Positions 1 through 64,000 of a stretch of 64,000 nt of DNA are shown one piece after another. A program made the translations under genes and the position numbers. Each line of letters starts with the position of its first letter. Within the stretch, counting starts at the first letter, position 1. The notes below the pieces were generated by a model. That model did no database searches. It saw only the letters and a list, made by a program, of their open reading frames with translations, and was not told where the DNA came from. The stretch lies in NCBI RefSeq assembly GCF_000800455.1, contig NZ_CP007456.1, forward strand, positions 1,674,001 to 1,738,000, given 5' to 3'. The DNA comes from Bifidobacterium catenulatum PV20-2 (GTDB taxonomy: Bacteria > Actinomycetota > Actinomycetes > Actinomycetales > Bifidobacteriaceae).

Positions 1-1171
1 TTTCCCGTGATTCCAACCACCCGTAGGGCAAATGCACTTTCTTTGCGAAGCGCACGCGCCCCCTTGGCTTGTCGACCACTCGTTCGGGGAAACGGGTGTC
101 GGGATCCAGCTTGCCTATTTCGGTTCTGACATCCTCAAGATTTTCACATTCCATGAACGCGCGACGGGTGGAGCCTCCAACGGGGAATCCCTTGAGATAC
201 CACGCGATATGCTTACGCAGATCATGCACGGCCATCTGCTCGTCGCCATCATAGAATTCGGTCAACAGTTCCGCATGGCGTTCAACCACACGGCACACAT
301 CTCCTAACGTGGGGTCAACACGCTTGTCGCTGCCAGCGAACACATTCTTGATATCGGCAAACAACCATGGTCTGCCTTGGCAGCCACGGCCTATCGCAAC
401 GCCAGCGCAACCGGTTTCGGCAACCATGGCAAGTGCATCGTTCGCACCCCAAATGTCACCGTTGCCGAACACCGGAATATCAAGCGCTTCGACTAGTTCG
501 CCGATTCTGCTCCAGTCGGAATGCCCACCGTAATATTCGGCGGTGGTACGCGCGTGCAGGGTAACAGCCTTGCAGCCTTCCTCCTGCGCGATATGCCCAG
601 CTTCAAGGAACGTCTCATGCTCGTGGTCGATGCCAACACGAATCTTCGCCGTAACGGGCACCTTGGCCGCGTCACAGACCTTGACCACGCGTTGGATGAT
701 TTCACGGAACAGATCCGTCTTCCATGGCAACGCCGAACCACCGCCACGTCTGGTCACTTTGGGTACGGGGCATCCGAAATTCAGGTCGATGTGGTCAGCC
801 ATGTTTTCGTCGATGACGATTTTCGCGGCTTGTTCTACGATTGCCGGATTCACGCCATACAGTTGCAGCGAGCGGATTTTCTCGCTGGGAGCGAAATGAC
901 ATAACCGCAATGCTTTGGGATTGCGGGCAACCAACGCGCGTGCGGTGATCATTTCGGCCACGTACAGACCGTCCGGCCCGTAGCTTTCGCAAATCACGCG
1001 GAACGGCCAGTTGGTCACTCCCGCCATAGGCGAAAGAACCACCGGCGTCTCAACATGCACCGGCCCCAAATCAACAGGCTTAATAACCGGAGGAACCGAC
1101 GGCCTCACCGCGTCGGTACGCGGGTCGAGCACGTCGGATTCCTCGTAAGCAGTCACAATGCTATCTGGCAT
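1..1171 (-). CDS. dusB: tRNA-dihydrouridine synthase (DusB type), 3' end outside window
   Basis: FMN-dependent reduction of uridine to dihydrouridine in the D-loop of tRNA. The translation from the ATG at 1171 gives about 390 residues without a stop, so the C-terminus lies off the left edge. Family signatures are visible in order: SPMAGVTNWPFR near residue 45, the substrate segment NFGCPVPK, then GNGDIW and GVAIGRG, which bind the FMN phosphate in the TIM barrel. It lies just downstream of the glycyl-tRNA synthetase gene on the same strand with only about 30 bp between them, so the two may be co-transcribed. The overlapping frames on the other strand are shadows of this gene. Confidence 0.9.
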   Translation of the reverse strand, partial: MPDSIVTAYEESDVLDPRTDAVRPSVPPVIKPVDLGPVHVETPVVLSPMAGVTNWPFRVICESYGPDGLYVAEMITARALVARNPKALRLCHFAPSEKIRSLQLYGVNPAIVEQAAKIVIDENMADHIDLNFGCPVPKVTRRGGGSALPWKTDLFREIIQRVVKVCDAAKVPVTAKIRVGIDHEHETFLEAGHIAQEEGCKAVTLHARTTAEYYGGHSDWSRIGELVEALDIPVFGNGDIWGANDALAMVAETGCAGVAIGRGCQGRPWLFADIKNVFAGSDKRVDPTLGDVCRVVERHAELLTEFYDGDEQMAVHDLRKHIAWYLKGFPVGGSTRRAFMECENLEDVRTEIGKLDPDTRFPERVVDKPRGRVRFAKKVHLPYGWLESRE

Positions 1172-1200
1172 AAGAACGCTATGGTAACCAGTAACCAGCT

Positions 1201-2676
1201 TTAGTACAAGCCACCGGCTTCGGCGATCTTAACGGACTCAGGCCAAGCCTCGCCGCCCATCTCGACCGGTACCTGCGGGTAGCGCACATGCTTCTCACCG
1301 ATGCGTGCAGCCACATAATCAGCCACCTTGTCAAGTGCGACGCGCTCCTGCTGCATGGTGTCACGTTCACGAATAGTGACGGCCTGATCGTCAAGCGTGT
1401 CGAAGTCGACAGTGATGCACAGCGGGGTGCCGATTTCGTCTTCACGGCGATAGCGACGACCGATCGCACCGGCCTCGTCGTAGTCGATCATCCAGTCATG
1501 CTGACGCAGGTCGGCTGCCAGATCATGTGCCACGGTCTGCAGCTCCGGCTTCTTGCTCAACGGCAGCACGGCGGCCTTGACCGGAGCCAGGCGAGGATCA
1601 AGACGAAGCACGGTACGCTTGTCGACGCCACCCTTGGTGTTCGGCGCCTCGTCAACGTCGTAGGCATCAACGAGGAAGGCCATGAGAGAGCGGGTCAGGC
1701 CCGCGGCCGGCTCGATGACGTACGGCACGTACTTTTCGCCGGTGGCCTGGTTGAAGTAGCTCAGATCCTCGCCGGAATGCTTGGCATGCGCGGAAAGGTC
1801 GAAGTCGGTACGGTTGGCTACGCCTTCGAGTTCGCCCCAATCGGATCCCTGGAAGCCGAATTTGTATTCAATGTCGACGGTGCGCTTCGAATAGTGGGCC
1901 AGCTTCTCCTTCGGATGCTCATAGTGGCGCAGGTTTTCCGGCTTCACGCCAAGATCGATGTACCACTGGGTGCGTGCATCGATCCAGTACTGGTGCCATT
2001 CCTCATCGGTGCCCGGAGCCACGAAGAATTCCATTTCCATCTGTTCGAACTCGCGGGTACGGAAGATGAAGTTGCCCGGGGTGATTTCGTTACGGAAGGA
2101 CTTGCCCATGTTGGCGATGCCGAACGGCGGCTTGGAACGAGAAGAGGTCATCACGTTCTTGAAGTCCACGAAAATGCCCTGCGCGGTTTCCGGACGCAGG
2201 TAGTGCAGCGAGTTTTCGTCTTCGACCGGTCCGAGGTGGGTACGCAGCATCATGTTGAAGTCGCGCGGTTCGGTCCAGTTGCCACGGGTGCCACAATCCG
2301 GGCACACAATATCCTTAAGACCGTTTTCCGGCAGCTTGTCGCCATGCTTTTCGGCATAGGATTCCTCAAGCTTGTCTGCACGGTGGCGCTTGTGGCAGTT
2401 GAGGCATTCGATCAGTGGATCGTTGAACACGGACACGTGGCCGGAAGCCACCCACACGGCCGGCGGAAGAATGATGGACGTGTCAACGCCCACCACATCG
2501 CCACGGGTGACGACCATGGAACGCCACCATTCACGCTTGATATTGTCTTTCAGCGCGACGCCGAGCGGACCGTAATCCCACGCGGAACGGGTTCCGCCGT
2601 AGATTTCACCGGCGGGAAAAACAAAGCCACGACGTTTGGCGAGGGATACGACTTCATCGAGTTTGGATACAGCCAC
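1201..2676 (-). CDS. glyS: glycyl-tRNA synthetase (alpha2 type)
   Basis: Charges tRNA-Gly with glycine in the cytosol. 491 residues, the usual size of the homodimeric eukaryote/actinobacteria-type enzyme rather than the two-subunit type. Two zinc-ligand pairs, CLNC and CPDC, flank an insertion in the first 150 residues. Class II motif 2 starts at FRNEI and motif 3 is [10 protein letters not shown]. The N-terminus [18 protein letters not shown] is typical of the family. No T-box motif is visible in the upstream gap, unlike ileS later in this window. Confidence 0.97.
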
Positions 2677-2975
2677 AATGCACCTTCTGGTTTGAACGGT
2701 TTGGGGTCTTTACAAGCGCAAAGCCTACCTTTACGCGGTGACAGAACGCCGCCCGCGTTACCGCTTCGTGGCGTTCTCGTCTTCAACGGTGTCGTTGTCA
2801 AGCAGCAGCGACCAGATCTTGCAGTCAGTCATCACGGTTTTCTTATTCAGATTTGCCTATGAGATTTACGTACGCACCTATATTTACGAGAACGTGCTGC
2901 ATTCACCTGATCCCGGAATCGACTGGCTCGTTCCAGTGTCAGGGCCTTTGTATAGGTTGGACACGTTATGGTACA
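2677..2975. other. intergenic region between divergent glyS and the thiamine operon
   Basis: About 300 bp that must carry the promoters of both divergent units. I see no convincing gene. A 91-codon open frame on the plus strand crosses the riboswitch and has no Shine-Dalgarno site. No promoter hexamers stand out strongly enough to name. Confidence 0.5.
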
Positions 2976-3061
2976 TGCAGGGGGGCTTCCGACGAAAGCA
3001 GAAGCTGAGATAGGCAAATGCCTGACCCTTTGAACCTGTTGGTTAGGACCAACGTAGGGAG
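2976..3061 (+). promoter_or_regulatory. TPP riboswitch (THI element)
   Basis: Matches the thiamine pyrophosphate aptamer core: a G-rich GGGGGC start, the GCTGAGA box at 3003-3009, GACCCTTTGAACCTG at 3024-3038, a GGTTAGGACC segment and the closing CGTAGGGA at 3053-3060. The thiM start codon follows 7 nt after this core, and GTAGGGAGC doubles as the Shine-Dalgarno region. That arrangement suggests control at translation initiation. Ligand binding should shut off the downstream thiamine operon. Confidence 0.93.
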
Positions 3062-3067
3062 CAGACA

Positions 3068-3937
3068 ATGAGCGATGACTCCTATATGACCGCATTGCGC
3101 GAACGGATTGCGCAGGCAGTGAACAACGTACGCGCAACCACGCCTTTGTCGCAGTCGTTCACCAATTTCGTTACGATGAATCTTGTGGCCAACGCGCAGC
3201 TTGCAGCCGGAGGCACTGCCGCCATGAGCTTTCTGCCGGACGATGTGATCGACACTGCGGAAATCGCTGGATCGAACTACATCAATGTGGGCACGTTGTT
3301 GCCATTCTTCAAAGATGCGCTGCCGGAAATCGCTTACAAACTGCACAAGAACGGCAAGACGTGGGTGCTAGATCCGGTCGCCGCCGGCATCGGCAAAACC
3401 CGTACCGCCATTCTTGAATCGTTCCGCACCTATCCGCCGACCATCGTGCGTGGCAATGCGAGTGAGATCATCGCACTCGATGCGATGTGGGGTCTTGCGC
3501 AAAACGATTCCACCGTTCCTGGCACGCGTCCGGCCGGCGTGGAGGCTGTGGACGAGGTCGATGCAGCCGTTGATGCGGCCAAGAGGCTGGCCCGCCATCT
3601 TGCGAAACACTCCCCCACCGGCGCTGGTGCGGTGGCTGTTTCCGGTGCGGTTGATTTGGTGACCGACGGCGAGCATGTGTTCCGTTTGCCCGGCGGCAGC
3701 GCGATGGTGACGAAGATCACCGGTGCCGGATGCTCGCTCGGCGGCGTTACCGCAACGTATCTGGCCGTGGCAGAACCGCTTGTCGCCGCTATTTCTGCTT
3801 CGTTGCTATACAACCGGGCTTCTGAAATTGCCGAAGCGAAGTCCGAAGGCCCAGGCTCCTTCCAGGTGGCGTTGCTTGACGCCCTGTGGAATGTCACGGC
3901 CGAAACTGTCGCCACCTCTGAAATCGTCGTCGACTAG
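3068..3937 (+). CDS. thiM: hydroxyethylthiazole kinase
   Basis: Phosphorylates the thiazole alcohol THZ to THZ-phosphate for thiamine salvage. 289 residues, normal length. Ribokinase-fold signatures are present: DPVAAGIGKTRT in the middle, RGNASEI (the conserved NxSE motif), and the C-terminal anion hole TGAGCSLGG. The Cys in that last motif is the usual ThiM residue where other kinases have Asp. First gene of the operon directly under the TPP riboswitch, followed by the thiE-like fragment, thiD and a DUF77-type gene. Confidence 0.96.
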   Translation: MSDDSYMTALRERIAQAVNNVRATTPLSQSFTNFVTMNLVANAQLAAGGTAAMSFLPDDVIDTAEIAGSNYINVGTLLPFFKDALPEIAYKLHKNGKTWVLDPVAAGIGKTRTAILESFRTYPPTIVRGNASEIIALDAMWGLAQNDSTVPGTRPAGVEAVDEVDAAVDAAKRLARHLAKHSPTGAGAVAVSGAVDLVTDGEHVFRLPGGSAMVTKITGAGCSLGGVTATYLAVAEPLVAAISASLLYNRASEIAEAKSEGPGSFQVALLDALWNVTAETVATSEIVVD

Positions 3938-3940
3938 ACT

Positions 3941-3988
3941 TTGCCGCTGCCCTGCATACTATGCGGCATGTTATGCAGGGTTCGGCAA
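3941..3988 (+). other. intercistronic stem-loop between thiM and the thiE-like gene
   Basis: Perfect 9-bp arms, CCCTGCATA and TATGCAGGG, extended by TTGCCG/CGGCAA outside a small internal bulge. No T-run follows, so it is more likely an mRNA stability or processing element than a terminator. The next gene starts 80 bp downstream. Confidence 0.55.
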
Positions 3989-4067
3989 TTGCGTATGCGG
4001 AAAAACGGACGAATGCCGGTTTCACATTGTAGGCTTTCTGGACCACTTACCGAGAAGGGTTGATTAT

Positions 4068-4334
4068 ATGAACAATTATTCATATGAATCGATGCGCGAT
4101 ACATTCGCTATGAGCGCCTACTTTGTGGTCGGCCCGCAAGATTGCAAGGAACGACCGATTACCGGCGTGGTTGAGGACGCGCTGCGCGGGGGCGCAACGT
4201 TCATCCAGCTGAAGGCCAAAGATACCGACGTGAAAGATATCACCAGCATGGCACGCAATATCGCACAGGTTATCGAACACAACAGCAAATCCGATTCCGT
4301 GGCGTTCGTGATCGACACTTCATATCACAAGTAA
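4068..4334 (+). CDS. truncated ThiE-like protein (N-terminal part of thiamine-phosphate synthase)
   Basis: 88 residues beginning MNNYSYESMRDTF, with a good Shine-Dalgarno site (GAGAAGGG) about 10 nt upstream of the chosen ATG. A longer in-frame extension runs back into thiM and has no support. The segment YFVVGPQDCKER, EDALRGGATFIQLKAKD and VAFVIDTS matches the first two strands and helices of the ThiE TIM barrel. A full enzyme has about 210 residues, and everything after the VIDTS strand, including the pyrophosphate-binding loops, is missing. It ends in a normal stop 24 bp before thiD. It cannot make thiamine phosphate as a complete barrel. It could be a decayed gene or a retained small protein with another role. 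Confidence 0.75.
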   Translation: MNNYSYESMRDTFAMSAYFVVGPQDCKERPITGVVEDALRGGATFIQLKAKDTDVKDITSMARNIAQVIEHNSKSDSVAFVIDTSYHK

Positions 4335-4358
4335 GCAAAAGCAAGTAAGGAGTCATTC

Positions 4359-5201
4359 ATGACCAGCACTTTGGCACCAGTATTGAGCATCGCGGGATCG
4401 GATTCCTCCGGTGGTGCCGGCATTCAGGCGGACTTGAAAACCATGCTTGCCAATGGTGTGTTCGGTATGACCGCCATTGCGGCGCTGACCGCGCAGAACA
4501 CCACAGGCGTGACGATGGTCACGAACACGCCTCCGGAAATGCTCGCCGCGCAGATCGACGCCGTGTTCGACGATATTCCGCCGGTCGCGGTGAAGATCGG
4601 CATGGTGTCGAGCGTGGAGCTCATCAATGTGATTGCCGACCGTTTGACCGCGCATGATGCCGAGAATGTTGTGCTTGATCCGGTGATGGTGGCAACGTCC
4701 GGCGCGAAGCTTATCGAAGATGACGCGATCGCCGCATTGACGTCCAAGCTGTTCCCGCTCGCCACCGTAATCACGCCGAACATGCCGGAAACCCAAGCAT
4801 TGTGCGAGCTGGCTGTTGAGCAGGGCACCGATGCGATCGACTATGAGAATGGCGAAAGCATCTCCAGCGAAAACGACATGGTGACGGCAGGTCATCTGCT
4901 TGCCGGCCATTTTGGCTGCGCAGTGCTCGTCAAAGGCGGTCATGGCACGCAGGATGCCAGCGATGTGCTCGTTGAGCCGAATGGCAAAGTCACTTGGTTC
5001 CGCGCGCGTCGTATCAACAATCCGAACACGCACGGCACCGGATGCACGCTGTCGTCGGCGATCGCATCGCACCTGGCGCTTGGCGAAACATTGCCGGAAG
5101 CCGTCGACAGTGCAAAACTGTATCTGACGGGCGCTTTGGAGGCACAGCTTGACCTCGGACACGGATCCGGACCGATGGACCACGCTTGGAAATGGCGCTG
5201 A
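4359..5201 (+). CDS. thiD: hydroxymethylpyrimidine/phosphomethylpyrimidine kinase
   Basis: Phosphorylates HMP and HMP-P to HMP-PP, the pyrimidine half of thiamine. 280 residues, normal size. N-terminal SIAGSDSSGGAGIQADLKTM is the family signature and contains the Gly-rich substrate loop. The C-terminal HGTGCTLSSAIASHLA carries the catalytic Cys/anion hole. Preceded by an AAGGAG Shine-Dalgarno site. Third gene of the TPP-controlled operon. Confidence 0.97.
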   Translation: MTSTLAPVLSIAGSDSSGGAGIQADLKTMLANGVFGMTAIAALTAQNTTGVTMVTNTPPEMLAAQIDAVFDDIPPVAVKIGMVSSVELINVIADRLTAHDAENVVLDPVMVATSGAKLIEDDAIAALTSKLFPLATVITPNMPETQALCELAVEQGTDAIDYENGESISSENDMVTAGHLLAGHFGCAVLVKGGHGTQDASDVLVEPNGKVTWFRARRINNPNTHGTGCTLSSAIASHLALGETLPEAVDSAKLYLTGALEAQLDLGHGSGPMDHAWKWR

Positions 5202-5260
5202 CCGCCGCTCAACAATCCAAGCCATATCAAGCCGATAGGAACGCAACGAAAGGAACGAAC

Positions 5261-5626
5261 ATGACTCTTGATCGCAATGCGGAAAAGCAGGAAGTGCCGA
5301 TCAACCCGGAAACCGGCAAACCGTATATCAACACGCTTGCTGCGGTCGCCATCTCTCCCGCTGGCGCAAGTCCTGAAAAATCCACGTACGTAGCGCAGGC
5401 GGTCGACGTGATCCGTCAATCCGGACTACCGAGCGAAACCAACGCCATGTTCACCAACATCGAAGGCGATATCGACGACGTGCTCAAGGTGATCCGCGAC
5501 GCCACCATGAAACTCGCCGGCCAGGGCTATCGCACCGACGTGGTGATCCGTCTCGACATTCGCCCCGGTTTCGAAGGTCAGATCCACGCCAAGCAGGCGC
5601 TTGTGGACGAAATCCTGTCGGAATAA
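5261..5626 (+). CDS. thiamine-binding MTH1187/YkoF-like (DUF77) protein
   Basis: 121 residues from the ATG preceded by AAAGGAAC. The more upstream in-frame start overlaps thiD and is unlikely. Ferredoxin-like small protein with AAVAISPAG near residue 25, the TNAMFTNIEGDID segment and the closing VVIRLDIRPG. Proteins of this family bind thiamine or its pyrimidine moiety and commonly sit in TPP-riboswitch operons. Its place at the end of this operon, before an intrinsic terminator, supports a thiamine-related role. The exact function is not known. Confidence 0.85.
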   Translation: MTLDRNAEKQEVPINPETGKPYINTLAAVAISPAGASPEKSTYVAQAVDVIRQSGLPSETNAMFTNIEGDIDDVLKVIRDATMKLAGQGYRTDVVIRLDIRPGFEGQIHAKQALVDEILSE

Positions 5627-5658
5627 ATCCGGGATGGACCAATAGAGTATCGAGTAAC

Positions 5659-5696
5659 AAAAGAGCGCGCTATTTACAAAATAGTGCGCTTTTCTT
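5659..5696 (+). terminator. intrinsic terminator of the thiamine operon
   Basis: GAGCGCGCTATTT and AATAGTGCGCTTTTC form a long stem with a 4-nt loop and end in a short T-rich run. It lies 33 bp after the DUF77 stop codon and just before the LacI-type gene. Confidence 0.85.
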
Positions 5697-5721
5697 ATTG
5701 ATTTAGGTTAGTGTAGCGACT

Positions 5722-6765
5722 ATGACTACGATGAAGGAAATTGCCGCAGCGGCAGGGGTGTCCATTTCCACCGTTTCCCTGGTACTTAACGGCAGAGATG
5801 AGGGACGTGTGAAAGCCCCGTTGGCCGCGCTCATACGTGAGAAGGCGGACGCACTCGGCTACACGGTCAATCCTCTGGCACGCAGCCTACGCACCTGCCG
5901 CACACGAATTCTCGGCTTCATCAGCGAGGAAGTCGCCACCACCCCGTATGCAGGCGGCATCATTCTGGGCGCGCAGGATGCGGCAAGCGCCTACGGGTAT
6001 ATGATCATCACAGTCAGCACCGATGGCAAGGCAAGCGAAGAGAATGAAATCGCCACATTGAAACGGTATGGCGTGGACGGTTTCTTCTATTCGAAAATGT
6101 CGAACCGCATTACGACCGTGCCTGCATCCCTCGGCGATTATCCGGTGGTGATGGTGGATGCCACCGATGCCGACAACCAGATACCCAGCATCGAGCCAGA
6201 CGAATTCCAAATCGCCTACGATGCCACGAAACGGCTGATCCAAGCCGATTGTGAGAGGATCGCCTATCTCGGCTGTTCGGAAAACATGATTGCGCAGGAC
6301 GGTCGTTTTGCCGGATATCAGGCGGCGTTGCAGGATTCCGGTTTTGCCTACGATCCTTCGTTGGTGTGCAATGTACTCAATAATGGCCCGGCGTTGCGCG
6401 CCGTCGATAAGCTGTTTGATGAACGCAATCCCGACGGTTTCTTCTGTTTCAACGATGCGCGCGCGTGGTATGTGTACGAATGCGCGGCACGCCGTGGACT
6501 GACTGTCGGCAAGGATATTTCCATCGTCGGCGTCGACAACCACCGCGTGTTTGCCGAAACGCTGGAACCGCAGTTGACCACAGTGGAGCTGCCCCACTAT
6601 GAGATGGGTTATTGGGCTGCCTGCAAGCTGATTTCGCTGATCGAACGCAAGCCTGTCGACAGCTCGTCCTGGCCGAGCACCACCGCTCCCCTGCCACCGT
6701 TGGATTCGCCGATTCCCGCGAAGATCCATTGTGCGCTGATAGAAAAGGGATCAGTCCGAAGCTGA
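5722..6765 (+). CDS. LacI-family transcriptional regulator of the fructan genes
   Basis: 347 residues. N-terminal helix-turn-helix MKEIAAAAGVSISTVSLVLNG followed by the hinge helix region VNPLARSLRT, then a periplasmic-binding-like ligand domain. It stands directly upstream of a sugar symporter and a GH32 enzyme whose promoter carries a nested palindrome, so it is very probably their repressor with a fructose- or sucrose-containing effector (inference). There is no clear Shine-Dalgarno site before the ATG. A TAGTGT hexamer ends 7 nt upstream of the ATG, so a leaderless transcript is possible. Confidence 0.92.
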   Translation: MTTMKEIAAAAGVSISTVSLVLNGRDEGRVKAPLAALIREKADALGYTVNPLARSLRTCRTRILGFISEEVATTPYAGGIILGAQDAASAYGYMIITVSTDGKASEENEIATLKRYGVDGFFYSKMSNRITTVPASLGDYPVVMVDATDADNQIPSIEPDEFQIAYDATKRLIQADCERIAYLGCSENMIAQDGRFAGYQAALQDSGFAYDPSLVCNVLNNGPALRAVDKLFDERNPDGFFCFNDARAWYVYECAARRGLTVGKDISIVGVDNHRVFAETLEPQLTTVELPHYEMGYWAACKLISLIERKPVDSSSWPSTTAPLPPLDSPIPAKIHCALIEKGSVRS

Positions 6766-6787
6766 TTTCCTTGATTTGAGATCATGC

Positions 6788-6838
6788 AAGAAGGTTTTTG
6801 ACATGTCTGTTGCGACACGCCGAAGGCCTTCTTTTTAT
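6788..6838 (+). terminator. probable terminator after the LacI-type gene
   Basis: AAGAAGG and CCTTCTT arms separate a 32-nt loop that holds further short pairs, followed by a TTT run. The stem is short, so efficiency is uncertain. Confidence 0.55.
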
Positions 6839-6884
6839 ACCTCATTTCGGCTTAATTGCAACACTTCCGAGAAGCGTTGCAATT

Positions 6885-6910
6885 ATTGACGTCAATCGAT
6901 TGACGTCAAT
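6885..6910 (+). promoter_or_regulatory. nested palindromic operator of the fructan operon
   Basis: Two identical 10-bp palindromes TTGACGTCAA (6886-6895 and 6900-6909) are separated by the self-complementary TCGA, so the whole 26-bp block is itself a perfect palindrome. The right copy contains the -35 hexamer TTGACG (6900-6905) of the promoter entered next. A bound repressor would mask RNA polymerase. It is the natural target of the adjacent LacI-type regulator. Confidence 0.75.
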
Positions 6911-6928
6911 CGTTTGACACGCTATTAT
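6900..6928 (+). promoter_or_regulatory. sigma-70-type promoter of the symporter gene
   Basis: -35 TTGACG, exactly 17 bp, -10 TATTAT. A second TTGACA at 6914-6919 has no suitably placed -10. The start site would be near 6935, leaving a leader of about 110 nt before the chosen ATG at 7048. Confidence 0.75.
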
Positions 6929-7047
6929 TTAACCATGTTCATTCACTTGGCACGGAAGCCGGGTGAATGACGGTACAACACAGCATCGGTCAAACAATGA
7001 AGTGCTGCGCGGCAGCGGCACCAACAAAGAGAAACAGAGAAAACAAC

Positions 7048-8373
7048 ATGGCAAGCAACACTCGATCTGCATGGAAGAATCCTTCCTACCTGCAGAGCTC
7101 CTTCGGCATCTTCATGTTCTTCTGCTCGTGGGGCATCTGGTGGTCCTTCTTCTCCCGCTGGCTCACCGACCCGACCCACGGCCTGGGCATGACCTCCGCA
7201 GAGCAGGGCCAGATCTACTCCATCAACTCCTTGGCAACCCTAGTCATCATGTTCGCCTATGGCGCCATCCAAGATCAACTGGGCATCAAGCGTAAGCTCG
7301 TGATCTTCGTCTCCGCCATCGCAGCGCTCGTCGGCCCGTTCGTACAGTTCGTGTATGCCCCGATGCTGACCGCCGGCGGCACCACCCGTTTCATCGGCGT
7401 GCTCATCGGCTCCATCGTGCTCTCCGCAGGTTTCATGGCCGGCTGCTCCCTGTTCGAAGCGCTCACCGAACGCTACTCCCGTAAGTTCGGCTTCGAATAC
7501 GGACAGTCCCGCGCTTGGGGCTCCTTCGGCTACGCCATCGTGGCACTGTGCGCAGGTTTCCTGTTCAACATCAACCCGCTGCTGAACTTCTGGGTCGGCT
7601 CCATCTGCGGCCTTGGCATGCTGTGCGTCTACGCTTTCTGGGTTCCGGCCGAGCAGAAGGAAGAACTCAAGAAGGAAGCCGATCCGAACGCGGCTCCAAC
7701 CAACCCATCCTTCAAAGAGATGATCTCCGTTCTGAAGATGCCGACCCTGTGGGTGCTCATCGTCTTCATGCTGTTCACCAACACCTTCTACACCGTGTTC
7801 GACCAGCAGATGTTCCCTAACTACTACGCTTCCCTCTTCTCCTCCACTGAAGTCGGCAACGCCACCTACGGCACCCTGAACTCCTTCCAGGTGTTCCTCG
7901 AGTCCGCCATGATGGGCGTCGTCCCGATCATCATGAAGAAGATCGGCGTTCGTAACTCCCTGCTGCTCGGCGCAACCGTGATGTTCCTGCGTATCGGACT
8001 GTGCGGCGTGTTCCACGATCCGGTCAGCGTCTCCATCATCAAGCTGTTCCACTCGATCGAGGTTCCGCTATTCTGCCTACCGGCATTCCGCTACTTCACC
8101 CTGCACTTCGATACCAAGCTGTCGGCAACCCTGTACATGGTGGGCTTCCAGATCGCTTCCCAGATCGGACAGGTGATCTTCTCCACCCCGATGGGTGCTC
8201 TGCACGACGCCATGGGCGACCGTCCGACCTTCTTCACCATCTCCGGCATCGTGTTCGCCGCTCTGGTCTACGGCTTCTTCGTGATCAAGAAGGACGACCA
8301 GGAAGTCGGCGGTGATCCGTTCTACACCGATAAGCAGCTCAAGGCCCAAGCCGCAGCTGAAGCGAACGCCTGA
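7048..8373 (+). CDS. MFS oligosaccharide/H+ symporter (sucrose or fructo-oligosaccharide permease)
   Basis: About 441 residues from the ATG at MASNTRSAWKNPSY. An ATG 81 bp upstream is in frame but would add a Cys/Ala-rich stretch not seen in the family. Twelve hydrophobic segments and the LacY/RafB/CscB-type start YLQSSFGIFMFFCSWGIWW identify the oligosaccharide:H+ symporter family. Inner features include the FEALTERYSRK loop and QSRAWGSFGYA in the N-terminal half. Located between its LacI regulator and a beta-fructofuranosidase, it most probably imports sucrose or short fructans for intracellular hydrolysis. Confidence 0.92.
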   Translation: MASNTRSAWKNPSYLQSSFGIFMFFCSWGIWWSFFSRWLTDPTHGLGMTSAEQGQIYSINSLATLVIMFAYGAIQDQLGIKRKLVIFVSAIAALVGPFVQFVYAPMLTAGGTTRFIGVLIGSIVLSAGFMAGCSLFEALTERYSRKFGFEYGQSRAWGSFGYAIVALCAGFLFNINPLLNFWVGSICGLGMLCVYAFWVPAEQKEELKKEADPNAAPTNPSFKEMISVLKMPTLWVLIVFMLFTNTFYTVFDQQMFPNYYASLFSSTEVGNATYGTLNSFQVFLESAMMGVVPIIMKKIGVRNSLLLGATVMFLRIGLCGVFHDPVSVSIIKLFHSIEVPLFCLPAFRYFTLHFDTKLSATLYMVGFQIASQIGQVIFSTPMGALHDAMGDRPTFFTISGIVFAALVYGFFVIKKDDQEVGGDPFYTDKQLKAQAAAEANA

Positions 8374-8408
8374 GCGTACGCCAAAATCAGCAAGAACACA
8401 ACTAAATC

Positions 8409-8453
8409 GTGCTGCTCGAAGCGTTTCACCCTTTTTCCGCTTCGGGCAGCATT
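8409..8453 (+). other. intercistronic hairpin between symporter and GH32 genes
   Basis: GCTGCTCGAAGCG pairs with CGCTTCGGGCAGC (one G-T pair) around a 14-nt loop, followed by ATTCTTAAAA. It may partly terminate transcription or stabilise the upstream message, setting the permease-to-enzyme ratio. Confidence 0.55.
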
Positions 8454-8537
8454 CTTAAAAACTCTCACTTAAAAACTCAATACGCAACAATTCAACAATC
8501 GCAAGATTCAACAATCATTAAGAAAGGCTGTTCAACG

Positions 8538-10094
8538 ATGACTGACTTCACTCCGGATGCACCCGTCCTCCACGAAATCAAGAACCACAGCGAAGCTCTG
8601 GCACAGGCGGAAGCAGGCGTTGCGGCCATGGCCGCCGAACGAAACAACCGCTGGTACCCGAAGTTCCACATCGCATCCAACGGCGGTTGGATCAACGATC
8701 CGAACGGCCTGTGCTTCTACAAGGGCCGTTGGCACGTCTTCTACCAGCTGCACCCGTATGGCACCCAGTGGGGCCCGATGCATTGGGGCCACGTCTCCTC
8801 CGCCGATATGGTCAATTGGAAGCGTGAACCGATTATGTTCGCCCCGTCTCTGGAAGAGGAAAAGGACGGCGTCTTCTCCGGTTCCGCAGTGATTGGCGAC
8901 GACGGCGAACTCAAGTTCTACTACACCGGCCACCGTTGGGCCAACGGCAAGGACAACACTGGCGGCGACTGGCAGGTACAGATGCTCGCCGAACCAGACA
9001 ACGATGAGCTGACCAGCGCCACCAAGCGCGGCATGATCATTGATTGCCCGACCGACAAGGTCAACCACCACTACCGAGATCCGAAGGTCTGGAAGACCGG
9101 CGACAAGTGGTACATGACCTTCGGTGTCTCCTCTGCCGAGAAGCGCGGCCAGATGTGGCTGTTCTCCTCCGATGATATGGTCAAGTGGACCTATGAGCAG
9201 GTACTGTTCGAGCATCCGGATCCGAACGTATTTATGCTTGAGTGCCCGGACTTCTTCCCGATCAAGGACGCCGAAGGCAACGAGAAGTGGGTTATCGGCT
9301 TCTCCGCCATGGGTGCCAAGCCGTCCGGCTTCATGAACCGTAACGTCAACAACGCCGGCTACATGATCGGCACGTGGACTCCGGGCGAGCAGTTCAAGCC
9401 GGAAACCGACTTCCGCCTGTGGGATTGCGGCCACAACTATTATGCTCCGCAGTCGTTCAACGACGGCGAACGCCAGATCGTATACGGCTGGATGAGCCCG
9501 TTCGTTGAGCCGATTCCGATGCAGGATGACGGCTGGTGCGGCAACATGACCCTTCCGCGTGAGATCACGCTGGGTGCCGACGGCGATTTACACACCGCTC
9601 CGGTTGCCGAAATGGAGGGCTTGCGTGAAAACACCACCGATTTTGGTGCAATCTCACTTGGTGTCAATGGCGAGCAGACCATTGCTGATGATGCTGAAGC
9701 CGTCGAAATTGAAATGACCATCGATCTCAACGCCTCCACTGCGGAACGTGCTGGTCTGAAGATTCACGCGACTGAAGACGGCGCTTATACGTACGTGGCG
9801 TTCGACGATCAGATCGGTCGTGTGGTAATCGACCGTCAGGCCGCAGCCCAGGGTGATCGCGGCTACCGTACCGCCCCGCTTTCCACCGAAGAACTGGCTT
9901 CCGGCGAACTCAAGCTGCGCGTGTTTGTGGATCGCGGCTGCGTGGAAGTGTATGTGAACGACGGCCACCAGGCCATGAGCTCCTTCAGCTACGCTTCCGA
10001 AGGTCCGCGCGCCATCAAGCTTGTTGCCGAATCCGGCACGCTTGAGATCAAGTCCTTGAAGCTCCACACCATGAAGTCCATCGGACTGGAGTGA
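8538..10094 (+). CDS. beta-fructofuranosidase / sucrose-6-phosphate hydrolase-like GH32 enzyme
   Basis: 518 residues from the ATG preceded by AAGAAAGG. An upstream in-frame start falls in the hairpin region and is rejected. All GH32 signatures are present: WINDPNG with nucleophile Asp54, RDP around residue 181, and the ECPD motif with acid/base Glu235. A C-terminal beta-sandwich follows from about residue 380. There is no signal peptide, so it cleaves imported sucrose or fructo-oligosaccharides inside the cell, matching the adjacent symporter. Resembles bifidobacterial CscA/FosC-type enzymes; substrate chain length cannot be read from the sequence. Confidence 0.95.
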   Translation: MTDFTPDAPVLHEIKNHSEALAQAEAGVAAMAAERNNRWYPKFHIASNGGWINDPNGLCFYKGRWHVFYQLHPYGTQWGPMHWGHVSSADMVNWKREPIMFAPSLEEEKDGVFSGSAVIGDDGELKFYYTGHRWANGKDNTGGDWQVQMLAEPDNDELTSATKRGMIIDCPTDKVNHHYRDPKVWKTGDKWYMTFGVSSAEKRGQMWLFSSDDMVKWTYEQVLFEHPDPNVFMLECPDFFPIKDAEGNEKWVIGFSAMGAKPSGFMNRNVNNAGYMIGTWTPGEQFKPETDFRLWDCGHNYYAPQSFNDGERQIVYGWMSPFVEPIPMQDDGWCGNMTLPREITLGADGDLHTAPVAEMEGLRENTTDFGAISLGVNGEQTIADDAEAVEIEMTIDLNASTAERAGLKIHATEDGAYTYVAFDDQIGRVVIDRQAAAQGDRGYRTAPLSTEELASGELKLRVFVDRGCVEVYVNDGHQAMSSFSYASEGPRAIKLVAESGTLEIKSLKLHTMKSIGLE

Positions 10095-10128
10095 AGCTGA
10101 TACAAGGCAGTGGCAAGGGGTAAATAGT

Positions 10129-10168
10129 AAGGTGGGTTCCGTGTCAGGCAAGATACGGAACCCACCTT
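10129..10168 (+). terminator. strong hairpin terminator after the GH32 gene
   Basis: Perfect 14-bp arms AAGGTGGGTTCCGT and ACGGAACCCACCTT with a 12-nt loop. The T-run is poor (GCGTTATACC), but the stem is very stable and placed 35 bp after the stop codon. Confidence 0.7.
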
Positions 10169-10257
10169 GCGTTATACCGCAAGTTATGACTTACGTGTTG
10201 GTTGAAGAACGATTTTCGTTTCAGAACGTGGTTTAGGGAGTGCTTTATACTGGCACC

Positions 10258-10364
10258 CCGGTAATGAACTTTTCTGACCGGAACGCGGGCAGGCTCCTCA
10301 CCTTACTGATTTCTCGCCACCGGTCACGTGCGCGCCCACTATGGCGCAGAAAGCAAGGTGAACG
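10258..10364 (+). promoter_or_regulatory. structured leader, candidate unclassified riboswitch, of the ThiX-like permease
   Basis: A -10 like TATACT at 10246-10251 predicts a start near 10258. The leader can form TGACCGG/CCGGTCA (10275-10281 with 10320-10326) and a second hairpin TGCGC/GCGCA (10329-10333 with 10344-10348). The segment TCACCTT (10298-10304), in the loop of the first stem, is perfectly complementary to AAGGTGA (10355-10361), which contains the Shine-Dalgarno site of the next gene. This gives a plausible on/off switch on translation. It lacks the TPP aptamer core boxes, so it is not a second THI element. Confidence 0.55.
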
Positions 10365-11213
10365 ATGGCGGTTTCGCACGTTCAACACATACACTCTGAA
10401 CATGCTCAGTCAGTGATCTCACGATCTTTCTCCACTGTTCTGAGTATCTGCAAGCGCAGCGTTCCCACAGTTATCGCAGTAGTGTTGCTGTTGGTGGTTT
10501 GGGAGGCGTGGGTTCGTATCGACAATGTGCCCAGCACCATGATTGCCGCGCCGAGCGAAATCGCGCAGGCCACCGCCGAAACCTGGTCGACGTTATGGCC
10601 CGCCACCCAAGTTACCCTGCTTGAAGGCACCGTCGGTTTTCTATTCGCCGTACTGTTCGGCATTCTTATCGGCATATTGTTGTACTGTTCGCGCATTGCG
10701 AACGCCGCATTGTTCCCGTTGCTTTCGGCCGCGCAGACCATGCCGTTGATTTCCATCGCTCCCCTGTTCTTGATTTGGTTCGGTTTTGAAATTTCCGGAA
10801 AAATCGTGATCGTAACAGTATTCGGCTTATTCCCGATTGCAGTGCAGACGATTCGCGGTCTTGAAGCGGTCCCCCAGTTTTATTCGGATGTTGCGCTGAC
10901 TTGTGGTGCCACGAAAGCGTGGACACTGTGGCATGTGAAGTTGCGTGTTGCCGCTCGTCAGATTTATGGCGGCATCCGCGTTTCCGGCGCATACATTTTC
11001 GCCACTGCCGCCACCGCAGAATATTTGGGCGCACGCAAGGGTCTTGGCATTTGGCTACAGGCCGCCTACAACTCGTTCCGCACGCCGCTGATCTTTTCGG
11101 CGACGCTTGTCATCATCGTCATCACTGGCATTTTGATGTGCCTAGTGAATCTCAGCGAACGCGTGCTGCTCGGCCCTGCCGATGCCGACGCCGATCCGGA
11201 TGCGGATCAGTAA
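10365..11213 (+). CDS. ABC transporter permease, ThiX-like (pyrimidine precursor uptake)
   Basis: 282 residues with about six membrane segments. The binding-protein-dependent permease signature is seen in the cytoplasmic loop ALTCGATKAWTLWHVKLRVA. Belongs to the NitT/TauT/ThiX permease group. The next gene encodes a THI5/NMT1-type binding lipoprotein, so the pair probably imports HMP or a thiamine-degradation pyrimidine. No ATPase gene is next to them; the ATP-binding subunit must be encoded elsewhere or shared. The C-terminus ends in an Asp-rich repeat (DADADPDAD), which is unusual. Confidence 0.88.
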   Translation: MAVSHVQHIHSEHAQSVISRSFSTVLSICKRSVPTVIAVVLLLVVWEAWVRIDNVPSTMIAAPSEIAQATAETWSTLWPATQVTLLEGTVGFLFAVLFGILIGILLYCSRIANAALFPLLSAAQTMPLISIAPLFLIWFGFEISGKIVIVTVFGLFPIAVQTIRGLEAVPQFYSDVALTCGATKAWTLWHVKLRVAARQIYGGIRVSGAYIFATAATAEYLGARKGLGIWLQAAYNSFRTPLIFSATLVIIVITGILMCLVNLSERVLLGPADADADPDADQ

Positions 11214-11422
11214 GTCAAACACCCAAACATTATCGGCTTTCTGCAATCGCAGCATTTGCAGCATTCCGCCACTCCGCATTATGTAGCCGGTCACACTGCC
11301 TGCATATAATGAAACCCGCTGTTAAGGCCAATGTGTGGCAAACCGGCAATATTCCACGCCTTTCACTAGGCACCATAAGGAATGGCGGGGGCATTGGACG
11401 AGCGGGGGCCTAAGGCCCTTCA

Positions 11423-11472
11423 TATCGTTTTCTGCCCGAACTCCGCTCGCAGCATATCCCTAGAAAACGATA
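11423..11472 (+). other. 11-bp inverted repeat in the leader of the ThiY-like gene
   Basis: TATCGTTTTCT and AGAAAACGATA are perfect arms separated by 28 nt, 30 bp before the chosen start codon. A GC-rich hairpin GGGGCC-TAA-GGCCC lies just before it (about 11405-11418). The 288-bp gap between permease and binding protein is long for a simple operon and may carry its own control. Confidence 0.5.
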
Positions 11473-11501
11473 GAGAAGATAGATTCAAGGGAAATCGCTT
11501 T

Positions 11502-12599
11502 ATGAGCATCTTCAGCAGGCATGACGCCACCGCACATACTCACATCGTAGGCAAACTAATCGCGCTCTTCAGCGCAATCGCCATGCTATTCAGCGTCACC
11601 GCATGCGGGCAAAGCAACGACTCCACGAAGGCCACGACCGACGGCAACGGTCTGAAAAAAGTGACATTCATGCTCTCTTGGGCGCCCGACACCAATCATA
11701 TCGGCGTGTATGTGGCAAAAAACAAGGGCTATTTCAAAGAGGCAGGTCTTGACGTTGACATCGTGGCCGTGGCACAGGCTGGTGCCGAACAGGCCGTGAA
11801 CAACGGCATGGCCGACTTCGCCCTATCCAACCTCACCAATGTGGGCACATACACGCTAAAAGGCGCAAAAATCAAGCAAGTGCTGCAGGTACAGCAGAAA
11901 CCAAGCGCCATCTGGTGCTCCCTTGCTTCGAACACTTCGATCAAGTCTCCGAAGGACTTCGACGGCAAGACTTTCGCCACGTTCGGCTCGAACGAATCCG
12001 ACGCGGTGATCCGCCGCATGATCCAGACCGATGGCGGCAAGGGCACGTTCGACAAAGTGACGGTCGGCACATCCACGTTCCAGACGCTGTCGAGTGGCAA
12101 AGCCGATTTCGGCGGATTCTACGCCACTTGGGAAGGCGTGCAAGCAGATATGTACGGTCCGAAACTCAATTGCTTCACCGAACCCGATTACGGTGTGCCG
12201 GGCAATGCGGACACCATCGGAATCATCACCAACACCAAAACCATCTCCTCCAATCCGGATCTGGTGAGGAAGTTCACGCAGGCTGCTAAAAAGGGATACG
12301 AATACGCCTACTCGCACCCGGACGATGCCGCTGAAATCCTTGTGAAGGAAGCTCCCGACGCGAATCTCAAGCCGGCTTTCGTCAAGAAGAGCATGAAGAC
12401 CATCGTGGACGGCCAGTATTGGGGCGATCCAGCCAAGATCAATGATGGCTCGTTCGTGTTCGGCACCAACGACACGAAGGGGGCACAGCGATACTTTGAT
12501 TTCATCGCCGAAGAAAATGCCTACACCGACTCGCATGGCAAAGTGGTGCATACCGCTCCGCAAGCCAAGGATCTTGCCACCGACGAATTCCTGAAATAA
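11502..12599 (+). CDS. ThiY-like substrate-binding lipoprotein (NMT1/THI5 family)
   Basis: 365 residues from the ATG at MSIFSRHDATAH, preceded by AAGGGAAA. The longer frame upstream is rejected because it crosses the leader repeats. Signal peptide with lipobox SVTAC near residue 37. The family segment MLSWAPDTNHIGVYVAKNKG follows, then GYFKEAGLDVDI. The WAPDTNH block is characteristic of pyrimidine-binding ThiY/THI5 proteins rather than of nitrate or taurine binders. Works with the permease upstream. Confidence 0.88.
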   Translation: MSIFSRHDATAHTHIVGKLIALFSAIAMLFSVTACGQSNDSTKATTDGNGLKKVTFMLSWAPDTNHIGVYVAKNKGYFKEAGLDVDIVAVAQAGAEQAVNNGMADFALSNLTNVGTYTLKGAKIKQVLQVQQKPSAIWCSLASNTSIKSPKDFDGKTFATFGSNESDAVIRRMIQTDGGKGTFDKVTVGTSTFQTLSSGKADFGGFYATWEGVQADMYGPKLNCFTEPDYGVPGNADTIGIITNTKTISSNPDLVRKFTQAAKKGYEYAYSHPDDAAEILVKEAPDANLKPAFVKKSMKTIVDGQYWGDPAKINDGSFVFGTNDTKGAQRYFDFIAEENAYTDSHGKVVHTAPQAKDLATDEFLK

Positions 12600-12753
12600 T
12601 CGGGTTTGAACGAGTAGGTTTGTAACCCGTTTAGGTGCGAATAATCGAAAATATTGGAATACGGCATCCTGCATTTTTATTTCATGCCCAACACTGCTTG
12701 CTCAGTATGGGTTGAATATGGTTTGTGGGATGCCGCACCATTATGCGTTGCAT

Positions 12754-12782
12754 TTGGCTTCATTGCACGAGTTTGATTAAAT
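12754..12782 (+). promoter_or_regulatory. promoter of a probably leaderless nucleoside hydrolase gene
   Basis: -35 TTGGCT (12754-12759), 17 bp, -10 TTAAAT (12777-12782). The start codon begins 7 nt after the -10, exactly where transcription should begin, and no Shine-Dalgarno site is present. Upstream, CGGCATCC (12662) and GGATGCCG (12727) form a wide inverted repeat. Confidence 0.6.
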
Positions 12783-12788
12783 AAAAAT

Positions 12789-14033
12789 ATGACACGACTG
12801 ATTCTTGATGTGGACACCGGTATCGACGATGCACTGGCGTTGGCATATCTTGCGACGTTCGACACTGTTGACGTGCTTGGCGTGATCGGCACGTACGGCA
12901 ATGTTTCCGTCGACACTGCGGTTCGCAATACTTCGTATGTGCTGGAACGGTTGGGGTTTCGGCACATTCCGGTGACACGTGGATCGTCGCATCCTTCATG
13001 GGCTCGCTGTTTCATTCCGGATGCAGGTTGCGCACAGTTTCACGGCACGGACGGATTGGGAGGATTCGGCCCGGCTTGCGATAGTTCGTCTTCGGATACT
13101 GCTTTTTCAGATATTTTTTCGGATAATTCCGGTTCCGATACTGTTTTTTCTCGCGATTACCGTAGTCTGATTTCCGTTGGCGGATATGCGTTGGATGATG
13201 TTCATGCGAATCCTGCGGTTGATTCGTTTGAATTATCGCTTACTACGGATTCGGCTTCTTCTATTCATGCTGCTGATTCTTCCGCCAACTCGGTTTCCGA
13301 AGGCGTGCAGTTCATTATTGATCAGGTTCGCGCTTATGGTTTCGACGTCACTGTAGTTGCGACCGGTCCGCTGACCGATATTGATGCTGCGATCGCGGCC
13401 GCACCGGATATTGCCGGCAAACTCAAACTGGTGATGATGGGTGGCACGTTGACGCAGGAAGGCAACTGTTGGGATCTGACTGCGGAAACGAACATCATTC
13501 AGGATCCGGAAGCCGCAGATCGCGTGTTCCATTCCGGTGCCGACATCACCATGGTCGGCCTGGACGTAACGCATCAATGCCTGATGGGTCCCGATGCGAC
13601 CTGTGCTTGGCGTGAAGCAGCGAATGCTGACACACTTGGTGGTTCAGCCGGTAATTCGAATGCAGCTTTAGCTCAAAACTCGAGTCCGGACTCAAGCCCA
13701 TCTGCTTCCGATGTGCGCGCATTCCTCGCTGACATGGCTGATTTCTCCATTGCCGCGAATTACAAAGCCGATGCGCGCCTGTTTTCTCAAGGCATGCCTT
13801 TGCATGATCCGCTGGCCGCAGCCGTCGCCGTGGATCCGTCACTAGTGACCTGCATTAATCTGCCAATGAAAGTCGAACTCGAAACCAGCGATTTTCACGG
13901 CACACGAGGCCGAACCATCGGCGATCCCGCCGGCCTGATCAACCTCAACTCCCCCCGCGTGCACGTAGCCCTACAAGTCGACGCAGCCCGTTTCGTCTCC
14001 GACTTCACCACCCGCATCAAGTCTCTGCAGTAA
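12789..14033 (+). CDS. nucleoside hydrolase (inosine/uridine-preferring family) with Ser-rich insertions
   Basis: Hydrolyses the N-glycosidic bond of ribonucleosides. The N-terminal DVDTGIDDALAL is the metal-binding signature, ATGPLTDI and MMGGTL follow, and the C-terminal HDPLAAA completes the Ca2+ site. At 414 residues it is about 90 longer than usual. The excess lies in two low-complexity Ser/Asp/Asn-rich stretches at roughly residues 97-170 and 280-305, after HGTDGLGG and in the lid region. The insertions use many T-rich codons unlike the neighbours. Probably leaderless. Confidence 0.88.
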   Translation: MTRLILDVDTGIDDALALAYLATFDTVDVLGVIGTYGNVSVDTAVRNTSYVLERLGFRHIPVTRGSSHPSWARCFIPDAGCAQFHGTDGLGGFGPACDSSSSDTAFSDIFSDNSGSDTVFSRDYRSLISVGGYALDDVHANPAVDSFELSLTTDSASSIHAADSSANSVSEGVQFIIDQVRAYGFDVTVVATGPLTDIDAAIAAAPDIAGKLKLVMMGGTLTQEGNCWDLTAETNIIQDPEAADRVFHSGADITMVGLDVTHQCLMGPDATCAWREAANADTLGGSAGNSNAALAQNSSPDSSPSASDVRAFLADMADFSIAANYKADARLFSQGMPLHDPLAAAVAVDPSLVTCINLPMKVELETSDFHGTRGRTIGDPAGLINLNSPRVHVALQVDAARFVSDFTTRIKSLQ

Positions 14034-14091
14034 TACACTGCGGGAAGAACCTCATACTCTCCCCGCAGTGAACGCGATCAATTAGTCAAAA

Positions 14092-14883
14092 CTACTTTTT
14101 TACGCCGCCGAAACGACGGTCGCGGTGAATGTAGTGGTCGATCGAACGCCATAGCACGTCTCGACCGCAATCGGGGAACAGTTCCGGCACGAAATCAAGT
14201 TCGGCATATGCCGCTTCCCACGGCAGGAAATTCGACGTGCGCTGTTCGCCGGAAGTACGAATCACCAAATCACAATCAGGGATATCAGGATTGTACAGGT
14301 GTTCGGCAATCATTTTTTCCGTTATACGATCGCCGGAGATCTTTCCATCACGCACTTCCTTTGCGATTGCCGCGCAAGCATCCGCGATTTCGGCACGTCC
14401 GCCGTAATTCAGGCAGAACACCACGTCGATGGTCGTGTTGTTTTTGGTACGTTCCTGTGCTTTTTCCAATTCGTCGATAACGGATTTCCATAGTTTCGGA
14501 CGGCGACCGGACCAGCGCACGCGCACGCCCCACGCGTTCATCTGCTCCACACGACGGTGGATGATGTCACGCGAGAAGCCCATCAGGAAGCGCACTTCCT
14601 GCGGGGAACGCTTCCAGTTCTCCGTGGAGAACGTATACAGCGACAGGTAGCGCACACCGGCTTCGATGGCACCTGCGATGGTGTCGAACACCACCGGTTC
14701 GGCAGCCTGATGCCCGTCAGTGCGAATCAGCCCACGCTGCTGCGCCCAACGACCGTTGCCGTCCATAATCACGCCGATATGGCGCGGAACCTTATTTTTT
14801 GGAAAATCAGGAATAATCGACGGGTCAGAAAATGGTGCCGCCGGAATGTCAAGGGACTTGTAATCCACGTTCTCAAAAGCCAT
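14092..14883 (-). CDS. uppS: isoprenyl transferase / undecaprenyl diphosphate synthase
   Basis: Condenses IPP units into the C55 lipid carrier (or a shorter cis-prenyl chain) for cell wall synthesis. 263 residues. The hallmark HIGVIMDGNGRWAQQRG holds the catalytic Asp, followed by LYTFSTENWKR and the C-terminal DLVIRTSGEQRTSNF. Its start lies 5 bp after the recO stop codon, so the two are almost certainly co-transcribed. The nearby ispG and dxr genes supply the same isoprenoid pathway. Confidence 0.96.
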   Translation of the reverse strand: MAFENVDYKSLDIPAAPFSDPSIIPDFPKNKVPRHIGVIMDGNGRWAQQRGLIRTDGHQAAEPVVFDTIAGAIEAGVRYLSLYTFSTENWKRSPQEVRFLMGFSRDIIHRRVEQMNAWGVRVRWSGRRPKLWKSVIDELEKAQERTKNNTTIDVVFCLNYGGRAEIADACAAIAKEVRDGKISGDRITEKMIAEHLYNPDIPDCDLVIRTSGEQRTSNFLPWEAAYAELDFVPELFPDCGRDVLWRSIDHYIHRDRRFGGVKK

Positions 14884-14888
14884 ACCCG

Positions 14889-15617
14889 CTAATCTAGCAA
14901 GCGCATGGAACGAATCGGACGTTCCAAATAGTATTCACCCCATTTTTCCACCATTTGACGGGTTTTCGGAAGCAACGCCGTGCCGTCCAGCTCTCCCCAA
15001 TCGCCGTCTACAAGCGCTTGCAACTGGCAGATCGCATTCCACGAAACGTCAAACGATTCACGAATATGATCGGTCGAACACATCAGGCCACCTGCGGAAA
15101 TCGAGAAGAACCATGGACGATCAGCAGAAATCGGATCCCTGCACACCACGCAGGCACGCAAACGCGGCGTCCAACCAGCAATCGCAAGGGCACGCATCAC
15201 GTAGGAATCGCCAATCGCAGCAGCCTCATGCGCATGCTTGGAAAGGGCATTCAATGCTCCCAACACCAGCCGATACTGTGCCACGGAACGCTCATGCTCC
15301 GTCACTACCAGCTTGTCAGCGGTTTCGCAAATCACATTCGCTGCGGCATACGCCTTGAAATCGGCGCAGATGTCTCTCGCATACGCCGAGACCGACTCGG
15401 CTTGGGAAATCACATCAAGCGAACGCCCTTCCGCAATAAGCAACGAGACACGCATGAAAGGCTCTAAACGCCCTCCGAAACGCGATTTGGTTCGACGCAC
15501 ACCTTTGGCGACGGCACGGATTTTGCCATGGTCGCGTGTCAGCAAAGTGACAATACGATCAGCTTCGCCAAGTTTGACGGTGCGCAAGACCACGCCCTCG
15601 TCCTGATACAACGGCAT
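14889..15617 (-). CDS. recO: DNA repair protein RecO
   Basis: RecFOR mediator that loads RecA on gapped DNA. 242 residues. The N-terminal OB fold MPLYQDEGVVLRTVKLGEADRI is typical (GEADRIVTLLTRDHGK). A Cys-containing segment, LRACVVCRD followed about 20 residues later by a further Cys, fits the zinc site of the C-terminal domain. Preceded by AAGGAGGTG. First gene of a recO-uppS pair, a common actinobacterial order. Confidence 0.95.
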   Translation of the reverse strand: MPLYQDEGVVLRTVKLGEADRIVTLLTRDHGKIRAVAKGVRRTKSRFGGRLEPFMRVSLLIAEGRSLDVISQAESVSAYARDICADFKAYAAANVICETADKLVVTEHERSVAQYRLVLGALNALSKHAHEAAAIGDSYVMRALAIAGWTPRLRACVVCRDPISADRPWFFSISAGGLMCSTDHIRESFDVSWNAICQLQALVDGDWGELDGTALLPKTRQMVEKWGEYYLERPIRSMRLLD

Positions 15618-15707
15618 TCACACACCTCCTTCGCCTTGCCTCGTTGTCCCAATTGAACTATCTATACTTTCCGCACGTTCTCGCGCCAGCCGCACTCTCC
15701 TGCGATA

Positions 15708-17420
15708 TCAGTAAATAAACAATCCCCAGAACGCGAACACCAACAGCACATACAGCATGGTGACCGCCGTGATCCAAAACATCACACGTCCGAATCGCGT
15801 CGACGCGAGCACCGGCTGTCGGCCACTCACAATCGCGCCTATAGCCCCTTTACGTGGTGGCCATTGTGCAAGGCCACGATTCGTCGCCTCCTCGATAAGA
15901 CGCATGAACACGCGGGACCATGCCCACACCACAACAACGCACACCATTTGAATAACCGGCCAACTCCAATACATCATGCCCGGGTCCTCGGCGGGAGCGC
16001 CACCCCACGCTAGCTTGACCACGCCCATAACCACTTCGCCCAATCCTGCACCAAACAGCACAAAAGTGACCATGGTGGCAACGGCAAGCGTAATCAACGC
16101 GTTTTTGAACACAGGTCTCAGCCCCAACACATATCGGCGTCGATGTGCACGCGCCCAAATCTTTCGTACGAGCACAATCAGCCACAGCACGCCGATCACC
16201 AGTAGCAACAGCACCATGCTGGCATGCAACACCACCAGATAGATGGTCAGCCCACTATTCGCCCGCAATTCCAACGGAACCGCGATCGACTGGTACAGGT
16301 TGGTGCCGGCCACACGTTCGCTGGTCTGCTCCAGTCCTTGCGTGGTACCGACGGCCCAACTGATCACATCATCCACGTAAGCGTCGGCGAACGGAGTGCC
16401 GCTGTTGGATTCGTCGCCGAGTCGGAGCACATGGTTGGCGATCGGATATGTGCGTACGGTCACGTCCCAATTGCCCGCCTTATGCGCCATATCAATGATT
16501 TTCTCCGTGCCTTCCACCTGCGCGGTCATCACATCTTTGGTGCCGTACGCCACAAGCGTGGGAATGGAATAGGCTTGGGGATTCAACGTGTCGAGGTCGA
16601 GATTGGTCAGGCCGAACAATTCCGCATCGATGTTGAACGCGCGGCGCACAATGGACTGGTATCCATCATGCGCTCCGACCAGCGCGAAATCCTGCGCCGC
16701 AAGGAATCCCAACGAATATCGTGGCGAATACACCATTGGGCTCAACAGCACTTGGAACGCCACATCAGGATCTTGCCCCAGCAGATACGAGGAAATCCAG
16801 GTGCTTTCGGAAGTCGCGTAAATGCCAACATTCGAAGCGTCAACGTTGTCGAGATCACGCAACATGCTGATGACCTGATCGTAGATGGCCGCGGAGCCGG
16901 GATAGTCACGGGTCGCATCGTTGGTGGACCACACCGGCTTGTCAAGCACAGCCGTCACGAAACCCGCGGATGAGAGCGCAAACGCCATGTCTCCGAAGGA
17001 GTTATCGCATGTGCCATAGCCTGCTCCATGCATGAACACCACGCCAGGCCGATTATTCCCTGCGCCTTTCGGCTCACGGATCAGCACTTTGATATGTTGG
17101 ATTTCACCGGTTGAAGGTTGTTTGGCGTCGATGGTGACATATCTTTGCGTCACTTCGTAATCGCCTTGTTTGGCAAGGGATTTGCCCGAAGGATTGTCGA
17201 AGGTCACGGAGGTGTCGGACGTCAACGTTTCGATGGTTTGCCCGGTCGGCTCGTAATTCCATGATGATGCCGTCAGATTGGAGACCGATACCAGAATGCC
17301 CAACAATATGATGAAAATGGGCAGGCTGACCATCAGTCGTTTGCTTCTCGTCCACTGACTGGATTGAATTTCCCCGCTGGACATGGCTGACTGACGTTCC
17401 TGATCTGACACGCCGTTCAT
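15708..17420 (-). CDS. membrane-anchored alpha/beta-hydrolase with C-terminal membrane bundle
   Basis: 570 residues from the ATG at MNGVSDQERQ; a TTG 30 bp upstream is in frame but less likely. One N-terminal transmembrane segment (LPIFIILLGILVSVSNL), an extracytoplasmic alpha/beta-hydrolase domain, then four membrane helices in the last 180 residues. Possible catalytic elements are the oxyanion HGAGYG, the elbow ATSEST with Ser nucleophile, Asp in YGTKD and His in ANHVLRL. The elbow lacks both Gly residues of GxSxG. Substrate unknown. Confidence 0.7.
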   Translation of the reverse strand: MNGVSDQERQSAMSSGEIQSSQWTRSKRLMVSLPIFIILLGILVSVSNLTASSWNYEPTGQTIETLTSDTSVTFDNPSGKSLAKQGDYEVTQRYVTIDAKQPSTGEIQHIKVLIREPKGAGNNRPGVVFMHGAGYGTCDNSFGDMAFALSSAGFVTAVLDKPVWSTNDATRDYPGSAAIYDQVISMLRDLDNVDASNVGIYATSESTWISSYLLGQDPDVAFQVLLSPMVYSPRYSLGFLAAQDFALVGAHDGYQSIVRRAFNIDAELFGLTNLDLDTLNPQAYSIPTLVAYGTKDVMTAQVEGTEKIIDMAHKAGNWDVTVRTYPIANHVLRLGDESNSGTPFADAYVDDVISWAVGTTQGLEQTSERVAGTNLYQSIAVPLELRANSGLTIYLVVLHASMVLLLLVIGVLWLIVLVRKIWARAHRRRYVLGLRPVFKNALITLAVATMVTFVLFGAGLGEVVMGVVKLAWGGAPAEDPGMMYWSWPVIQMVCVVVVWAWSRVFMRLIEEATNRGLAQWPPRKGAIGAIVSGRQPVLASTRFGRVMFWITAVTMLYVLLVFAFWGLFIY

Positions 17421-17528
17421 TGTACCGGCCCCAGCTGAAATGACAATCAACAGTCAGCGAAAATCAACAGGCGGCCGATCACAATCTGTGATCGACCGCC
17501 TGTAACCAACGAATCAGCACTCAACGAA

Positions 17529-18725
17529 TCAGCAATTGCCCTGTGCCACCGGCACCACTACAGGGCCGGTGGCATTGATTGGCACCTGCCCGTCCGCTTC
17601 CATCTGTGCGGCAATTTCCTGCGCTTTGGCCAGCAACGTTTCCACAATCTGATCTTCAGGAACGGTCTGAATAACCTTGCCCTTGATGAAAATCTGCCCC
17701 TTGCCGTTGCCGGATGCCACACCCAGATCGGCTTCGCGTGCCTCACCTGGACCGTTCACGATACAACCCATCACGGCCACACGAATCGGCGCGGTCACGT
17801 CCTTCAATCCTTCGGTCACGGCATTGGCCAGCTGAATCACGTCAACCTGGGAACGGCCGCAGCTCGGGCAGGAGATAATATCAAACTTACGCGGGCGCAA
17901 TCCCATGTATTCCAGCAGTTTGCAGCCAACTTTCACTTCTTCGACGGGCGGTGCGGACAGTGAAACACGAATCGTATCTCCAATACCTTCAGCCAGCAGC
18001 GCACCGAATGCAAGACAGCTTTTGATCGTACCCTGCCATGCGGGACCCGCCTCGGTAACGCCGAGATGCAGCGGCCAATCGCCTTTGGACGCGAGCAGAC
18101 GGTACGTCTCCACCATGGTGATCACATCATGATGTTTGACGGAAATCTTGAAATCGTGGAAGCCGACGTCTTCAAACATGCGCGCCTCCTTCATGGCGGA
18201 CGCAACCAACGCTTCCGGTGTCGGACCACCATATTTCGCATACAGTTCCTTATCGAGCGAGCCCGCGTTCACGCCGATGCGCAACGAAATGCCCGCATCA
18301 GTGGCGGCCTTGCAGATGGAGGGACCAACCTCATCGAATTTGCGAATATTGCCCGGATTCACGCGTACCGCGGCACAACCCGCATCGATAGCCTGAAACA
18401 CGTATTTGCTTTGAAAATGAATATCGGCGATTACCGGAATCGGCGATCTCTTCACGATTTCCGGCAGTGCGTCAGCATCATCCTGACTTGGCACGGCCAC
18501 GCGCACGATGTCGCATCCGGCTGCGGTCAGTTCGGCGATCTGTTGCAATGTTGCGGGCACATTAGCGGTCAGCGTGTTGGTCATGGATTGCACCGAAATT
18601 GGCGCTCCCCCACCTACCGGCACCGGTCCGACCATGATGCGGTGGGACTTGCGGCGCGGATGCAATGGGCTTTCGCTGATGGCTGCCTCACCGGTTTTAC
18701 GGAACGGCTTTTCGATTTCTGGCAT
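17529..18725 (-). CDS. ispG: 4-hydroxy-3-methylbut-2-en-1-yl diphosphate synthase
   Basis: Penultimate step of the MEP isoprenoid pathway, a [4Fe-4S] enzyme. 398 residues. Iron-sulfur ligands are visible in SCPSCGRS (two Cys) and [11 protein letters not shown], and the N-terminal barrel starts at [15 protein letters not shown]. It lies downstream of dxr with a hairpin between them. Another MEP-pathway gene so close is typical of actinobacteria. Confidence 0.97.
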
Positions 18726-18745
18726 ACGTCAAATCCTTGCAATAA

Positions 18746-18775
18746 CAAGGCTCCCAACACAGGGAGCCTTGTGTC
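18746..18775 (-). terminator. hairpin between dxr and ispG
   Basis: ACAAGGCTCCC and GGGAGCCTTGT arms with an 8-nt loop. On the minus strand it is followed by TATTGC, a weak T-run, so it may attenuate rather than fully stop dxr transcription before ispG. Confidence 0.6.
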
Positions 18776-18812
18776 ACTCACGTTTCGTCTGTTTGTCTTG
18801 TTTCGTTTTCCG

Positions 18813-19991
18813 TTACTTGTTTATCAGGTTGTCGGCACGATGGCGAGCTTCCAGCTCGAGTTGGCTCATTTCCTCCACGGAAGCGAACAGCGGATTGCCA
18901 CGCAGCTCCGCGTCCATTTCGTCCAACACTTCCCTGACGGTATCGACGATGCCGAGATATGGCAGACGATGTTCGAGGAAGGCATGGACGGCCTGCTCGT
19001 TGGCAGCGTTCAACACGGCTGTATGCTTTTCGGAAGCTTCCAGGCAGTGTCGAGCCAAGCTCACCGCGGGGAACGCCTCATCGTCGAGCGGTTCGAACGT
19101 CCAAGTCGCGGCTTTTGTCCAATCACATGCCGCCGCGATATTGCCAAGTCGTTCCGGCGCGGACAGTCCAAGCGCGATTGGAAGGCGCATGTCAGGCGGC
19201 GAAGCCTGAGCAATGGTGGCACCATCGCGGAATTCCACCATGGAGTGCACGATAGACTGCGGATGCACGGTCACGTCAATGCGGCTCGGAGGCATGTCGA
19301 ATAGACGACTCGCCTCAATGACTTCAAGTCCCTTGTTCATCAGTGTGGACGAGTTGATGGTCACCACCGGACCCATATTCCAAGTGGGGTGGTTCAACGC
19401 CTGTTCCGGTGTGATATCGGTCATCTGTTCGCGTTTCCAACCACGGAATGGCCCGCCCGAAGCGGTGACGACCAGCTTCGACACTTCACCATGTGTGCCT
19501 GAACGCAACGACTGCCAGATGGCGGAATGTTCGGAATCGACCGGATTGATCTGCTGGGCACGCACTTGCGCGTCGAACAGCAAATGCCCCCCTGCCACTA
19601 CGGATTCCTTGTTGGCGAGAGCCAGCTGCGATCCTGCCTGCAGTGCCGCGATGGAAGGTTCAAGTCCGATGGATCCGGTGATGCCGTTCAATACCACGTC
19701 GGCTCCGGACCCGGCCATGGCAACCACAGCTTCCGGTCCGGCTGTGATTTCCACATTGTCTGCGCCAGCTTGCTTTAGTGCCTCACGTAGTGCTTTTGCC
19801 GCGCTTTCTTTGAAAACAGCGACTGTTGAGACGTGGAATTGTGCTGCCTGTTGGGCCAGAAGTTCCACGTGGGAGCCGCCTGCGGCAAGTCCGACCACGT
19901 TGAAGCGGTCGAGATGGCGGGAGATGACGTCAAGGCCTTGAGTGCCGATGGATCCGGTGGATCCGAGAATGACTACGGTTGAGGTTTGCAT
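18813..19991 (-). CDS. dxr: 1-deoxy-D-xylulose-5-phosphate reductoisomerase
   Basis: First committed step of the MEP pathway: NADPH-dependent conversion of DXP to MEP. 392 residues. NADPH-binding ILGSTGSIGTQGLDVI at the N-terminus, then ALANKESVVAGG, the metal/substrate residues in DSEHSAIWQSL, and SGGPFRG. Full length, no anomalies. Confidence 0.97.
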   Translation of the reverse strand: MQTSTVVILGSTGSIGTQGLDVISRHLDRFNVVGLAAGGSHVELLAQQAAQFHVSTVAVFKESAAKALREALKQAGADNVEITAGPEAVVAMAGSGADVVLNGITGSIGLEPSIAALQAGSQLALANKESVVAGGHLLFDAQVRAQQINPVDSEHSAIWQSLRSGTHGEVSKLVVTASGGPFRGWKREQMTDITPEQALNHPTWNMGPVVTINSSTLMNKGLEVIEASRLFDMPPSRIDVTVHPQSIVHSMVEFRDGATIAQASPPDMRLPIALGLSAPERLGNIAAACDWTKAATWTFEPLDDEAFPAVSLARHCLEASEKHTAVLNAANEQAVHAFLEHRLPYLGIVDTVREVLDEMDAELRGNPLFASVEEMSQLELEARHRADNLINK

Positions 19992-20040
19992 GGGTTATGC
20001 GTGTGCTCCGTATTGTTTTTGTTTGCTCGTGTGAACGTGA

Positions 20041-20070
20041 AAACAGGCTGACGGTTACGCCAGCCTGTTC
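20041..20070 (-). terminator. intrinsic terminator after the DivIVA-like gene
   Basis: AACAGGCTG and CAGCCTGTT arms with a short loop. Read on the minus strand it ends in GTTTTC. It lies 12 bp after the stop codon of the gene at 20082 and before dxr. Confidence 0.8.
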
Positions 20071-20081
20071 AATGCGATTGC

Positions 20082-21647
20082 CTATTCAAAAGAAGGGAAC
20101 GACAGGTCGGGAATATCGACATCCAGATTGCTGTTGGGCGCTTCGAACATCGGATTGATTACCGGCTTGGTTTCGTTCTTCTTCTCTTCCTCTGCCGGTT
20201 TCGCCGGTTCAACGGAAGTTGCCGTTGTCGAGTGACCTGCGGAGGTTGCTGGTTCCGGCGTGAAGGAGGGCGGGACGGTCGGCAAGGTTCCGAGATTGAT
20301 CGAGTCGGTATTGACCTGCGGAAGGTTCGGCGTCGACAGGCTCGGCATGCGCGGGGTGAACGTGTCTTCGACCGGATCGGGAGCGTCGATGTTCTGGGCC
20401 ATCTGCGCCAAGGCAGCCAACGAAGAATCGGGAGCGATGTTGATGCCGTGAGACTCTTCTGGCTGATGCGCGACCGGAGTGTCTGGAATCACAGGAGCCG
20501 CAGGAGCGGCCGGAGCATCATAGCTCGGCTCGCCATCATCAGAAAGCGGATTGAACGCTTCGGTTTCCGTTCCTACGGAAGATGGCTCCTCGGCAACCGT
20601 ATTGGACGCTTTGAACAGGTGTGCCAACGACTGTTCCGGAGCCGCTGGAGCAACCGGAGCAGCCTGAGGTTCCGACGTTACAGGAGCTGCCGGAGTTACC
20701 GGAGCCGGCGGGGTGCTGATGGTTGGCTGGAACACGGGCGGAACCACAGGAGCATGCGTCGGCGCAGCGGCTTGAGCGACCGGAATGCTCACCGGGGACG
20801 TCGCAGGCGTGGTGAAAATCTCACGTTCCGCCTTATTCAAAGCGTCGAAGGAGTCAGTGCTGTTTTGAACCTGAGCGGGCTGCGCAATAGGTTCTGCGGA
20901 AACTGCTGGAACGGCGAATAGCGGCGAGACCACCTGCGTCTCTTGGGATGCCAGACTGGTTGCGGACGGATTTACTGCGGCCATCGCGCTTTCGGAGGGC
21001 TCACCCACGAAGTCAGCCACACGAGCATAGGATTCGAGTCTGGTCAGCAGCTGCACGCATTCGTTCAGGTAATAATCCACCTGACGCTCGTCATAGCCAC
21101 GCTTGCCCTTGCGCTGGGTGAAGATCACATTCGCCACGGTCTGGGAGTTCAGATCGACGAGTTTCTTGGCATCGTCTCCCGACACTTCCTCCACGCCGAG
21201 CTCGCCAGCGGCCTTCGTCAGGCACTGATCAACGATGCGATCCACTTGCTTACGGTCATAGCTCGGGTCCTTGCCTTCTCCTGGCTTGAAACGTTCGCCG
21301 TGCTCACGTTTGGAGTGGGCATCAAGCTGACTGAACAGGGTTTCGGTCTGTGCCTTCCACGCCACGCGGCCATGCTGCGAGATCTCCCATGTGGTCTGCT
21401 TGTCTACCACAGCACGCTCCAGCCGGGCAAGGGCCGCGTCCACCTGGGCAATCACATAGCCGCCCTTGACCAAATCGAAAGAAACATTTTGAATATCATG
21501 CTGGGTGAGTTGCGCTCCCTCACCTTCGTATAGCATGTGCGCACGCTCAAGAAAAGCGTCCACCTGTTCGGAATCGTACCCCCACTTGCGCTTCGAAGTA
21601 CGAGCGATCCCCGATGCGTTCCTCTCGGATTCAGGTTCTTGCGCCAT
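20082..21647 (-). CDS. DivIVA-domain repeat protein with Pro/Ala-rich tail
   Basis: 521 residues. The first 210 hold DivIVA-type repeat motifs of the form GYD.xQVD.: KWGYDSEQVDAFLERA, GGYVIAQVDAALARLE, PSYDRKQVDRIVDQCL and KRGYDERQVDYYLNEC. The rest (about residues 230-500) is a low-complexity Pro/Ala/Val/Ser linker with a short acidic end NLDVDIPDLSFPSFE. No membrane segment. Likely a cytoplasmic cell-envelope or division-site scaffold of the kind found in actinobacteria; the precise role is not known. Followed by its own terminator. Confidence 0.8.
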   Translation of the reverse strand: MAQEPESERNASGIARTSKRKWGYDSEQVDAFLERAHMLYEGEGAQLTQHDIQNVSFDLVKGGYVIAQVDAALARLERAVVDKQTTWEISQHGRVAWKAQTETLFSQLDAHSKREHGERFKPGEGKDPSYDRKQVDRIVDQCLTKAAGELGVEEVSGDDAKKLVDLNSQTVANVIFTQRKGKRGYDERQVDYYLNECVQLLTRLESYARVADFVGEPSESAMAAVNPSATSLASQETQVVSPLFAVPAVSAEPIAQPAQVQNSTDSFDALNKAEREIFTTPATSPVSIPVAQAAAPTHAPVVPPVFQPTISTPPAPVTPAAPVTSEPQAAPVAPAAPEQSLAHLFKASNTVAEEPSSVGTETEAFNPLSDDGEPSYDAPAAPAAPVIPDTPVAHQPEESHGINIAPDSSLAALAQMAQNIDAPDPVEDTFTPRMPSLSTPNLPQVNTDSINLGTLPTVPPSFTPEPATSAGHSTTATSVEPAKPAEEEKKNETKPVINPMFEAPNSNLDVDIPDLSFPSFE

Positions 21648-21856
21648 TGGCTATCGACCTCCTACTGCACTACTCAACGCAACTACTTTACGTGATTGAT
21701 TCGACGCTCGCCTCTTTCGCGTAGAAAAATCAGTGAATCGACACTCAAATCGCACCGTTTTTCCCACGCATTCACCATGGGATGAACCCCTTATCTGGCA
21801 ACGCGACACACGTTGAGGCTGTCGCCGGCAACGAATACTGTACAGTAGAGTTTTGC

Positions 21857-21930
21857 GGGCGATTAGCTCAGTTGGTTAGAGCGCCACCTTTACACGGTGG
21901 ATGTCAGGGGTTCGAGTCCCTTATCGCCCA
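21857..21930 (+). tRNA. tRNA-Val (anticodon TAC)
   Basis: Complete cloverleaf of 74 nt: acceptor GGGCGAT/ATCGCCC, D-arm GCTC/GAGC, anticodon stem CCACC/GGTGG with loop TTTACAC (anticodon TAC), and T-arm AGGGG/CCCTT with TTCGAGT. Discriminator base A; the genome encodes CC after it but not a full CCA. Confidence 0.97.
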
Positions 21931-22104
21931 CCTTTTGTTTCCGCGGAGAATAAGCCGTTCCGGTTCTTCTGACATTTCCAGTTATCTCGCGCGCATGTCA
22001 GCAAAGTCATGACTTTTGTCAATGTTTCGTCAAAGCCTCCGTCAACGCTTGCCGATTCAATATGGACAATTTCATGGAAACATCTTCTTCGACCGCTTCC
22101 GCAA

Positions 22105-22143
22105 GCAAAAAAGGCTTGGAATCGTGTGATTCCAAGCCTTTAT
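22105..22143 (-). terminator. intrinsic terminator after the DUF3052 gene
   Basis: Perfect 13-bp arms AAGGCTTGGAATC and GATTCCAAGCCTT with a 4-nt loop, followed on the minus strand by a TTTTTT run. It lies about 55 bp after the stop codon at 22195. Confidence 0.88.
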
Positions 22144-22194
22144 ATGAGCGCCCGACCTTGGCCATACGTGCCGAGGCGGGCAAAACGAATACGA

Positions 22195-22620
22195 TCAGCG
22201 GCCTTTACCGAATGCGCGCAGACGGATGCCGTTCCAGTCACCGCTGACGGTCAGCGGCGTGGCTGCATTCATGCCGGCGGTCTTCGCGGCGGACTGCACG
22301 GTGCTTGAACTTGCCGCGCCCGGGCGCCCCGGCTTCGGGGTAAGCACCCACAATGGACCATCGTCTCCAAGGACCGCATACGCATCGACAATGGTGTCAG
22401 ACAGTTCGTCTTCGTCATCGCCGTCGCGCCACCAAATAATCACGCCATCAACGGCGGAATCATAGTCCTCGTCGACCAGCTCTTCACCGGTCAGCTCCTC
22501 GATCTTGGCGCGGATCGAGTCGTCCACATCATCGTCCCACAGCCATTCCTGTACCAGGTCGCCGGCGTGGAAACCGAATTCTTCAGCGTTATCAGATGCC
22601 GTTTGATTCACGTTCGTCAA
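22195..22620 (-). CDS. DUF3052 family protein
   Basis: 141 residues, a small acidic cytoplasmic protein restricted to actinobacteria. Typical elements are EFGFHAGDLVQEWLWDDDVD, ELVDEDYD, VIIWWRDGD and the DDGPLWVLTPKPGRPG segment. Function unknown. Monocistronic, with its own strong terminator. Confidence 0.88.
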   Translation of the reverse strand: MTNVNQTASDNAEEFGFHAGDLVQEWLWDDDVDDSIRAKIEELTGEELVDEDYDSAVDGVIIWWRDGDDEDELSDTIVDAYAVLGDDGPLWVLTPKPGRPGAASSSTVQSAAKTAGMNAATPLTVSGDWNGIRLRAFGKGR

Positions 22621-22717
22621 TATACCAACACTGCTCGAACATATACATTACGAACCGCGGAATTGCTCACTTTGCGAGATTGTTTTTTCTTATATCTCGG
22701 AATGCGTCAAGAATGCG

Positions 22718-23602
22718 TCACTCTTTCGCGGAGCATTGCGGCAGGGATGCACCCTTGCCGTCTCGGATGGCAATCAGCGCATCGTACGCCTCCTGCAAAG
22801 TGGACACCTTCACCACGTTCAAACCTTCCGGAATATGATCCACAACGCTGGAACAATTGGATTCCGGGGCGAGGAACCAAGTTGCTCCGTCGCGTTTCGC
22901 TCCGAGCATCTTCAAACGAATGCCTCCGATTGCACCGACTTCACCTTTGTCGTTCATCGTGCCCGTTCCCGCGATGATCTTACCCCCGGAAAGTTTTTCA
23001 CCGGTCACCTTGTCGATCAGACCAAGCGTGTACATCATGCCCGCCGACGGCCCGCCGATGTCGTCCACATGCATGGACACCTTCATGCCGGACACGTCAT
23101 AACCGTGCTCTTCCAGGAACTTTTTCGCCGCTGCGGTGGCGGAATCCTGCGATGACGTCATCTCCTTGTCGCTGGACTGCTTGTATTCCTCTGCGGTCTG
23201 CCCGACAGGAACCACCGCCTCCTGAGGCATCACTGTGGATTTCGAATCGGCCCACGCCACCAATGCCTGCGCGTTTGACACCGGGTACCCTGGCACACCT
23301 GAAGCGTTGACCGTAACCAACAGCAGTTGGCCTGAATCCTTATACGTTTTCACACCGGAAACGGCGATGACCTGCTTGCCGGAAACCTCCCCGAGCACAT
23401 TCTGCGTTGGACCGGGCACCTGCACCACATACGCGCTGGGCATAATCAACACCAATACGCACAGTACCGCCACCACCGGCCCTGCAAGATAACGCCATGA
23501 ACGCGCGGACAGCCAACCTTCCGCGTTTATCAGCCATCGTTTGACACGTCCCAGAGCGCAGTTACGTGTGTTTTTGCCGTAAAATCGTCGTGTTTCCTTC
23601 AT
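22718..23602 (-). CDS. YlbL-type membrane PDZ/Lon-like (S16) serine protease
   Basis: 294 residues from the ATG at MKETRRFYG, which has GGGAGG 10 nt upstream; longer in-frame starts overlap that Shine-Dalgarno. One N-terminal transmembrane helix (AGPVVAVLCVLVLIMPSAY), a region where the PDZ domain sits in YlbL proteins, then a C-terminal Lon-like domain with catalytic Ser in GGPSAGMMYTL and Lys in GGIRLKMLGA. The active site faces the outside of the membrane. Substrate unknown. Gene order with the metalloprotease and helicase downstream is conserved in actinobacteria. Confidence 0.9.
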   Translation of the reverse strand: MKETRRFYGKNTRNCALGRVKRWLINAEGWLSARSWRYLAGPVVAVLCVLVLIMPSAYVVQVPGPTQNVLGEVSGKQVIAVSGVKTYKDSGQLLLVTVNASGVPGYPVSNAQALVAWADSKSTVMPQEAVVPVGQTAEEYKQSSDKEMTSSQDSATAAAKKFLEEHGYDVSGMKVSMHVDDIGGPSAGMMYTLGLIDKVTGEKLSGGKIIAGTGTMNDKGEVGAIGGIRLKMLGAKRDGATWFLAPESNCSSVVDHIPEGLNVVKVSTLQEAYDALIAIRDGKGASLPQCSAKE

Positions 23603-23677
23603 CTTGGGCATACCTCCCATAGCATAGTATGGAACCAACCAAACTTGAAAAAACGCTTAGGAAAAGGCAGGGCCGGC

Positions 23678-25255
23678 ATGGACGAGAACGCGATCCGCCA
23701 ATGGTTTATCGATTGTTTCGGACCAATTCAAGGCGAGATGGCATGGAACCAGTTTTCCAACATGCCGGAGGAGTTGCGCGACCAGCTAATGAGTCAGGAT
23801 GTAAGCAAGCTTCCCAAACCGGCTGAGGTCAGGTCGATGATGCAGGCGTTCACCGCGGGCGGGCTCAACACTTTCGGGGACATCCAGCATATTACCGAAG
23901 AAGGTCCAATCAACGTCAAATTGGCAAAATCATTGGCATTGCAGCAGGCCAATGGCGAGGGATCTGAAACCAGCGTGAGCGCGGAATACGCAGAGATGGC
24001 TCGCCGTGCCATCAGCGAGGCGAATCTGTGGCTCGATACCGCCTGCGAGTTCAATCCCGCACAGGGCGAGACGCAGGTGCTCACCCGCGCTGGATGGGTG
24101 GAAGGCTGCATTGATTCCTGGGCGCAGTTCGCGTCTCCCATAGCCGAGTCGATGAGCGACGCGCTGGCTTCGATTTTGTCTCAGCGCTTTGGAGATTCGG
24201 AGTTTCATACAGAAGTTTCCGGCATTTTCGCTGGTCCGGTGCAGATTCCGATTCCTGATGATATGAAGGATCCGGCAAAGCTGATGCGTTTCGTCGGCAA
24301 CACGTCGTTTGCCATGCAGCTGGGACGCGCCGCCGGCGATCTGTCGCATGAGGTGCGCGGCAGTTTCGACCAAGGTATTTCACTGCTGAAGAATCCGGCT
24401 GGCGGCCTGATTGTACAGAACGTCGTCGAATACGCCAAATCCTTGGAAATCGACGTGACTGAAGTGATGAGCTATCTTGCATTGCAGGAGCTCGCCCATT
24501 CGCGCCTGTATGCTTCCGTGCCGTGGCTGATGCCACGCTTCGAGGCTCTGTTGGGCAAATATGCCCGTGGCACCAGCATCGATTTGGACGCCATGGAGGA
24601 GCAGATTCGCGATGCGCAGTCCGTCGACCCGGATTCCATGGCCGACGCGGTGAACATCACCAAGGTGGCGTTCCCCGACACGCCTGAACAACAGCAGGCC
24701 ATGAAATCGCTGGAGAATCTGCTCGCCTTGGTCGAGGGCTGGGTAGACACCGTAGTGTGGCGCGCCGGCATGGCCCATATTCCGCATATCGAACAGCTTC
24801 GTGAGATGCTCCGCCGCGAGCGCGCCATCGGAGGCCCTGCGGAACGCACCTTCGAAAGCCTGATCGGCTTGCAATTGCGCCCGAAGCGCATGCGTGAAGC
24901 GGCCGCATTGTGGGATAACATCTGCGCTACGGAAGGTGCGCAGGCACGAGACGTGAAATGGTCGCATCCCGATCTGTTGCCGCAACTACCGAATGATGAC
25001 GATGGCAACGCCTCACAATCGCAGAACAACGGATCGTCGGAAAATACGGAAAATACGACGTTCGCCGCTTCCAACGCAACCGGCACGGCACCACAGCCCC
25101 TTGGCGATGCCGATGGCATGACCATCGATTGGGATGCCGAACTCAGCAAGCTGCTTGACGAGGAAGAGCACAAGGGCGGCGAATCCGATACCAATGGCGG
25201 CGGCTCTGACGATTCCGCAGAATCCGGCAGCAACAACGAAACTGACGCCGAGTAA
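23678..25255 (+). CDS. zinc-metalloprotease-family (DUF2342/TIGR03624-type) protein with altered HExxH
   Basis: 525 residues from the ATG at MDENAIRQWF; a TTG 33 bp upstream is also in frame. Family features: FGPIQGEMAWNQ near the start, VQNVVEYAKS, the helix YLALQELAHSRLYASVPWL, and GWVDTVVWRAGM. The zincin motif, where family members usually have HExxH, reads QELAH here, so the first His ligand is Gln. The C-terminal 100 residues are acidic, Asn/Ser-rich and disordered. Divergent from the YlbL gene. Confidence 0.8.
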   Translation: MDENAIRQWFIDCFGPIQGEMAWNQFSNMPEELRDQLMSQDVSKLPKPAEVRSMMQAFTAGGLNTFGDIQHITEEGPINVKLAKSLALQQANGEGSETSVSAEYAEMARRAISEANLWLDTACEFNPAQGETQVLTRAGWVEGCIDSWAQFASPIAESMSDALASILSQRFGDSEFHTEVSGIFAGPVQIPIPDDMKDPAKLMRFVGNTSFAMQLGRAAGDLSHEVRGSFDQGISLLKNPAGGLIVQNVVEYAKSLEIDVTEVMSYLALQELAHSRLYASVPWLMPRFEALLGKYARGTSIDLDAMEEQIRDAQSVDPDSMADAVNITKVAFPDTPEQQQAMKSLENLLALVEGWVDTVVWRAGMAHIPHIEQLREMLRRERAIGGPAERTFESLIGLQLRPKRMREAAALWDNICATEGAQARDVKWSHPDLLPQLPNDDDGNASQSQNNGSSENTENTTFAASNATGTAPQPLGDADGMTIDWDAELSKLLDEEEHKGGESDTNGGGSDDSAESGSNNETDAE

Positions 25256-25279
25256 TCGCGCTTCTTCCGTTAAGAAGTA

Positions 25280-26779
25280 TCAGAGGAAGAAGCGTGACAC
25301 CCGTCGTGCCCTTTCGCCCTCATTGCCTTCACGGGTGCGCGCATATGAAACGTCAAGCGTGTCCTCGGCGCGCGTCACAGCCACATACATGAGTCTGCGC
25401 TCCTCTTCAAGCACGTCGCCCTCTTGCGGTGCCCCATACGGTATGAGCCCTTCCGAACAGCCGATAAGGAATACGTGTTTGAATTCCAGACCCTTGGATG
25501 CGTGGATGGTGGAAATGGTCACACCGCTCAGATCCGCACCGACACCCAATGCTTCCAACATGGCCAATCTGGTTTGCGCATCGTCGGAAAGCGCGGAATT
25601 CTGCCATCCGCTATCCCTGCGCACGCGGTATCTCAGATGCTGTTCACCCAATGCCTTGCACAGGATTTTCTGCTGTGCGTTGACTCTGGTGAGAATCGCG
25701 CAATCGGCCGGCGACTCCCCCGCATCCACCAATTTGCGAATACGTGCCGCTACGCCTTGTGCCTCTTCCCAATCACTGCCGTATATGGTTTCCGTAACCC
25801 TTCGCCCTTTGCTCCTTTCAGAGCTGAGCTTCAGATAATCGGCCCGTTGCGGCGATGCCGCAAGCACACGATTGGCATAGTTGACGATTTGCGGCGTGGA
25901 ACGGTAGTCGTTGTTGAGGTTGATGTCTGCGGTGAGCGGACCGAATTCCGAAGCGAAATTGAGCAGACTGTAACTGCTTGCACCCGCGAACGAGTAAATG
26001 GTTTGTGCGGGATCTCCTACCACGCAGATATTGCGGTTTGAGCCGAGCCATCGGGTGAGCAAGCGGTGTTGCAATGGCGAAACGTCCTGATATTCGTCGA
26101 CGGTGAGCCATGCGATATTGGAGCGGATGGCTGAGGCTACGTCTTCATCGCTTTCCATCAAATGGCATACGATCAGCAGAATATCGTCGAAATCGATTTC
26201 ATTGCGATTTGTTTTTTCAGCTTCATACGCTTTGTATACGTCTACGAATTGGCTTGGTTCAAGACCTGAAGGCGGCTGACGATGCATTGCCGCGCAAACG
26301 CGCGCGTAATCTTCCGGCGCGATCAGTGAGATTTTGCACCAGTTGATTTCCGCCTGCAGGTTGCGTATGGTGTCGTCATCCACCTGGAAGGTGGTGACGC
26401 GGCGCAGCGAACGCTCCACCAGCTCCCGCGGATTTCGGCAGATGAACGGCATCGGTCCTTCGCACACGTCCGGCCAAACCTGGCGAAGCTGGTGGAGAGC
26501 CGCGGAATGGAAGGTCGCGGCTTTGACGTCAGCTGCGACATCAAGCTTCGACAGTCGGCTGCGCATTTCCGCCGCCGCCTTGACGGAGAACGTGACCGCC
26601 ATCGTGCTTCGTGGATTCCATGCTTTGGTGGCGCACGCATAAGCGATTCTGCGGGTTACGGTCCGCGTTTTGCCCGCGCCCGCGCCCGCGATGATGCGCA
26701 CCGGACCGTCCACTGCCGTTGCGGCAGCCCGTTGTGCGTCATCTAACCCGTCGAGAATCTCTTCCACTGTTGCACTCAT
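25280..26779 (-). CDS. UvrD/Rep-family superfamily 1 DNA helicase (short, UvrD2-like)
   Basis: 499 residues from MSATVEEILDGLDD. Complete set of SF1 motifs: Walker A GAGAGKT, TFSVKAA (Ia), DEYQDVSPLQ (II), VGDPAQTIYSFAGA (III), NNDYRSTPQIV (IV), STIHASKGLEF (V) and YVAVTRAEDTLDV (VI), ending in VSRFFL. Compared with the roughly 700-residue mycobacterial UvrD2 it has no C-terminal HRDC/Cys extension. 3'-5' translocation is expected. Convergent with the metalloprotease gene. Confidence 0.93.
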   Translation of the reverse strand: MSATVEEILDGLDDAQRAAATAVDGPVRIIAGAGAGKTRTVTRRIAYACATKAWNPRSTMAVTFSVKAAAEMRSRLSKLDVAADVKAATFHSAALHQLRQVWPDVCEGPMPFICRNPRELVERSLRRVTTFQVDDDTIRNLQAEINWCKISLIAPEDYARVCAAMHRQPPSGLEPSQFVDVYKAYEAEKTNRNEIDFDDILLIVCHLMESDEDVASAIRSNIAWLTVDEYQDVSPLQHRLLTRWLGSNRNICVVGDPAQTIYSFAGASSYSLLNFASEFGPLTADINLNNDYRSTPQIVNYANRVLAASPQRADYLKLSSERSKGRRVTETIYGSDWEEAQGVAARIRKLVDAGESPADCAILTRVNAQQKILCKALGEQHLRYRVRRDSGWQNSALSDDAQTRLAMLEALGVGADLSGVTISTIHASKGLEFKHVFLIGCSEGLIPYGAPQEGDVLEEERRLMYVAVTRAEDTLDVSYARTREGNEGERARRVSRFFL

Positions 26780-26973
26780 GTGTTCCATTGTGGCAGATTG
26801 CCGTCATCGGCGCAGGCGTTTGCTGAGATGTCATTGCATGTCTTGCCTGACGCACCCAATATGCCCGCCATGATGGCGCAATATGATGTATCGTCGATTT
26901 ACTGGTGGTTTGCCGGCAATTTTACGGGCAAGTCGGCGTCACTTCGCCCCTATTGTGTATTAAGGTTGGAATT

Positions 26974-28515
26974 GTGACCGAACGAAGTAAATTTATGATG
27001 GCTGCCCTGACCAGCGCGACAATGCCCAATGCCGCCATTGCCGGCGCGCGCACCAGCGAACAGACCAACCCGACCGACGAAGGGTATGGAATCGACCATG
27101 CCGTGGTTCAGGATGCAGCAGGCAAACTGTATGACGTGTTCGCATCCAACACGCCTGAAGGTCGTAAACGTCTTGCCGGTCGCGTGCGTGCTGCGCAGAC
27201 GCTCGCGCAAGCCCGCGAATTAGGCGGATTGGGTTTTGCCGTCGATCACATAGTGGCTTTTTCCAACGGCGATTTGAAGCATTCCGCCACTGGAGACACA
27301 TCCGTGCTCGTCGCCACCCATCATGTGGGGCAGGCACGGCCGTTGGAGCTGCTGACTCTGGACGATTGCTCCAGCGTAGGCACCGCTTTAGGGGCGATTC
27401 ATCGCCTTCGCCCCGACTTCCTGCAGGAAGCGGGCTATCCGACGTTTGCCACCGGCCAGATTCGCGCACAGCTGACCGCTTGGATCAAACGGTTGTGCCA
27501 AGCCGGGCATGTTCCGCAGGAGATCACCACCAGTTGGGCGAATATTCTTGAGACCGACGGACTATGGTCGTTCTCCACTTGCCCGGTGCATGGCGGATTG
27601 CGTGACGGCGATTTGCTGTTCTCCGATTCGTCCATCACCGCGGTCACAAATTGGCAGGACATGCAGGTAAACGATCCTGCCCGCGATTTGGCTTGGATTT
27701 TCGCCAAACTTGATGAGAATCACCGTAACGCTCTGCTTTCCGCATATGGTCGCATGTTGGGCAACCGCCTGGATGATCTGATTATGCTGCGCGCCAATCT
27801 GTGGCTGCAGATGGAACAGGTAGGCGATTTCATTTCCGCTTTGAACAAGGCAGACAACGCCAAGATTATGCAATTCAAGGCGCAGGTGGAACGTTTGGCG
27901 CATCAGTTGGGTGTTGCCACGGCGAAGAATCGCACACAAACCAAACCGAAGCAGGAGTCCAAGGATCGACCCCAGCGCCCGCCGAGCACAATCACCGTAG
28001 GCACGTTACTGAACGAATCGGAGCGTCGCCGTAACGCGGCCGCACAGCAGAATGATTCCGACACGACCGGCGAACGTCATATCGACGCTGTGGATATGGA
28101 TGATTCCACTGGAGATTTCGACGTTACCGGTTCCCAGCCGGTCCGCAAGACGAAGGAAATCGTCAACGACGCGACGGAAGCGTTCGTACCGGCAGGAACC
28201 CAGCAATCACAAGCAGCATCCGGCAATACAAACGCACGTGAGGCGACCTCAGTCAGTACTTTCATTCCGGAACGTTCCGCAAAAGAACGGCACGAATCCA
28301 TGCCGTCAAGTTCCACCATGGTAATCAGCAGGCTGGAAACGGCCGACGACAACGACGATACGAACGAGGAATCGATTCCCGCATCGCACAGTGAGGCCGC
28401 GACAGTACTCATTCCACTGTTGGAGCGAGATGAGGCGACCATGCAGAAAGCGCAGGCGCAGATCAATCAGTGGGAGGCGGAAGACGCCACCGATGAGAAG
28501 CTACGCGTAAAATAG
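26974..28515 (+). CDS. aminoglycoside-phosphotransferase-like protein, probable pseudokinase
   Basis: 513 residues from a GTG with AAGG 8 nt upstream; the ATG 69 bp further upstream has no Shine-Dalgarno site. An APH-fold core runs to about residue 320. Where an active enzyme has HGDLHxGN and a metal-binding IDW, this one reads HGGLRDGDLLF and TNWQDMQ, so the catalytic Asp is Gly and the metal Asp is Asn. NDPARDLAWIF is conserved. The last 190 residues are a low-complexity hydrophilic tail rich in Thr, Asp and Glu. Position beside the helicase and DUF3107 is conserved in actinobacteria; role unknown. Confidence 0.75.
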   Translation: MTERSKFMMAALTSATMPNAAIAGARTSEQTNPTDEGYGIDHAVVQDAAGKLYDVFASNTPEGRKRLAGRVRAAQTLAQARELGGLGFAVDHIVAFSNGDLKHSATGDTSVLVATHHVGQARPLELLTLDDCSSVGTALGAIHRLRPDFLQEAGYPTFATGQIRAQLTAWIKRLCQAGHVPQEITTSWANILETDGLWSFSTCPVHGGLRDGDLLFSDSSITAVTNWQDMQVNDPARDLAWIFAKLDENHRNALLSAYGRMLGNRLDDLIMLRANLWLQMEQVGDFISALNKADNAKIMQFKAQVERLAHQLGVATAKNRTQTKPKQESKDRPQRPPSTITVGTLLNESERRRNAAAQQNDSDTTGERHIDAVDMDDSTGDFDVTGSQPVRKTKEIVNDATEAFVPAGTQQSQAASGNTNAREATSVSTFIPERSAKERHESMPSSSTMVISRLETADDNDDTNEESIPASHSEAATVLIPLLERDEATMQKAQAQINQWEAEDATDEKLRVK

Positions 28516-28575
28516 GCGCACATAACCCGTACATACACGTGCGCATGCATTGCGCATTATCACAAAGGAGCATCC

Positions 28576-28800
28576 ATGGATATTGAACTCGGCATTCAGA
28601 ATGTGGCCCGCACCGTCACCTTCAGCACCGAACAGAGCGCCGATGAGGTCAATGCGGCCATCGCCGACGCCGTGGAGAACGGCAAGACCATCAATCTGAC
28701 GGACGACAAGGGTCGTCGCATCGTGGTGCCGGCAGGATCGCTCGGCTACGCCATCATCGGTTCCGAGACCAAGCACGCCGTCGGTTTCGGCAACCTCTGA
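28576..28800 (+). CDS. DUF3107 family protein
   Basis: 74 residues, MDIELGIQNVARTVTFSTEQSADEV at the start and VPAGSLGYAIIGS near the end, a match to the small actinobacterial DUF3107 family (TB9.4-like). Preceded by AAAGGAG. Function unknown; usually found near the helicase cluster as here. Confidence 0.9.
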   Translation: MDIELGIQNVARTVTFSTEQSADEVNAAIADAVENGKTINLTDDKGRRIVVPAGSLGYAIIGSETKHAVGFGNL

Positions 28801-28859
28801 TCCGTTCGCATCACCAGATTTCAGCTTTGAACTGAAACACACGTTTTCGACGTAACAAG

Positions 28860-28888
28860 AAAAGCCAGACGTTCGCGCCTGGCTTTTC
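28860..28888 (+). terminator. intrinsic terminator after DUF3107
   Basis: AAAAGCCAG and CTGGCTTTT arms with a 10-nt loop, ending in a T-run on the plus strand; A-run on the left side allows bidirectional use for the convergent PHP gene. Confidence 0.85.
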
Positions 28889-28976
28889 CATTTTGAGCGA
28901 TCAACTCGTTCCTGGTTTCATATCTCAATTACGCATCGATGATTACGTTTCGGTTTTTTATTTTCGCCTTCGACGA

Positions 28977-29855
28977 TTATTTGCTCAAGCGGACGCCTCG
29001 ATTGATGATTTCCTGAACCGTTTCGTCGCTGGTGAGGTTCTCCCCCAGCGCATTCGGCTTGCCTTTACCGTGCCAATCGGATCCGCCGGTCACCAGCAGG
29101 TCGTGCCGGCGCGCAATGGCGAGCAGACGCTCACGCTGTTCTGGCGGATTGCCGCGATGCCACACTTCCAAACCGTCCAAACCTTCGGTAATGAGAGATT
29201 CGATTTGCCGGTCGGTCAGTAATGTCCGATTGCGTCGGGGGTCTCCGGCGTGGGCGATAACCACCACCCCGCCCGCACCTTTGACTGCGGCCACCACATC
29301 ATGCGTGGTCGGTGATGGCGTGGGAATGTAATATTTCGACGTTGCGCTCACCGCATCGGCGAAAGCGTCGGATCGTGTTTCATACACGCCGGCAGCCACC
29401 AACGCGTCGGCGATATGCGGCCGGCCTATCGTAGTGCGATTGCCTTCACGCACCTGCGCGAGCACATCATCCCACGTAATCGGAAAATCCTGTGCCATCA
29501 GTTCCACCATACGTTTGGTGCGCCGCAATCTGGCCTCGCGGGTGGACGCGAACATCTCGCTGATATCGGCGTTCAGCGGATCATATTGAAACGCGAGCAT
29601 ATGCACGGATACGTTCTCATCGACGGCAGTGATTTCCGTACCGCGTAACAACGGCAATCCGATCTGTCGCGAAGCAGCCAACGCATCCTGCCAACCGGAG
29701 GTCGTGTCATGGTCGGCAATCGCAACACCATGCAATCGTAATGATTGTGCCTCTTTCAGCAACGTACGCGGCGTTTCCGTACCGTCGGAAAAAACGGTAT
29801 GGCAGTGAATGTCCCAACCTTCAGCGGGCGGTGCCGCAGTGCCTACGCGAATCAT
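28977..29855 (-). CDS. PHP-domain metal-dependent phosphoesterase
   Basis: About 292 residues from MIRVGTAAPPAEG; a start 30 bp upstream is possible. PHP metal ligands in order: DIHCHTVFSDG, GVAIADHDTT, RGTEIT, HAGDPRRN and GGSDWHGKG. Family members hydrolyse nucleoside 3',5'-bisphosphate or oligoribonucleotide ends (YciV/RnmAm type); which applies here cannot be read from the sequence. Confidence 0.9.
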   Translation of the reverse strand: MIRVGTAAPPAEGWDIHCHTVFSDGTETPRTLLKEAQSLRLHGVAIADHDTTSGWQDALAASRQIGLPLLRGTEITAVDENVSVHMLAFQYDPLNADISEMFASTREARLRRTKRMVELMAQDFPITWDDVLAQVREGNRTTIGRPHIADALVAAGVYETRSDAFADAVSATSKYYIPTPSPTTHDVVAAVKGAGGVVVIAHAGDPRRNRTLLTDRQIESLITEGLDGLEVWHRGNPPEQRERLLAIARRHDLLVTGGSDWHGKGKPNALGENLTSDETVQEIINRGVRLSK

Positions 29856-29945
29856 GTATCCATCGTAAGCTGTTCTTCGTCGCAACGCGGCACAATACCG
29901 CGTAAACTAAACGATGACAACGTTTGTATTTTGATTCAAGGATGC

Positions 29946-30614
29946 ATGATGAGTGATTTTCCCGGCGAACTGGTTGTCGAAGCCACTCTCGACGATGATT
30001 ACACGAAGCCGCGCGGCTGGCGTCACAGCGCCACTTGGACGTATCTGATCATGCTGGTCGCTTCGGCGGTCGCGCTGGTCGTATCGTTCGTGCTTTCCGC
30101 CGAGACACTGAAATTGGCGCGCAATCCCGGTCAGAAGCTCAGCTGTGATGTGAATGCCGTGATGTCGTGTTCCACGGTTGCGGAATCGTGGCAGGCTGAG
30201 ATTGTGAAGTTCGCCGGTTTGAGTTTCCCGAATGCATTCTTCGGTATCGCCGCGGAATCAGTGTTTGTAACGATTGCGGTGATTGGATTGATGAAGGTTG
30301 CCGTGCCTCGCTGGTTTGCGTTGTGCACATGGCTGGGCGGACTGGCCGCGCTGGCTTATTCGTATTGGCTGACCTCACAGTCGTTGTTTGTGATCAACGC
30401 GCTATGCCCGTGGTGCCTGTGTCTGATGTTCTCCACTACCGTGCAGTTCATGGCGTTGTCTCATGCCACGACGGTGGTTCAGGGGATTCCGGCCAAAGGT
30501 GCGGGCGTACGCACTTACTACCGTCTTAATTACGATCTAATGGTCGATGCCGTATGGATTGTGGCATTGATCGTGATCATTCTCGTCAAGGATGGCCCGA
30601 TGCTGTTCAGCTGA
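29946..30614 (+). CDS. vitamin K epoxide reductase (VKOR) family membrane protein
   Basis: 222 residues from the ATG ATG pair after AAGGA; the much longer upstream frame overlaps the divergent PHP gene and is rejected. Four to five membrane helices. Redox Cys in LSCDVNAVMSCS (loop pair) and the active CPWC motif are present. Family role is to reoxidise DsbA-like partners in the cell envelope of actinobacteria, with quinone as acceptor. No DsbA-like gene is adjacent. Confidence 0.92.
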   Translation: MMSDFPGELVVEATLDDDYTKPRGWRHSATWTYLIMLVASAVALVVSFVLSAETLKLARNPGQKLSCDVNAVMSCSTVAESWQAEIVKFAGLSFPNAFFGIAAESVFVTIAVIGLMKVAVPRWFALCTWLGGLAALAYSYWLTSQSLFVINALCPWCLCLMFSTTVQFMALSHATTVVQGIPAKGAGVRTYYRLNYDLMVDAVWIVALIVIILVKDGPMLFS

Positions 30615-30653
30615 CGTCAGCCAACAATCTACGCAATATCAAATATTTGCCTG

Positions 30654-30698
30654 AATACAAGAGAAGCCGACTGGAAACAGCCGGCTTCTCTTGTATTT
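30654..30698. terminator. bidirectional terminator between VKOR and dapF
   Basis: Arms ATACAAGAGAAGCCG and CGGCTTCTCTTGTAT pair perfectly over 15 bp. It lies in the gap of two convergent genes, T-rich on one side and A-rich on the other. Confidence 0.88.
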
Positions 30699-30755
30699 AT
30701 TTGCGGATTTCGGTTTCTCATATGAGATTCGCGCGAAAACCGTCTTACAGCAGTC

Positions 30756-31655
30756 TTACAGCAGTTCGATTTTGCCGACGATGGTGGCCGATCCGGTGAG
30801 TTTCACATCATCGTCGGTCACGTCGACGCGCAAGATGCCGCCACGTACGGTGATCGTCCAATGGTCGATACCTGTTTTGGCGCACAGGGTGATGGCGGTG
30901 GCGCACAGGCCCGTACCGCACGACAGCGTTTCGCCGCAGCCGCGCTCGTTGACGCGCATGGTGGCGCTGCCCTCGTTGTCGCCTTCGCTTTGTTCGTCGA
31001 TACGCACGAATTCAACGTTCTGGTCGCTTTCGATCTGGGGCGAGACGACCGGCTTGGTCACCAGATCAAGCTGTTCCACGGTCGGCAGGCTGGAGAACGC
31101 GTCTTCGATGACGGCGACCACATGCGGATTGCCCATGTCCACGAACGTGCCTCGCGCGGAACCCTTGGTTCCCGGAATCGTTACCTCGTAGAAGTCGAGG
31201 TCACCACGCTTCCACGCGCCCATTTCCACCTGGAACACGTCGTTGCCGAGGCCGGGCACATTGCCGAGCGACGTCAGCACTTTCACGCCGGCGCGCGTGC
31301 CAAGGCGGAATGGTTTGCCACCCGGCTGGTCGGCGATACCCTGACGTTGCGCGAACAGGGTGATGGCTCGTGTGCCGTTGCCGCACATTTCGGCCAATGA
31401 TCCGTCGGCGTTACGGTAATCCATGAACCATTGCGCGTCCCCGGCAGCGCATTCGTCCACTTGGGCATCATTCAGGTCGGAAACGTATTTCGGGTGGGCG
31501 AGACGAATCAGTCCGTCGCCGCCAATGCCGAAATGACGCTCGCACAGCATTCGCACTTCGTCGGCGGTCGGCTCATACGCTCCTTCGGGGTCAACATACA
31601 CCACGAAATCGTTGCCTGTGGCGTGCGCTTTGTAAACAATGTTCGGAATGCTCAT
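30756..31655 (-). CDS. dapF: diaminopimelate epimerase
   Basis: Converts LL- to meso-diaminopimelate. 299 residues. The two catalytic Cys are in EMCGNGTRAI and GCGETLSCGTGLCA; the N-terminal KAHATGNDFVVY is typical. Many bifidobacteria have Lys or Orn in their peptidoglycan, so the pathway here mainly serves lysine synthesis (inference). Divergent from murI with 66 bp between. Confidence 0.96.
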   Translation of the reverse strand: MSIPNIVYKAHATGNDFVVYVDPEGAYEPTADEVRMLCERHFGIGGDGLIRLAHPKYVSDLNDAQVDECAAGDAQWFMDYRNADGSLAEMCGNGTRAITLFAQRQGIADQPGGKPFRLGTRAGVKVLTSLGNVPGLGNDVFQVEMGAWKRGDLDFYEVTIPGTKGSARGTFVDMGNPHVVAVIEDAFSSLPTVEQLDLVTKPVVSPQIESDQNVEFVRIDEQSEGDNEGSATMRVNERGCGETLSCGTGLCATAITLCAKTGIDHWTITVRGGILRVDVTDDDVKLTGSATIVGKIELL

Positions 31656-31721
31656 ACCAATTCACTCTACACGCGGTAGGCTATTGGAGGCAGGCTAAGT
31701 CTGGCAATCGCAGGAGGAATC

Positions 31722-32498
31722 ATGACTTCAACGGCACCAATCGGCGTATTCGACTCCGGTTTGGGAGGTATTTCCGTGGTCCGTGAGATCCGCCATAACA
31801 TGCCGAATGAGCGTGTGCTCTATTTCGGCGACTCCGCAAACGCCCCATATGGCACGAAATCTCCGGAACAGGTGCGCGACCTGTCGAACACCATCGTGGA
31901 GCGTTTCGTGAAACAAGGTGTGAAAGCGGTGGTGATCGCCTGCAATACCGCAACTTCCGCAGCAGCCAACGAACTGCGCGACCGCTACGACATTCCAATC
32001 ATCGGCATGGAACCGGCATTGAAAGTGGCATGCGACCGTGGTGAGGGCCATCGTCAGCGCGTGATCGTGGCCGCCACTCCCCTTACGTTGCGCGAGAAGA
32101 AATTCGCCGTGTTGATGGACCGGTTCAAAGCCGATCATACGATTTTTCCGGAACCATGCCCCGGTTTGGTGGAGATCGTCGAACATGGCCTGCTTGACGA
32201 TCATGACACGGTGATGCGCACGTTGCATGAGTATTTCGACCAGTATGATTTGTCGACGATTGATTCGGTAGTGCTTGGCTGCACGCATTTCGTGTTCTAT
32301 CGTGACTATTTCCGCGAATTGCTGCCGAGTTCAGCTGCGATCATCGACGGTAACGCCGGTACCGTGCGCCATCTTGGCGTGGTGCTCGAATCGTTGGGCA
32401 AACTTGCGCCGGACCATGCCGACGGCGGTATTGAACTTGCGAATTCAGACACTTGCGAACGAATTGCACGGTTAGCGCAGTCGCTGCTCGATCGCTGA
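31722..32498 (+). CDS. murI: glutamate racemase
   Basis: Provides D-glutamate for peptidoglycan. 258 residues. [13 protein letters not shown] at the N-terminus, catalytic Cys in [13 protein letters not shown] and [12 protein letters not shown]. Preceded by a strong AGGAGG. Full length. Confidence 0.97.
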
Positions 32499-32561
32499 TC
32501 GGCGAATGAGCGCAAATGTCCTCAATACGCGCGTAGAGTCAAGAAAACAGCAGCTTCAGAG

Positions 32562-32735
32562 AACGATGAAGTGGTGTTGGCCAAGGAATACGAGAAAGAC
32601 GGCCGCGTGCTTATTCTCGCACCGGAAAGCCTGTATGGTTTAAGCACGTTGAGCAAGTCGTTCGAAGGTTTGGAACGCATGTACCGCGCGGGCCATGCGG
32701 CGGCCGAGGCCATTCCCTCATTCCTGGAAAGCTGA
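32562..32735 (+). pseudogene. orphan 3' fragment of a patatin-like gene
   Basis: 58 codons, NDEVVLAKEYEKDGRVLIL through to AIPSFLES and a stop, matching the last 58 codons of the intact patatin-like gene that ends at 36628 with only a few changes (EQ to EK, LN to LS, GY to GH, AFLK to SFLE). Nothing of the first 225 codons is present and there is no start codon. A relic of a second copy or of a duplication/recombination event. Confidence 0.9.
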
Positions 32736-32805
32736 GGATGGCGTCCGCACACGCATTGGATGCGGACACGCCGTATTCATCGCCTGCGAGCTGTTCGTTT
32801 CCAAA

Positions 32806-32833
32806 TTGAGACGTAACACGAAAATTTTATAAA
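32806..32833 (+). promoter_or_regulatory. promoter of the oligopeptide-binding protein gene
   Basis: -35 TTGAGA, 16 bp, -10 TATAAA, start near 32840, followed by a leader of about 65 nt and the Shine-Dalgarno AAAGGAG. Confidence 0.7.
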
Positions 32834-32904
32834 ACTCCTATATTGTGTCCTACTGTTTTTCGCCGACATAATCGGCGGAAATGCCGACATTAAAGGAGAA
32901 TGAA

Positions 32905-34554
32905 ATGAAGAACAACGCGTTCCGTCGACTGCTGGCCATGGCCGCAGCGGGCGCCATGCTGACGTCGATCGCCGCATGCGGCTCGTCGTCCAGCGATGAC
33001 ACAGCCTCCAACGGCTCCGATAGCACCTCGCTGATTTCAGTGAACAACAGCGAACCGCAGAACGGCCTAATTCCAAGCGACACCAACGAAATGGGCGGCG
33101 GCAAAGTTATTCGATACCTGTTCGAAGGTCTGGTGAGCTTTGACGCAAAGGGCAAGCAACATCTCGAAGTCGCCGAGAGTATCACCCCGAACGAGGATGC
33201 CACCACGTACACAATCAAGTTGAAGAAAGGCTGGAAGTTCACCAACGGCGAGGCAGTAACCGCCCATTCCTTCGCCGACACCTGGAGTTTCGCCGCCAAT
33301 GTGAAGAACGCGCAGAAAACCGCAAGCCGATTCTCCACCATCAAGGGCTATGACGAGCTGCAGGATCCGAACGTCGATCCGAAGGCCACGCTTTCCGGTC
33401 TTTCCACCCCGGACGACTACACGCTGGTCGTCGAGCTGAACAAGCCTGATTCCGTATTCCCGACCAAGCTCGCGCACCAATCCATGTTCCCGCTGCCAAG
33501 CGTGGCGTTTAAGGACATCAAGAAGTTCGGTCAGGCTCCGATTGGCAATGGTCCGTACAAGTTCAAGTCCTGGTCCCACGACAAGAACATCATCGTCGTA
33601 CCAAACAAGGATTATAAGGGCAGCCGCAAGGTGTCCAACAAAGGCATCGAATACCGCGTCTACACGAATGAGGATTCCGCTTACTCCGACGTGCTGTCCG
33701 GCAACCTCGACGTGATGGATCAGATTCCACAGTCTGCGGTGAAGACCTTCCGTCAGGATTCCAGCGTGATCGCCTACAGCCAGGCAGGATCCTCGTTCCA
33801 GTCCTTCATCATTCCGGAACGTCTTGAGCATTTCGGCAACGACGAAGAAGGCCAGTTGCGTCGTCAGGCCATTTCCATGGCCATCGACCGCGACCAGATC
33901 GTCAAGAAGGTTTACAACAACACGAAGACCCCTGCCACCGATTTCACTTCACCGCTCGTCCCCGAATATGTGAAGAAACTGGAACAGAACGGCAGCAACC
34001 TGAAATACAACGCTTCCAAGGCCAAGGAACTCTGGAAGAAAGCCAATGCCATCAAGCCATGGTCCGGCAACTTCCGAATCGCCTATAACGCCGATGGCGG
34101 CCATAAGGAATGGGTCGATGCCGTGTGCAACCAGATCAAGAACACACTCGACATCGACGCCGCTGGCGAGCCGTACGCCACGTTCAGCGACGTGCGTAAC
34201 CAGGTGACCAACCGCACCATCAAAACCGCGTTCCGTGCCGGCTGGATGCTGGATTACCCGTCCGCTGAAGATTATCTCAATCCGCTATATGCCTCCAGCT
34301 CCGCTGACGGTCATGGTTCGAACGATGGTGATTACAAGAGCGCGGAATTCGACGAGCTCCTGAACGCCACACTTGCCCAGACCGACGTAAAGAAGCGAAC
34401 CGAGGACTTCACCAAGGCTCAGGAAGTGCTGGCCAAGGATCTTCCGGTGATTCCGCTGTGGAACGACAACGTCGCCGCCGTGTCCGCGACGAACGTGAAG
34501 AACGTGTCGTTCGATTACACCAATCTACCTACCTACAACACCATCACTAAGTGA
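32905..34554 (+). CDS. oligopeptide ABC transporter substrate-binding lipoprotein (SBP family 5)
   Basis: 549 residues from the ATG 7 nt after AAAGGAG; an ATG 24 bp upstream precedes that site. Signal peptide with lipobox SIAAC at about residue 26, then a Ser/Asp linker. Family 5 hallmarks include KVIRYLFEGLVSFDAKG and the ligand-core region RQAISMAIDRDQIV. Captures peptides (or nickel/sugars in relatives) outside the cell. No permease or ATPase genes lie next to it, so it is an orphan binding protein followed by two terminators. Confidence 0.93.
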   Translation: MKNNAFRRLLAMAAAGAMLTSIAACGSSSSDDTASNGSDSTSLISVNNSEPQNGLIPSDTNEMGGGKVIRYLFEGLVSFDAKGKQHLEVAESITPNEDATTYTIKLKKGWKFTNGEAVTAHSFADTWSFAANVKNAQKTASRFSTIKGYDELQDPNVDPKATLSGLSTPDDYTLVVELNKPDSVFPTKLAHQSMFPLPSVAFKDIKKFGQAPIGNGPYKFKSWSHDKNIIVVPNKDYKGSRKVSNKGIEYRVYTNEDSAYSDVLSGNLDVMDQIPQSAVKTFRQDSSVIAYSQAGSSFQSFIIPERLEHFGNDEEGQLRRQAISMAIDRDQIVKKVYNNTKTPATDFTSPLVPEYVKKLEQNGSNLKYNASKAKELWKKANAIKPWSGNFRIAYNADGGHKEWVDAVCNQIKNTLDIDAAGEPYATFSDVRNQVTNRTIKTAFRAGWMLDYPSAEDYLNPLYASSSADGHGSNDGDYKSAEFDELLNATLAQTDVKKRTEDFTKAQEVLAKDLPVIPLWNDNVAAVSATNVKNVSFDYTNLPTYNTITK

Positions 34555-34559
34555 TGTTT

Positions 34560-34590
34560 CTGGACGGCGAACGAATGATTCGCCGTCCAG
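34560..34590 (+). terminator. first terminator hairpin after the binding protein gene
   Basis: CTGGACGGCGAA and TTCGCCGTCCAG, a perfect 12-bp stem with 7-nt loop, right after the stop codon; followed by AAAGGG rather than T. Confidence 0.7.
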
Positions 34591-34600
34591 AAAGGGAGCT

Positions 34601-34655
34601 AAAGCACAGCGGGGTTCGAATCCTTCATGGATTCGAACCCCGCTGTGCTTTTGTG
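34601..34655. terminator. strong bidirectional terminator
   Basis: AAGCACAGCGGGGTTCGAA and TTCGAACCCCGCTGTGCTT pair over at least 19 bp, with a T-run on the plus side and an A-run on the other. It closes both the binding-protein gene and the convergent isoaspartyl peptidase gene. Confidence 0.92.
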
Positions 34656-34685
34656 ACTTGTTTTTGACGGTTTGCCGCTACAGTA

Positions 34686-35624
34686 TCAACTCTGCACGTA
34701 GCTGCCCTTCGGAGACTTCCAACCGCAGTTCATCATCTCGCTATTGAATACCATCGCGCCTTCACCATGCGCCGGAACGACGATCATACCGCCATCGCCA
34801 TGATGACGGGCGACACCATCCAGCGCCGCCTTCGCAGCCTCGACCGGCTCCTCCTTGGCGTACAGAACGCGATCAGAAACCTGATGCGCAGCGACTTCCT
34901 TGACGAACGCCTCACCGATGCCGGTGCAGGAGATCGCGACGGAATCGTTGTTGGCATAGGTGCCACAGCCCGGCAGGGGCGAATCGCCGACGCGTCCCGG
35001 CATCTGGTTGGTGATGCCACCGGTGGAGGTGCCGGCAGCGATGTTGCCGAACGAGTCGCGGGCGACAGCGCCGATGGTGCCATGCTTCTCCCACTCATCG
35101 CCGTTGGATTGCGCCTCGTGCAAGGATTCCTGGCGTGCCGGAGTGATGAAATATTCACTGTCGCACAGTTCGATTTCCCACTCCTTAAGCAAATCATTAC
35201 CAGGCTTGGCAAACATGACATGCTTGGTCTTTTCCTTGATGGCACGCGCTACGTTGATCGGATTCTTAGACGTGGTCAGACCACACGCGGAACCAACCTC
35301 GCCATCGACACCGGTCATCAGGCAGGAATCCATGGATACGATGCCTTCGCTCGTCAATGCAGCGCCACGACCAGCGTTGAACTCCGGAGCATCCTCCATA
35401 ACACGGATAGCCGCGCACACGGCATCCTCCGCCGGAGCCCCCTGCTCCAGCAACGCATAGCCAGCTTCAAGAGCCCTGTTCAAATCCTGCTCCACCTGGG
35501 CACGACGTTCCGGCGTATCCTTTTTGCCACGATTGCCGGCACCCGCGTGAATCACCAGCAGAATCCCGTCCGGATCAGCTTGGGCGATGTGGACCGTCGA
35601 CTGAGGCAGTGCAGCTTCGTTCAT
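34686..35624 (-). CDS. isoaspartyl peptidase / plant-type L-asparaginase
   Basis: 312 residues from MNEAALPQS, preceded by GGAGAAG; a frame extending 31 codons upstream lacks support. Ntn-hydrolase that self-cleaves: the nucleophile Thr is in HGTIGAVARDSFGN and the glycine loop GTSTGGITNQMPGR follows, with GCGTYAN downstream. Cleaves beta-aspartyl dipeptides and asparagine. Its neighbour upstream is a peptide-binding protein, which suggests peptide use. Confidence 0.93.
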   Translation of the reverse strand: MNEAALPQSTVHIAQADPDGILLVIHAGAGNRGKKDTPERRAQVEQDLNRALEAGYALLEQGAPAEDAVCAAIRVMEDAPEFNAGRGAALTSEGIVSMDSCLMTGVDGEVGSACGLTTSKNPINVARAIKEKTKHVMFAKPGNDLLKEWEIELCDSEYFITPARQESLHEAQSNGDEWEKHGTIGAVARDSFGNIAAGTSTGGITNQMPGRVGDSPLPGCGTYANNDSVAISCTGIGEAFVKEVAAHQVSDRVLYAKEEPVEAAKAALDGVARHHGDGGMIVVPAHGEGAMVFNSEMMNCGWKSPKGSYVQS

Positions 35625-35779
35625 TGATATCTTCTCCACTCCATTTTTATTGATTGTTCGCAGATATCTTACGTCGTTCTTCGCTAAGAAATGACCGAAT
35701 ACGCAGAAATACGTCAATTAGACCGCGTAAAGTCAATTGAACCCGCAAAAGGGACGGACGGCGAAAGGACGGGGCGCAT

Positions 35780-36628
35780 ATGGCTCACAGGACGGCAATG
35801 ATCGACGTCGGCGGTGGTTTCCGCGCGATCTACGGTGCGGGCGTGATGGACCGCATGCTTGAGGACGGCATCAGCGTCGACCATTGCTACGGCGTTTCCG
35901 CAGGCAGCGCCAACATGGTCTCGTTCATCGCGAAGCAGCACGGGCGCAACCACACGTTCTACACGCAGTACGCGTTCCGCAAGGAGTACGCGAGCTTCGA
36001 CAGCTACGTCAAGAACCATAATTTCGCCAACCTCGACTACGTGTATAGCACGCTCAGCAATCATGATGGTGAAAATCCGGTTGACTACGCGGCTTTCGAA
36101 GCCAACCCGACCGATTTCACCGTGGTTGCGTGCAACGCCGAAGACGGCTCCACGAAGTATTTCAGTAAGTCCGACGTGAGCTACGACAATTTCGACATCA
36201 TGAAGGCGTCATCAGCAGTGCCGGTAGCTTGCGAACCGTATGCGATCGATGGCGTCCCCTATTACGACGGCGGCATCGCCGATCCGATTCCGGTGCAGAA
36301 GGCCATCGATGACGGCTACGACCGTATCGTGGTAATACTCACCCGCCCGAAAGACACCGTACGCGAACAGAAGAGGGACATCGGCCCGGCCAGGATTTTG
36401 AAGCGCAGCCACCCCGAAGCCGCGGAAAAACTGCTCAACCGTTATCAGAAGTACAACGACGAAGTGGCGCTGGCCAAGGAATACGAGCAGGACGGCCGCG
36501 TGCTCATCCTCGCGCCGGAAAGCCTGTACGGCCTGAACACGTTGAGCAAGTCGTTCGAAGGTTTGGAACGCATGTACCGCGCGGGCTATGCGGCAGCCGA
36601 GGCCATTCCCGCATTCCTAAAAAGTTGA
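35780..36628 (+). CDS. patatin-like phospholipase
   Basis: 282 residues. Oxyanion loop DVGGGFRAIYGAG, nucleophile Ser in YGVSAGSAN, and the dyad Asp in YYDGGIADP. Cytoplasmic, no signal peptide, similar to the bacterial YjjU/RssA type. GAAAGGA precedes the start. The last 174 bp are repeated 3.9 kb upstream as the fragment at 32562. Confidence 0.92.
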   Translation: MAHRTAMIDVGGGFRAIYGAGVMDRMLEDGISVDHCYGVSAGSANMVSFIAKQHGRNHTFYTQYAFRKEYASFDSYVKNHNFANLDYVYSTLSNHDGENPVDYAAFEANPTDFTVVACNAEDGSTKYFSKSDVSYDNFDIMKASSAVPVACEPYAIDGVPYYDGGIADPIPVQKAIDDGYDRIVVILTRPKDTVREQKRDIGPARILKRSHPEAAEKLLNRYQKYNDEVALAKEYEQDGRVLILAPESLYGLNTLSKSFEGLERMYRAGYAAAEAIPAFLKS

Positions 36629-36641
36629 GCACTACCCTCAT

Positions 36642-37658
36642 ATGAACACTCCAGCCGATAGCAACACGCGCGAAAACGCCAACACGAACACCGACATCAG
36701 CATCACCGCGAATGCCACGGGATTCAGCACGAAAACACTGAACCCGCAGATTCTCGTGACCTTGTGGAATGTGGAACGTTTGGGTTCGTTCTCCGCTGTC
36801 GCGCGCGAAACCGGCTGGTCGCAACCGGCCATCAGCCAACAGATCCGCAAGGTCGAACGCGAACTTGACGCAAAACTCGTGCAGCGCACGTCGCATGGGG
36901 TGGAATTAACGCCGATCGGCCGTATTCTGGCACGCCACGGGCAGCTCATCTACAATCGCGTCACACAGGCCGTCAAAGATGTGGAGGAATACCAGCGCAA
37001 CGGATCGACGCATATTCGCCTAGTCGCTCCCCCATCGGTATGCTCGTCGTTCGTGGCGCGCGTACTCGTGCATATCAGCAAAACGTCCGACATTCGCGTG
37101 AGCCTCATGCAGATGGAGCCGCCTGAGGCCATGGACGCGTTGGAACAGGGGCTTGCCGATTGCGCGATCATCTTCCAATACAATTCACTGCCTGCCTTAG
37201 TTGGTCCGGACGATTTGGAAGTCTCCCCCTTCGGCATCGATCCGCTGATGCTGCTGGTCAGCGCAAACAACACGATCGCACGCCAGTATGAAAGCTCGCA
37301 TCTGCCGGTCCAGCTGGTTTCGGCACGCGCCGAACAGTGGATCGCCGGCTGTGAGACCTGTCAGGCGAATCTGGTGTCGTTGGCGCATGCCGCCGGTTTC
37401 ACACCGGAAATCACGCATTCGACCGATGATTTTTGGGCAACGCAGAATCTTGTGGAAGTCGGCATGGGCGTCTCGATCGTATCCCGTTTAGCCACAACCG
37501 CTGGAATGCAGTCCAACCTGGCCGCACTGCCGATCGCCGACAACAACGCATTCCGTACCGTCTGTTTCGTCACAAGAAAAGCGGATGACCGACCGTCAGT
37601 GGCCCGCGTCAAAGACGAAATCGAAAAGGCGTCACATCAGTATTTGGAAAGCATCTGA
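36642..37658 (+). CDS. LysR-family transcriptional regulator
   Basis: 338 residues. HTH within WNVERLGSFSAVARETGW and SQPAISQQIRKVERELD, preceded by an unusual 30-residue Asn/Thr-rich N-terminal extension; a later start is possible. The effector domain follows from about residue 120. It starts 13 bp after the patatin gene and stands upstream of the MalY-type lyase, which it may control. Confidence 0.9.
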   Translation: MNTPADSNTRENANTNTDISITANATGFSTKTLNPQILVTLWNVERLGSFSAVARETGWSQPAISQQIRKVERELDAKLVQRTSHGVELTPIGRILARHGQLIYNRVTQAVKDVEEYQRNGSTHIRLVAPPSVCSSFVARVLVHISKTSDIRVSLMQMEPPEAMDALEQGLADCAIIFQYNSLPALVGPDDLEVSPFGIDPLMLLVSANNTIARQYESSHLPVQLVSARAEQWIAGCETCQANLVSLAHAAGFTPEITHSTDDFWATQNLVEVGMGVSIVSRLATTAGMQSNLAALPIADNNAFRTVCFVTRKADDRPSVARVKDEIEKASHQYLESI

Positions 37659-37846
37659 TTCGCTTCTGATTCCCTGATTGCGGAATGCTGATGCGAGCGA
37701 ATGTTTCTTGTATTTTTCAGCATCGACATGATCAGATTAATAATTGAATAGCAAAAGCGTCTGATATAAGAAAACTTCATAACAGTCTTCGTATTCAACA
37801 CAAGAACACACTATTCCCGCAACCAACGGTACGGCATGCTGGAACC

Positions 37847-39073
37847 ATGGAAGAAATCACGGAAATGAAGCATCGTACCGATTCCGGCTTTGACGCCGAC
37901 GCCATCGACCACACCACCGCAGCCGACCTCGCCAAAGTCGGATCCGACAAATGGACACGCTACCCCGGCTGCATCGGCGCATTCATCGCCGAAATGGACT
38001 ACGGCCTAGCCCCATGCATTCAAGAGGCCATCGACAACGCGTGCGACCATTGCAAACTCGGCTACATTCCCGGACCATGGAAACAGCGCGTGGCAGAAGC
38101 CTGCGCAGACTGGCAGCGCTCGCATTACGGGTGGAATGTGGACCCCAGTATCATTCGCGTGGTTCCCGACGTGCTTGAAGCGTACGAGATTTTCCTGCGC
38201 GAACTGGTAGGCGCTGGTAATAGCGTGATCGTGCCAACGCCGGCTTACATGCCGTTTCTGAGTGTGCCGAAACTATATGACGTCAACGTGATCGAAATCG
38301 AAATGCCGCAAAGCGGCGATGCCAAAACCGGCGAAGCGCAATGGCTGTTCGATTTCGACGCCATCGAACGCGCGTTCGCGGCCGGATGCCATGCGTTCGT
38401 GCTTTGCAATCCTCATAATCCGATCGGCAAAGTGCTTACTCTGGAGGAAGAGCTGCGCCTAAGCGATTTGGCAGCGCAGTACGATGTGCGCATTTTCAAT
38501 GATGAGATCCATGCTCCGTTCGTGTTCGAAGGCAAGCATATTCCATTCCCCACCATCAGCGAGCAGGCTGCATTGCAGTCAATGACCGCTACCAGCGCGT
38601 CGAAATCGTTCAATATTCCGGGCACAAAGTGCGCGCAGGTGCTGCTTACCAATCCTGCGGATCGTGACATGTGGGCGGTCAAGGCGGAGTGGAGCGAACA
38701 TCAGACCGCCACCATCGGCGCAATCGCCACCACCACCGCATATAACGAAGGCGACCCGTGGTTCCAAGACGCGCTCGCCTACGTGCGCAGGAATCTTGAC
38801 CTGTTCGACGAACAGATGCGTAAACGGTTCGCTGGCGTCGGCTATATCAAGCCGCAAGGCACCTATATCGCATGGCTCGATTTTGGTCCGCTCGGCATCG
38901 AAGACCCGGCCACATACTTCCTTGAGAAGGCGAAGGTGGCGTTGACCGACGGACGTTTATGCGGCGAGGCCGGCGCCAGCTGTGTGCGCGTGAATGTAGC
39001 GATGCCTTATCCGCTGCTGGTCGAATGCCTTGACCGCATGTTCAACGCATTGCACGCCGACGGATTGCTGTAA
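37847..39073 (+). CDS. PLP-dependent C-S lyase / aminotransferase (MalY/PatB type)
   Basis: 408 residues; an ATG six codons later is an alternative start. Fold-type I aminotransferase with VPTPAYMPFL, NPHNPIGKVL, the FNDEIHAPFVF segment and the PLP lysine in TSASKSFNIPGTK. The MalY/PatB subgroup cleaves cystathionine and cysteine C-S bonds. Bifidobacteria often use such enzymes for sulfur amino acid interconversion. Ends before a strong terminator. Confidence 0.92.
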   Translation: MEEITEMKHRTDSGFDADAIDHTTAADLAKVGSDKWTRYPGCIGAFIAEMDYGLAPCIQEAIDNACDHCKLGYIPGPWKQRVAEACADWQRSHYGWNVDPSIIRVVPDVLEAYEIFLRELVGAGNSVIVPTPAYMPFLSVPKLYDVNVIEIEMPQSGDAKTGEAQWLFDFDAIERAFAAGCHAFVLCNPHNPIGKVLTLEEELRLSDLAAQYDVRIFNDEIHAPFVFEGKHIPFPTISEQAALQSMTATSASKSFNIPGTKCAQVLLTNPADRDMWAVKAEWSEHQTATIGAIATTTAYNEGDPWFQDALAYVRRNLDLFDEQMRKRFAGVGYIKPQGTYIAWLDFGPLGIEDPATYFLEKAKVALTDGRLCGEAGASCVRVNVAMPYPLLVECLDRMFNALHADGLL

Positions 39074-39174
39074 GCTTCGCCACATACTTCACACTCTCTT
39101 CGATCAACGGCAACATGACGGCGAACGTCCCCCGCGTTAGAACGAGAAGGCTTATAAAGCATATTGCCTTAAGT

Positions 39175-39214
39175 AATACCCCAAGAGTGCGGCAACACTC
39201 TTAGGGTATTTTCA
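39175..39214 (+). terminator. intrinsic terminator after the C-S lyase gene
   Basis: AATACCCCAAGAGTG and CACTCTTAGGGTATT arms with one bulge and a 6-nt loop, followed by TTTC. Confidence 0.9.
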
Positions 39215-39283
39215 TCAGGCAGAACCCCGCCAAACACGTTCGAATAAACAAAATCCCGGCCGCAAGAGCAACCGGGACAATGT

Positions 39284-39526
39284 TCAAGCGTCAACGAGAT
39301 CGCGCGCTATCGCATGGCGTATCACGTCATCACGCCCAACGCCCAACCGCCTAGCTTTCGCGTCAACCAACGCCAACATGTCCGCGGAAACACCCAACGA
39401 GACAATATCGGGATAATCGGCGTCCACTGGGAAAATAGGACCATGCATCACAGGTCCCTTACTTCCACCGTAATCGCCACGTTCGGCGGCTTCGCCCCAA
39501 CGGTCAAACTCGGCATCACTAATCAC
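39284..39526 (-). CDS. small antitoxin-like protein (BrnA/RHH-type candidate)
   Basis: 80 residues from a GTG with AGGAGG 6 nt upstream; longer readings run back into the toxin-like gene. The C-terminal half (VSLGVSADMLALVDAKARRLGVGRDDVIRHAI) fits a ribbon-helix-helix DNA-binding fold: a beta strand followed by two helices. The N-terminal part may bind the partner. Starts 10 bp after the stop of the gene at 39537, the reverse toxin-first order seen in brnTA. Assignment rests on layout and fold pattern. Confidence 0.6.
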   Translation of the reverse strand: MISDAEFDRWGEAAERGDYGGSKGPVMHGPIFPVDADYPDIVSLGVSADMLALVDAKARRLGVGRDDVIRHAIARDLVDA

Positions 39527-39536
39527 AACACACCTC

Positions 39537-39797
39537 CTACTCGGTAACTTCACGCAAAAACTTAGCCGTGGCCGGCATAGCATGGAATATAACCCAATGG
39601 TCAACGTCGAACACCGCGCACATCTCCAGCAGTCTGTCGCTGTCATCATAGCCTATGGCGAGATAACGCAACGGGTCGGTGCCAGGCCTGTACGACCAGC
39701 CTACGCGGTTGCGCCACGAGGCCAGCACATCAGCCTTGGACACCTCTGGATGACGTCGCATAACACGGCTATGCACCACGACATTATCCAAATCCAC
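39537..39797 (-). CDS. small toxin-like protein (BrnT-like candidate)
   Basis: 86 residues, GTG start behind AAAGGTGGTG. The stretch RYLAIGYDDSDRLLEMCAVF and the closing HAMPATAKFLRE resemble the beta-sheet and C-terminal helix pattern of BrnT-type ribonuclease toxins (iG..dgrlLxV...ARpAt..E). The N-terminal VSKADVLASWRNRVGW also fits. A symmetric operator lies upstream. Not a confident family call. Confidence 0.55.
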   Translation of the reverse strand: MDLDNVVVHSRVMRRHPEVSKADVLASWRNRVGWSYRPGTDPLRYLAIGYDDSDRLLEMCAVFDVDHWVIFHAMPATAKFLREVTE

Positions 39798-39825
39798 CAG
39801 CTATCACCACCTTTCATTTCACAAC

Positions 39826-39840
39826 GCCGATAATATCGGC
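39826..39840 (-). promoter_or_regulatory. palindromic operator before the toxin-antitoxin-like pair
   Basis: GCCGATAATATCGGC: perfect 7-bp arms around a single central base, 29 bp upstream of the toxin-like start. It overlaps an AT-rich TATTAT that could be the -10. Fits autoregulation by an RHH antitoxin. Confidence 0.55.
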
Positions 39841-39905
39841 TGAACATTAATATTTCGTAGGCCATCGCGCCCGTAAAGAGCGCCGACGGCCCCGGCGGAT
39901 TGCAA

Positions 39906-40121
39906 TCAATCCGCCGAAGATTCAGAGCCAGAATCAAGTAGCTTACGTGGATTAGCAACGCGCAAAGCGTCACACAGCTTTATCGCAGTGGCTAAGGTTA
40001 GGTTAGCCTCAGAGCGCCTACCGCTCTCGATATCTGAGATGTTGCCGCCTGACATGCCGACCTTTTCGGCTAGCTCTCGTTGCGTCATTCCACGTTTCAG
40101 TCTCAATTCCTTTAATCCCAT
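39906..40121 (-). CDS. small Xre-family HTH regulator
   Basis: 71 residues from the ATG with AGGAG 8 nt upstream; the frame stays open into the CRISPR array but that part is not coding. A single Xre helix-turn-helix: RLKRGMTQRELAEKVGMSGG followed by NISDIESGRR. Lies 108 bp upstream of the toxin-like gene on the same strand, between it and the CRISPR array. Confidence 0.85.
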   Translation of the reverse strand: MGLKELRLKRGMTQRELAEKVGMSGGNISDIESGRRSEANLTLATAIKLCDALRVANPRKLLDSGSESSAD

Positions 40122-40302
40122 GACCCTACTCCTATCTTGGATTAGAGGCCATTGTAGATCACTCAGACGGCGCGGGACAATTCCATGCCGGGCACCGCGC
40201 CACGTTGGCGACTCGGCGACGGTTCGGTCTTGCATGATGTGAGGGTGTATCACGCCTAGTCGCATTCCGTCGCGTCTCTGTCGCGTCCACTCTTGAGTTT
40301 TC

Positions 40303-43226
40303 ATTTCAATCCACACTCTCCGTAAGGAGAGCGACCCGGTCACGCTTCGCTTGACCAAACGGTCCAAAAATTTCAATCCACGCTCTCCATGAGGAGAGCG
40401 ACTTCGACGGATGGCCGTCGCCATAACACACATCCCAATTTCAATCCACGCTCTCCGTGAGGAGAGCGACCCTTTGACCGAAAAAGGGTGGACGGTGCAT
40501 CTCATCATTTCAATCCACGCTCTCCGTGAGGAGAGCGACTCGAATCCACCAACAGCCACGAGAGCGACTTCACATTTCAATCCACGCTCTCCGTGAGGAG
40601 AGCGACTTTTGTTGGCAGTGGCAGTACTTGCGGTGCTAATTTCAATCCACGCTCTCCGTGAGGAGAGCGACCAGGCTGTGGGAGATGCCGCAGCTTGCCC
40701 TCACATTTCAATCCACGCTCTCCGTGAGGAGAGCGACACGGCAAGCATGAACCACGTCGCCATCATCCTATTTCAATCCACGCTCTCCGTGAGGAGAGCG
40801 ACACGGCAAGCATGAACCACGTCGCCATCATCCTATTTCAATCCACGCTCTCCGTGAGGAGAGCGACTTGACGGTCAGCCTGTATTCCTCGGGACACGTG
40901 CTCATTTCAATCCACGCTCTCCGTGAGGAGAGCGACGTGATACCCCAATACCTGCAATGGTTGCTACGCGCATTTCAATCCACGCTCTCCGTGAGGAGAG
41001 CGACCCGCCATAGGAACGTCACGCCGAGCACACTCATCTTTATTTCAATCCACGCTCTCCGTGAGGAGAGCGACGATGGCCGCGACACGCGGTGCCGACG
41101 TGACTGACACATTTCAATCCACGCTCTCCGTGAGGAGAGCGACCACCGATCTCACGGCGTGCCATCTGACGTACAAGCATTTCAATCCACGCTCTCCGTG
41201 AGGAGAGCGACGGCGTGGCTCGCCGCGCTTTGATCTCCGCTTCGGTATTTCAATCCACGCTCTCCGTGAGGAGAGCGACCGCCATCGCCAGCGCTCCGCC
41301 ATTGTTTACCACGATTTCAATCCACGCTCTCCGTGAGGAGAGCGACACACCAACAACAACACAAACACCACACAACACAACATTTCAATCCACGCTCTCC
41401 GTGAGGAGAGCGACCTGTGTTTGCAATATGTTTTCATAAAAGCTATAAGGGATTTCAATCCACGCTCTCCGTGAGGAGAGCGACTCGCTCACGACGGAGG
41501 CCGTCGCATCCTGCATGATTTCAATCCACGCTCTCCGTGAGGAGAGCGACTTTTCGGAAAAATTATTCGCCGTTGTCTTATAATTTCAATCCACGCTCTC
41601 CGTGAGGAGAGCGACCTCCTTCGACGGCATACCTGATACCGGTTGGTTATTTCAATCCACGCTCTCCGTGAGGAGAGCGACCACCCCGTTTCTGGCGGAC
41701 AAAATCATCACCACATTTCAATCCACGCTCTCCGTGAGGAGAGCGACCGGCTGTCCCATGTGCCTGTGGCGACGTCGGCGGGATTTCAATCCACGCTCTC
41801 CGTGAGGAGAGCGACCAAGTGGGCGCAGGCATTGGCCGCGCACCGCAATGAATTTCAATCCACGCTCTCCGTGAGGAGAGCGACGGCCGTTAGAATGTCC
41901 TGTTTCGAACAGTTGTGCGCATTTCAATCCACGCTCTCCGTGAGGAGAGCGACGGCCGTTAGAATGTCCTGTTTCGAACAGTTGTGCGCATTTCAATCCA
42001 CGCTCTCCGTGAGGAGAGCGACCACGCCTTTCCTCGCGGATAAGATCATCACCACATTTCAATCCACGCTCTCCGTGAGGAGAGCGACACGCGTACAATG
42101 CCTGCGATTCGGCGACCAATCCGATTTCAATCCACGCTCTCCGTGAGGAGAGCGACTCATTCGGCTTCTTCGGGCAGTAGCGGTTGATATTTCAATCCAC
42201 GCTCTCCGTGAGGAGAGCGACGCGAAGACCATCGCCGCGAACGCGATCACAGCGGAATTTCAATCCACGCTCTCCGTGAGGAGAGCGACGTGGGCGGTTC
42301 GGACATGAGCACGATCCTCGGACTATTTCAATCCACGCTCTCCGTGAGGAGAGCGACTAGCGCCACCGGTGGTGTCAATCCACAAGGTCATTTCAATCCA
42401 CGCTCTCCGTGAGGAGAGCGACACCGTGGCCCCGACGAACCGTCTCATGATGGTCTATTTCAATCCACGCTCTCCGTGAGGAGAGCGACCATGCAGCATG
42501 ATCTCCGCGAACGCGATCACCGCATTTCAATCCACGCTCTCCGTGAGGAGAGCGACCAGTGCCATTCAGGCAGCTGCATTCGATAACGCAATTTCAATCC
42601 ACGCTCTCCGTGAGGAGAGCGACTCACATAGCAGCTCCCGAACGTAATATCATGCTATTTCAATCCACGCTCTCCGTGAGGAGAGCGACTAGCCGTCATC
42701 GTTGATATGGCGTGACTTTGGCAATTTCAATCCACGCTCTCCGTGAGGAGAGCGACTGGACACCGGTAGTGAAATGGTCACCACGTCGCAGATTTCAATC
42801 CACGCTCTCCGTGAGGAGAGCGACGTCTCGCGGTGTAACGCGCGGCTCATCATTGTGATTTCAATCCACGCTCTCCGTGAGGAGAGCGACCGGGTTCGGC
42901 GTGATCGAACCCCTATGCTTGTAATTTCAATCCACGCTCTCCGTGAGGAGAGCGACTCAAGTCCCCCCATTCGTCCACGAATGAGCGGAAATTTCAATCC
43001 ACGCTCTCCGTGAGGAGAGCGACGGTCGCGGCCTGCGAGTCCGCCGTCCGCCAAGTATTTCAATCCACGCTCTCCGTGAGGAGAGCGACTTGATGACCCG
43101 CTGTTTCTGGCCATCCGCCTGTATGCATTTCAATCCACGCTCTCCGTGAGGAGAGCGACAACATGTCTTCCGGAATCGGAATGATACGGTACGATTTCAA
43201 TCCACGCTCTCCGTGAGGAGAGCGAC
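40303..43226 (-). CRISPR. type I-C CRISPR array, 44 repeats and 43 spacers
   Basis: 33-bp repeat; in the transcribed (minus) sense it begins GTCGCTCTCC, has an 8-bp hairpin (CGCTCTCC/GGAGAGCG) and ends GTGGATTGAAAT, the type I-C pattern. Units are 65-70 bp, spacers 32-37 nt. The first two repeats on the left (40303 and 40370) carry point changes, as expected for the leader-distal end; the rest are uniform. New spacers should enter on the right, next to cas2. Spacers 7 and 8 are identical, as are 24 and 25 (numbered left to right). All short open frames across the array are artefacts. Confidence 0.99.
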
Positions 43227-43380
43227 TGTGCAGCTGGACATTTTTGTCCGCTTTTTGAGACGCAAGCCAGCTGCCTGAATTTAAGCATATCAAACAACAC
43301 CGCCGGCACGACGAACAACATGCCTAAAACGAGCAACTGGCTTTCTGTCTCATTTTAATGTCCATTATTTAGTTTTCAAA
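43227..43380 (-). promoter_or_regulatory. CRISPR leader with promoter
   Basis: Sequence between the newest repeat and cas2. On the minus strand a TTGAAA (43379-43374), 16 bp and TAAAAT (43357-43352) form a plausible promoter reading into the array, with the start about 120 bp before the first repeat. AT-rich with T-runs, as usual for leaders. The remaining stretch to cas2 (43381-43611) shows no gene. Confidence 0.65.
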
Positions 43381-43611
43381 CGCCCCACGAAAATCACAAT
43401 TCGGATTTCGATAGTTTTTCAGGTGCGAAAGACGTCCCTTATCATGAGCGCTTCCACTTCGCACAAACACCATTCCAAGACCGGCCACCTTGCCGAAAAC
43501 ACAATACTGCTGGCTAGAAAACACGCTCTGAATACCGGACACCCCACTCAAACACTCAACCCAGCATACCCCACACCATATCGTTATGGCACCATGCCAT
43601 TTTACCCTGTG

Positions 43612-43902
43612 CTATATCATCATCACATCATTAACCGGCAAACTCCGTTCACGTCCATAATGCTCAATCCTATCCGCATATCGGGCGCCAAGTTTATAAA
43701 AGCGCAGGCTGTCCTCATCGGCATTGGCAATCTTCAGCAAATCGTGCACCAGAACCAGATAATCGGAAGGACTCACCGAGCATTCGAAAACACTGTTCTG
43801 CACACGCTGCCCGTATTTCATGCATATCTTTGCCACCAAACGAAGACGACGCTTTCCCTCAGGGGTTTCCGTACTCACATCGTACGCAACCACAACCATC
43901 AT
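43612..43902 (-). CDS. cas2: CRISPR-associated endonuclease Cas2
   Basis: 96 residues with MMVVVAYDVSTETPEGKRRL, the Cas2 ferredoxin-fold start holding the conserved Asp, and the VFECSVSPSDYL strand. Dimer core of the Cas1-Cas2 integrase. GGAGGTG precedes the ATG. Last gene of the leftward cas operon, next to the leader. Confidence 0.96.
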   Translation of the reverse strand: MMVVVAYDVSTETPEGKRRLRLVAKICMKYGQRVQNSVFECSVSPSDYLVLVHDLLKIANADEDSLRFYKLGARYADRIEHYGRERSLPVNDVMMI

Positions 43903-43967
43903 GGTTTTTCACCTCCAATAACGTATCACCACGAGTCATCGCATACCGTCACACAGCTACGCACCTT

Positions 43968-44999
43968 TTACTTCCACATAAATGGCGGGTAATCATCAAG
44001 ATCACCCCGCAACGATCGAGCTAGCAGCAGCGCTTGCACATACGGAACCAACCCCCACGAAATTTTTTCTTGCAGGAACGGATGAAGAATCTGATCGCTC
44101 TTCTTTTTCTGCCACGCCGTAAGCACTTTCTTCCGCCCGGAATCAGACAGCAGCACACCACCATTCTCCCGTATTTCAAAATCCCCAGGCTTAACAGCAC
44201 CTGTATTAACCAATGTCAGCACAAAGCGGTCAGCCAACACCGGGCGAAACTCTTCAACCAGGTCCAATGCCAGAGAGGCTCTCCCAGGCCGATCCGTATG
44301 CATAAAACCAACATACGGATCCAACCCCACGCCTTGCAAAGCCGCAATGCAATCATTCGTCAATATGGAGTAGCAAAAAGACAACAATGCATTTAGTCTG
44401 TCCAGCGGAGGCCTCCTCGACCTATTGGTGAAAAAGAAATCATCTTTATTCTTCAGAACCAAATCGTCAAAAGCGTAGAAATAATCTTTGGCAGCAAGCC
44501 CTTCGACACCCCTCAACTCATCAACTGTCAAGCTTTTCCGAGCTTCTAACAATGCCGCCGACAATTTGCCGCTCTGCTCAGCAAGTCGGTCAATATTTAC
44601 CCGCAAAGCATGATCACGTTTCGTGCGTTCGAGCACCCATTTCGCATTGTAAAGTTTTCCAACAATGAAAGATTTCGCGTAACACAAAGATTTTTGTTCG
44701 TCATCCGCGACTCGAAATTGTTCACGGCGAAGTAGCACATTACGATTCTCCTCCCCTAACACGGAGCAGTAATAATGACCTCTCGGTGAATAGAATGCTA
44801 TAGAAACGCCCAGTTTGCCGCAGCGCCCCATAAGAGCAGGCGAAGCACCCTTATATGAGAAACACATGATTCCCTCAATTGACCGTAACGGCACTTTCGC
44901 CAAGGTCTTGTCATTCTGATGAATCACAACATTATCGTTCTCCAAAGCAAGATAGGCATCTTCCGTCATCACAAACAGCGTGTTTAACAGCTGCCTCAT
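43968..44999 (-). CDS. cas1: CRISPR-associated integrase Cas1 (type I-C)
   Basis: 343 residues. The ATG overlaps the cas4 stop codon as TGATG; a GTG one codon earlier is also open. Metal-binding residues fall in RGVEGLAAKDYF (Glu), GFMHTDRPGRASLALDLVEE (His) and the following acidic pair. Integrates new spacers at the leader end. Confidence 0.96.
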   Translation of the reverse strand: MRQLLNTLFVMTEDAYLALENDNVVIHQNDKTLAKVPLRSIEGIMCFSYKGASPALMGRCGKLGVSIAFYSPRGHYYCSVLGEENRNVLLRREQFRVADDEQKSLCYAKSFIVGKLYNAKWVLERTKRDHALRVNIDRLAEQSGKLSAALLEARKSLTVDELRGVEGLAAKDYFYAFDDLVLKNKDDFFFTNRSRRPPLDRLNALLSFCYSILTNDCIAALQGVGLDPYVGFMHTDRPGRASLALDLVEEFRPVLADRFVLTLVNTGAVKPGDFEIRENGGVLLSDSGRKKVLTAWQKKKSDQILHPFLQEKISWGLVPYVQALLLARSLRGDLDDYPPFMWK

Positions 45000-45676
45000 C
45001 ACTCCCCGCTTTCCTTGAGCCGTTCTTCGATATATGCTTTTGCCGATTTCACCTTCCGTAATTCAGGCAGGCACAAATCCCGTAGAGAACATGACGAACA
45101 CGATCTGGTCTGTTTCACTTTAGGAGTCCATCCACGGGAAAAAAGATCATGCATTTGCAAGAAGTCAGCTTCGACCATGCTGCGAAGATCTTCGTCCAAT
45201 TTTACCCGCTCACGACGTTTTGTCTGCCGATAGAACAAAGCACCTTCAGGAATATCACACGCAAGCATTTCTTCCAAGCACATCGCTTCCGCGCATAGCT
45301 GTAAACGATCAGCATCAATCGTTTTGGATTTGCCGTGTTTGTATTCAATCGGATACGGCAACCACAATCCATCTCTTCCGTGAAGCGGAACACCATCATT
45401 AGACTTATGGAATTCCACAACATCACAGGCCCCAGTTATACCGAGCGCTCGCGAATAGACTCTCAAATCCCGCATGATCAGCGTATCGCCGCGAGATTCA
45501 GAAGCCGCATAATCATGGGCACGTTCATGTTCCAGATGCCCAGCTGTGGTCAAATAATTCTCTGACCACAGCTGTTCGACATGGATAAGAGCCCACTGTC
45601 GTTTGCAGAATGAGAAATGCTGGATGCCCGAAAGGGCCAGCCAATCTTCTTCCGGATATCCTTCTGGCCCTTTCAT
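44999..45676 (-). CDS. cas4: CRISPR-associated Cas4 (RecB-like nuclease)
   Basis: 225 residues. RecB-type nuclease motif in LPYPIEYKHGKSK; four iron-sulfur Cys split between FCKRQW near the N-terminus and CSSCSLRDLC near the C-terminus. Selects PAM-proximal prespacer ends with Cas1-Cas2. Translationally coupled to cas1. Confidence 0.96.
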   Translation of the reverse strand: MKGPEGYPEEDWLALSGIQHFSFCKRQWALIHVEQLWSENYLTTAGHLEHERAHDYAASESRGDTLIMRDLRVYSRALGITGACDVVEFHKSNDGVPLHGRDGLWLPYPIEYKHGKSKTIDADRLQLCAEAMCLEEMLACDIPEGALFYRQTKRRERVKLDEDLRSMVEADFLQMHDLFSRGWTPKVKQTRSCSSCSLRDLCLPELRKVKSAKAYIEERLKESGE

Positions 45677-45709
45677 GCAACACCCCTTACTTACTCAATT
45701 CCAAACGCT

Positions 45710-46555
45710 TCAGCGTCCTTCAATCACTTCGTACCGCAAGTCGGGAATAGAAGATTCATTCACTGCCACCGTTCCGTCCACATTAACGGAAACGGAACGA
45801 TGAACTTTGGCGGAGGAGTATTGCCCTGACTTGCTGTTGTGCATGAACCACACAACGTCCAGCACTTCCATGGACCCCGCAGGACGAGCCGAACTTTCAT
45901 CATTCTCAAACAACGTGACGAGAGCTTCCTTGATTTTTTCGGCGTCTTCTGCAGTAAACCCGGTTTTTTCGGCAAGCTGTGGGCTGATGCTGCCATACGT
46001 TGCATACACCGCACGGCCGGAAACACGGTATTTCATTCCCATGGTGTCGGAGGATTTCTTACCGGTGTCCGTGGTTTCACTGTTCACTGACTTAGTGATC
46101 TGCACGTCGTCAATGGCGATGGGTTCAACCGAGAACGCGGCCTGAATGGAAACCGGACCGCGCACGCCCAAGGAAACTTCATCAACATCCTTGGCTTTTT
46201 TGAACGCGAATACTTGTCCGAACGCACGTACGTCAAGCCACTGTTCGCACACTTTCTGGAACACCAGGTTCTTTTGTTTCTGCTCTTCTTTCGGCAAGGT
46301 TTTCAGATATGTGTTGAAACGATCCGACAATGATTTTGCGCCGTCATCGGAACGGTCATCGGACTGCACGAAAATCGTTTCCCCAGCATCTTGCAGGCGA
46401 TTGCGAATCTTCCTTTTCAGTGCAACATCAGAAACCTCGCCCAGCCCTTCCGATGTGGTTCGTGGACGATTGCCATTCAACGGATCACCGTTAGGATTGG
46501 CATTATTAGCCGCAAAAACGACTGCGAAATCAATCTTGTTTTCCAAAGCTGCCAT
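45710..46555 (-). CDS. cas7: Cascade backbone subunit Cas7 (Csd2, type I-C)
   Basis: 281 residues. N-terminal FAVVFAANNANPNGDPLNGN and RPRTTSEGLGEVSDVALKRK are the Csd2/Csh2 signature. Forms the crRNA-covering filament of Cascade. 59 bp after cas8c, with AAGGAG before the ATG. Confidence 0.97.
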   Translation of the reverse strand: MAALENKIDFAVVFAANNANPNGDPLNGNRPRTTSEGLGEVSDVALKRKIRNRLQDAGETIFVQSDDRSDDGAKSLSDRFNTYLKTLPKEEQKQKNLVFQKVCEQWLDVRAFGQVFAFKKAKDVDEVSLGVRGPVSIQAAFSVEPIAIDDVQITKSVNSETTDTGKKSSDTMGMKYRVSGRAVYATYGSISPQLAEKTGFTAEDAEKIKEALVTLFENDESSARPAGSMEVLDVVWFMHNSKSGQYSSAKVHRSVSVNVDGTVAVNESSIPDLRYEVIEGR

Positions 46556-46614
46556 GATATGACTCCTTAACTTTTTCTTTGATAATCAACGTCGATAACT
46601 TCAAAAACTAAACA

Positions 46615-48492
46615 CTAGTTTTCTTTGCTCTTCTGGGATGCTTCTTGCGCTTTACGCATAGACTCCCTTCGCTGGCATGAATAACCGAGCAAAAAGAGCG
46701 GTGAAAGTGCACGGTTATCTTCGAAGTCTCCTTCTTTGAAAAGCGCCATGACCTCATCCACGCTGTTCTGGAACCAGGGCGCGCCATTCGCCGATTTCAG
46801 GTAGGGCATCAGTTGTTTCCACAGCGTTCCCCATGTTGTAAACGGCTTTGCGACGAAATTGCTCATGAGCTTAACGGCATTGGTCGGACGGGTGTCACTG
46901 ATTCCTTGCTTGTACAGGACACCGTTTTCAAAGCGGTCTGCGAGTGCCAGCAATCTCCCGTATAAGTAGTCGCGGTCATTTCGTGTTGGTTCAAGGTACA
47001 TGGATATCGTGTCCTCCTGTTTGTTTTGCTTCCTCGCGTCGTCAATGTAATGTTTTTTCCATAGGCTGCATGCGATTTCAAAATCTCTTAGCCATGCTCC
47101 TGGAGCGTCATATCCCATAGGTTTAGTGACTCTGTGGTATGTGGCGTCCAATATGGAGCGGGGAAGCGATTCTCCTCCGAACATGCATTCTATAAGCTGC
47201 TTTTTCGTGTTTTTCGCAAAACGTTTATAGGCTTTGCTGCTTCTGTCTGACACGTCATATGCGCAGCTGATGATGTCGGCAAATGGTGGCGCACCTTCAT
47301 ATGCGACAAACTTCTTTTTTTCTTTGTCGTACATTTTCAACGGCCATGCCGCATCAACATGCCACCGCAGGATACTTTCGACATATTCGTCTTTTGAAAG
47401 TTCACGATAATATGTAACGCTCAAACGCCCTGATGTCGCCGCATCCAGAATGACAATCATCATTGGGTCGGCATGCTTTTTGAGTTTGTTAGCATTGCCA
47501 TATCCGCGCAGTACCTTCGAAAAAACTTGTGCGTATTGAAAGTTTGTTGCGGTCAGCGCATCTGCAATATCGTTGCGGGGAGCTTCCGGCTCTTCCACAT
47601 CCGATGAGAACAAAGAGTCAAAATCATAAGAACCTTCCTGAGGGTCAAGCTTCGGCTTTTCGTTGGGGTTTTTCACCGAGCAGATGACTATGGCCTGGGT
47701 ATCGGTAATCGTTCCATGATTATTGACCAACCATTGCAGCGTCGAATGTATCTTCTGCGATGTTTCACCATCGACTTGCAAAGCCTCCTCTTTGGATGCG
47801 AAGCGCCCTCGATAGGTGAAATTCGTTGAATCGTTTGCCGATAACAGTTTGGCGTTGCCATTTACGCTGACAATTTTCTTAGGGAAGTTCAATATCGGAG
47901 CATATAGGTCCTCTCCGAACATATCCTTCCCTTTTTTCTGTCGATCATGGTACAAATAAGAAATCCATTGCGCCTGTATATCGGGATCGTTCGAGACATC
48001 TGAGTTTTGCAGCCCAATTTCAACTTCGAAGCAAACACCTGCTTTCCGGTCTTTTTCGGTTATTTCCACATTGAATCGAGCGGCTTCTTCGCTGATGCTG
48101 TGTTCCGAGACGCATCGATAGATGGCATTGAGTTTGACGTTGTCGCCTTTCCAGGCGGCAAGCTGCTCCAAATACATGGAGGTTTTCTCCTTGTCGAAAT
48201 GCAAGTCGAGATATTGGAGCTGATCAAACAGAGGATGCGGTACCGGCTTGATGGTGCGTCCCATGGAACTTTCTGTGCACGGGATGACAATCGTTTGTTT
48301 TTCCCTCAGAAGCCGTAGTATCTCACCATTCCCGTTTACCCCTAGCGTCAATAGTGTCGGAAGTGTCGTATGCCCCGGAGGAATCAAGGCTTTCCTAATG
48401 TCAAGCGTAGAACCGTCGTCACTTCTCGGAATTTTTCCGGCGGCGTTGTGCACAGATTCGTTGATAAGCAACAGATTGTTCGACAGGCTCAT
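46615..48492 (-). CDS. cas8c: Cascade large subunit Cas8c (Csd1, type I-C)
   Basis: 625 residues from the ATG; a GTG directly before it abuts the cas5 stop. PAM-recognising large subunit of type I-C Cascade. SGRLSVTYYRELSKDEYVES and PFTTWGTLWKQLMPYL match the Csd1 family. In I-C systems the 3' part often also yields a separate Cas11c small subunit from an internal start; I did not fix such a start here. Confidence 0.95.
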   Translation of the reverse strand: MSLSNNLLLINESVHNAAGKIPRSDDGSTLDIRKALIPPGHTTLPTLLTLGVNGNGEILRLLREKQTIVIPCTESSMGRTIKPVPHPLFDQLQYLDLHFDKEKTSMYLEQLAAWKGDNVKLNAIYRCVSEHSISEEAARFNVEITEKDRKAGVCFEVEIGLQNSDVSNDPDIQAQWISYLYHDRQKKGKDMFGEDLYAPILNFPKKIVSVNGNAKLLSANDSTNFTYRGRFASKEEALQVDGETSQKIHSTLQWLVNNHGTITDTQAIVICSVKNPNEKPKLDPQEGSYDFDSLFSSDVEEPEAPRNDIADALTATNFQYAQVFSKVLRGYGNANKLKKHADPMMIVILDAATSGRLSVTYYRELSKDEYVESILRWHVDAAWPLKMYDKEKKKFVAYEGAPPFADIISCAYDVSDRSSKAYKRFAKNTKKQLIECMFGGESLPRSILDATYHRVTKPMGYDAPGAWLRDFEIACSLWKKHYIDDARKQNKQEDTISMYLEPTRNDRDYLYGRLLALADRFENGVLYKQGISDTRPTNAVKLMSNFVAKPFTTWGTLWKQLMPYLKSANGAPWFQNSVDEVMALFKEGDFEDNRALSPLFLLGYSCQRRESMRKAQEASQKSKEN

Positions 48493-48495
48493 CAC

Positions 48496-49203
48496 TCACT
48501 CCTCTCCCACCGGCTGCAGATTGCTCCCCAAAGCGAATTCCTTGACACTCTGGTTTTTCCTGATAATTCGTCCATCCAATTTCGTGGATTCCGGACGCTC
48601 AAATTCGATGATGCCGTCGGACATAACAGGCGACCAGAATCGGGCGATAAAATCGTGGTCCTCGTTTTCATCCGGATACGTGAATCCATGGAACATGTAT
48701 CCCATATTCCACTCGCCATAACCGTCATAAAACCCTTCGCCAGATCCGAACTCACATGGTTCCACATACCCCTGGCACTCGCGCGTCCCCAAGAATATGT
48801 CTCGGCGACCGCCTTTCTGAACGGATCTCAAGGCGATGTTATGATGTTTGTTTTCGTCGCGGTCAGCGACAAGATCTTCACGCTGATCATTCCATTCGAA
48901 ATGAGCCAAAACCTGATAACGCACGTCTTTGAGATATGTGTAGTACGAAAGATCATTGCCACCGCTCATTTTGATGGGTCGAATTCCCTTCCCTTCAGTC
49001 TGAACTCTGTTCATCACACGAACAGCGTCAATAACCCACATAAAAGTTGGCTTCCAATAGATGCTTTCCGTAATGCCTTTCAAAGCTTGGTACGTTGGCA
49101 CCTGATACGAAAATTTCTCACCCCCAACACGTGTTGCCGCTTCCGAGAACAACGCATATCTGCCTGATACCTCATATTCAATTGAGTTGCGATGTCGTTG
49201 CAT
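48496..49203 (-). CDS. cas5c: CRISPR RNA endonuclease Cas5c (Cas5d)
   Basis: 235 residues. In type I-C this subunit replaces Cas6: it cuts pre-crRNA at the base of the repeat hairpin and stays bound to the 5' handle. Begins [19 protein letters not shown], typical of the family. AAGGAG lies 8 nt before the ATG. It heads the cas5-cas8-cas7-cas4-cas1-cas2 run and has its own promoter in the 242-bp gap to cas3. Confidence 0.96.
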
Positions 49204-49243
49204 ATAACTCCTTCGTTAATCGTTCCCTCAACCAGCCACTGTC

Positions 49244-49272
49244 AATATAGCACATTTTACGCTTATTGTACA
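49244..49272 (-). promoter_or_regulatory. promoter of the cas5-cas8-cas7-cas4-cas1-cas2 operon
   Basis: On the minus strand: -35 TGTACA (49272-49267), exactly 17 bp, -10 TATATT (49249-49244), predicted start near 49237 and a 34-nt leader before the cas5 ATG. A TTC (complement of 49275-49277) stands directly 5' of the segment targeted by the crRNA-like RNA described next. Confidence 0.75.
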
Positions 49273-49277
49273 TAGAA
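49253..49277 (-). promoter_or_regulatory. predicted Cascade target (protospacer with TTC PAM) on the cas5 promoter
   Basis: Minus strand reads TTC then TATGTACAATAAGCGTA. Against the spacer-like segment TATGTACAACATGCGTA of the divergent RNA, 15 of 17 positions agree, positions 1-9 without a mismatch. The mismatches are at 10 and 12; in Cascade position 12 is flipped out and does not count. The target covers the -35 hexamer and most of the -35/-10 spacer. Confidence 0.75.
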
Positions 49278-49320
49278 CTCTTTGAGTGTTTCTCAATCAA
49301 CAATCAACCAGTTATTCTTG

Positions 49321-49433
49321 TATAAGTAGGTTTTCCTACTGTCGCCACATTCATGGCGTGGATTGAAAATATGTACAACATGCGTATTTACCAAACGAAA
49401 CTCTCCTGCAGATTCCCATCGATCTGCAGGAGA
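49321..49433 (+). ncRNA. candidate crRNA-like regulatory RNA (CreR-like) with degenerate CRISPR repeat
   Basis: Divergent to cas5. Parts in order: -10 like TATAAG (49321-49326; a weak -35 TCAACA at 49297); a small hairpin AGTAGG/CCTACT; a degenerate repeat at 49341-49369 that keeps GTCGC, a shortened hairpin CGCCA/TGGCG and the 11-nt handle as TGGATTGAAAA; a spacer-like segment of about 32 nt starting at 49370; and a 12-bp hairpin TCTCCTGCAGAT/ATCTGCAGGAGA at 49402-49433 that echoes the CTCTCC/GGAGAG stem of true repeats. Cas5c could cut it into a guide. Its 5' spacer part matches the cas5 promoter beside a TTC PAM. Known parallels are Cas-regulating and CreA-type RNAs in other CRISPR types; function here is inferred. 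Confidence 0.75.
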
Positions 49434-49445
49434 ACCACTGCCCTT

Positions 49446-51863
49446 TCATATCATCAACAGAGACATGTCTGTCTCTGTCACCACGCCATATTCGCCTTTG
49501 TAATAATCTCCATTCAGAACGCAAATATCGAAATCCTCGTTAGCGATGGAAATCGCATGTTTTTCGTTCAAAATCTTGTATTCGTAATCGAAAAGGGAGA
49601 CCGTGTATTCCTGTAGCCGCCGCAGAATCGCAATCTTCTCCCTCAACTCACCGTGGCCCAACATATCCAGTAATTCCATCGCATTGCCATAGGGAACCAC
49701 AACATTGTGCGTGATTTTCGGAATCACACGATATTCATTGCCGACCGTTTTGAACGCCTGGGCAAAAAACGGATTGTATCTCTCCCCCATCGTATTGTTC
49801 TCGAATTGCTTACGTTGGCTTTCGTTGTATGCCAGCAACTCATAAATCGTTTTTCCAGCGTTTTCCTTTTTCCAAAGCGAACCATCCAGCAAACTATTGC
49901 CGCCATCTCGATCCTCACTTTGAAGCAGCATGCCATAAAACTCATTGAGCATGCCAGTAGAAAGCAGATCAGCATCAGGATGCTCACCCATAATCTGCAA
50001 AGTGAGCTTTTTGCCTCTGTGAATCTCTGGAAGATAGTCCTTGAACCTTTCCTCACCTTGCAACGGATAGACATACACATCCTTGATTTCTTTCGATTCA
50101 CCATTCCTGTTGCACCTGCCAGCCGCTTGCATAATGCTATCCAGACCAGCCATCGCCCTGACTACGCATGCGAACGAAAGGTCCACTCCCGCTTCGATAA
50201 GCTGCGTACTTACGCAAATCACCGGCTTGGAATCATGAGGATCAGTTAACACCTTTATTCTCGCTAACTGGTCTGCCCTATGTTTGCCACACATGGCAGT
50301 ACTCAAATGAATCAACTCAAACTGCCCGTCAGCATTGAGCTCTTGCAAACACTGATACATTTTGCGCGCTTCACTCTTCGTGTTGACGATAGACAGGCAA
50401 TTGCCGTTCCGAAGTGCCTGCTCATATATGATGTTCGCAAGTTCCTCGCAACTCTTGCTTTCCTGTGAAGCAATAATCCGGGTACGCTTGAGCTTCTCTT
50501 CGTAACCATCAGTATTGTCGATAAGATCAGGCTCGTCTGACAGACGCAGATTCTTTCGCGCCGTTCGTTCCAATAAAGGCTGCGTAGCTGAGCACAGCAG
50601 AATAGTCGAGTCCAATATCGTCGAAAGAAAACTCACAACTTCATTAAACGGATTGATGATATTCAACGGAAGCGACTGAATCTCATCAAAAATGATGACG
50701 CTATTGGCCATGTTGTGGAATTTACGAAGTTTCGTACCACGCGCCGACATAACCGTTTCCAAGAATTCGACCATCGTGGTCACGATGATCGGATTATCCC
50801 AACGTTCAGACGCCAGTTTACGTTGACGTTCCTTCGCATCCTCTTCCTCACTTGTGCCGATAGATCCCGTGTTATCGGAATTCTGAAGGCCCGCGGTGGA
50901 GTAATGCTCCAGCACAATATTGCTGTCAGCATCCAGACCAAGCATATTCCGGAATGTTGCCACGGTCTGTGACGTAATAGACAAGTACGGAATCACATAA
51001 ATGATTCGTCTTTTCCCTGTTTCCAAAGCATGATGCAAGGCGAAATTCAACGAAGCCAACGTTTTACCGCCTCCGGTCGGAACCGACAATCGGTAAATCC
51101 CTGTCTCTCTGCTCCCAGCTTGACGGCACTGTTCCGTAATCTGTTGACGGATTTTATTGATTTCGGATGTCGAATCGAATGATTTCATGCTTTCGTCAAG
51201 ATGGCGAATCAGTTCCGACCAATCCGCCTTGATCGGATGATATTGCTCTTTCGTCTCAAAATAAGCCGTATCTGTTCTATCGGCATCAATCAAACGAGAA
51301 TAAACGTATTTAACTAGTAATCCCGAGTAGAAATAACGACTATCTTTCGACAATTTCAGCGATTTAGTTCGTCCTGCAAAATCGAAAACATCCTTTTCGG
51401 CCTGCTGGAAGGTGTCTTGCAAGTCGAGGTCCAAATCATGTAGCCCCTGTTTGATTTCCCCATACGCATATTTAGGATTCTGTTTATCTGCTTCCGTAAA
51501 ACCTGTGAGAAAAGCCTCATCACCGATTTCATTGATGCAATCAGGAAGCTCTCCATGATGTTTTGCAATAACAAGTTCAAGAATCTCTTTCACGATTTCC
51601 GCTGCCGAATTCGAAATCGGCAGGTCATTGACGACGAACGCACCCTGCCTCGCATGAGGAATCTCACCACGACGTCCCTTGCCTGATATCAGATACGTTT
51701 GAAACTGTTGCGCGACCTTTCCAACATCATGCAGGAGCGCAGCCATTCGTGAAATTTGAGAGAATTCAGATTCATAGCTTTCCGCCAAATCACCCGCACC
51801 ATGGAGATGACCATGCAGCGTTTGCACATTACCGTCCGCATCTCTGTGCGCCAACAAGTCCAT
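49446..51863 (-). CDS. cas3: CRISPR-associated nuclease-helicase Cas3 (type I-C), expression signals removed by IS
   Basis: 805 residues, coding sequence intact. N-terminal HD nuclease (HLHGAGDLA, then LLHDVGK with His45-Asp46), helicase with Walker A in VPTGGGKTLAS, DEIQSLP box and QAAGRCNRNGE. Degrades DNA marked by Cascade. The IS element ends 6 bp upstream of the ATG: what now precedes it is AACCCCGGATC, with no Shine-Dalgarno site. The original AAGGGG lies on the far side at 53236-53241. I find no convincing outward promoter in the IS end. Translation is probably poor or absent. Confidence 0.95.
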   Translation of the reverse strand: MDLLAHRDADGNVQTLHGHLHGAGDLAESYESEFSQISRMAALLHDVGKVAQQFQTYLISGKGRRGEIPHARQGAFVVNDLPISNSAAEIVKEILELVIAKHHGELPDCINEIGDEAFLTGFTEADKQNPKYAYGEIKQGLHDLDLDLQDTFQQAEKDVFDFAGRTKSLKLSKDSRYFYSGLLVKYVYSRLIDADRTDTAYFETKEQYHPIKADWSELIRHLDESMKSFDSTSEINKIRQQITEQCRQAGSRETGIYRLSVPTGGGKTLASLNFALHHALETGKRRIIYVIPYLSITSQTVATFRNMLGLDADSNIVLEHYSTAGLQNSDNTGSIGTSEEEDAKERQRKLASERWDNPIIVTTMVEFLETVMSARGTKLRKFHNMANSVIIFDEIQSLPLNIINPFNEVVSFLSTILDSTILLCSATQPLLERTARKNLRLSDEPDLIDNTDGYEEKLKRTRIIASQESKSCEELANIIYEQALRNGNCLSIVNTKSEARKMYQCLQELNADGQFELIHLSTAMCGKHRADQLARIKVLTDPHDSKPVICVSTQLIEAGVDLSFACVVRAMAGLDSIMQAAGRCNRNGESKEIKDVYVYPLQGEERFKDYLPEIHRGKKLTLQIMGEHPDADLLSTGMLNEFYGMLLQSEDRDGGNSLLDGSLWKKENAGKTIYELLAYNESQRKQFENNTMGERYNPFFAQAFKTVGNEYRVIPKITHNVVVPYGNAMELLDMLGHGELREKIAILRRLQEYTVSLFDYEYKILNEKHAISIANEDFDICVLNGDYYKGEYGVVTETDMSLLMI

Positions 51864-51869
51864 GATCCG

Positions 51870-51896
51870 GGGTTATTGGCCAAAATGTGTGTCTGG
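51870..51896 (+). repeat. left terminal inverted repeat of the IS
   Basis: Starts GGGTTATTGGCC and ends GTGTGTCTGG; exact reverse complement of the right end. An 18-bp part (GGCCAAAATGTGTGTCTG) recurs as a direct repeat at 51968-51985 inside the element, perhaps a second transposase-binding site. Confidence 0.95.
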
Positions 51897-52050
51897 AATT
51901 GTCTCTGAGGCCTTGTGCTGCAAGGGTCTGGAGGTATTTGAATGTGATGGAGGGGACTTTCCAGGTCGGCCAAAATGTGTGTCTGAAACCGGTTGGGACG
52001 TCTTATAACAGTAGGCGTGAGGAGCGTTTGAATGTGGTTGTCTGAAAGGT

Positions 52051-53190
52051 ATGAGAATTCCTCTGTGTCCCGGATGTCACACCACGATGAAGAAGAACGG
52101 AAAGACCTCGGCCGGTAGGACGCGCTGGCGGTGCAAGGATCCCGGCTGCGGTAGCTCGCTGTCGCGCGGCTATGATCGGCGGGCGGCGGATCTGGAGACG
52201 TCGCTGCGCTGGTTGTTGTCCAAGCAAAGCCAGGCCGAGTATGCGATCCCGGCGCGCACGCTGCGCCGGATGAACGAGTTGTTATGGAGCCTGTGGCCGC
52301 CGGTTCCGCTGGTCGACGAGGTGTATGACGTGGTGCATTTGGACGGTATTCACTTGCATCGGGATGCGGTCGTGTTGATAGCGATCGCCTGCGGGCATGT
52401 GATCGGCTGGTACGTCGCCAAAAGCGAGACCGCTGCCGCGTGGGCTCATCTCATGGCCAGGATCGCCCCGCCACTGGCGGTGGTGGTCGACGGGGGCGGT
52501 GGCATTCTGAAGGCATTGCGCGAGCACTGGCCTGATACCAAGGTGCAGCGGTGCTTGTTTCACGTGTGCATGAACATCACCCAGCTCACCGGAATCAAGC
52601 CAAGGTCCGAGGCAGGCAAACAACTGCGGAAGATTGCTGTCGCCTTGAGCCGCGTGACGGACACGGATGCCGCGGCCGCATGGCTCGCCTCCTACAACCA
52701 GTGGGAGCAAACGTACGACGCGTTCCTTGACGAGAAGAGCACGTACGCGGACGGTACCATAGCCGACCAGCACCAACGCCTCGTCAAAGCCAAACGCATG
52801 ATCCGCAGACGTATCCGCGAGAACCACCTGTTCACGTTCCTGGAACCACCCAAGGGTTGCACCACGCCGATCCCAGCGACGAACAACCTCATCGAGTCAT
52901 GGAACGGGCGGATCCGCGACATGCTCCGCCACCACCGGGGATTAAGCCTGTTGCGCCGAATCAAGGCGATCTGCTGGTGGTGTTATCAACACACCCGACA
53001 GCCCAAACCAGCCTCATGGCTCATAACCAACGCCATCAGTGACCAGCAGATCGAGGAACTCTACCGCAAAGCATGGGAACACAGCCCACAAGGCGCATAC
53101 GAAACCTACGGCATCCCCAACCGGTACGGCACCGGCATCGACTGGAACGAATTCCACACCCGCGTAAAATACCCCAACACCACCGACTAA
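52051..53190 (+). CDS. IS256-family (IS1249-like) transposase
   Basis: 379 residues. N-terminal zinc-finger-like region (CPGCHTTMKKNGKT ... RCKDPGCG), then the DDE core: first Asp in VVHLDGIHLH, second Asp in AVVVDGGGG, and Glu in NNLIESWNGRIRD. FHVCMNITQLTG lies between. No frameshift or stop, so likely active. AAAGG is only 1 nt from the ATG; translation may start at another codon nearby. Confidence 0.93.
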   Translation: MRIPLCPGCHTTMKKNGKTSAGRTRWRCKDPGCGSSLSRGYDRRAADLETSLRWLLSKQSQAEYAIPARTLRRMNELLWSLWPPVPLVDEVYDVVHLDGIHLHRDAVVLIAIACGHVIGWYVAKSETAAAWAHLMARIAPPLAVVVDGGGGILKALREHWPDTKVQRCLFHVCMNITQLTGIKPRSEAGKQLRKIAVALSRVTDTDAAAAWLASYNQWEQTYDAFLDEKSTYADGTIADQHQRLVKAKRMIRRRIRENHLFTFLEPPKGCTTPIPATNNLIESWNGRIRDMLRHHRGLSLLRRIKAICWWCYQHTRQPKPASWLITNAISDQQIEELYRKAWEHSPQGAYETYGIPNRYGTGIDWNEFHTRVKYPNTTD

Positions 53191-53200
53191 CCCCATACCA

Positions 53201-53227
53201 CCAGACACACATTTTGGCCAATAACCC
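53201..53227 (-). repeat. right terminal inverted repeat of the IS
   Basis: Starts CCAGACACAC and ends CCAATAACCC, 27 bp, no mismatch to the left end; it begins 10 bp after the transposase stop codon. Confidence 0.95.
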
Positions 53228-53235
53228 ATGATCCG

Positions 53236-53706
53236 CCCCTTCACAGATACACCCGAGCAAGACCCTTATATTACCATAGCCCAACGCACTATTCACAGGT
53301 CTTGAATCCAGTTCCCCTGATATACACGAGAACTCCCCTAAAACCCATTTAGCTCTGCAGACAAATGCAAATAATACATATAAGCAGAACGAAAAACAGG
53401 AACCGCGCGAGCGCGATTCCCGGTGTGCGACTGCTTCTCAAATGTGTGCTTGACTCACATGGATGGTACTGAGAACCATTCGCGTAACGATCTGTTTCCA
53501 CATGTGTGTCGCGCGCGCAATGCGATCACATATGTAAAGTGCGCGCCGACATAAATCACATGCTTACGGATACAGATCAAGTCTGCAAGGCTCAAAGCCA
53601 CGGATTCACTGTAGCTTCATGTTTGAACATTTCATGGTCGATTGTTCAGCTCCACCAGAATACAACCAAAGATACCGGTAGAAAAACACCAAAAGACTAT
53701 TAAAAA
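53236..53706. other. former cas3 upstream region cut off by the IS, no gene recognised
   Basis: Begins with the stranded cas3 Shine-Dalgarno (AAGGGG on the minus strand). An AT-rich TAATATAA (minus strand, near 53270) could be the old -10. Further right there are several partly symmetric CACATG/CATGTG words (for example 53457, 53500 and 53527), of unknown meaning. A 65-codon plus-strand frame at 53506 has no Shine-Dalgarno or family features and is not called. Confidence 0.5.
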
Positions 53707-53747
53707 GGTCCCGAACCTTCTGGAATAATCCATCGGATTCGGGACCT
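53700..53747 (-). terminator. intrinsic terminator of ileS
   Basis: AGGTCCCGAATCC and GGTTCGGGACCT pair on the minus strand, followed by TTTTTA. It lies about 80 bp after the ileS stop codon. Confidence 0.85.
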
Positions 53748-53824
53748 GTTATGTTGGCGACCGTTCACCGGCTAACCGGCATTAGTCAGCTGTCAGCCAT
53801 CAGCCAAGCCACTAATCAGCCCAC

Positions 53825-56800
53825 TCAGGCCTTGGCAACCTCAACGTTCAGCTCATCGCCGGCCGTCACTTCGAAAGAGGTGGCGAGCGTTTCGGAAGAG
53901 ACGAGCTCCTTGAACTGTTCGACCTTGGCCACGTCTTCGGCGGGCACAACGAGCTTCAGTGCGATACGGTCGGAGATCTGCAGATCGGCGGCCTTGCGGG
54001 CGTCCTGCACGGCGCGGATCATGTCGCGGGCATAGCCTTCTGCGATCAGATCGTCGTTCAGCTCGGTGTCGAGGATCACGAAGCCACCGGTCGGCAGTGC
54101 AGCACTTACAGAGTTGGCGGCCTCTTCGGCGTTCTTCTCCTCCACGCTGTTGATCAGCTCGTATTCGCCTTCCTCAAGCACGATCTCGCCATTCGGCGTC
54201 TCGCACACCGGAGCGCCTTCGGCATTCACATGCCATGCACCCGACTTGGAAGCCTTGATGGCGAACTGCACGTCCTTGCGAAGACGCTTGCCTGCCACGC
54301 GAGCGTTCACGCGCAGCTCGTTGATGATCTTCAAGCCTTGGGTTTCGGCATCTTCAAGCGTGCACAGTTCAACGTTCTTCACGTTCAGTTCGGACTTCAG
54401 AATCTCGTCATATGCGGCCACGGCGACAGTGTTCTCCACCACCACGGTCAGCTTGGACAGCGGCTGGCGCACGCGAATCTGCTTTGTCTTACGCATAGAC
54501 AGAGTGCCGGACACGACCTCGCGCACCTTCTCCATCGCATCAACCAGAGCCGGATCGTCAACAAGCACACGGCCCAGTTCGCTCGCTTCGCCAGTCTGCT
54601 CGTCGGCAAGGAACGGCCAGTCGGCCAGATGCACGGATTCGCCACCGGTCAGACCACGCCACACGGCTTCCGCCTCCATCGGAGCAAGCGGTGCGATCAC
54701 GCGCATGAATGCTTCAAGCACGGTGTACAGCGTGTTGAACGCGTTCGCATCCTCGTTCCAGAAACGGTCACGATTGTTACGGATGTACCAGTTGGTGAGC
54801 ATGTCGATGAAATCGGACACGGCTTCGCATGCGTCAGAAATCAGGAAGTCATCCAGCGAATGCTGCGTCTTCTCGATCAGTCGGCGGGTACGCGCCAGCA
54901 GATAACGGTCCATTTCCGGCAGTGCGGCAACCTCATCGGCACGCAGCGCACGAGCATCGAAACCGGCACCATTATTGGCAGCGTTCGCATACAGGGTGAA
55001 GAAGTAGTACGAGCTCCACACCGGCAGCATGACCTGGCGAACGGTGTCACGAATGCCATCGGCGGTCACGATCAGATTACCGCCGCGCAGAATCGGCGAG
55101 CTCATGAGGAACCAACGCATGGCGTCGGAACCGAAATCGTTGAACACGCCGTTCACGTCCGGATAGTTGCGCAGATGCTTCGACATCTTCTGGCCGTCGG
55201 AGCCAAGAACGATGCCGTGGCAAATCACGTTCTTGAATGCCGGCTTGTCGAACAGTGCGGTCGCCATGATGTGCAGCACGTAGAACCAGCCACGGGTCTG
55301 ACCGATGTATTCCACGATGTAATCGCAAGGGAAATGCTGTTCGAACGTTTCCTTGTTCTCAAACGGGTAATGGTACTGGGCGAAGCTCATGGAACCGGAT
55401 TCGAACCAGCAGTCCATCACGTCGGTGATGCGGTGCATGTGGCTCTTGCCGGTCGGATCGTCCGGGTTGACGCGGGTCAATTCGTCGATGTACGGGCGGT
55501 GCATGTTGACATTGCCGTCCTTATCGCGCGGATAGTCGCCGAAGTCGGCCTTCAGCTCGTCCAGCGAACCGTACACGTCAACGCGCGGATACTTCGGATC
55601 GTCAGACACCCACACCGGAATCGGCGAACCCCAGAAACGGTTGCGCGAGATCGACCAGTCGCGGGCATTAGCAAGCCACTTGCCGAACTGGCCGTCCTTC
55701 ACATTGCCCGGAATCCAGTTAATCTCCTGGTTCAGTTCGAGCAGACGGTCCTTGATTTTGGTGACGGACACGAACCACGAGCTCACCGGCTTGTAGATGA
55801 GCGGGGTGGCGCAACGCCAGCAGTGCGGGTAAGAGTGCACGTAACTCTTCTCCTGGAAGAGAATCGCGCGCTGGTCTTCCGGAATACGCTCCAGCGGGCC
55901 GTCGCCGGCACGCAGGTTACGCAGAATCGGCTTGTTCGCATCGAACACGTACATGCCCTCGTAGTCCGGGCACAGCGCGGTGAACTTGCAGCCCGCGTCG
56001 AGCACGTCAACGCTCTTGATGCCCTTAGCGTTAAGCGTATTCATATCGTCCTCGCCGTACGGAGCCTGATGCACGAGGCCGGTACCTTCAACAGTATCGA
56101 CATAGTCGGCGGTGAAGATCTGATAGCCTTCCGGACCAGGAACCTTGCCTTCGACGGCGTTCTCGTCGCCTGCGAAGTACGGGAACACCGGGTAGTAGCG
56201 CCAGCCTTCCATTTCAGCACCCTTGAGTTCGCGCACGATCTCATAGTTCTCGCCGAGTTCCTTGGCGTAGGAACCGAGCAGCGGCTTGCCCAGATAGAAC
56301 TTCTTGCCAGCGAACTTGCCTTCAGTCGGACGCACTTCCACATAGTCGATGTCTGCACCGACCACAATGGCGAAGTTGGTGGGAACGGTCCACGGCGTAG
56401 TGGTCCAGAACACCGCGTAGGCGTCTTCCTCATCGCGCAGCTTCACGGCCACGGACACGGTGGTGTCCTGACGATCCTGATATACGTCGGCATCCATGCG
56501 CAGCTCATGCGCGGAAAGCGGCGTCTGATCCTTCGGACAGTACGGCAGCACGCGGTAGCCCTGATATGCGAGGCCCTTGTCGTACAGCTGCTTAAACGCC
56601 CACATCACGGATTCCATGTATGGAATGTTCAGCGTCTTGTAGCCATGCTCGAAATCGACCCAACGTGCCTGACGGTGCACGTAGTCCTTCCACTCGTTGG
56701 TGTACTTGAGCACGGAGGCACGGCAGGCATCATTGAACTTGTCGATGCCCATTTCCTTAACCTGATCGACCGAATCGATACCCAATTCCTTCTGGGCTTC

Positions 56801-57136
56801 AAGCTCGGCCGGCAGACCGTGCGTATCCCAACCGAACACGCGGTTGACCTTGTGGCCCTTCATGGTCTGGTAACGCGGAATCACATCCTTGGCGTAACCG
56901 GTCAGCAGGTGGCCGTAATGCGGCAGACCGTTGGCGAACGGCGGACCGTCGAAGAACACAAATTCGTTCTGGCTGTGATCGCCGGAAGGACGGCGTTCAA
57001 TGGACTTCTGGAAAGTGTCGTCCTGTTCCCAATATTCAAGGACGGATTCCTCCAGCTTCGGGAAGCTGGGATTCGGCGCGACATTGGCGCTCTGTTCGCC
57101 GGCCGCCGCCTTCGGATACACGTTGTTTTCGCTCAC
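53825..57136 (-). CDS. ileS: isoleucyl-tRNA synthetase
   Basis: 1103 residues, the long eukaryote-like/actinobacterial type. Class I motifs: PFANGLPHYGHLLTG (HIGH variant HYGH) and GSDGQKMSKHLRNYP (KMSKS variant). The editing domain lies in between. Starts with GTG behind ACGAGGAG, which is sequestered in the T-box leader upstream. Eukaryote-like IleRS versions are often less sensitive to mupirocin, consistent with known bifidobacterial resistance (inference). Confidence 0.97.
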   Translation of the reverse strand: MSENNVYPKAAAGEQSANVAPNPSFPKLEESVLEYWEQDDTFQKSIERRPSGDHSQNEFVFFDGPPFANGLPHYGHLLTGYAKDVIPRYQTMKGHKVNRVFGWDTHGLPAELEAQKELGIDSVDQVKEMGIDKFNDACRASVLKYTNEWKDYVHRQARWVDFEHGYKTLNIPYMESVMWAFKQLYDKGLAYQGYRVLPYCPKDQTPLSAHELRMDADVYQDRQDTTVSVAVKLRDEEDAYAVFWTTTPWTVPTNFAIVVGADIDYVEVRPTEGKFAGKKFYLGKPLLGSYAKELGENYEIVRELKGAEMEGWRYYPVFPYFAGDENAVEGKVPGPEGYQIFTADYVDTVEGTGLVHQAPYGEDDMNTLNAKGIKSVDVLDAGCKFTALCPDYEGMYVFDANKPILRNLRAGDGPLERIPEDQRAILFQEKSYVHSYPHCWRCATPLIYKPVSSWFVSVTKIKDRLLELNQEINWIPGNVKDGQFGKWLANARDWSISRNRFWGSPIPVWVSDDPKYPRVDVYGSLDELKADFGDYPRDKDGNVNMHRPYIDELTRVNPDDPTGKSHMHRITDVMDCWFESGSMSFAQYHYPFENKETFEQHFPCDYIVEYIGQTRGWFYVLHIMATALFDKPAFKNVICHGIVLGSDGQKMSKHLRNYPDVNGVFNDFGSDAMRWFLMSSPILRGGNLIVTADGIRDTVRQVMLPVWSSYYFFTLYANAANNGAGFDARALRADEVAALPEMDRYLLARTRRLIEKTQHSLDDFLISDACEAVSDFIDMLTNWYIRNNRDRFWNEDANAFNTLYTVLEAFMRVIAPLAPMEAEAVWRGLTGGESVHLADWPFLADEQTGEASELGRVLVDDPALVDAMEKVREVVSGTLSMRKTKQIRVRQPLSKLTVVVENTVAVAAYDEILKSELNVKNVELCTLEDAETQGLKIINELRVNARVAGKRLRKDVQFAIKASKSGAWHVNAEGAPVCETPNGEIVLEEGEYELINSVEEKNAEEAANSVSAALPTGGFVILDTELNDDLIAEGYARDMIRAVQDARKAADLQISDRIALKLVVPAEDVAKVEQFKELVSSETLATSFEVTAGDELNVEVAKA

Positions 57137-57370
57137 CGTATCTCCTCGTAGGTTCTTATTATCTGTCTCCTACGAGGACGATGACTATAGCGTCTGCTGG
57201 ACGCTGCCACCGCGGTACCACCTCGTTTGCCATGCTTTTGTTACGCGCACGACCGCTCGTATGTTCGGCTGTTCGGGCCTTCCCGCCGGGTCTAATAAGT
57301 CGCTGACACGACCGTTCTTCCGGAAGCTCCCCGCTGATAACGGATCATCGCTCGCATTTCGGTTGTCACT
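57137..57370 (-). promoter_or_regulatory. translational T-box riboswitch of ileS
   Basis: On the minus strand, a -10 TATAGT (near 57372) opens a leader containing a stem I region with an ATC (Ile) triplet near 57340, the T-box core GGTGGTACCGCGG (57222-57210), and a final hairpin CCTCGTAGG/CCTACGAGG (57178-57169 with 57152-57143) that hides the Shine-Dalgarno. Uncharged tRNA-Ile would free the site. This is the actinobacterial translation-type T-box, not a terminator type. Confidence 0.88.
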
Positions 57371-57558
57371 ATAGCATGCGGCGCGAACTATTTCGCTTGT
57401 TTTTTCATGATTATGGACGATTCTTAAGTAGGTCTTATATACAGATCACACACAACAAGATGCGATACTGACAGTCCATCAGTATCGGCATTTTCAATAT
57501 GTATTTTCAATATAGAAAACCTGCTATAAAAAAAGCAGAAGAATTACTACATGAAAGT
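57371..57558. other. intergenic region, AT-rich, with one hairpin
   Basis: Holds the ileS promoter at its left end. GATACTGA/TCAGTATC (57464-57486) form a hairpin of uncertain function, and CTGC-rich flanks surround an A-run at 57521-57540. No gene seen. Confidence 0.45.
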
Positions 57559-57587
57559 AAAAAGAATCACTAGACGAATAACGTCTT
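57559..57587 (-). terminator. short terminator after the LacI-type gene at 57596
   Basis: AGACG and CGTCT around a TTATT loop, followed on the minus strand by AGTGATTCTTTTT. Short stem, moderate T-run. Confidence 0.5.
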
Positions 57588-57595
57588 AAGCATCA

Positions 57596-58621
<1,026 letters not shown>

Positions 58622-58624
58622 TTA

Positions 58625-58637
58625 GTAAATCGTTTAC
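58625..58637 (-). promoter_or_regulatory. LacI-family operator before the regulator gene
   Basis: GTAAATCGTTTAC, palindromic except for its centre, 19 bp upstream of the start codon. The half-site GTAAA and central CG are usual for LacI-family sites. Confidence 0.75.
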
Positions 58638-58711
58638 CTCATGAAAGGATAACCTATTATTGACACAACGACAAACCAAGCGAGATTTGCGCAACGACTA
58701 CGCACGCCAAT

Positions 58712-58717
58712 TATAAT
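58712..58717 (+). promoter_or_regulatory. -10 box giving a leaderless transcript
   Basis: Perfect TATAAT with a weak TTGCGC 19 bp upstream. The ATG of the small basic protein starts 9 nt after the box, so transcription would begin at or within 2 nt of the start codon. Confidence 0.6.
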
Positions 58718-58725
58718 CGTCGTTC

Positions 58726-58932
58726 ATGCAGCAGTCTCATGAACGCATGACGGAACAGCCTTCACGGAAGGCGGGCTGGCCGCAGCCGAATACCATGCAT
58801 GCCAAAGGCAATAAGAAATCCCTTACTTCAAAATCGCAATTTCAAAGCAAGGGATTTACTAGAGGATCCATGCCGTTCAAGGCCACCGGACATAAGGGCG
58901 GTATCAGCCGACAGGGATCGAAGCGCGGCTAG
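58726..58932 (+). CDS. small basic protein of unknown function (probably leaderless)
   Basis: 68 residues, rich in Lys, Gln, Ser and Gly, ending in KATGHKGGISRQGSKRG; no membrane segment. I do not recognise the family. Support for coding: the TATAAT directly before the ATG and a clean frame in a gap between two genes. Against: the DNA holds a 9-bp inverted repeat AAATCCCTT/AAGGGATTT (58816-58857), and a second possible start with AGAGGATCC before MPFKATGHKGG at 58870 would give only 20 residues. Confidence 0.45.
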   Translation: MQQSHERMTEQPSRKAGWPQPNTMHAKGNKKSLTSKSQFQSKGFTRGSMPFKATGHKGGISRQGSKRG

Positions 58933-58982
58933 TGTAGAACGCTAGCGTGTGTTCGCATCGCTCCGATTCAGGAGATTATTGA

Positions 58983-61031
58983 TTATTCGAGTTCTACGGC
59001 ACCTGTGTAGAGCTGATAATATTCGCCCTTCTGCGCGATGAGCTCGTCATGCGAGCCACGTTCGATGATACGGCCATGGTCGAGCACCATGATCACATCG
59101 GAATTGCGCACGGTGGACAGGCGGTGTGCGATCACAAACACGGTACGACCCTTCATGAGGTTGTCCATGCCGGCCTGCACCACTTCCTCGGTACGGGTGT
59201 CGATGGACGAAGTGGCCTCGTCGAGAATCATGGCCGGCGGATCGGCCACGGCTGCACGAGCGATGGAGATCAGCTGACGCTGGCCCTGAGACAGACCAGA
59301 ACCATCACCTTCGAGCACGGTCTGGTAGCCGTTGGGCAGCATGCGGATGAAGCCGTCGGCGTTCGTAAGCTCCGCAGCGGCAATGCATTCCTCGTCGGTG
59401 GCATCGAGTCGACCGTAACGGATGTTATCCATCACCGTGCCGGTGAACAGGTTCACGTCCTGTAGCACCACACCCAGCGAACGACGCAGATCCGGCTTGC
59501 GGATGCCCTTGACGGAAATGCCGTCGTACAGAATCATGCCGTCCTGAATGTCGTAGAAACGGTTGATCAGGTTGGTCACCGTGGTCTTGCCGGCACCCGT
59601 GGCACCGACTAATGCGATCTTCTGTCCGGGCTTGGCGAACCAGGTGATGTCATGCAGCACCGGCTTGTCGGGATTGTAACCGAAGGTCACGTCGGTGAAG
59701 CGCACATCGCCCTGCAGCAGGGTGAGGCGTCCATCCGGCGAAGTGATAGCGGTTTCACGGGCCTTCATCGCTACTTCTGCAGCACGCGGGCTCAAGGATT
59801 GCGCGGCCTTGAGCGAACGGGTGCCGTCGTCGCCCTCCTCGCGCTTCCACGCCCAGTGACCGGTTTCATGGTCGACTTCGGTCATGGTGCGGCCGTCTTC
59901 GCCGAGTTCCACATTCACCAAGGTCACGGAACCGTCGTCATCTTCCGGCTGTTCGTCCATGAGCGCGAAGATACGGGATGCGCCGGCGAGCGCCATCATC
60001 ACCATGTTGAACTGCATGGACACCTGACCGAGCGGGTTGACGAAGGAGCGGGACAGCGTCAATAGCGAAATCAGCGTACCTAAGGTGAGCGGGCCAACTC
60101 CGGACAGGCCGAAGTTGCCAAGTCCGCTAATCGCTGCGGCTCCGCCGAAGATGGCGAGCAGAATGTAGAGCAGGTAGCCCATGTTGCCGACGATCGGCAT
60201 GGTCACGTTGCCCCACGTGTTCGCTTCGGCGGAAGCTTCGAAGAGTTCTTCGTTCTTCTTGTCGAAGATGGTTTGGGTGGCGTTCTCATGATTGAAGACC
60301 TTGATGACCTTCTGGCCGTTGACCGCTTCTTCTACGAATGCGTTCACATCGCCGATGGCGATCTGCTGCTTGACGAAGTAACGTCCGGAACGGGAAACGA
60401 CCTTGCGTACCACTATGAACAGGATCACGGTGAATGCGAGCACAAAAATGGTGACGGGCACTGACAGCCATAGCATCGACACGAGCGCCGCAAGCGCGGC
60501 TACCGCGGATGAGAACATTTGCGGGAACGATTGGCTGATGGCCTGGCGCAAGGTGTCGGTATCGTTAGTGTAGCGGCTCATGATATCGCCGTGTTCGTTG
60601 GTGTCGAAGTAGCGGATCGGCAGGGTCTGCTGGTGGGCGAACATGTCATCGCGGATCTTCTTCAAGGTGCCTTGTTCAACGGTGACGATGATCCACTGCC
60701 ATAGCCAGCTGCAGAAAATACCGGCCGCATACAAGCATGCCATGAGTGTCAGCGCACGCAGCAACGGCATCCAGTCAGGGTTGGTGGCACCAACCATGGG
60801 CAGAATGTAGGTGTCGATCAGCGACTGCAGGAACAGTGATGATCCGGCCTGCGCTGCGGCTCCGACGAGAATGCACACTACTACGAGCGCCACGCGCCAC
60901 TTGTATTGGAAGATGTAGCCGAAAATACGCTTGGTGGTGCCTGGTGCGGCTTTCTGCATTGGTGGCTTCGGCTGTTTGCCGGCCACGTTGTTGTTTTCCT
61001 TGGATTTCAATGCGGAAGTTTGTTCAGTCAT
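58983..61031 (-). CDS. ABC exporter subunit (membrane plus ATPase), catalytic-site half
   Basis: 682 residues from MTEQTSALKSKE behind AAGGAGG; a longer frame extends into the partner gene. Six membrane helices, then an ATPase with Walker A GATGAGKTT, signature LSQGQ and Walker B MILDEATSSID with the catalytic Glu. A 50-residue insertion before the ATPase (about 395-450) is charged and unusual. Forms a heterodimer with the gene 13 bp upstream. Exports drugs or lipids; substrate unknown. Confidence 0.92.
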   Translation of the reverse strand: MTEQTSALKSKENNNVAGKQPKPPMQKAAPGTTKRIFGYIFQYKWRVALVVVCILVGAAAQAGSSLFLQSLIDTYILPMVGATNPDWMPLLRALTLMACLYAAGIFCSWLWQWIIVTVEQGTLKKIRDDMFAHQQTLPIRYFDTNEHGDIMSRYTNDTDTLRQAISQSFPQMFSSAVAALAALVSMLWLSVPVTIFVLAFTVILFIVVRKVVSRSGRYFVKQQIAIGDVNAFVEEAVNGQKVIKVFNHENATQTIFDKKNEELFEASAEANTWGNVTMPIVGNMGYLLYILLAIFGGAAAISGLGNFGLSGVGPLTLGTLISLLTLSRSFVNPLGQVSMQFNMVMMALAGASRIFALMDEQPEDDDGSVTLVNVELGEDGRTMTEVDHETGHWAWKREEGDDGTRSLKAAQSLSPRAAEVAMKARETAITSPDGRLTLLQGDVRFTDVTFGYNPDKPVLHDITWFAKPGQKIALVGATGAGKTTVTNLINRFYDIQDGMILYDGISVKGIRKPDLRRSLGVVLQDVNLFTGTVMDNIRYGRLDATDEECIAAAELTNADGFIRMLPNGYQTVLEGDGSGLSQGQRQLISIARAAVADPPAMILDEATSSIDTRTEEVVQAGMDNLMKGRTVFVIAHRLSTVRNSDVIMVLDHGRIIERGSHDELIAQKGEYYQLYTGAVELE

Positions 61032-61044
61032 TTTTACCCTCCTT

Positions 61045-62856
61045 TCACTGCAGTTCCTCAGGCTGAGCCTGATTCTTGGTTTGCGATTCGTAGATGGAAC
61101 GGTATTCGTCGCAGGTTTCCAGCAGTTCGTCATGCGTGCCGGCTGCCATGATGCGGCCGTGGTCCATGACGAGAATCATGTCGGATTCCTGCACGGAAGC
61201 CACACGCTGGGCGATGATGATCTTCGTGGTGTCGGGAATCTCATGATGGAATGCGGTACGAATCAGCTGATCGGTTTTGGTGTCGACCGCGGATGTGGAA
61301 TCGTCGAGGATCAGGATTTTCGGCTTTTTCAGCAACGCACGTGCGATGCACAGACGCTGGCGCTGGCCGCCGGAAACGTTGGTACCGCCCTGTTCGATGT
61401 ACGTATCGTACTTGTCGGGGAATTCCTGAATGAAGCCGTCGGCCTGCGCAAGCTGGCACGCGTGGCGAATCTCTTCATCAGTGGCGTTTGGATTGCCCCA
61501 ACGCAGGTTTTCGGCAATGGTTCCGGAGAAGAGCACGTTCTTTTGCAACACCATGGCAACCTGATCACGCAATACTTCCAAATCGTAATCACGCACATCC
61601 ACGCCGCCGACCTTCAGCGAACCTTCGGTCACGTCATACAAACGTGGCACAAGCTGCACCAGACTGGACTTTGCGGAACCGGTGCCGCCGACGATGCCGA
61701 TGGTCATGCCGGAACGAATCTTCAAATCAATATCGTCAAGCACCGGCTTTTCGGAAGTAGCGGAATAACGGAAGGTGACATGGTCGAAATCAATCTCGCC
61801 ATTCTTCACTTCCTTGACGGGATTAGCCGGATTCGTAACCGTGCTTTCCTCGTTCAGCACCTGGCAGATACGTTCGGCGGAAGCCTGCGAAATAATGCAC
61901 ATCACGAAGATCATCGACAGCATCATCATGGCCATGAGGATCTGCATGGCGTAGGTGACCAGTGCGGTCAGATCGCCGGTGGTCAAGCCCAGGGCCGCAT
62001 TGTTGCCGGACGCCACGATCTGCCGGGCGCCCATCCATGCGATGAGCAGCATGGACACGTACACGCACAGCATCATGAGCGGATTGTTGAAGCTCATAAT
62101 GCGTTCGGCTTTGGTGAAGTCCTTGAAAATGCGCTGCGAAATGCGGTTGAACTTTTCGGTTTCGTGGCTTTCGCGATTATAGGACTTGACCACGCGGATT
62201 CCCTGCAGGTTCTCGTCGACCACGTTGTTGAGCTTGTCGTACGTGCGGAACACACGCTCGAACACCGGGTGCACCAGCACCACCAGGCCACACAAGCCGA
62301 TGGCGAGCACCGGAATGCAGACGAGGAACACCAAAGAGATGGATGGGCTGATGCGGAAGGAGAAGATCCACGCCACAATCACCATGATCGGAGCGCGCAC
62401 GCCCATGCGGATGATCATCGAATACGCGTTCTGCAGGTTGGTCACATCGGTGGTCAGTCGTGTGATGATCGAACCGGTGGAGAAACGGTCGATATTGGTG
62501 AAGCTGTAGCCTTGTACCTTCTCGAACTGGTCGTGACGCAGATTCTTCGCGAATCCGGCACCTGCGATAGCCGAGAATTTTCCAGCCAAAAATCCGGATG
62601 TCAGCGAAACTACCGAGCAAATCAGCAGAATCAAGCCGAATTTCAAAATCGCCGGCATGCTGCCACCGCTGATGCCCTCATCAATCAGCGATGCCATGAC
62701 GGTCGGAATGAGTATTTCCAGCACGCTTTCCACGGCTACGAATGCCGGGGAAAGCAGACTGACTTTTTTGTATTCGCGTAGGGATTTGCCTAGTGTGCGA
62801 ATGACATGCTGCTTTGGTTTCGGCGTTGCGGACGTCGTTACGTTTGCCGTTGCCAC
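61045..62856 (-). CDS. ABC exporter subunit, degenerate-site half
   Basis: About 603 residues from a GTG with GGAAAGGA 6 nt upstream; an ATG 21 bp earlier precedes that Shine-Dalgarno. Same architecture as its partner, but Walker A is GGTGSAKSS (Gly to Ala) and the Walker B tail is LILDDSTSAVD, with Asp in place of the catalytic Glu. The signature VSGGQRQRL is intact. This asymmetry is the mark of heterodimeric exporters such as LmrCD and BmrCD. Confidence 0.92.
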   Translation of the reverse strand: MATANVTTSATPKPKQHVIRTLGKSLREYKKVSLLSPAFVAVESVLEILIPTVMASLIDEGISGGSMPAILKFGLILLICSVVSLTSGFLAGKFSAIAGAGFAKNLRHDQFEKVQGYSFTNIDRFSTGSIITRLTTDVTNLQNAYSMIIRMGVRAPIMVIVAWIFSFRISPSISLVFLVCIPVLAIGLCGLVVLVHPVFERVFRTYDKLNNVVDENLQGIRVVKSYNRESHETEKFNRISQRIFKDFTKAERIMSFNNPLMMLCVYVSMLLIAWMGARQIVASGNNAALGLTTGDLTALVTYAMQILMAMMMLSMIFVMCIISQASAERICQVLNEESTVTNPANPVKEVKNGEIDFDHVTFRYSATSEKPVLDDIDLKIRSGMTIGIVGGTGSAKSSLVQLVPRLYDVTEGSLKVGGVDVRDYDLEVLRDQVAMVLQKNVLFSGTIAENLRWGNPNATDEEIRHACQLAQADGFIQEFPDKYDTYIEQGGTNVSGGQRQRLCIARALLKKPKILILDDSTSAVDTKTDQLIRTAFHHEIPDTTKIIIAQRVASVQESDMILVMDHGRIMAAGTHDELLETCDEYRSIYESQTKNQAQPEELQ

Positions 62857-62895
62857 TACTTGTCCTTTCCTTCTCATACTTACTTATGACGTGTG

Positions 62896-63600
62896 CTACC
62901 TGCGATTGCGCGCGATCGCCATTTCCTGCGATATCCGCAGTACGTGCGAGACGTACTCATCACGAGCATCGCGATTATTCGGAGCAGGGTCATCGCACGT
63001 TTTTTGCGGAACCTGCGATTCTTGCGGAACCTGCGATTTGCTTGCGTCTTGTTCCCGTATTTCCAAACTTGGGTATCGGCTTTCATCTCCGATCAAACCT
63101 GTTTTCACCAGATTCGTCTGCATGACGTCAAGCACGTGCATGAATTGGCGGATCTGATCGTCTTCAAGACCTTCCAGCAGGATTCGTTCCATGCTTTTCG
63201 CATTGTCGTGCAAGACTTCGGCGATATGCCTCGACTTGTCCGTCAACACGATTTTTTTCAGTCGTGCGTCGCGTTTCACCGGTTCGCGCGCGATCAGGCC
63301 TTTCTGCTCCATCAGCCCCAGCACCCGGCATGATGTAGATCGAGTCACGCCGAAGCGTTGCTCGATGTCTTGAGGAAAGATTTCCTCGTTGTCATGCCAT
63401 GCTAGATACACGATGATGTCAACGTTGCCGTTGCTGACGTCTTCCGCCGCTTCAGGGCGGGTGACGCGCAAATACCGGTTGACCACGTTGTGCAACGAGT
63501 GAATGGCCACGCTGGGGGGCTTTGCCAGGCCGCTTTCCCAGACTTCGAAGAGTCGCGAGCCAGTCGGTTCCTTGTATTGTTCGTCTGTCACTTCTGTCAC
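62896..63600 (-). CDS. MarR-family regulator of the ABC exporter
   Basis: About 234 residues from the GTG before VTEVTDEQYK; further starts upstream would run through the operator. Winged-helix domain with IEQRFGVTRSTSCRVLGLME, then GLIAREPVKRDARLKKIVLT. It has a 60-residue hydrophilic C-terminal tail with a repeated SQVPQ motif, not usual in the family. First gene of the regulator-exporter operon, 39 bp before the exporter start. Confidence 0.85.
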   Translation of the reverse strand: MTEVTDEQYKEPTGSRLFEVWESGLAKPPSVAIHSLHNVVNRYLRVTRPEAAEDVSNGNVDIIVYLAWHDNEEIFPQDIEQRFGVTRSTSCRVLGLMEQKGLIAREPVKRDARLKKIVLTDKSRHIAEVLHDNAKSMERILLEGLEDDQIRQFMHVLDVMQTNLVKTGLIGDESRYPSLEIREQDASKSQVPQESQVPQKTCDDPAPNNRDARDEYVSHVLRISQEMAIARNRR

Positions 63601-63631
63601 AGCATACACAGTAAACCGTTGCATATACGAC

Positions 63632-63647
63632 TGTTGCACATGCAACA
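63632..63647 (-). promoter_or_regulatory. palindromic operator of the MarR-exporter operon
   Basis: TGTTGCA-CA-TGCAACA, 7-bp arms; a further half-site GTTGCATAT lies at 63618-63626. It stands just upstream of the MarR coding region, in the place expected for autoregulation. Confidence 0.65.
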
Positions 63648-63729
63648 ATCAGCGTGTCGCATGTATCCTTTTGCCTTGAAAATCGCCATAAAGTAACAGC
63701 CCCAGAGCAACGTTCCAACAACGCAAAGA

Positions 63730-63779
63730 CCGAGGAATCAGGTTCGTACCGGTTCAGAGCAACGAACCAGATTCCTCGG
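63730..63779 (-). terminator. terminator hairpin of the gene at the right edge
   Basis: CCGAGGAATC and GATTCCTCGG, extended by GGTTCGT/ACGAACC with one mismatch between, form a long stem; T-run weak (TCTTTG) on the minus strand. Confidence 0.65.
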
Positions 63780-63803
63780 CCTTAAGCCTTGAATCCTGCG
63801 AAA

Positions 63804-64000
63804 CTACTTGGTGAGTTCAGCGTATTCGGCAAGCATGTATTCGAAGATCCGCTTGCCATCGGCACCCAGTAGCACCGACATGCTGTTGATCGGCATGGAG
63901 TCGAGGAACAGACGGGTCATGTCATTGTCGGGCATGATCGGCATGAGGCCGGCTTCACCTTCGGCACGCAGCTTCTCGAGCACCTTGGAGCCGAGCGGAT
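63804..64000 (-). CDS. C-terminal end of an unidentified protein, 5' part outside window
   Basis: The last 64 residues up to a TAG stop, including EKLRAEGEAGLMPIMPDND, LFLDSMPINSMSVLLGADG and the end YMLAEYAELTK. Mixed helix pattern without a signature I recognise. Codon use is that of a normal chromosomal gene and a terminator hairpin follows. Confidence 0.75.
   Translation of the reverse strand, partial: PLGSKVLEKLRAEGEAGLMPIMPDNDMTRLFLDSMPINSMSVLLGADGKRIFEYMLAEYAELTK

What the first reader, a model, noticed from the sequence alone, without database searches (positions are those of the whole stretch)
49253..49277. The spacer-like segment matches the cas5 promoter next to a TTC PAM: predicted Cascade autorepression
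The first 17 nt of the spacer-like segment (from 49370) agree at 15 positions with the minus-strand sequence starting at 49274, with nine matches in a row at the seed end, and TTC, the type I-C PAM, sits directly 5' of it. One of the two mismatches is at position 12, which Cascade does not read. The target covers the -35 box (TGTACA) and spacer of the promoter for cas5-cas8-cas7-cas4-cas1-cas2. Match stops after position 17, which should allow binding without full R-loop and cleavage. PAM, seed and promoter position all agreeing by chance is unlikely.
Basis: partly seen in the sequence, partly recalled or inferred. Interest (0 to 1): 0.95.

Follow-up and report, generated by a model that had tools for sequence, protein, structure and literature searches.

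The report
Guide RNA braking its CRISPR operon
Beside its CRISPR immune genes this Bifidobacterium has a lone CRISPR-type repeat followed by a guide-like stretch that matches the predicted switch of those same genes, so it likely makes an RNA that would steer the CRISPR complex to turn down its own production; in related bacteria the guide-like stretch and the switch region have both changed but still match each other.

Summary
A solitary, degenerate type I-C repeat (49341-49369, +) is followed by a guide whose positions 1-17 match the predicted cas5 promoter at 15 of 17 positions, directly after a TTC PAM. The TTC+seed site occurs once in the 2.37-Mb genome. Relatives decide the question: in 10 of 13 Bifidobacterium I-C loci examined, a lone repeat lies beside the predicted cas promoter (before cas5 or cas3), and its guide (8 distinct guides) matches that promoter beside TTC. 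Ten of 73 named loci outside the family, all Bacillota, have similar pairs upstream of cas genes, some far enough away to be ambiguous. Across 20 TTC pairs, positions 1-5, 7-11 and 13-17 match in 12-20 of 20 each, but 6, 12 and 18 in only 5, 8 and 5: the six-base footprint of a Cascade-bound guide. Own guides fit in 16 of 19 cas-proximal elements, swapped guides in 6 of 756 trials. Best reading: a type I-C cas-regulating RNA (CreR). The kind is known (one review names I-B, I-E, V-A). I found no I-C case in print, but the primary paper was not held. Transcription, processing and repression are untested.

The parts
49341..49369 (+). solitary degenerate type I-C repeat: 5-bp stem, 6-nt loop, 11-nt 5' handle TGGATTGAAAA at 49359-49369
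   Evidence: sequence; folds: canonical repeat 8 bp + 4-nt loop + 11-nt tail, this one 5 bp + 6-nt loop + 11-nt tail (z only -0.9); only non-array GTGGATTGAAA in the genome
49370..49401 (+). guide (32 nt up to the hairpin); positions 1-17 carry the match
49402..49433 (+). 13-bp hairpin right after the guide, predicted 3' end of the RNA and/or end of the cas3 transcript on the other strand; no T run, so not a standard terminator
   Evidence: -22 kcal/mol, z -7.0; one search found no terminator-like site
49321..49326 (+). possible -10 (TATAAG) of the predicted RNA gene, 14 nt before the repeat
   Evidence: read from the sequence; weak
49258..49274 (-). target (protospacer side), 15 of 17 matches to the guide
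   Evidence: co-variation
49275..49277 (-). TTC PAM
   Evidence: TTC is the PAM reported for Bifidobacterium type I-C (PMC7284854, passages)
49244..49272 (-). predicted cas5 promoter, -35 TGTACA and extended -10 TATATT
48496..49203 (-). cas5c, first gene of the predicted controlled operon; AAGGAG at 49213-49208
46615..48495 (-). cas8c
45710..46555 (-). cas7 (csd2)
44999..45676 (-). cas4
43968..45002 (-). cas1c
43612..43902 (-). cas2
49446..51863 (-). cas3, upstream of and outside the predicted controlled promoter
40303..43226 (-). canonical CRISPR array of the same system (44 repeats with the exact GTGGATTGAAA end)

Best explanation
The site is predicted to be the target of a type I-C cas-regulating RNA (CreR): the lone repeat at 49341-49369 and its guide from 49370 would be loaded into the type I-C Cascade, which likely binds the predicted cas5 promoter at 49258-49277 and lowers transcription of cas5-cas8-cas7-cas4-cas1-cas2. 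Shown by sequence: one degenerate repeat with the I-C hairpin shape and 11-nt handle, a guide matching 15 of 17 positions beside the I-C PAM over the predicted -35 box, one such site in the genome, and guide-target co-variation across lineages with positions 6, 12 and 18 free. Inferred: the RNA is made, Cas5c cuts it to leave the 11-nt handle, Cascade carries it, binding blocks RNA polymerase, and pairing that fades after 17 does not license Cas3 cleavage. By analogy with known CreRs, abundant array crRNAs or phage anti-CRISPRs would relieve the brake; this is untested here.
For: match and PAM; unique target and unique solitary repeat in the genome; 10 Bifidobacterium loci with matched guides, 8 distinct; own guides reach 9 or more of 10 core positions in 20 of 48 solitary handles; swapped 13 of 2254; shuffled 10 of 2400; cas-proximal exact handles 16 of 19; swapped 6 of 756; position footprint over 20 TTC pairs; 20 of 69 unmasked pairs carry TTC, next commonest triplet 4; target overlaps a predicted cas promoter in the window and in all 8 other Bifidobacterium rows listed; no chance control was run for this overlap; -10-like hexamers and hairpins in relatives; fold.
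Against: No expression, processing or binding data exist here. The promoter calls are consensus matches only. In the nine Bacillota rows, four (L071, L087, L094, L098) have no top-two promoter overlapping the target, and in five (L066, L071, L084, L087, L094) the target lies 211-564 nt before the cas start, so those may control something else. The RNA's own promoter in the window is weak (best 3 of 6 in the last 22 nt under the strict rule; TATAAG lies 14 nt upstream), the degenerate repeat's fold is hardly better than shuffles (z -0.9), and the 3' hairpin lacks a T run. It is not universal: no pair seen in G031 or B. saimiriisciurei (L036), a decayed one in G086, and none in 13 other Actinomycetes I-C genomes with the handle patterns tried.
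Confidence: 0.88

Rival explanations
1. CreA antitoxin of a CreTA or CrePA module: the RNA would repress a toxin RNA or protein rather than the cas genes.
For: Same anatomy (ectopic repeat, partial match, TTC PAM) is described for creA (PMC8501985, passages). One relative, L076, targets the promoter-like stretch just before its own repeat, upstream of a DUF3800 ORF, and in several Bacillota loci the target is far from cas.
Against: In the window the target promoter's -10 ends at 49244 and cas5 starts at 49203, which leaves a leader of about 35 nt with AAGGAG and no room for a toxin gene. In the nine Bifidobacterium rows the cas start codon is 33-75 nt from the target.
Confidence: 0.05
2. Inverted operator pair for a DNA-binding repressor: the two matching stretches are two binding sites, and the repeat is incidental.
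For: The shared core contains the palindrome TGTACA.
Against: The shared sequence differs in each lineage while the repeat handle stays fixed. TTC lies on the target side only, mismatches concentrate at positions 6, 12 and 18, and targets occur on either strand in Bacillota.
Confidence: 0.03
3. Relic: an orphan repeat with a self-targeting spacer left from an old array, without present function.
For: The repeat is degenerate and single; G086 looks decayed.
Against: Guide and promoter stay matched while both change between species, a stem is kept with different letters, and G038 carries a target letter at position 10 that pairs where the window's does not.
Confidence: 0.03
4. RNA anti-CRISPR (Racr): a solitary repeat RNA that poisons Cascade; RacrIC1 from B. 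pseudocatenulatum is described.
For: Solitary repeat; a type I-C Racr is known from Bifidobacterium (PMC10651486, passages).
Against: It lies inside the cas locus between cas3 and cas5, and it carries a guide matched to the local promoter.
Confidence: 0.01

Closest known systems
CreR, cas-regulating RNAs of types I-B, I-E and V-A (review passages PMC13131331, PMC12737573, PMC12948488; primary paper recalled as Cell Host Microbe 2023, not held)
   Same: crRNA-like RNA from a mini-CRISPR or lone repeat, partial match to the cas promoter, predicted autorepression, no toxin gene
   Different: type I-C, where Cas5c (Cas5d) and not Cas6 makes the handle (PMC5965380, passages); one repeat with a hairpin in place of the second; in this species cas3 is outside the controlled operon
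CreA of CreTA modules (PMC8501985, passages; PMC9458426, start of abstract in listings 11 and 49)
   Same: degenerate repeat, partial match beside TTC; the one-repeat form ending in a terminator is described for H. hispanica
   Different: the target here is the cas5 promoter, with no toxin gene
Racr, RNA anti-CRISPRs (PMC10651486, passages)
   Same: solitary repeat RNA, including a type I-C one from B. pseudocatenulatum
   Different: encoded in viral genomes and described as a repeat mimic that forms an aberrant Cas subcomplex, not as a guide matched to a cas promoter

Membership tests
CreR (cas-regulating RNA) | crRNA-like element with repeat hairpin and 5' handle, outside the array, in the cas locus | tested here: met
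CreR (cas-regulating RNA) | guide with partial complementarity to the cognate cas promoter beside the PAM | tested here: met
   the promoter itself is a prediction
CreR (cas-regulating RNA) | not coupled to a toxin gene | tested here: met
   about 35-nt leader between predicted promoter and cas5
CreR (cas-regulating RNA) | RNA is expressed, processed and bound by the effector | not testable with these tools
   no RNA data
CreR (cas-regulating RNA) | represses cas transcription and is relieved by crRNA competition or anti-CRISPRs | not testable with these tools
   needs bench work
CreTA / CrePA antitoxin RNA | controlled promoter drives a toxin RNA or protein | tested here: not met
   predicted promoter leads directly into cas5
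Racr (RNA anti-CRISPR) | solitary repeat in a virus or prophage | tested here: not met
   lies between cas3 and cas5
canonical CRISPR array | two or more near-identical repeats flanking spacers | tested here: not met
   one degenerate repeat, no second copy found in the intergenic region

The most novel reading that the evidence does not exclude
Single-repeat CreRs are a widespread self-tuning layer of type I-C CRISPR. Each lineage keeps its own guide and cas promoter in step over 17 bases, with every sixth base free. Where the gene sits between cas3 and cas5 it sets the level of Cascade without touching cas3, so the surveillance complex acts as its own thermostat. The six-base footprint lets such regulators be found from sequence alone.
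Probability: 0.5. Interest if true: 0.75.

Novelty: new member of a known kind. Interest (0 to 1): 0.64.

Why it matters
Type I-C was reported as the most abundant subtype among 954 Bifidobacterium genomes (PMC7284854, abstract passage). If right, this system is built to hold its own effector low, which would affect endogenous CRISPR editing and CRISPRi in probiotics and predicts that anti-CRISPRs such as AcrIC5 or RacrIC1 would raise cas expression. The position footprint gives natural evidence for how far and at which bases a regulatory Cascade target must pair, and makes RNA-guided autorepression in type I-C directly testable.

Tried and rejected
Rfam scan of 43200-52000 gave no match up to E 1, so no described RNA family was found there. 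The terminator consensus scan found nothing in 49150-49500; the 3' hairpin lacks a T run, so I do not claim a proven terminator. Other Actinomycetes: 13 I-C genomes outside the genus (14 of 394 with a match including the own genome) had no matching pair (two handle-like words, both 5 of 10); their repeats may end differently and some stretches are cut by contig ends, so this is a weak negative. G031, B. saimiriisciurei (L036) and a Bifidobacteriaceae MAG (L045) showed no pair, and G086 only a decayed one. Six further genus genomes had only weak Cas5 hits (29-42% identity) and were not followed. Cas-proximal exact handles that failed the 9-of-10 bar: L049 and L081 (8 of 10, perhaps real) and L065 (6 of 10). 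L071 contributes two of the 20 TTC pairs; the second is probably chance. L076 and L086 are among the 20 but do not sit at a cas promoter. L034 and L035 were left out, and L035 out, as near-duplicates of the window; L066 is absent's list (array filter with broader patterns, presumed). Masked N stretches of L109 swamped the printout; one search repeats the count without N: 69 pairs, 20 with TTC from 19 elements. The other 49 pairs have other triplets and are taken as chance.

Full report
WHAT IS THERE. The window holds a type I-C locus on the minus strand: cas3 (49446-51863), then after a 242-nt gap cas5c, cas8c, cas7, cas4, cas1c and cas2, followed by the array. The genus is Bifidobacterium: genus genomes G012 and G025 have contigs of the same length as named records of B. 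bohemicum and B. commune. The gap between cas3 and cas5 carries, on the plus strand, one degenerate repeat (49341-49369), a 32-nt guide (49370-49401) and a 13-bp hairpin (49402-49433). The repeat keeps the I-C shape with other letters: 5-bp stem, 6-nt loop and 11-nt tail, against 8 bp, 4-nt loop and 11-nt tail in the array repeat; its short stem is hardly more stable than shuffles (z -0.9). An 8-bp hairpin and 11-nt handle are described for Bifidobacterium I-C (PMC7284854, passages). In the whole genome GTGGATTGAAA occurs 45 times: 44 in the array and once here.

THE MATCH. The guide's first 17 letters match the minus strand from 49274 at 15 positions, 1-9 unbroken, with TTC directly 5'. TTC is the reported PAM of Bifidobacterium I-C. 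No other site in 64 kb combines TTC with six seed matches, and TTCTATGTNCAA occurs once in the 2.37-Mb genome, here. The target lies over the -35 box of the only promoter-like site found in 49150-49500 (TGTACA-17-TATATT with TG before the -10). That promoter would start transcription about 35 nt before cas5 (read).

In the genus scan 18 of 112 genomes matched Cas5c, 12 of them closely. Adding B. saimiriisciurei (L036) gives 13 Bifidobacterium I-C loci. Ten have the pair: the window, G038, G060, G001, G028, G085, G098, G012 and G025, and G095. They carry 8 distinct guides, and each matches its own promoter region beside TTC. In G028, G085, G098, G012, G025 and G095, where cas5 follows cas3 within about 50 nt, the element lies before cas3; in the window, G038, G060 and G001, where a gap of about 240-270 nt separates them, it lies before cas5. 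It goes with the predicted promoter. G038 has the window's guide but a different target letter at position 10, so positions 1-11 all match there. G086 looks decayed; G031 and L036 have none seen.

BEYOND THE GENUS. Of 73 named loci outside Bifidobacteriaceae, 10 have a pair upstream of cas3 or cas5 (L066, L071, L084, L087, L092, L094, L098, L100, L102, L112). By the organism names in their titles all are Bacillota (Bacillus, Sporosarcina, Paenibacillus, Pullulanibacillus, Neobacillus, Clostridiales, Eubacteriales, Roseburia). In L100 the element sits in the cas3-cas5 gap as in the window; in L084 it lies 280 nt before cas5 in a gap of about 2.2 kb. Of the nine of these, four have the target within 110 nt of the cas start (L098, L100, L102, L112) and five at 211-564 nt, where another gene could be the one controlled. 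Thirteen other Actinomycetes I-C genomes had no pair with the handle patterns tried.

CONTROLS. Over all solitary GGATTGAAA words in 86 loci (48 words in 35 loci), the own guide reaches at least 9 of 10 core positions beside TTC in 20 of 48, swapped guides in 13 of 2254, shuffled ones in 10 of 2400. For exact handles in the cas3-upstream or cas3-cas5 region (76 of 85 loci had a usable region) it is 16 of 19; with variant handles 17 of 28; swapped guides over those 28 elements reach it in 6 of 756.

FOOTPRINT. With no PAM or mask in the selection (at least 9 of the first 11 positions), 69 unmasked pairs were found; 20, from 19 elements, had TTC, and the next commonest triplet had 4. Matches by position in the 20: 1-5, 20 each; 6, 5; 7, 20; 8, 18; 9, 18; 10, 19; 11, 20; 12, 8; 13, 19; 14, 18; 15, 15; 16, 14; 17, 12; 18, 5; 19-32, 3 to 10 each. 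Selection on positions 1-11 cannot explain why the misses there fall on 6, and positions 12-18 were not selected at all. In type I-E Cascade the bases at 6, 12, 18, 24 and 30 are flipped out (PMC5965380, passages). The pattern therefore points to Cascade reading the site, with pairing kept to about 17 and no further. Targets occur on either DNA strand relative to cas in Bacillota, which fits blocking of DNA rather than pairing with mRNA.

GENE ANATOMY IN RELATIVES. A -10-like hexamer with at least 5 of 6 matches lies within 22 nt before the repeat in 11 of 21 elements, against 4 of 21 in a stretch further upstream and 24% in shuffles. In 10 of 21 the best hexamer lies exactly 6 nt before the repeat (five of those ten have 5 or 6 matches, five have 3 or 4), so in those transcription likely starts near the repeat. 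A hairpin stronger than letter shuffles follows the guide in 19 of 21 (z -3.0 or lower; exceptions L076, L098). In the window the -10 candidate is weaker and 14 nt away. A predicted promoter overlaps the target in the window and in the 8 other Bifidobacterium rows, and in 5 of 9 Bacillota rows among the top two; I ran no chance control for this overlap.

MECHANISM. Likely steps, all inferred: the RNA is made, Cas5c cuts below the stem and leaves the 11-nt handle, Cascade binds the promoter through TTC and the seed, RNA polymerase is kept off, and pairing that fades after 17 does not license Cas3. Because cas3 is upstream of the controlled promoter in this species, the brake would set Cascade and Cas4-Cas1-Cas2 levels without directly touching cas3. 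In the window strain a transposase gene (Pfam Transposase_mut) and its flank abut the cas3 start, where G038 and G060 have another leader with a ribosome-site-like GGAG, so cas3 control here may differ from that in its relatives.

KNOWN OR NEW. RNA-guided cas autorepression is known as CreR. A 2026 review names types I-B, I-E and V-A (PMC13131331, passages); another says Type I and Type V-A without naming I-C (PMC12737573, passages). The primary paper is not held. Searches showed no I-C case, but the library holds only open-licence papers. A one-repeat guide ending in a terminator is described for creA of H. hispanica (PMC8501985, passages). I therefore file this as a new member of a known kind, in a subtype that I did not find named for it.

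Noticed in passing
L076:6080-6140 and 6283-7041 (Paenibacillus sp. SZ31): A solitary-repeat RNA whose target (TTC, 15 of 17) overlaps the -10-like TATAAG just before its own repeat, upstream of a 252-aa DUF3800 ORF (Pfam): it would repress itself or guard that gene (CreTA/CrePA-like).
   Followed up: partly
L086:20142-20511 (Sporosarcina luteola): A guide-target pair of the same footprint about 10 kb from cas5, next to a 63-aa transposase-type helix-turn-helix ORF; the target gene is unclear.
   Followed up: partly
51864-53190: A Mutator-type transposase ORF (52051-53190) and its flank abut the cas3 start; G038 and G060 have a different leader with GGAG there, so cas3 expression in this strain may be altered.
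   Followed up: partly
49325-49340: Dyad AGTAGG-TTTT-CCTACT directly before the solitary repeat; G001 has GTGGGA-TT-CCCAC at the same place, a paired change whose role is unknown.
   Followed up: no
40705-40834, 41852-41989, 41649-42088: The array has two exact duplications of a repeat-spacer unit and one 94% pair.
   Followed up: no
L026:2900-3470 (G086): By eye, a decayed relative of the element: handle GATTAAAAA and a guide matching only positions 3-5 and 8-13 of the site before cas3.
   Followed up: partly
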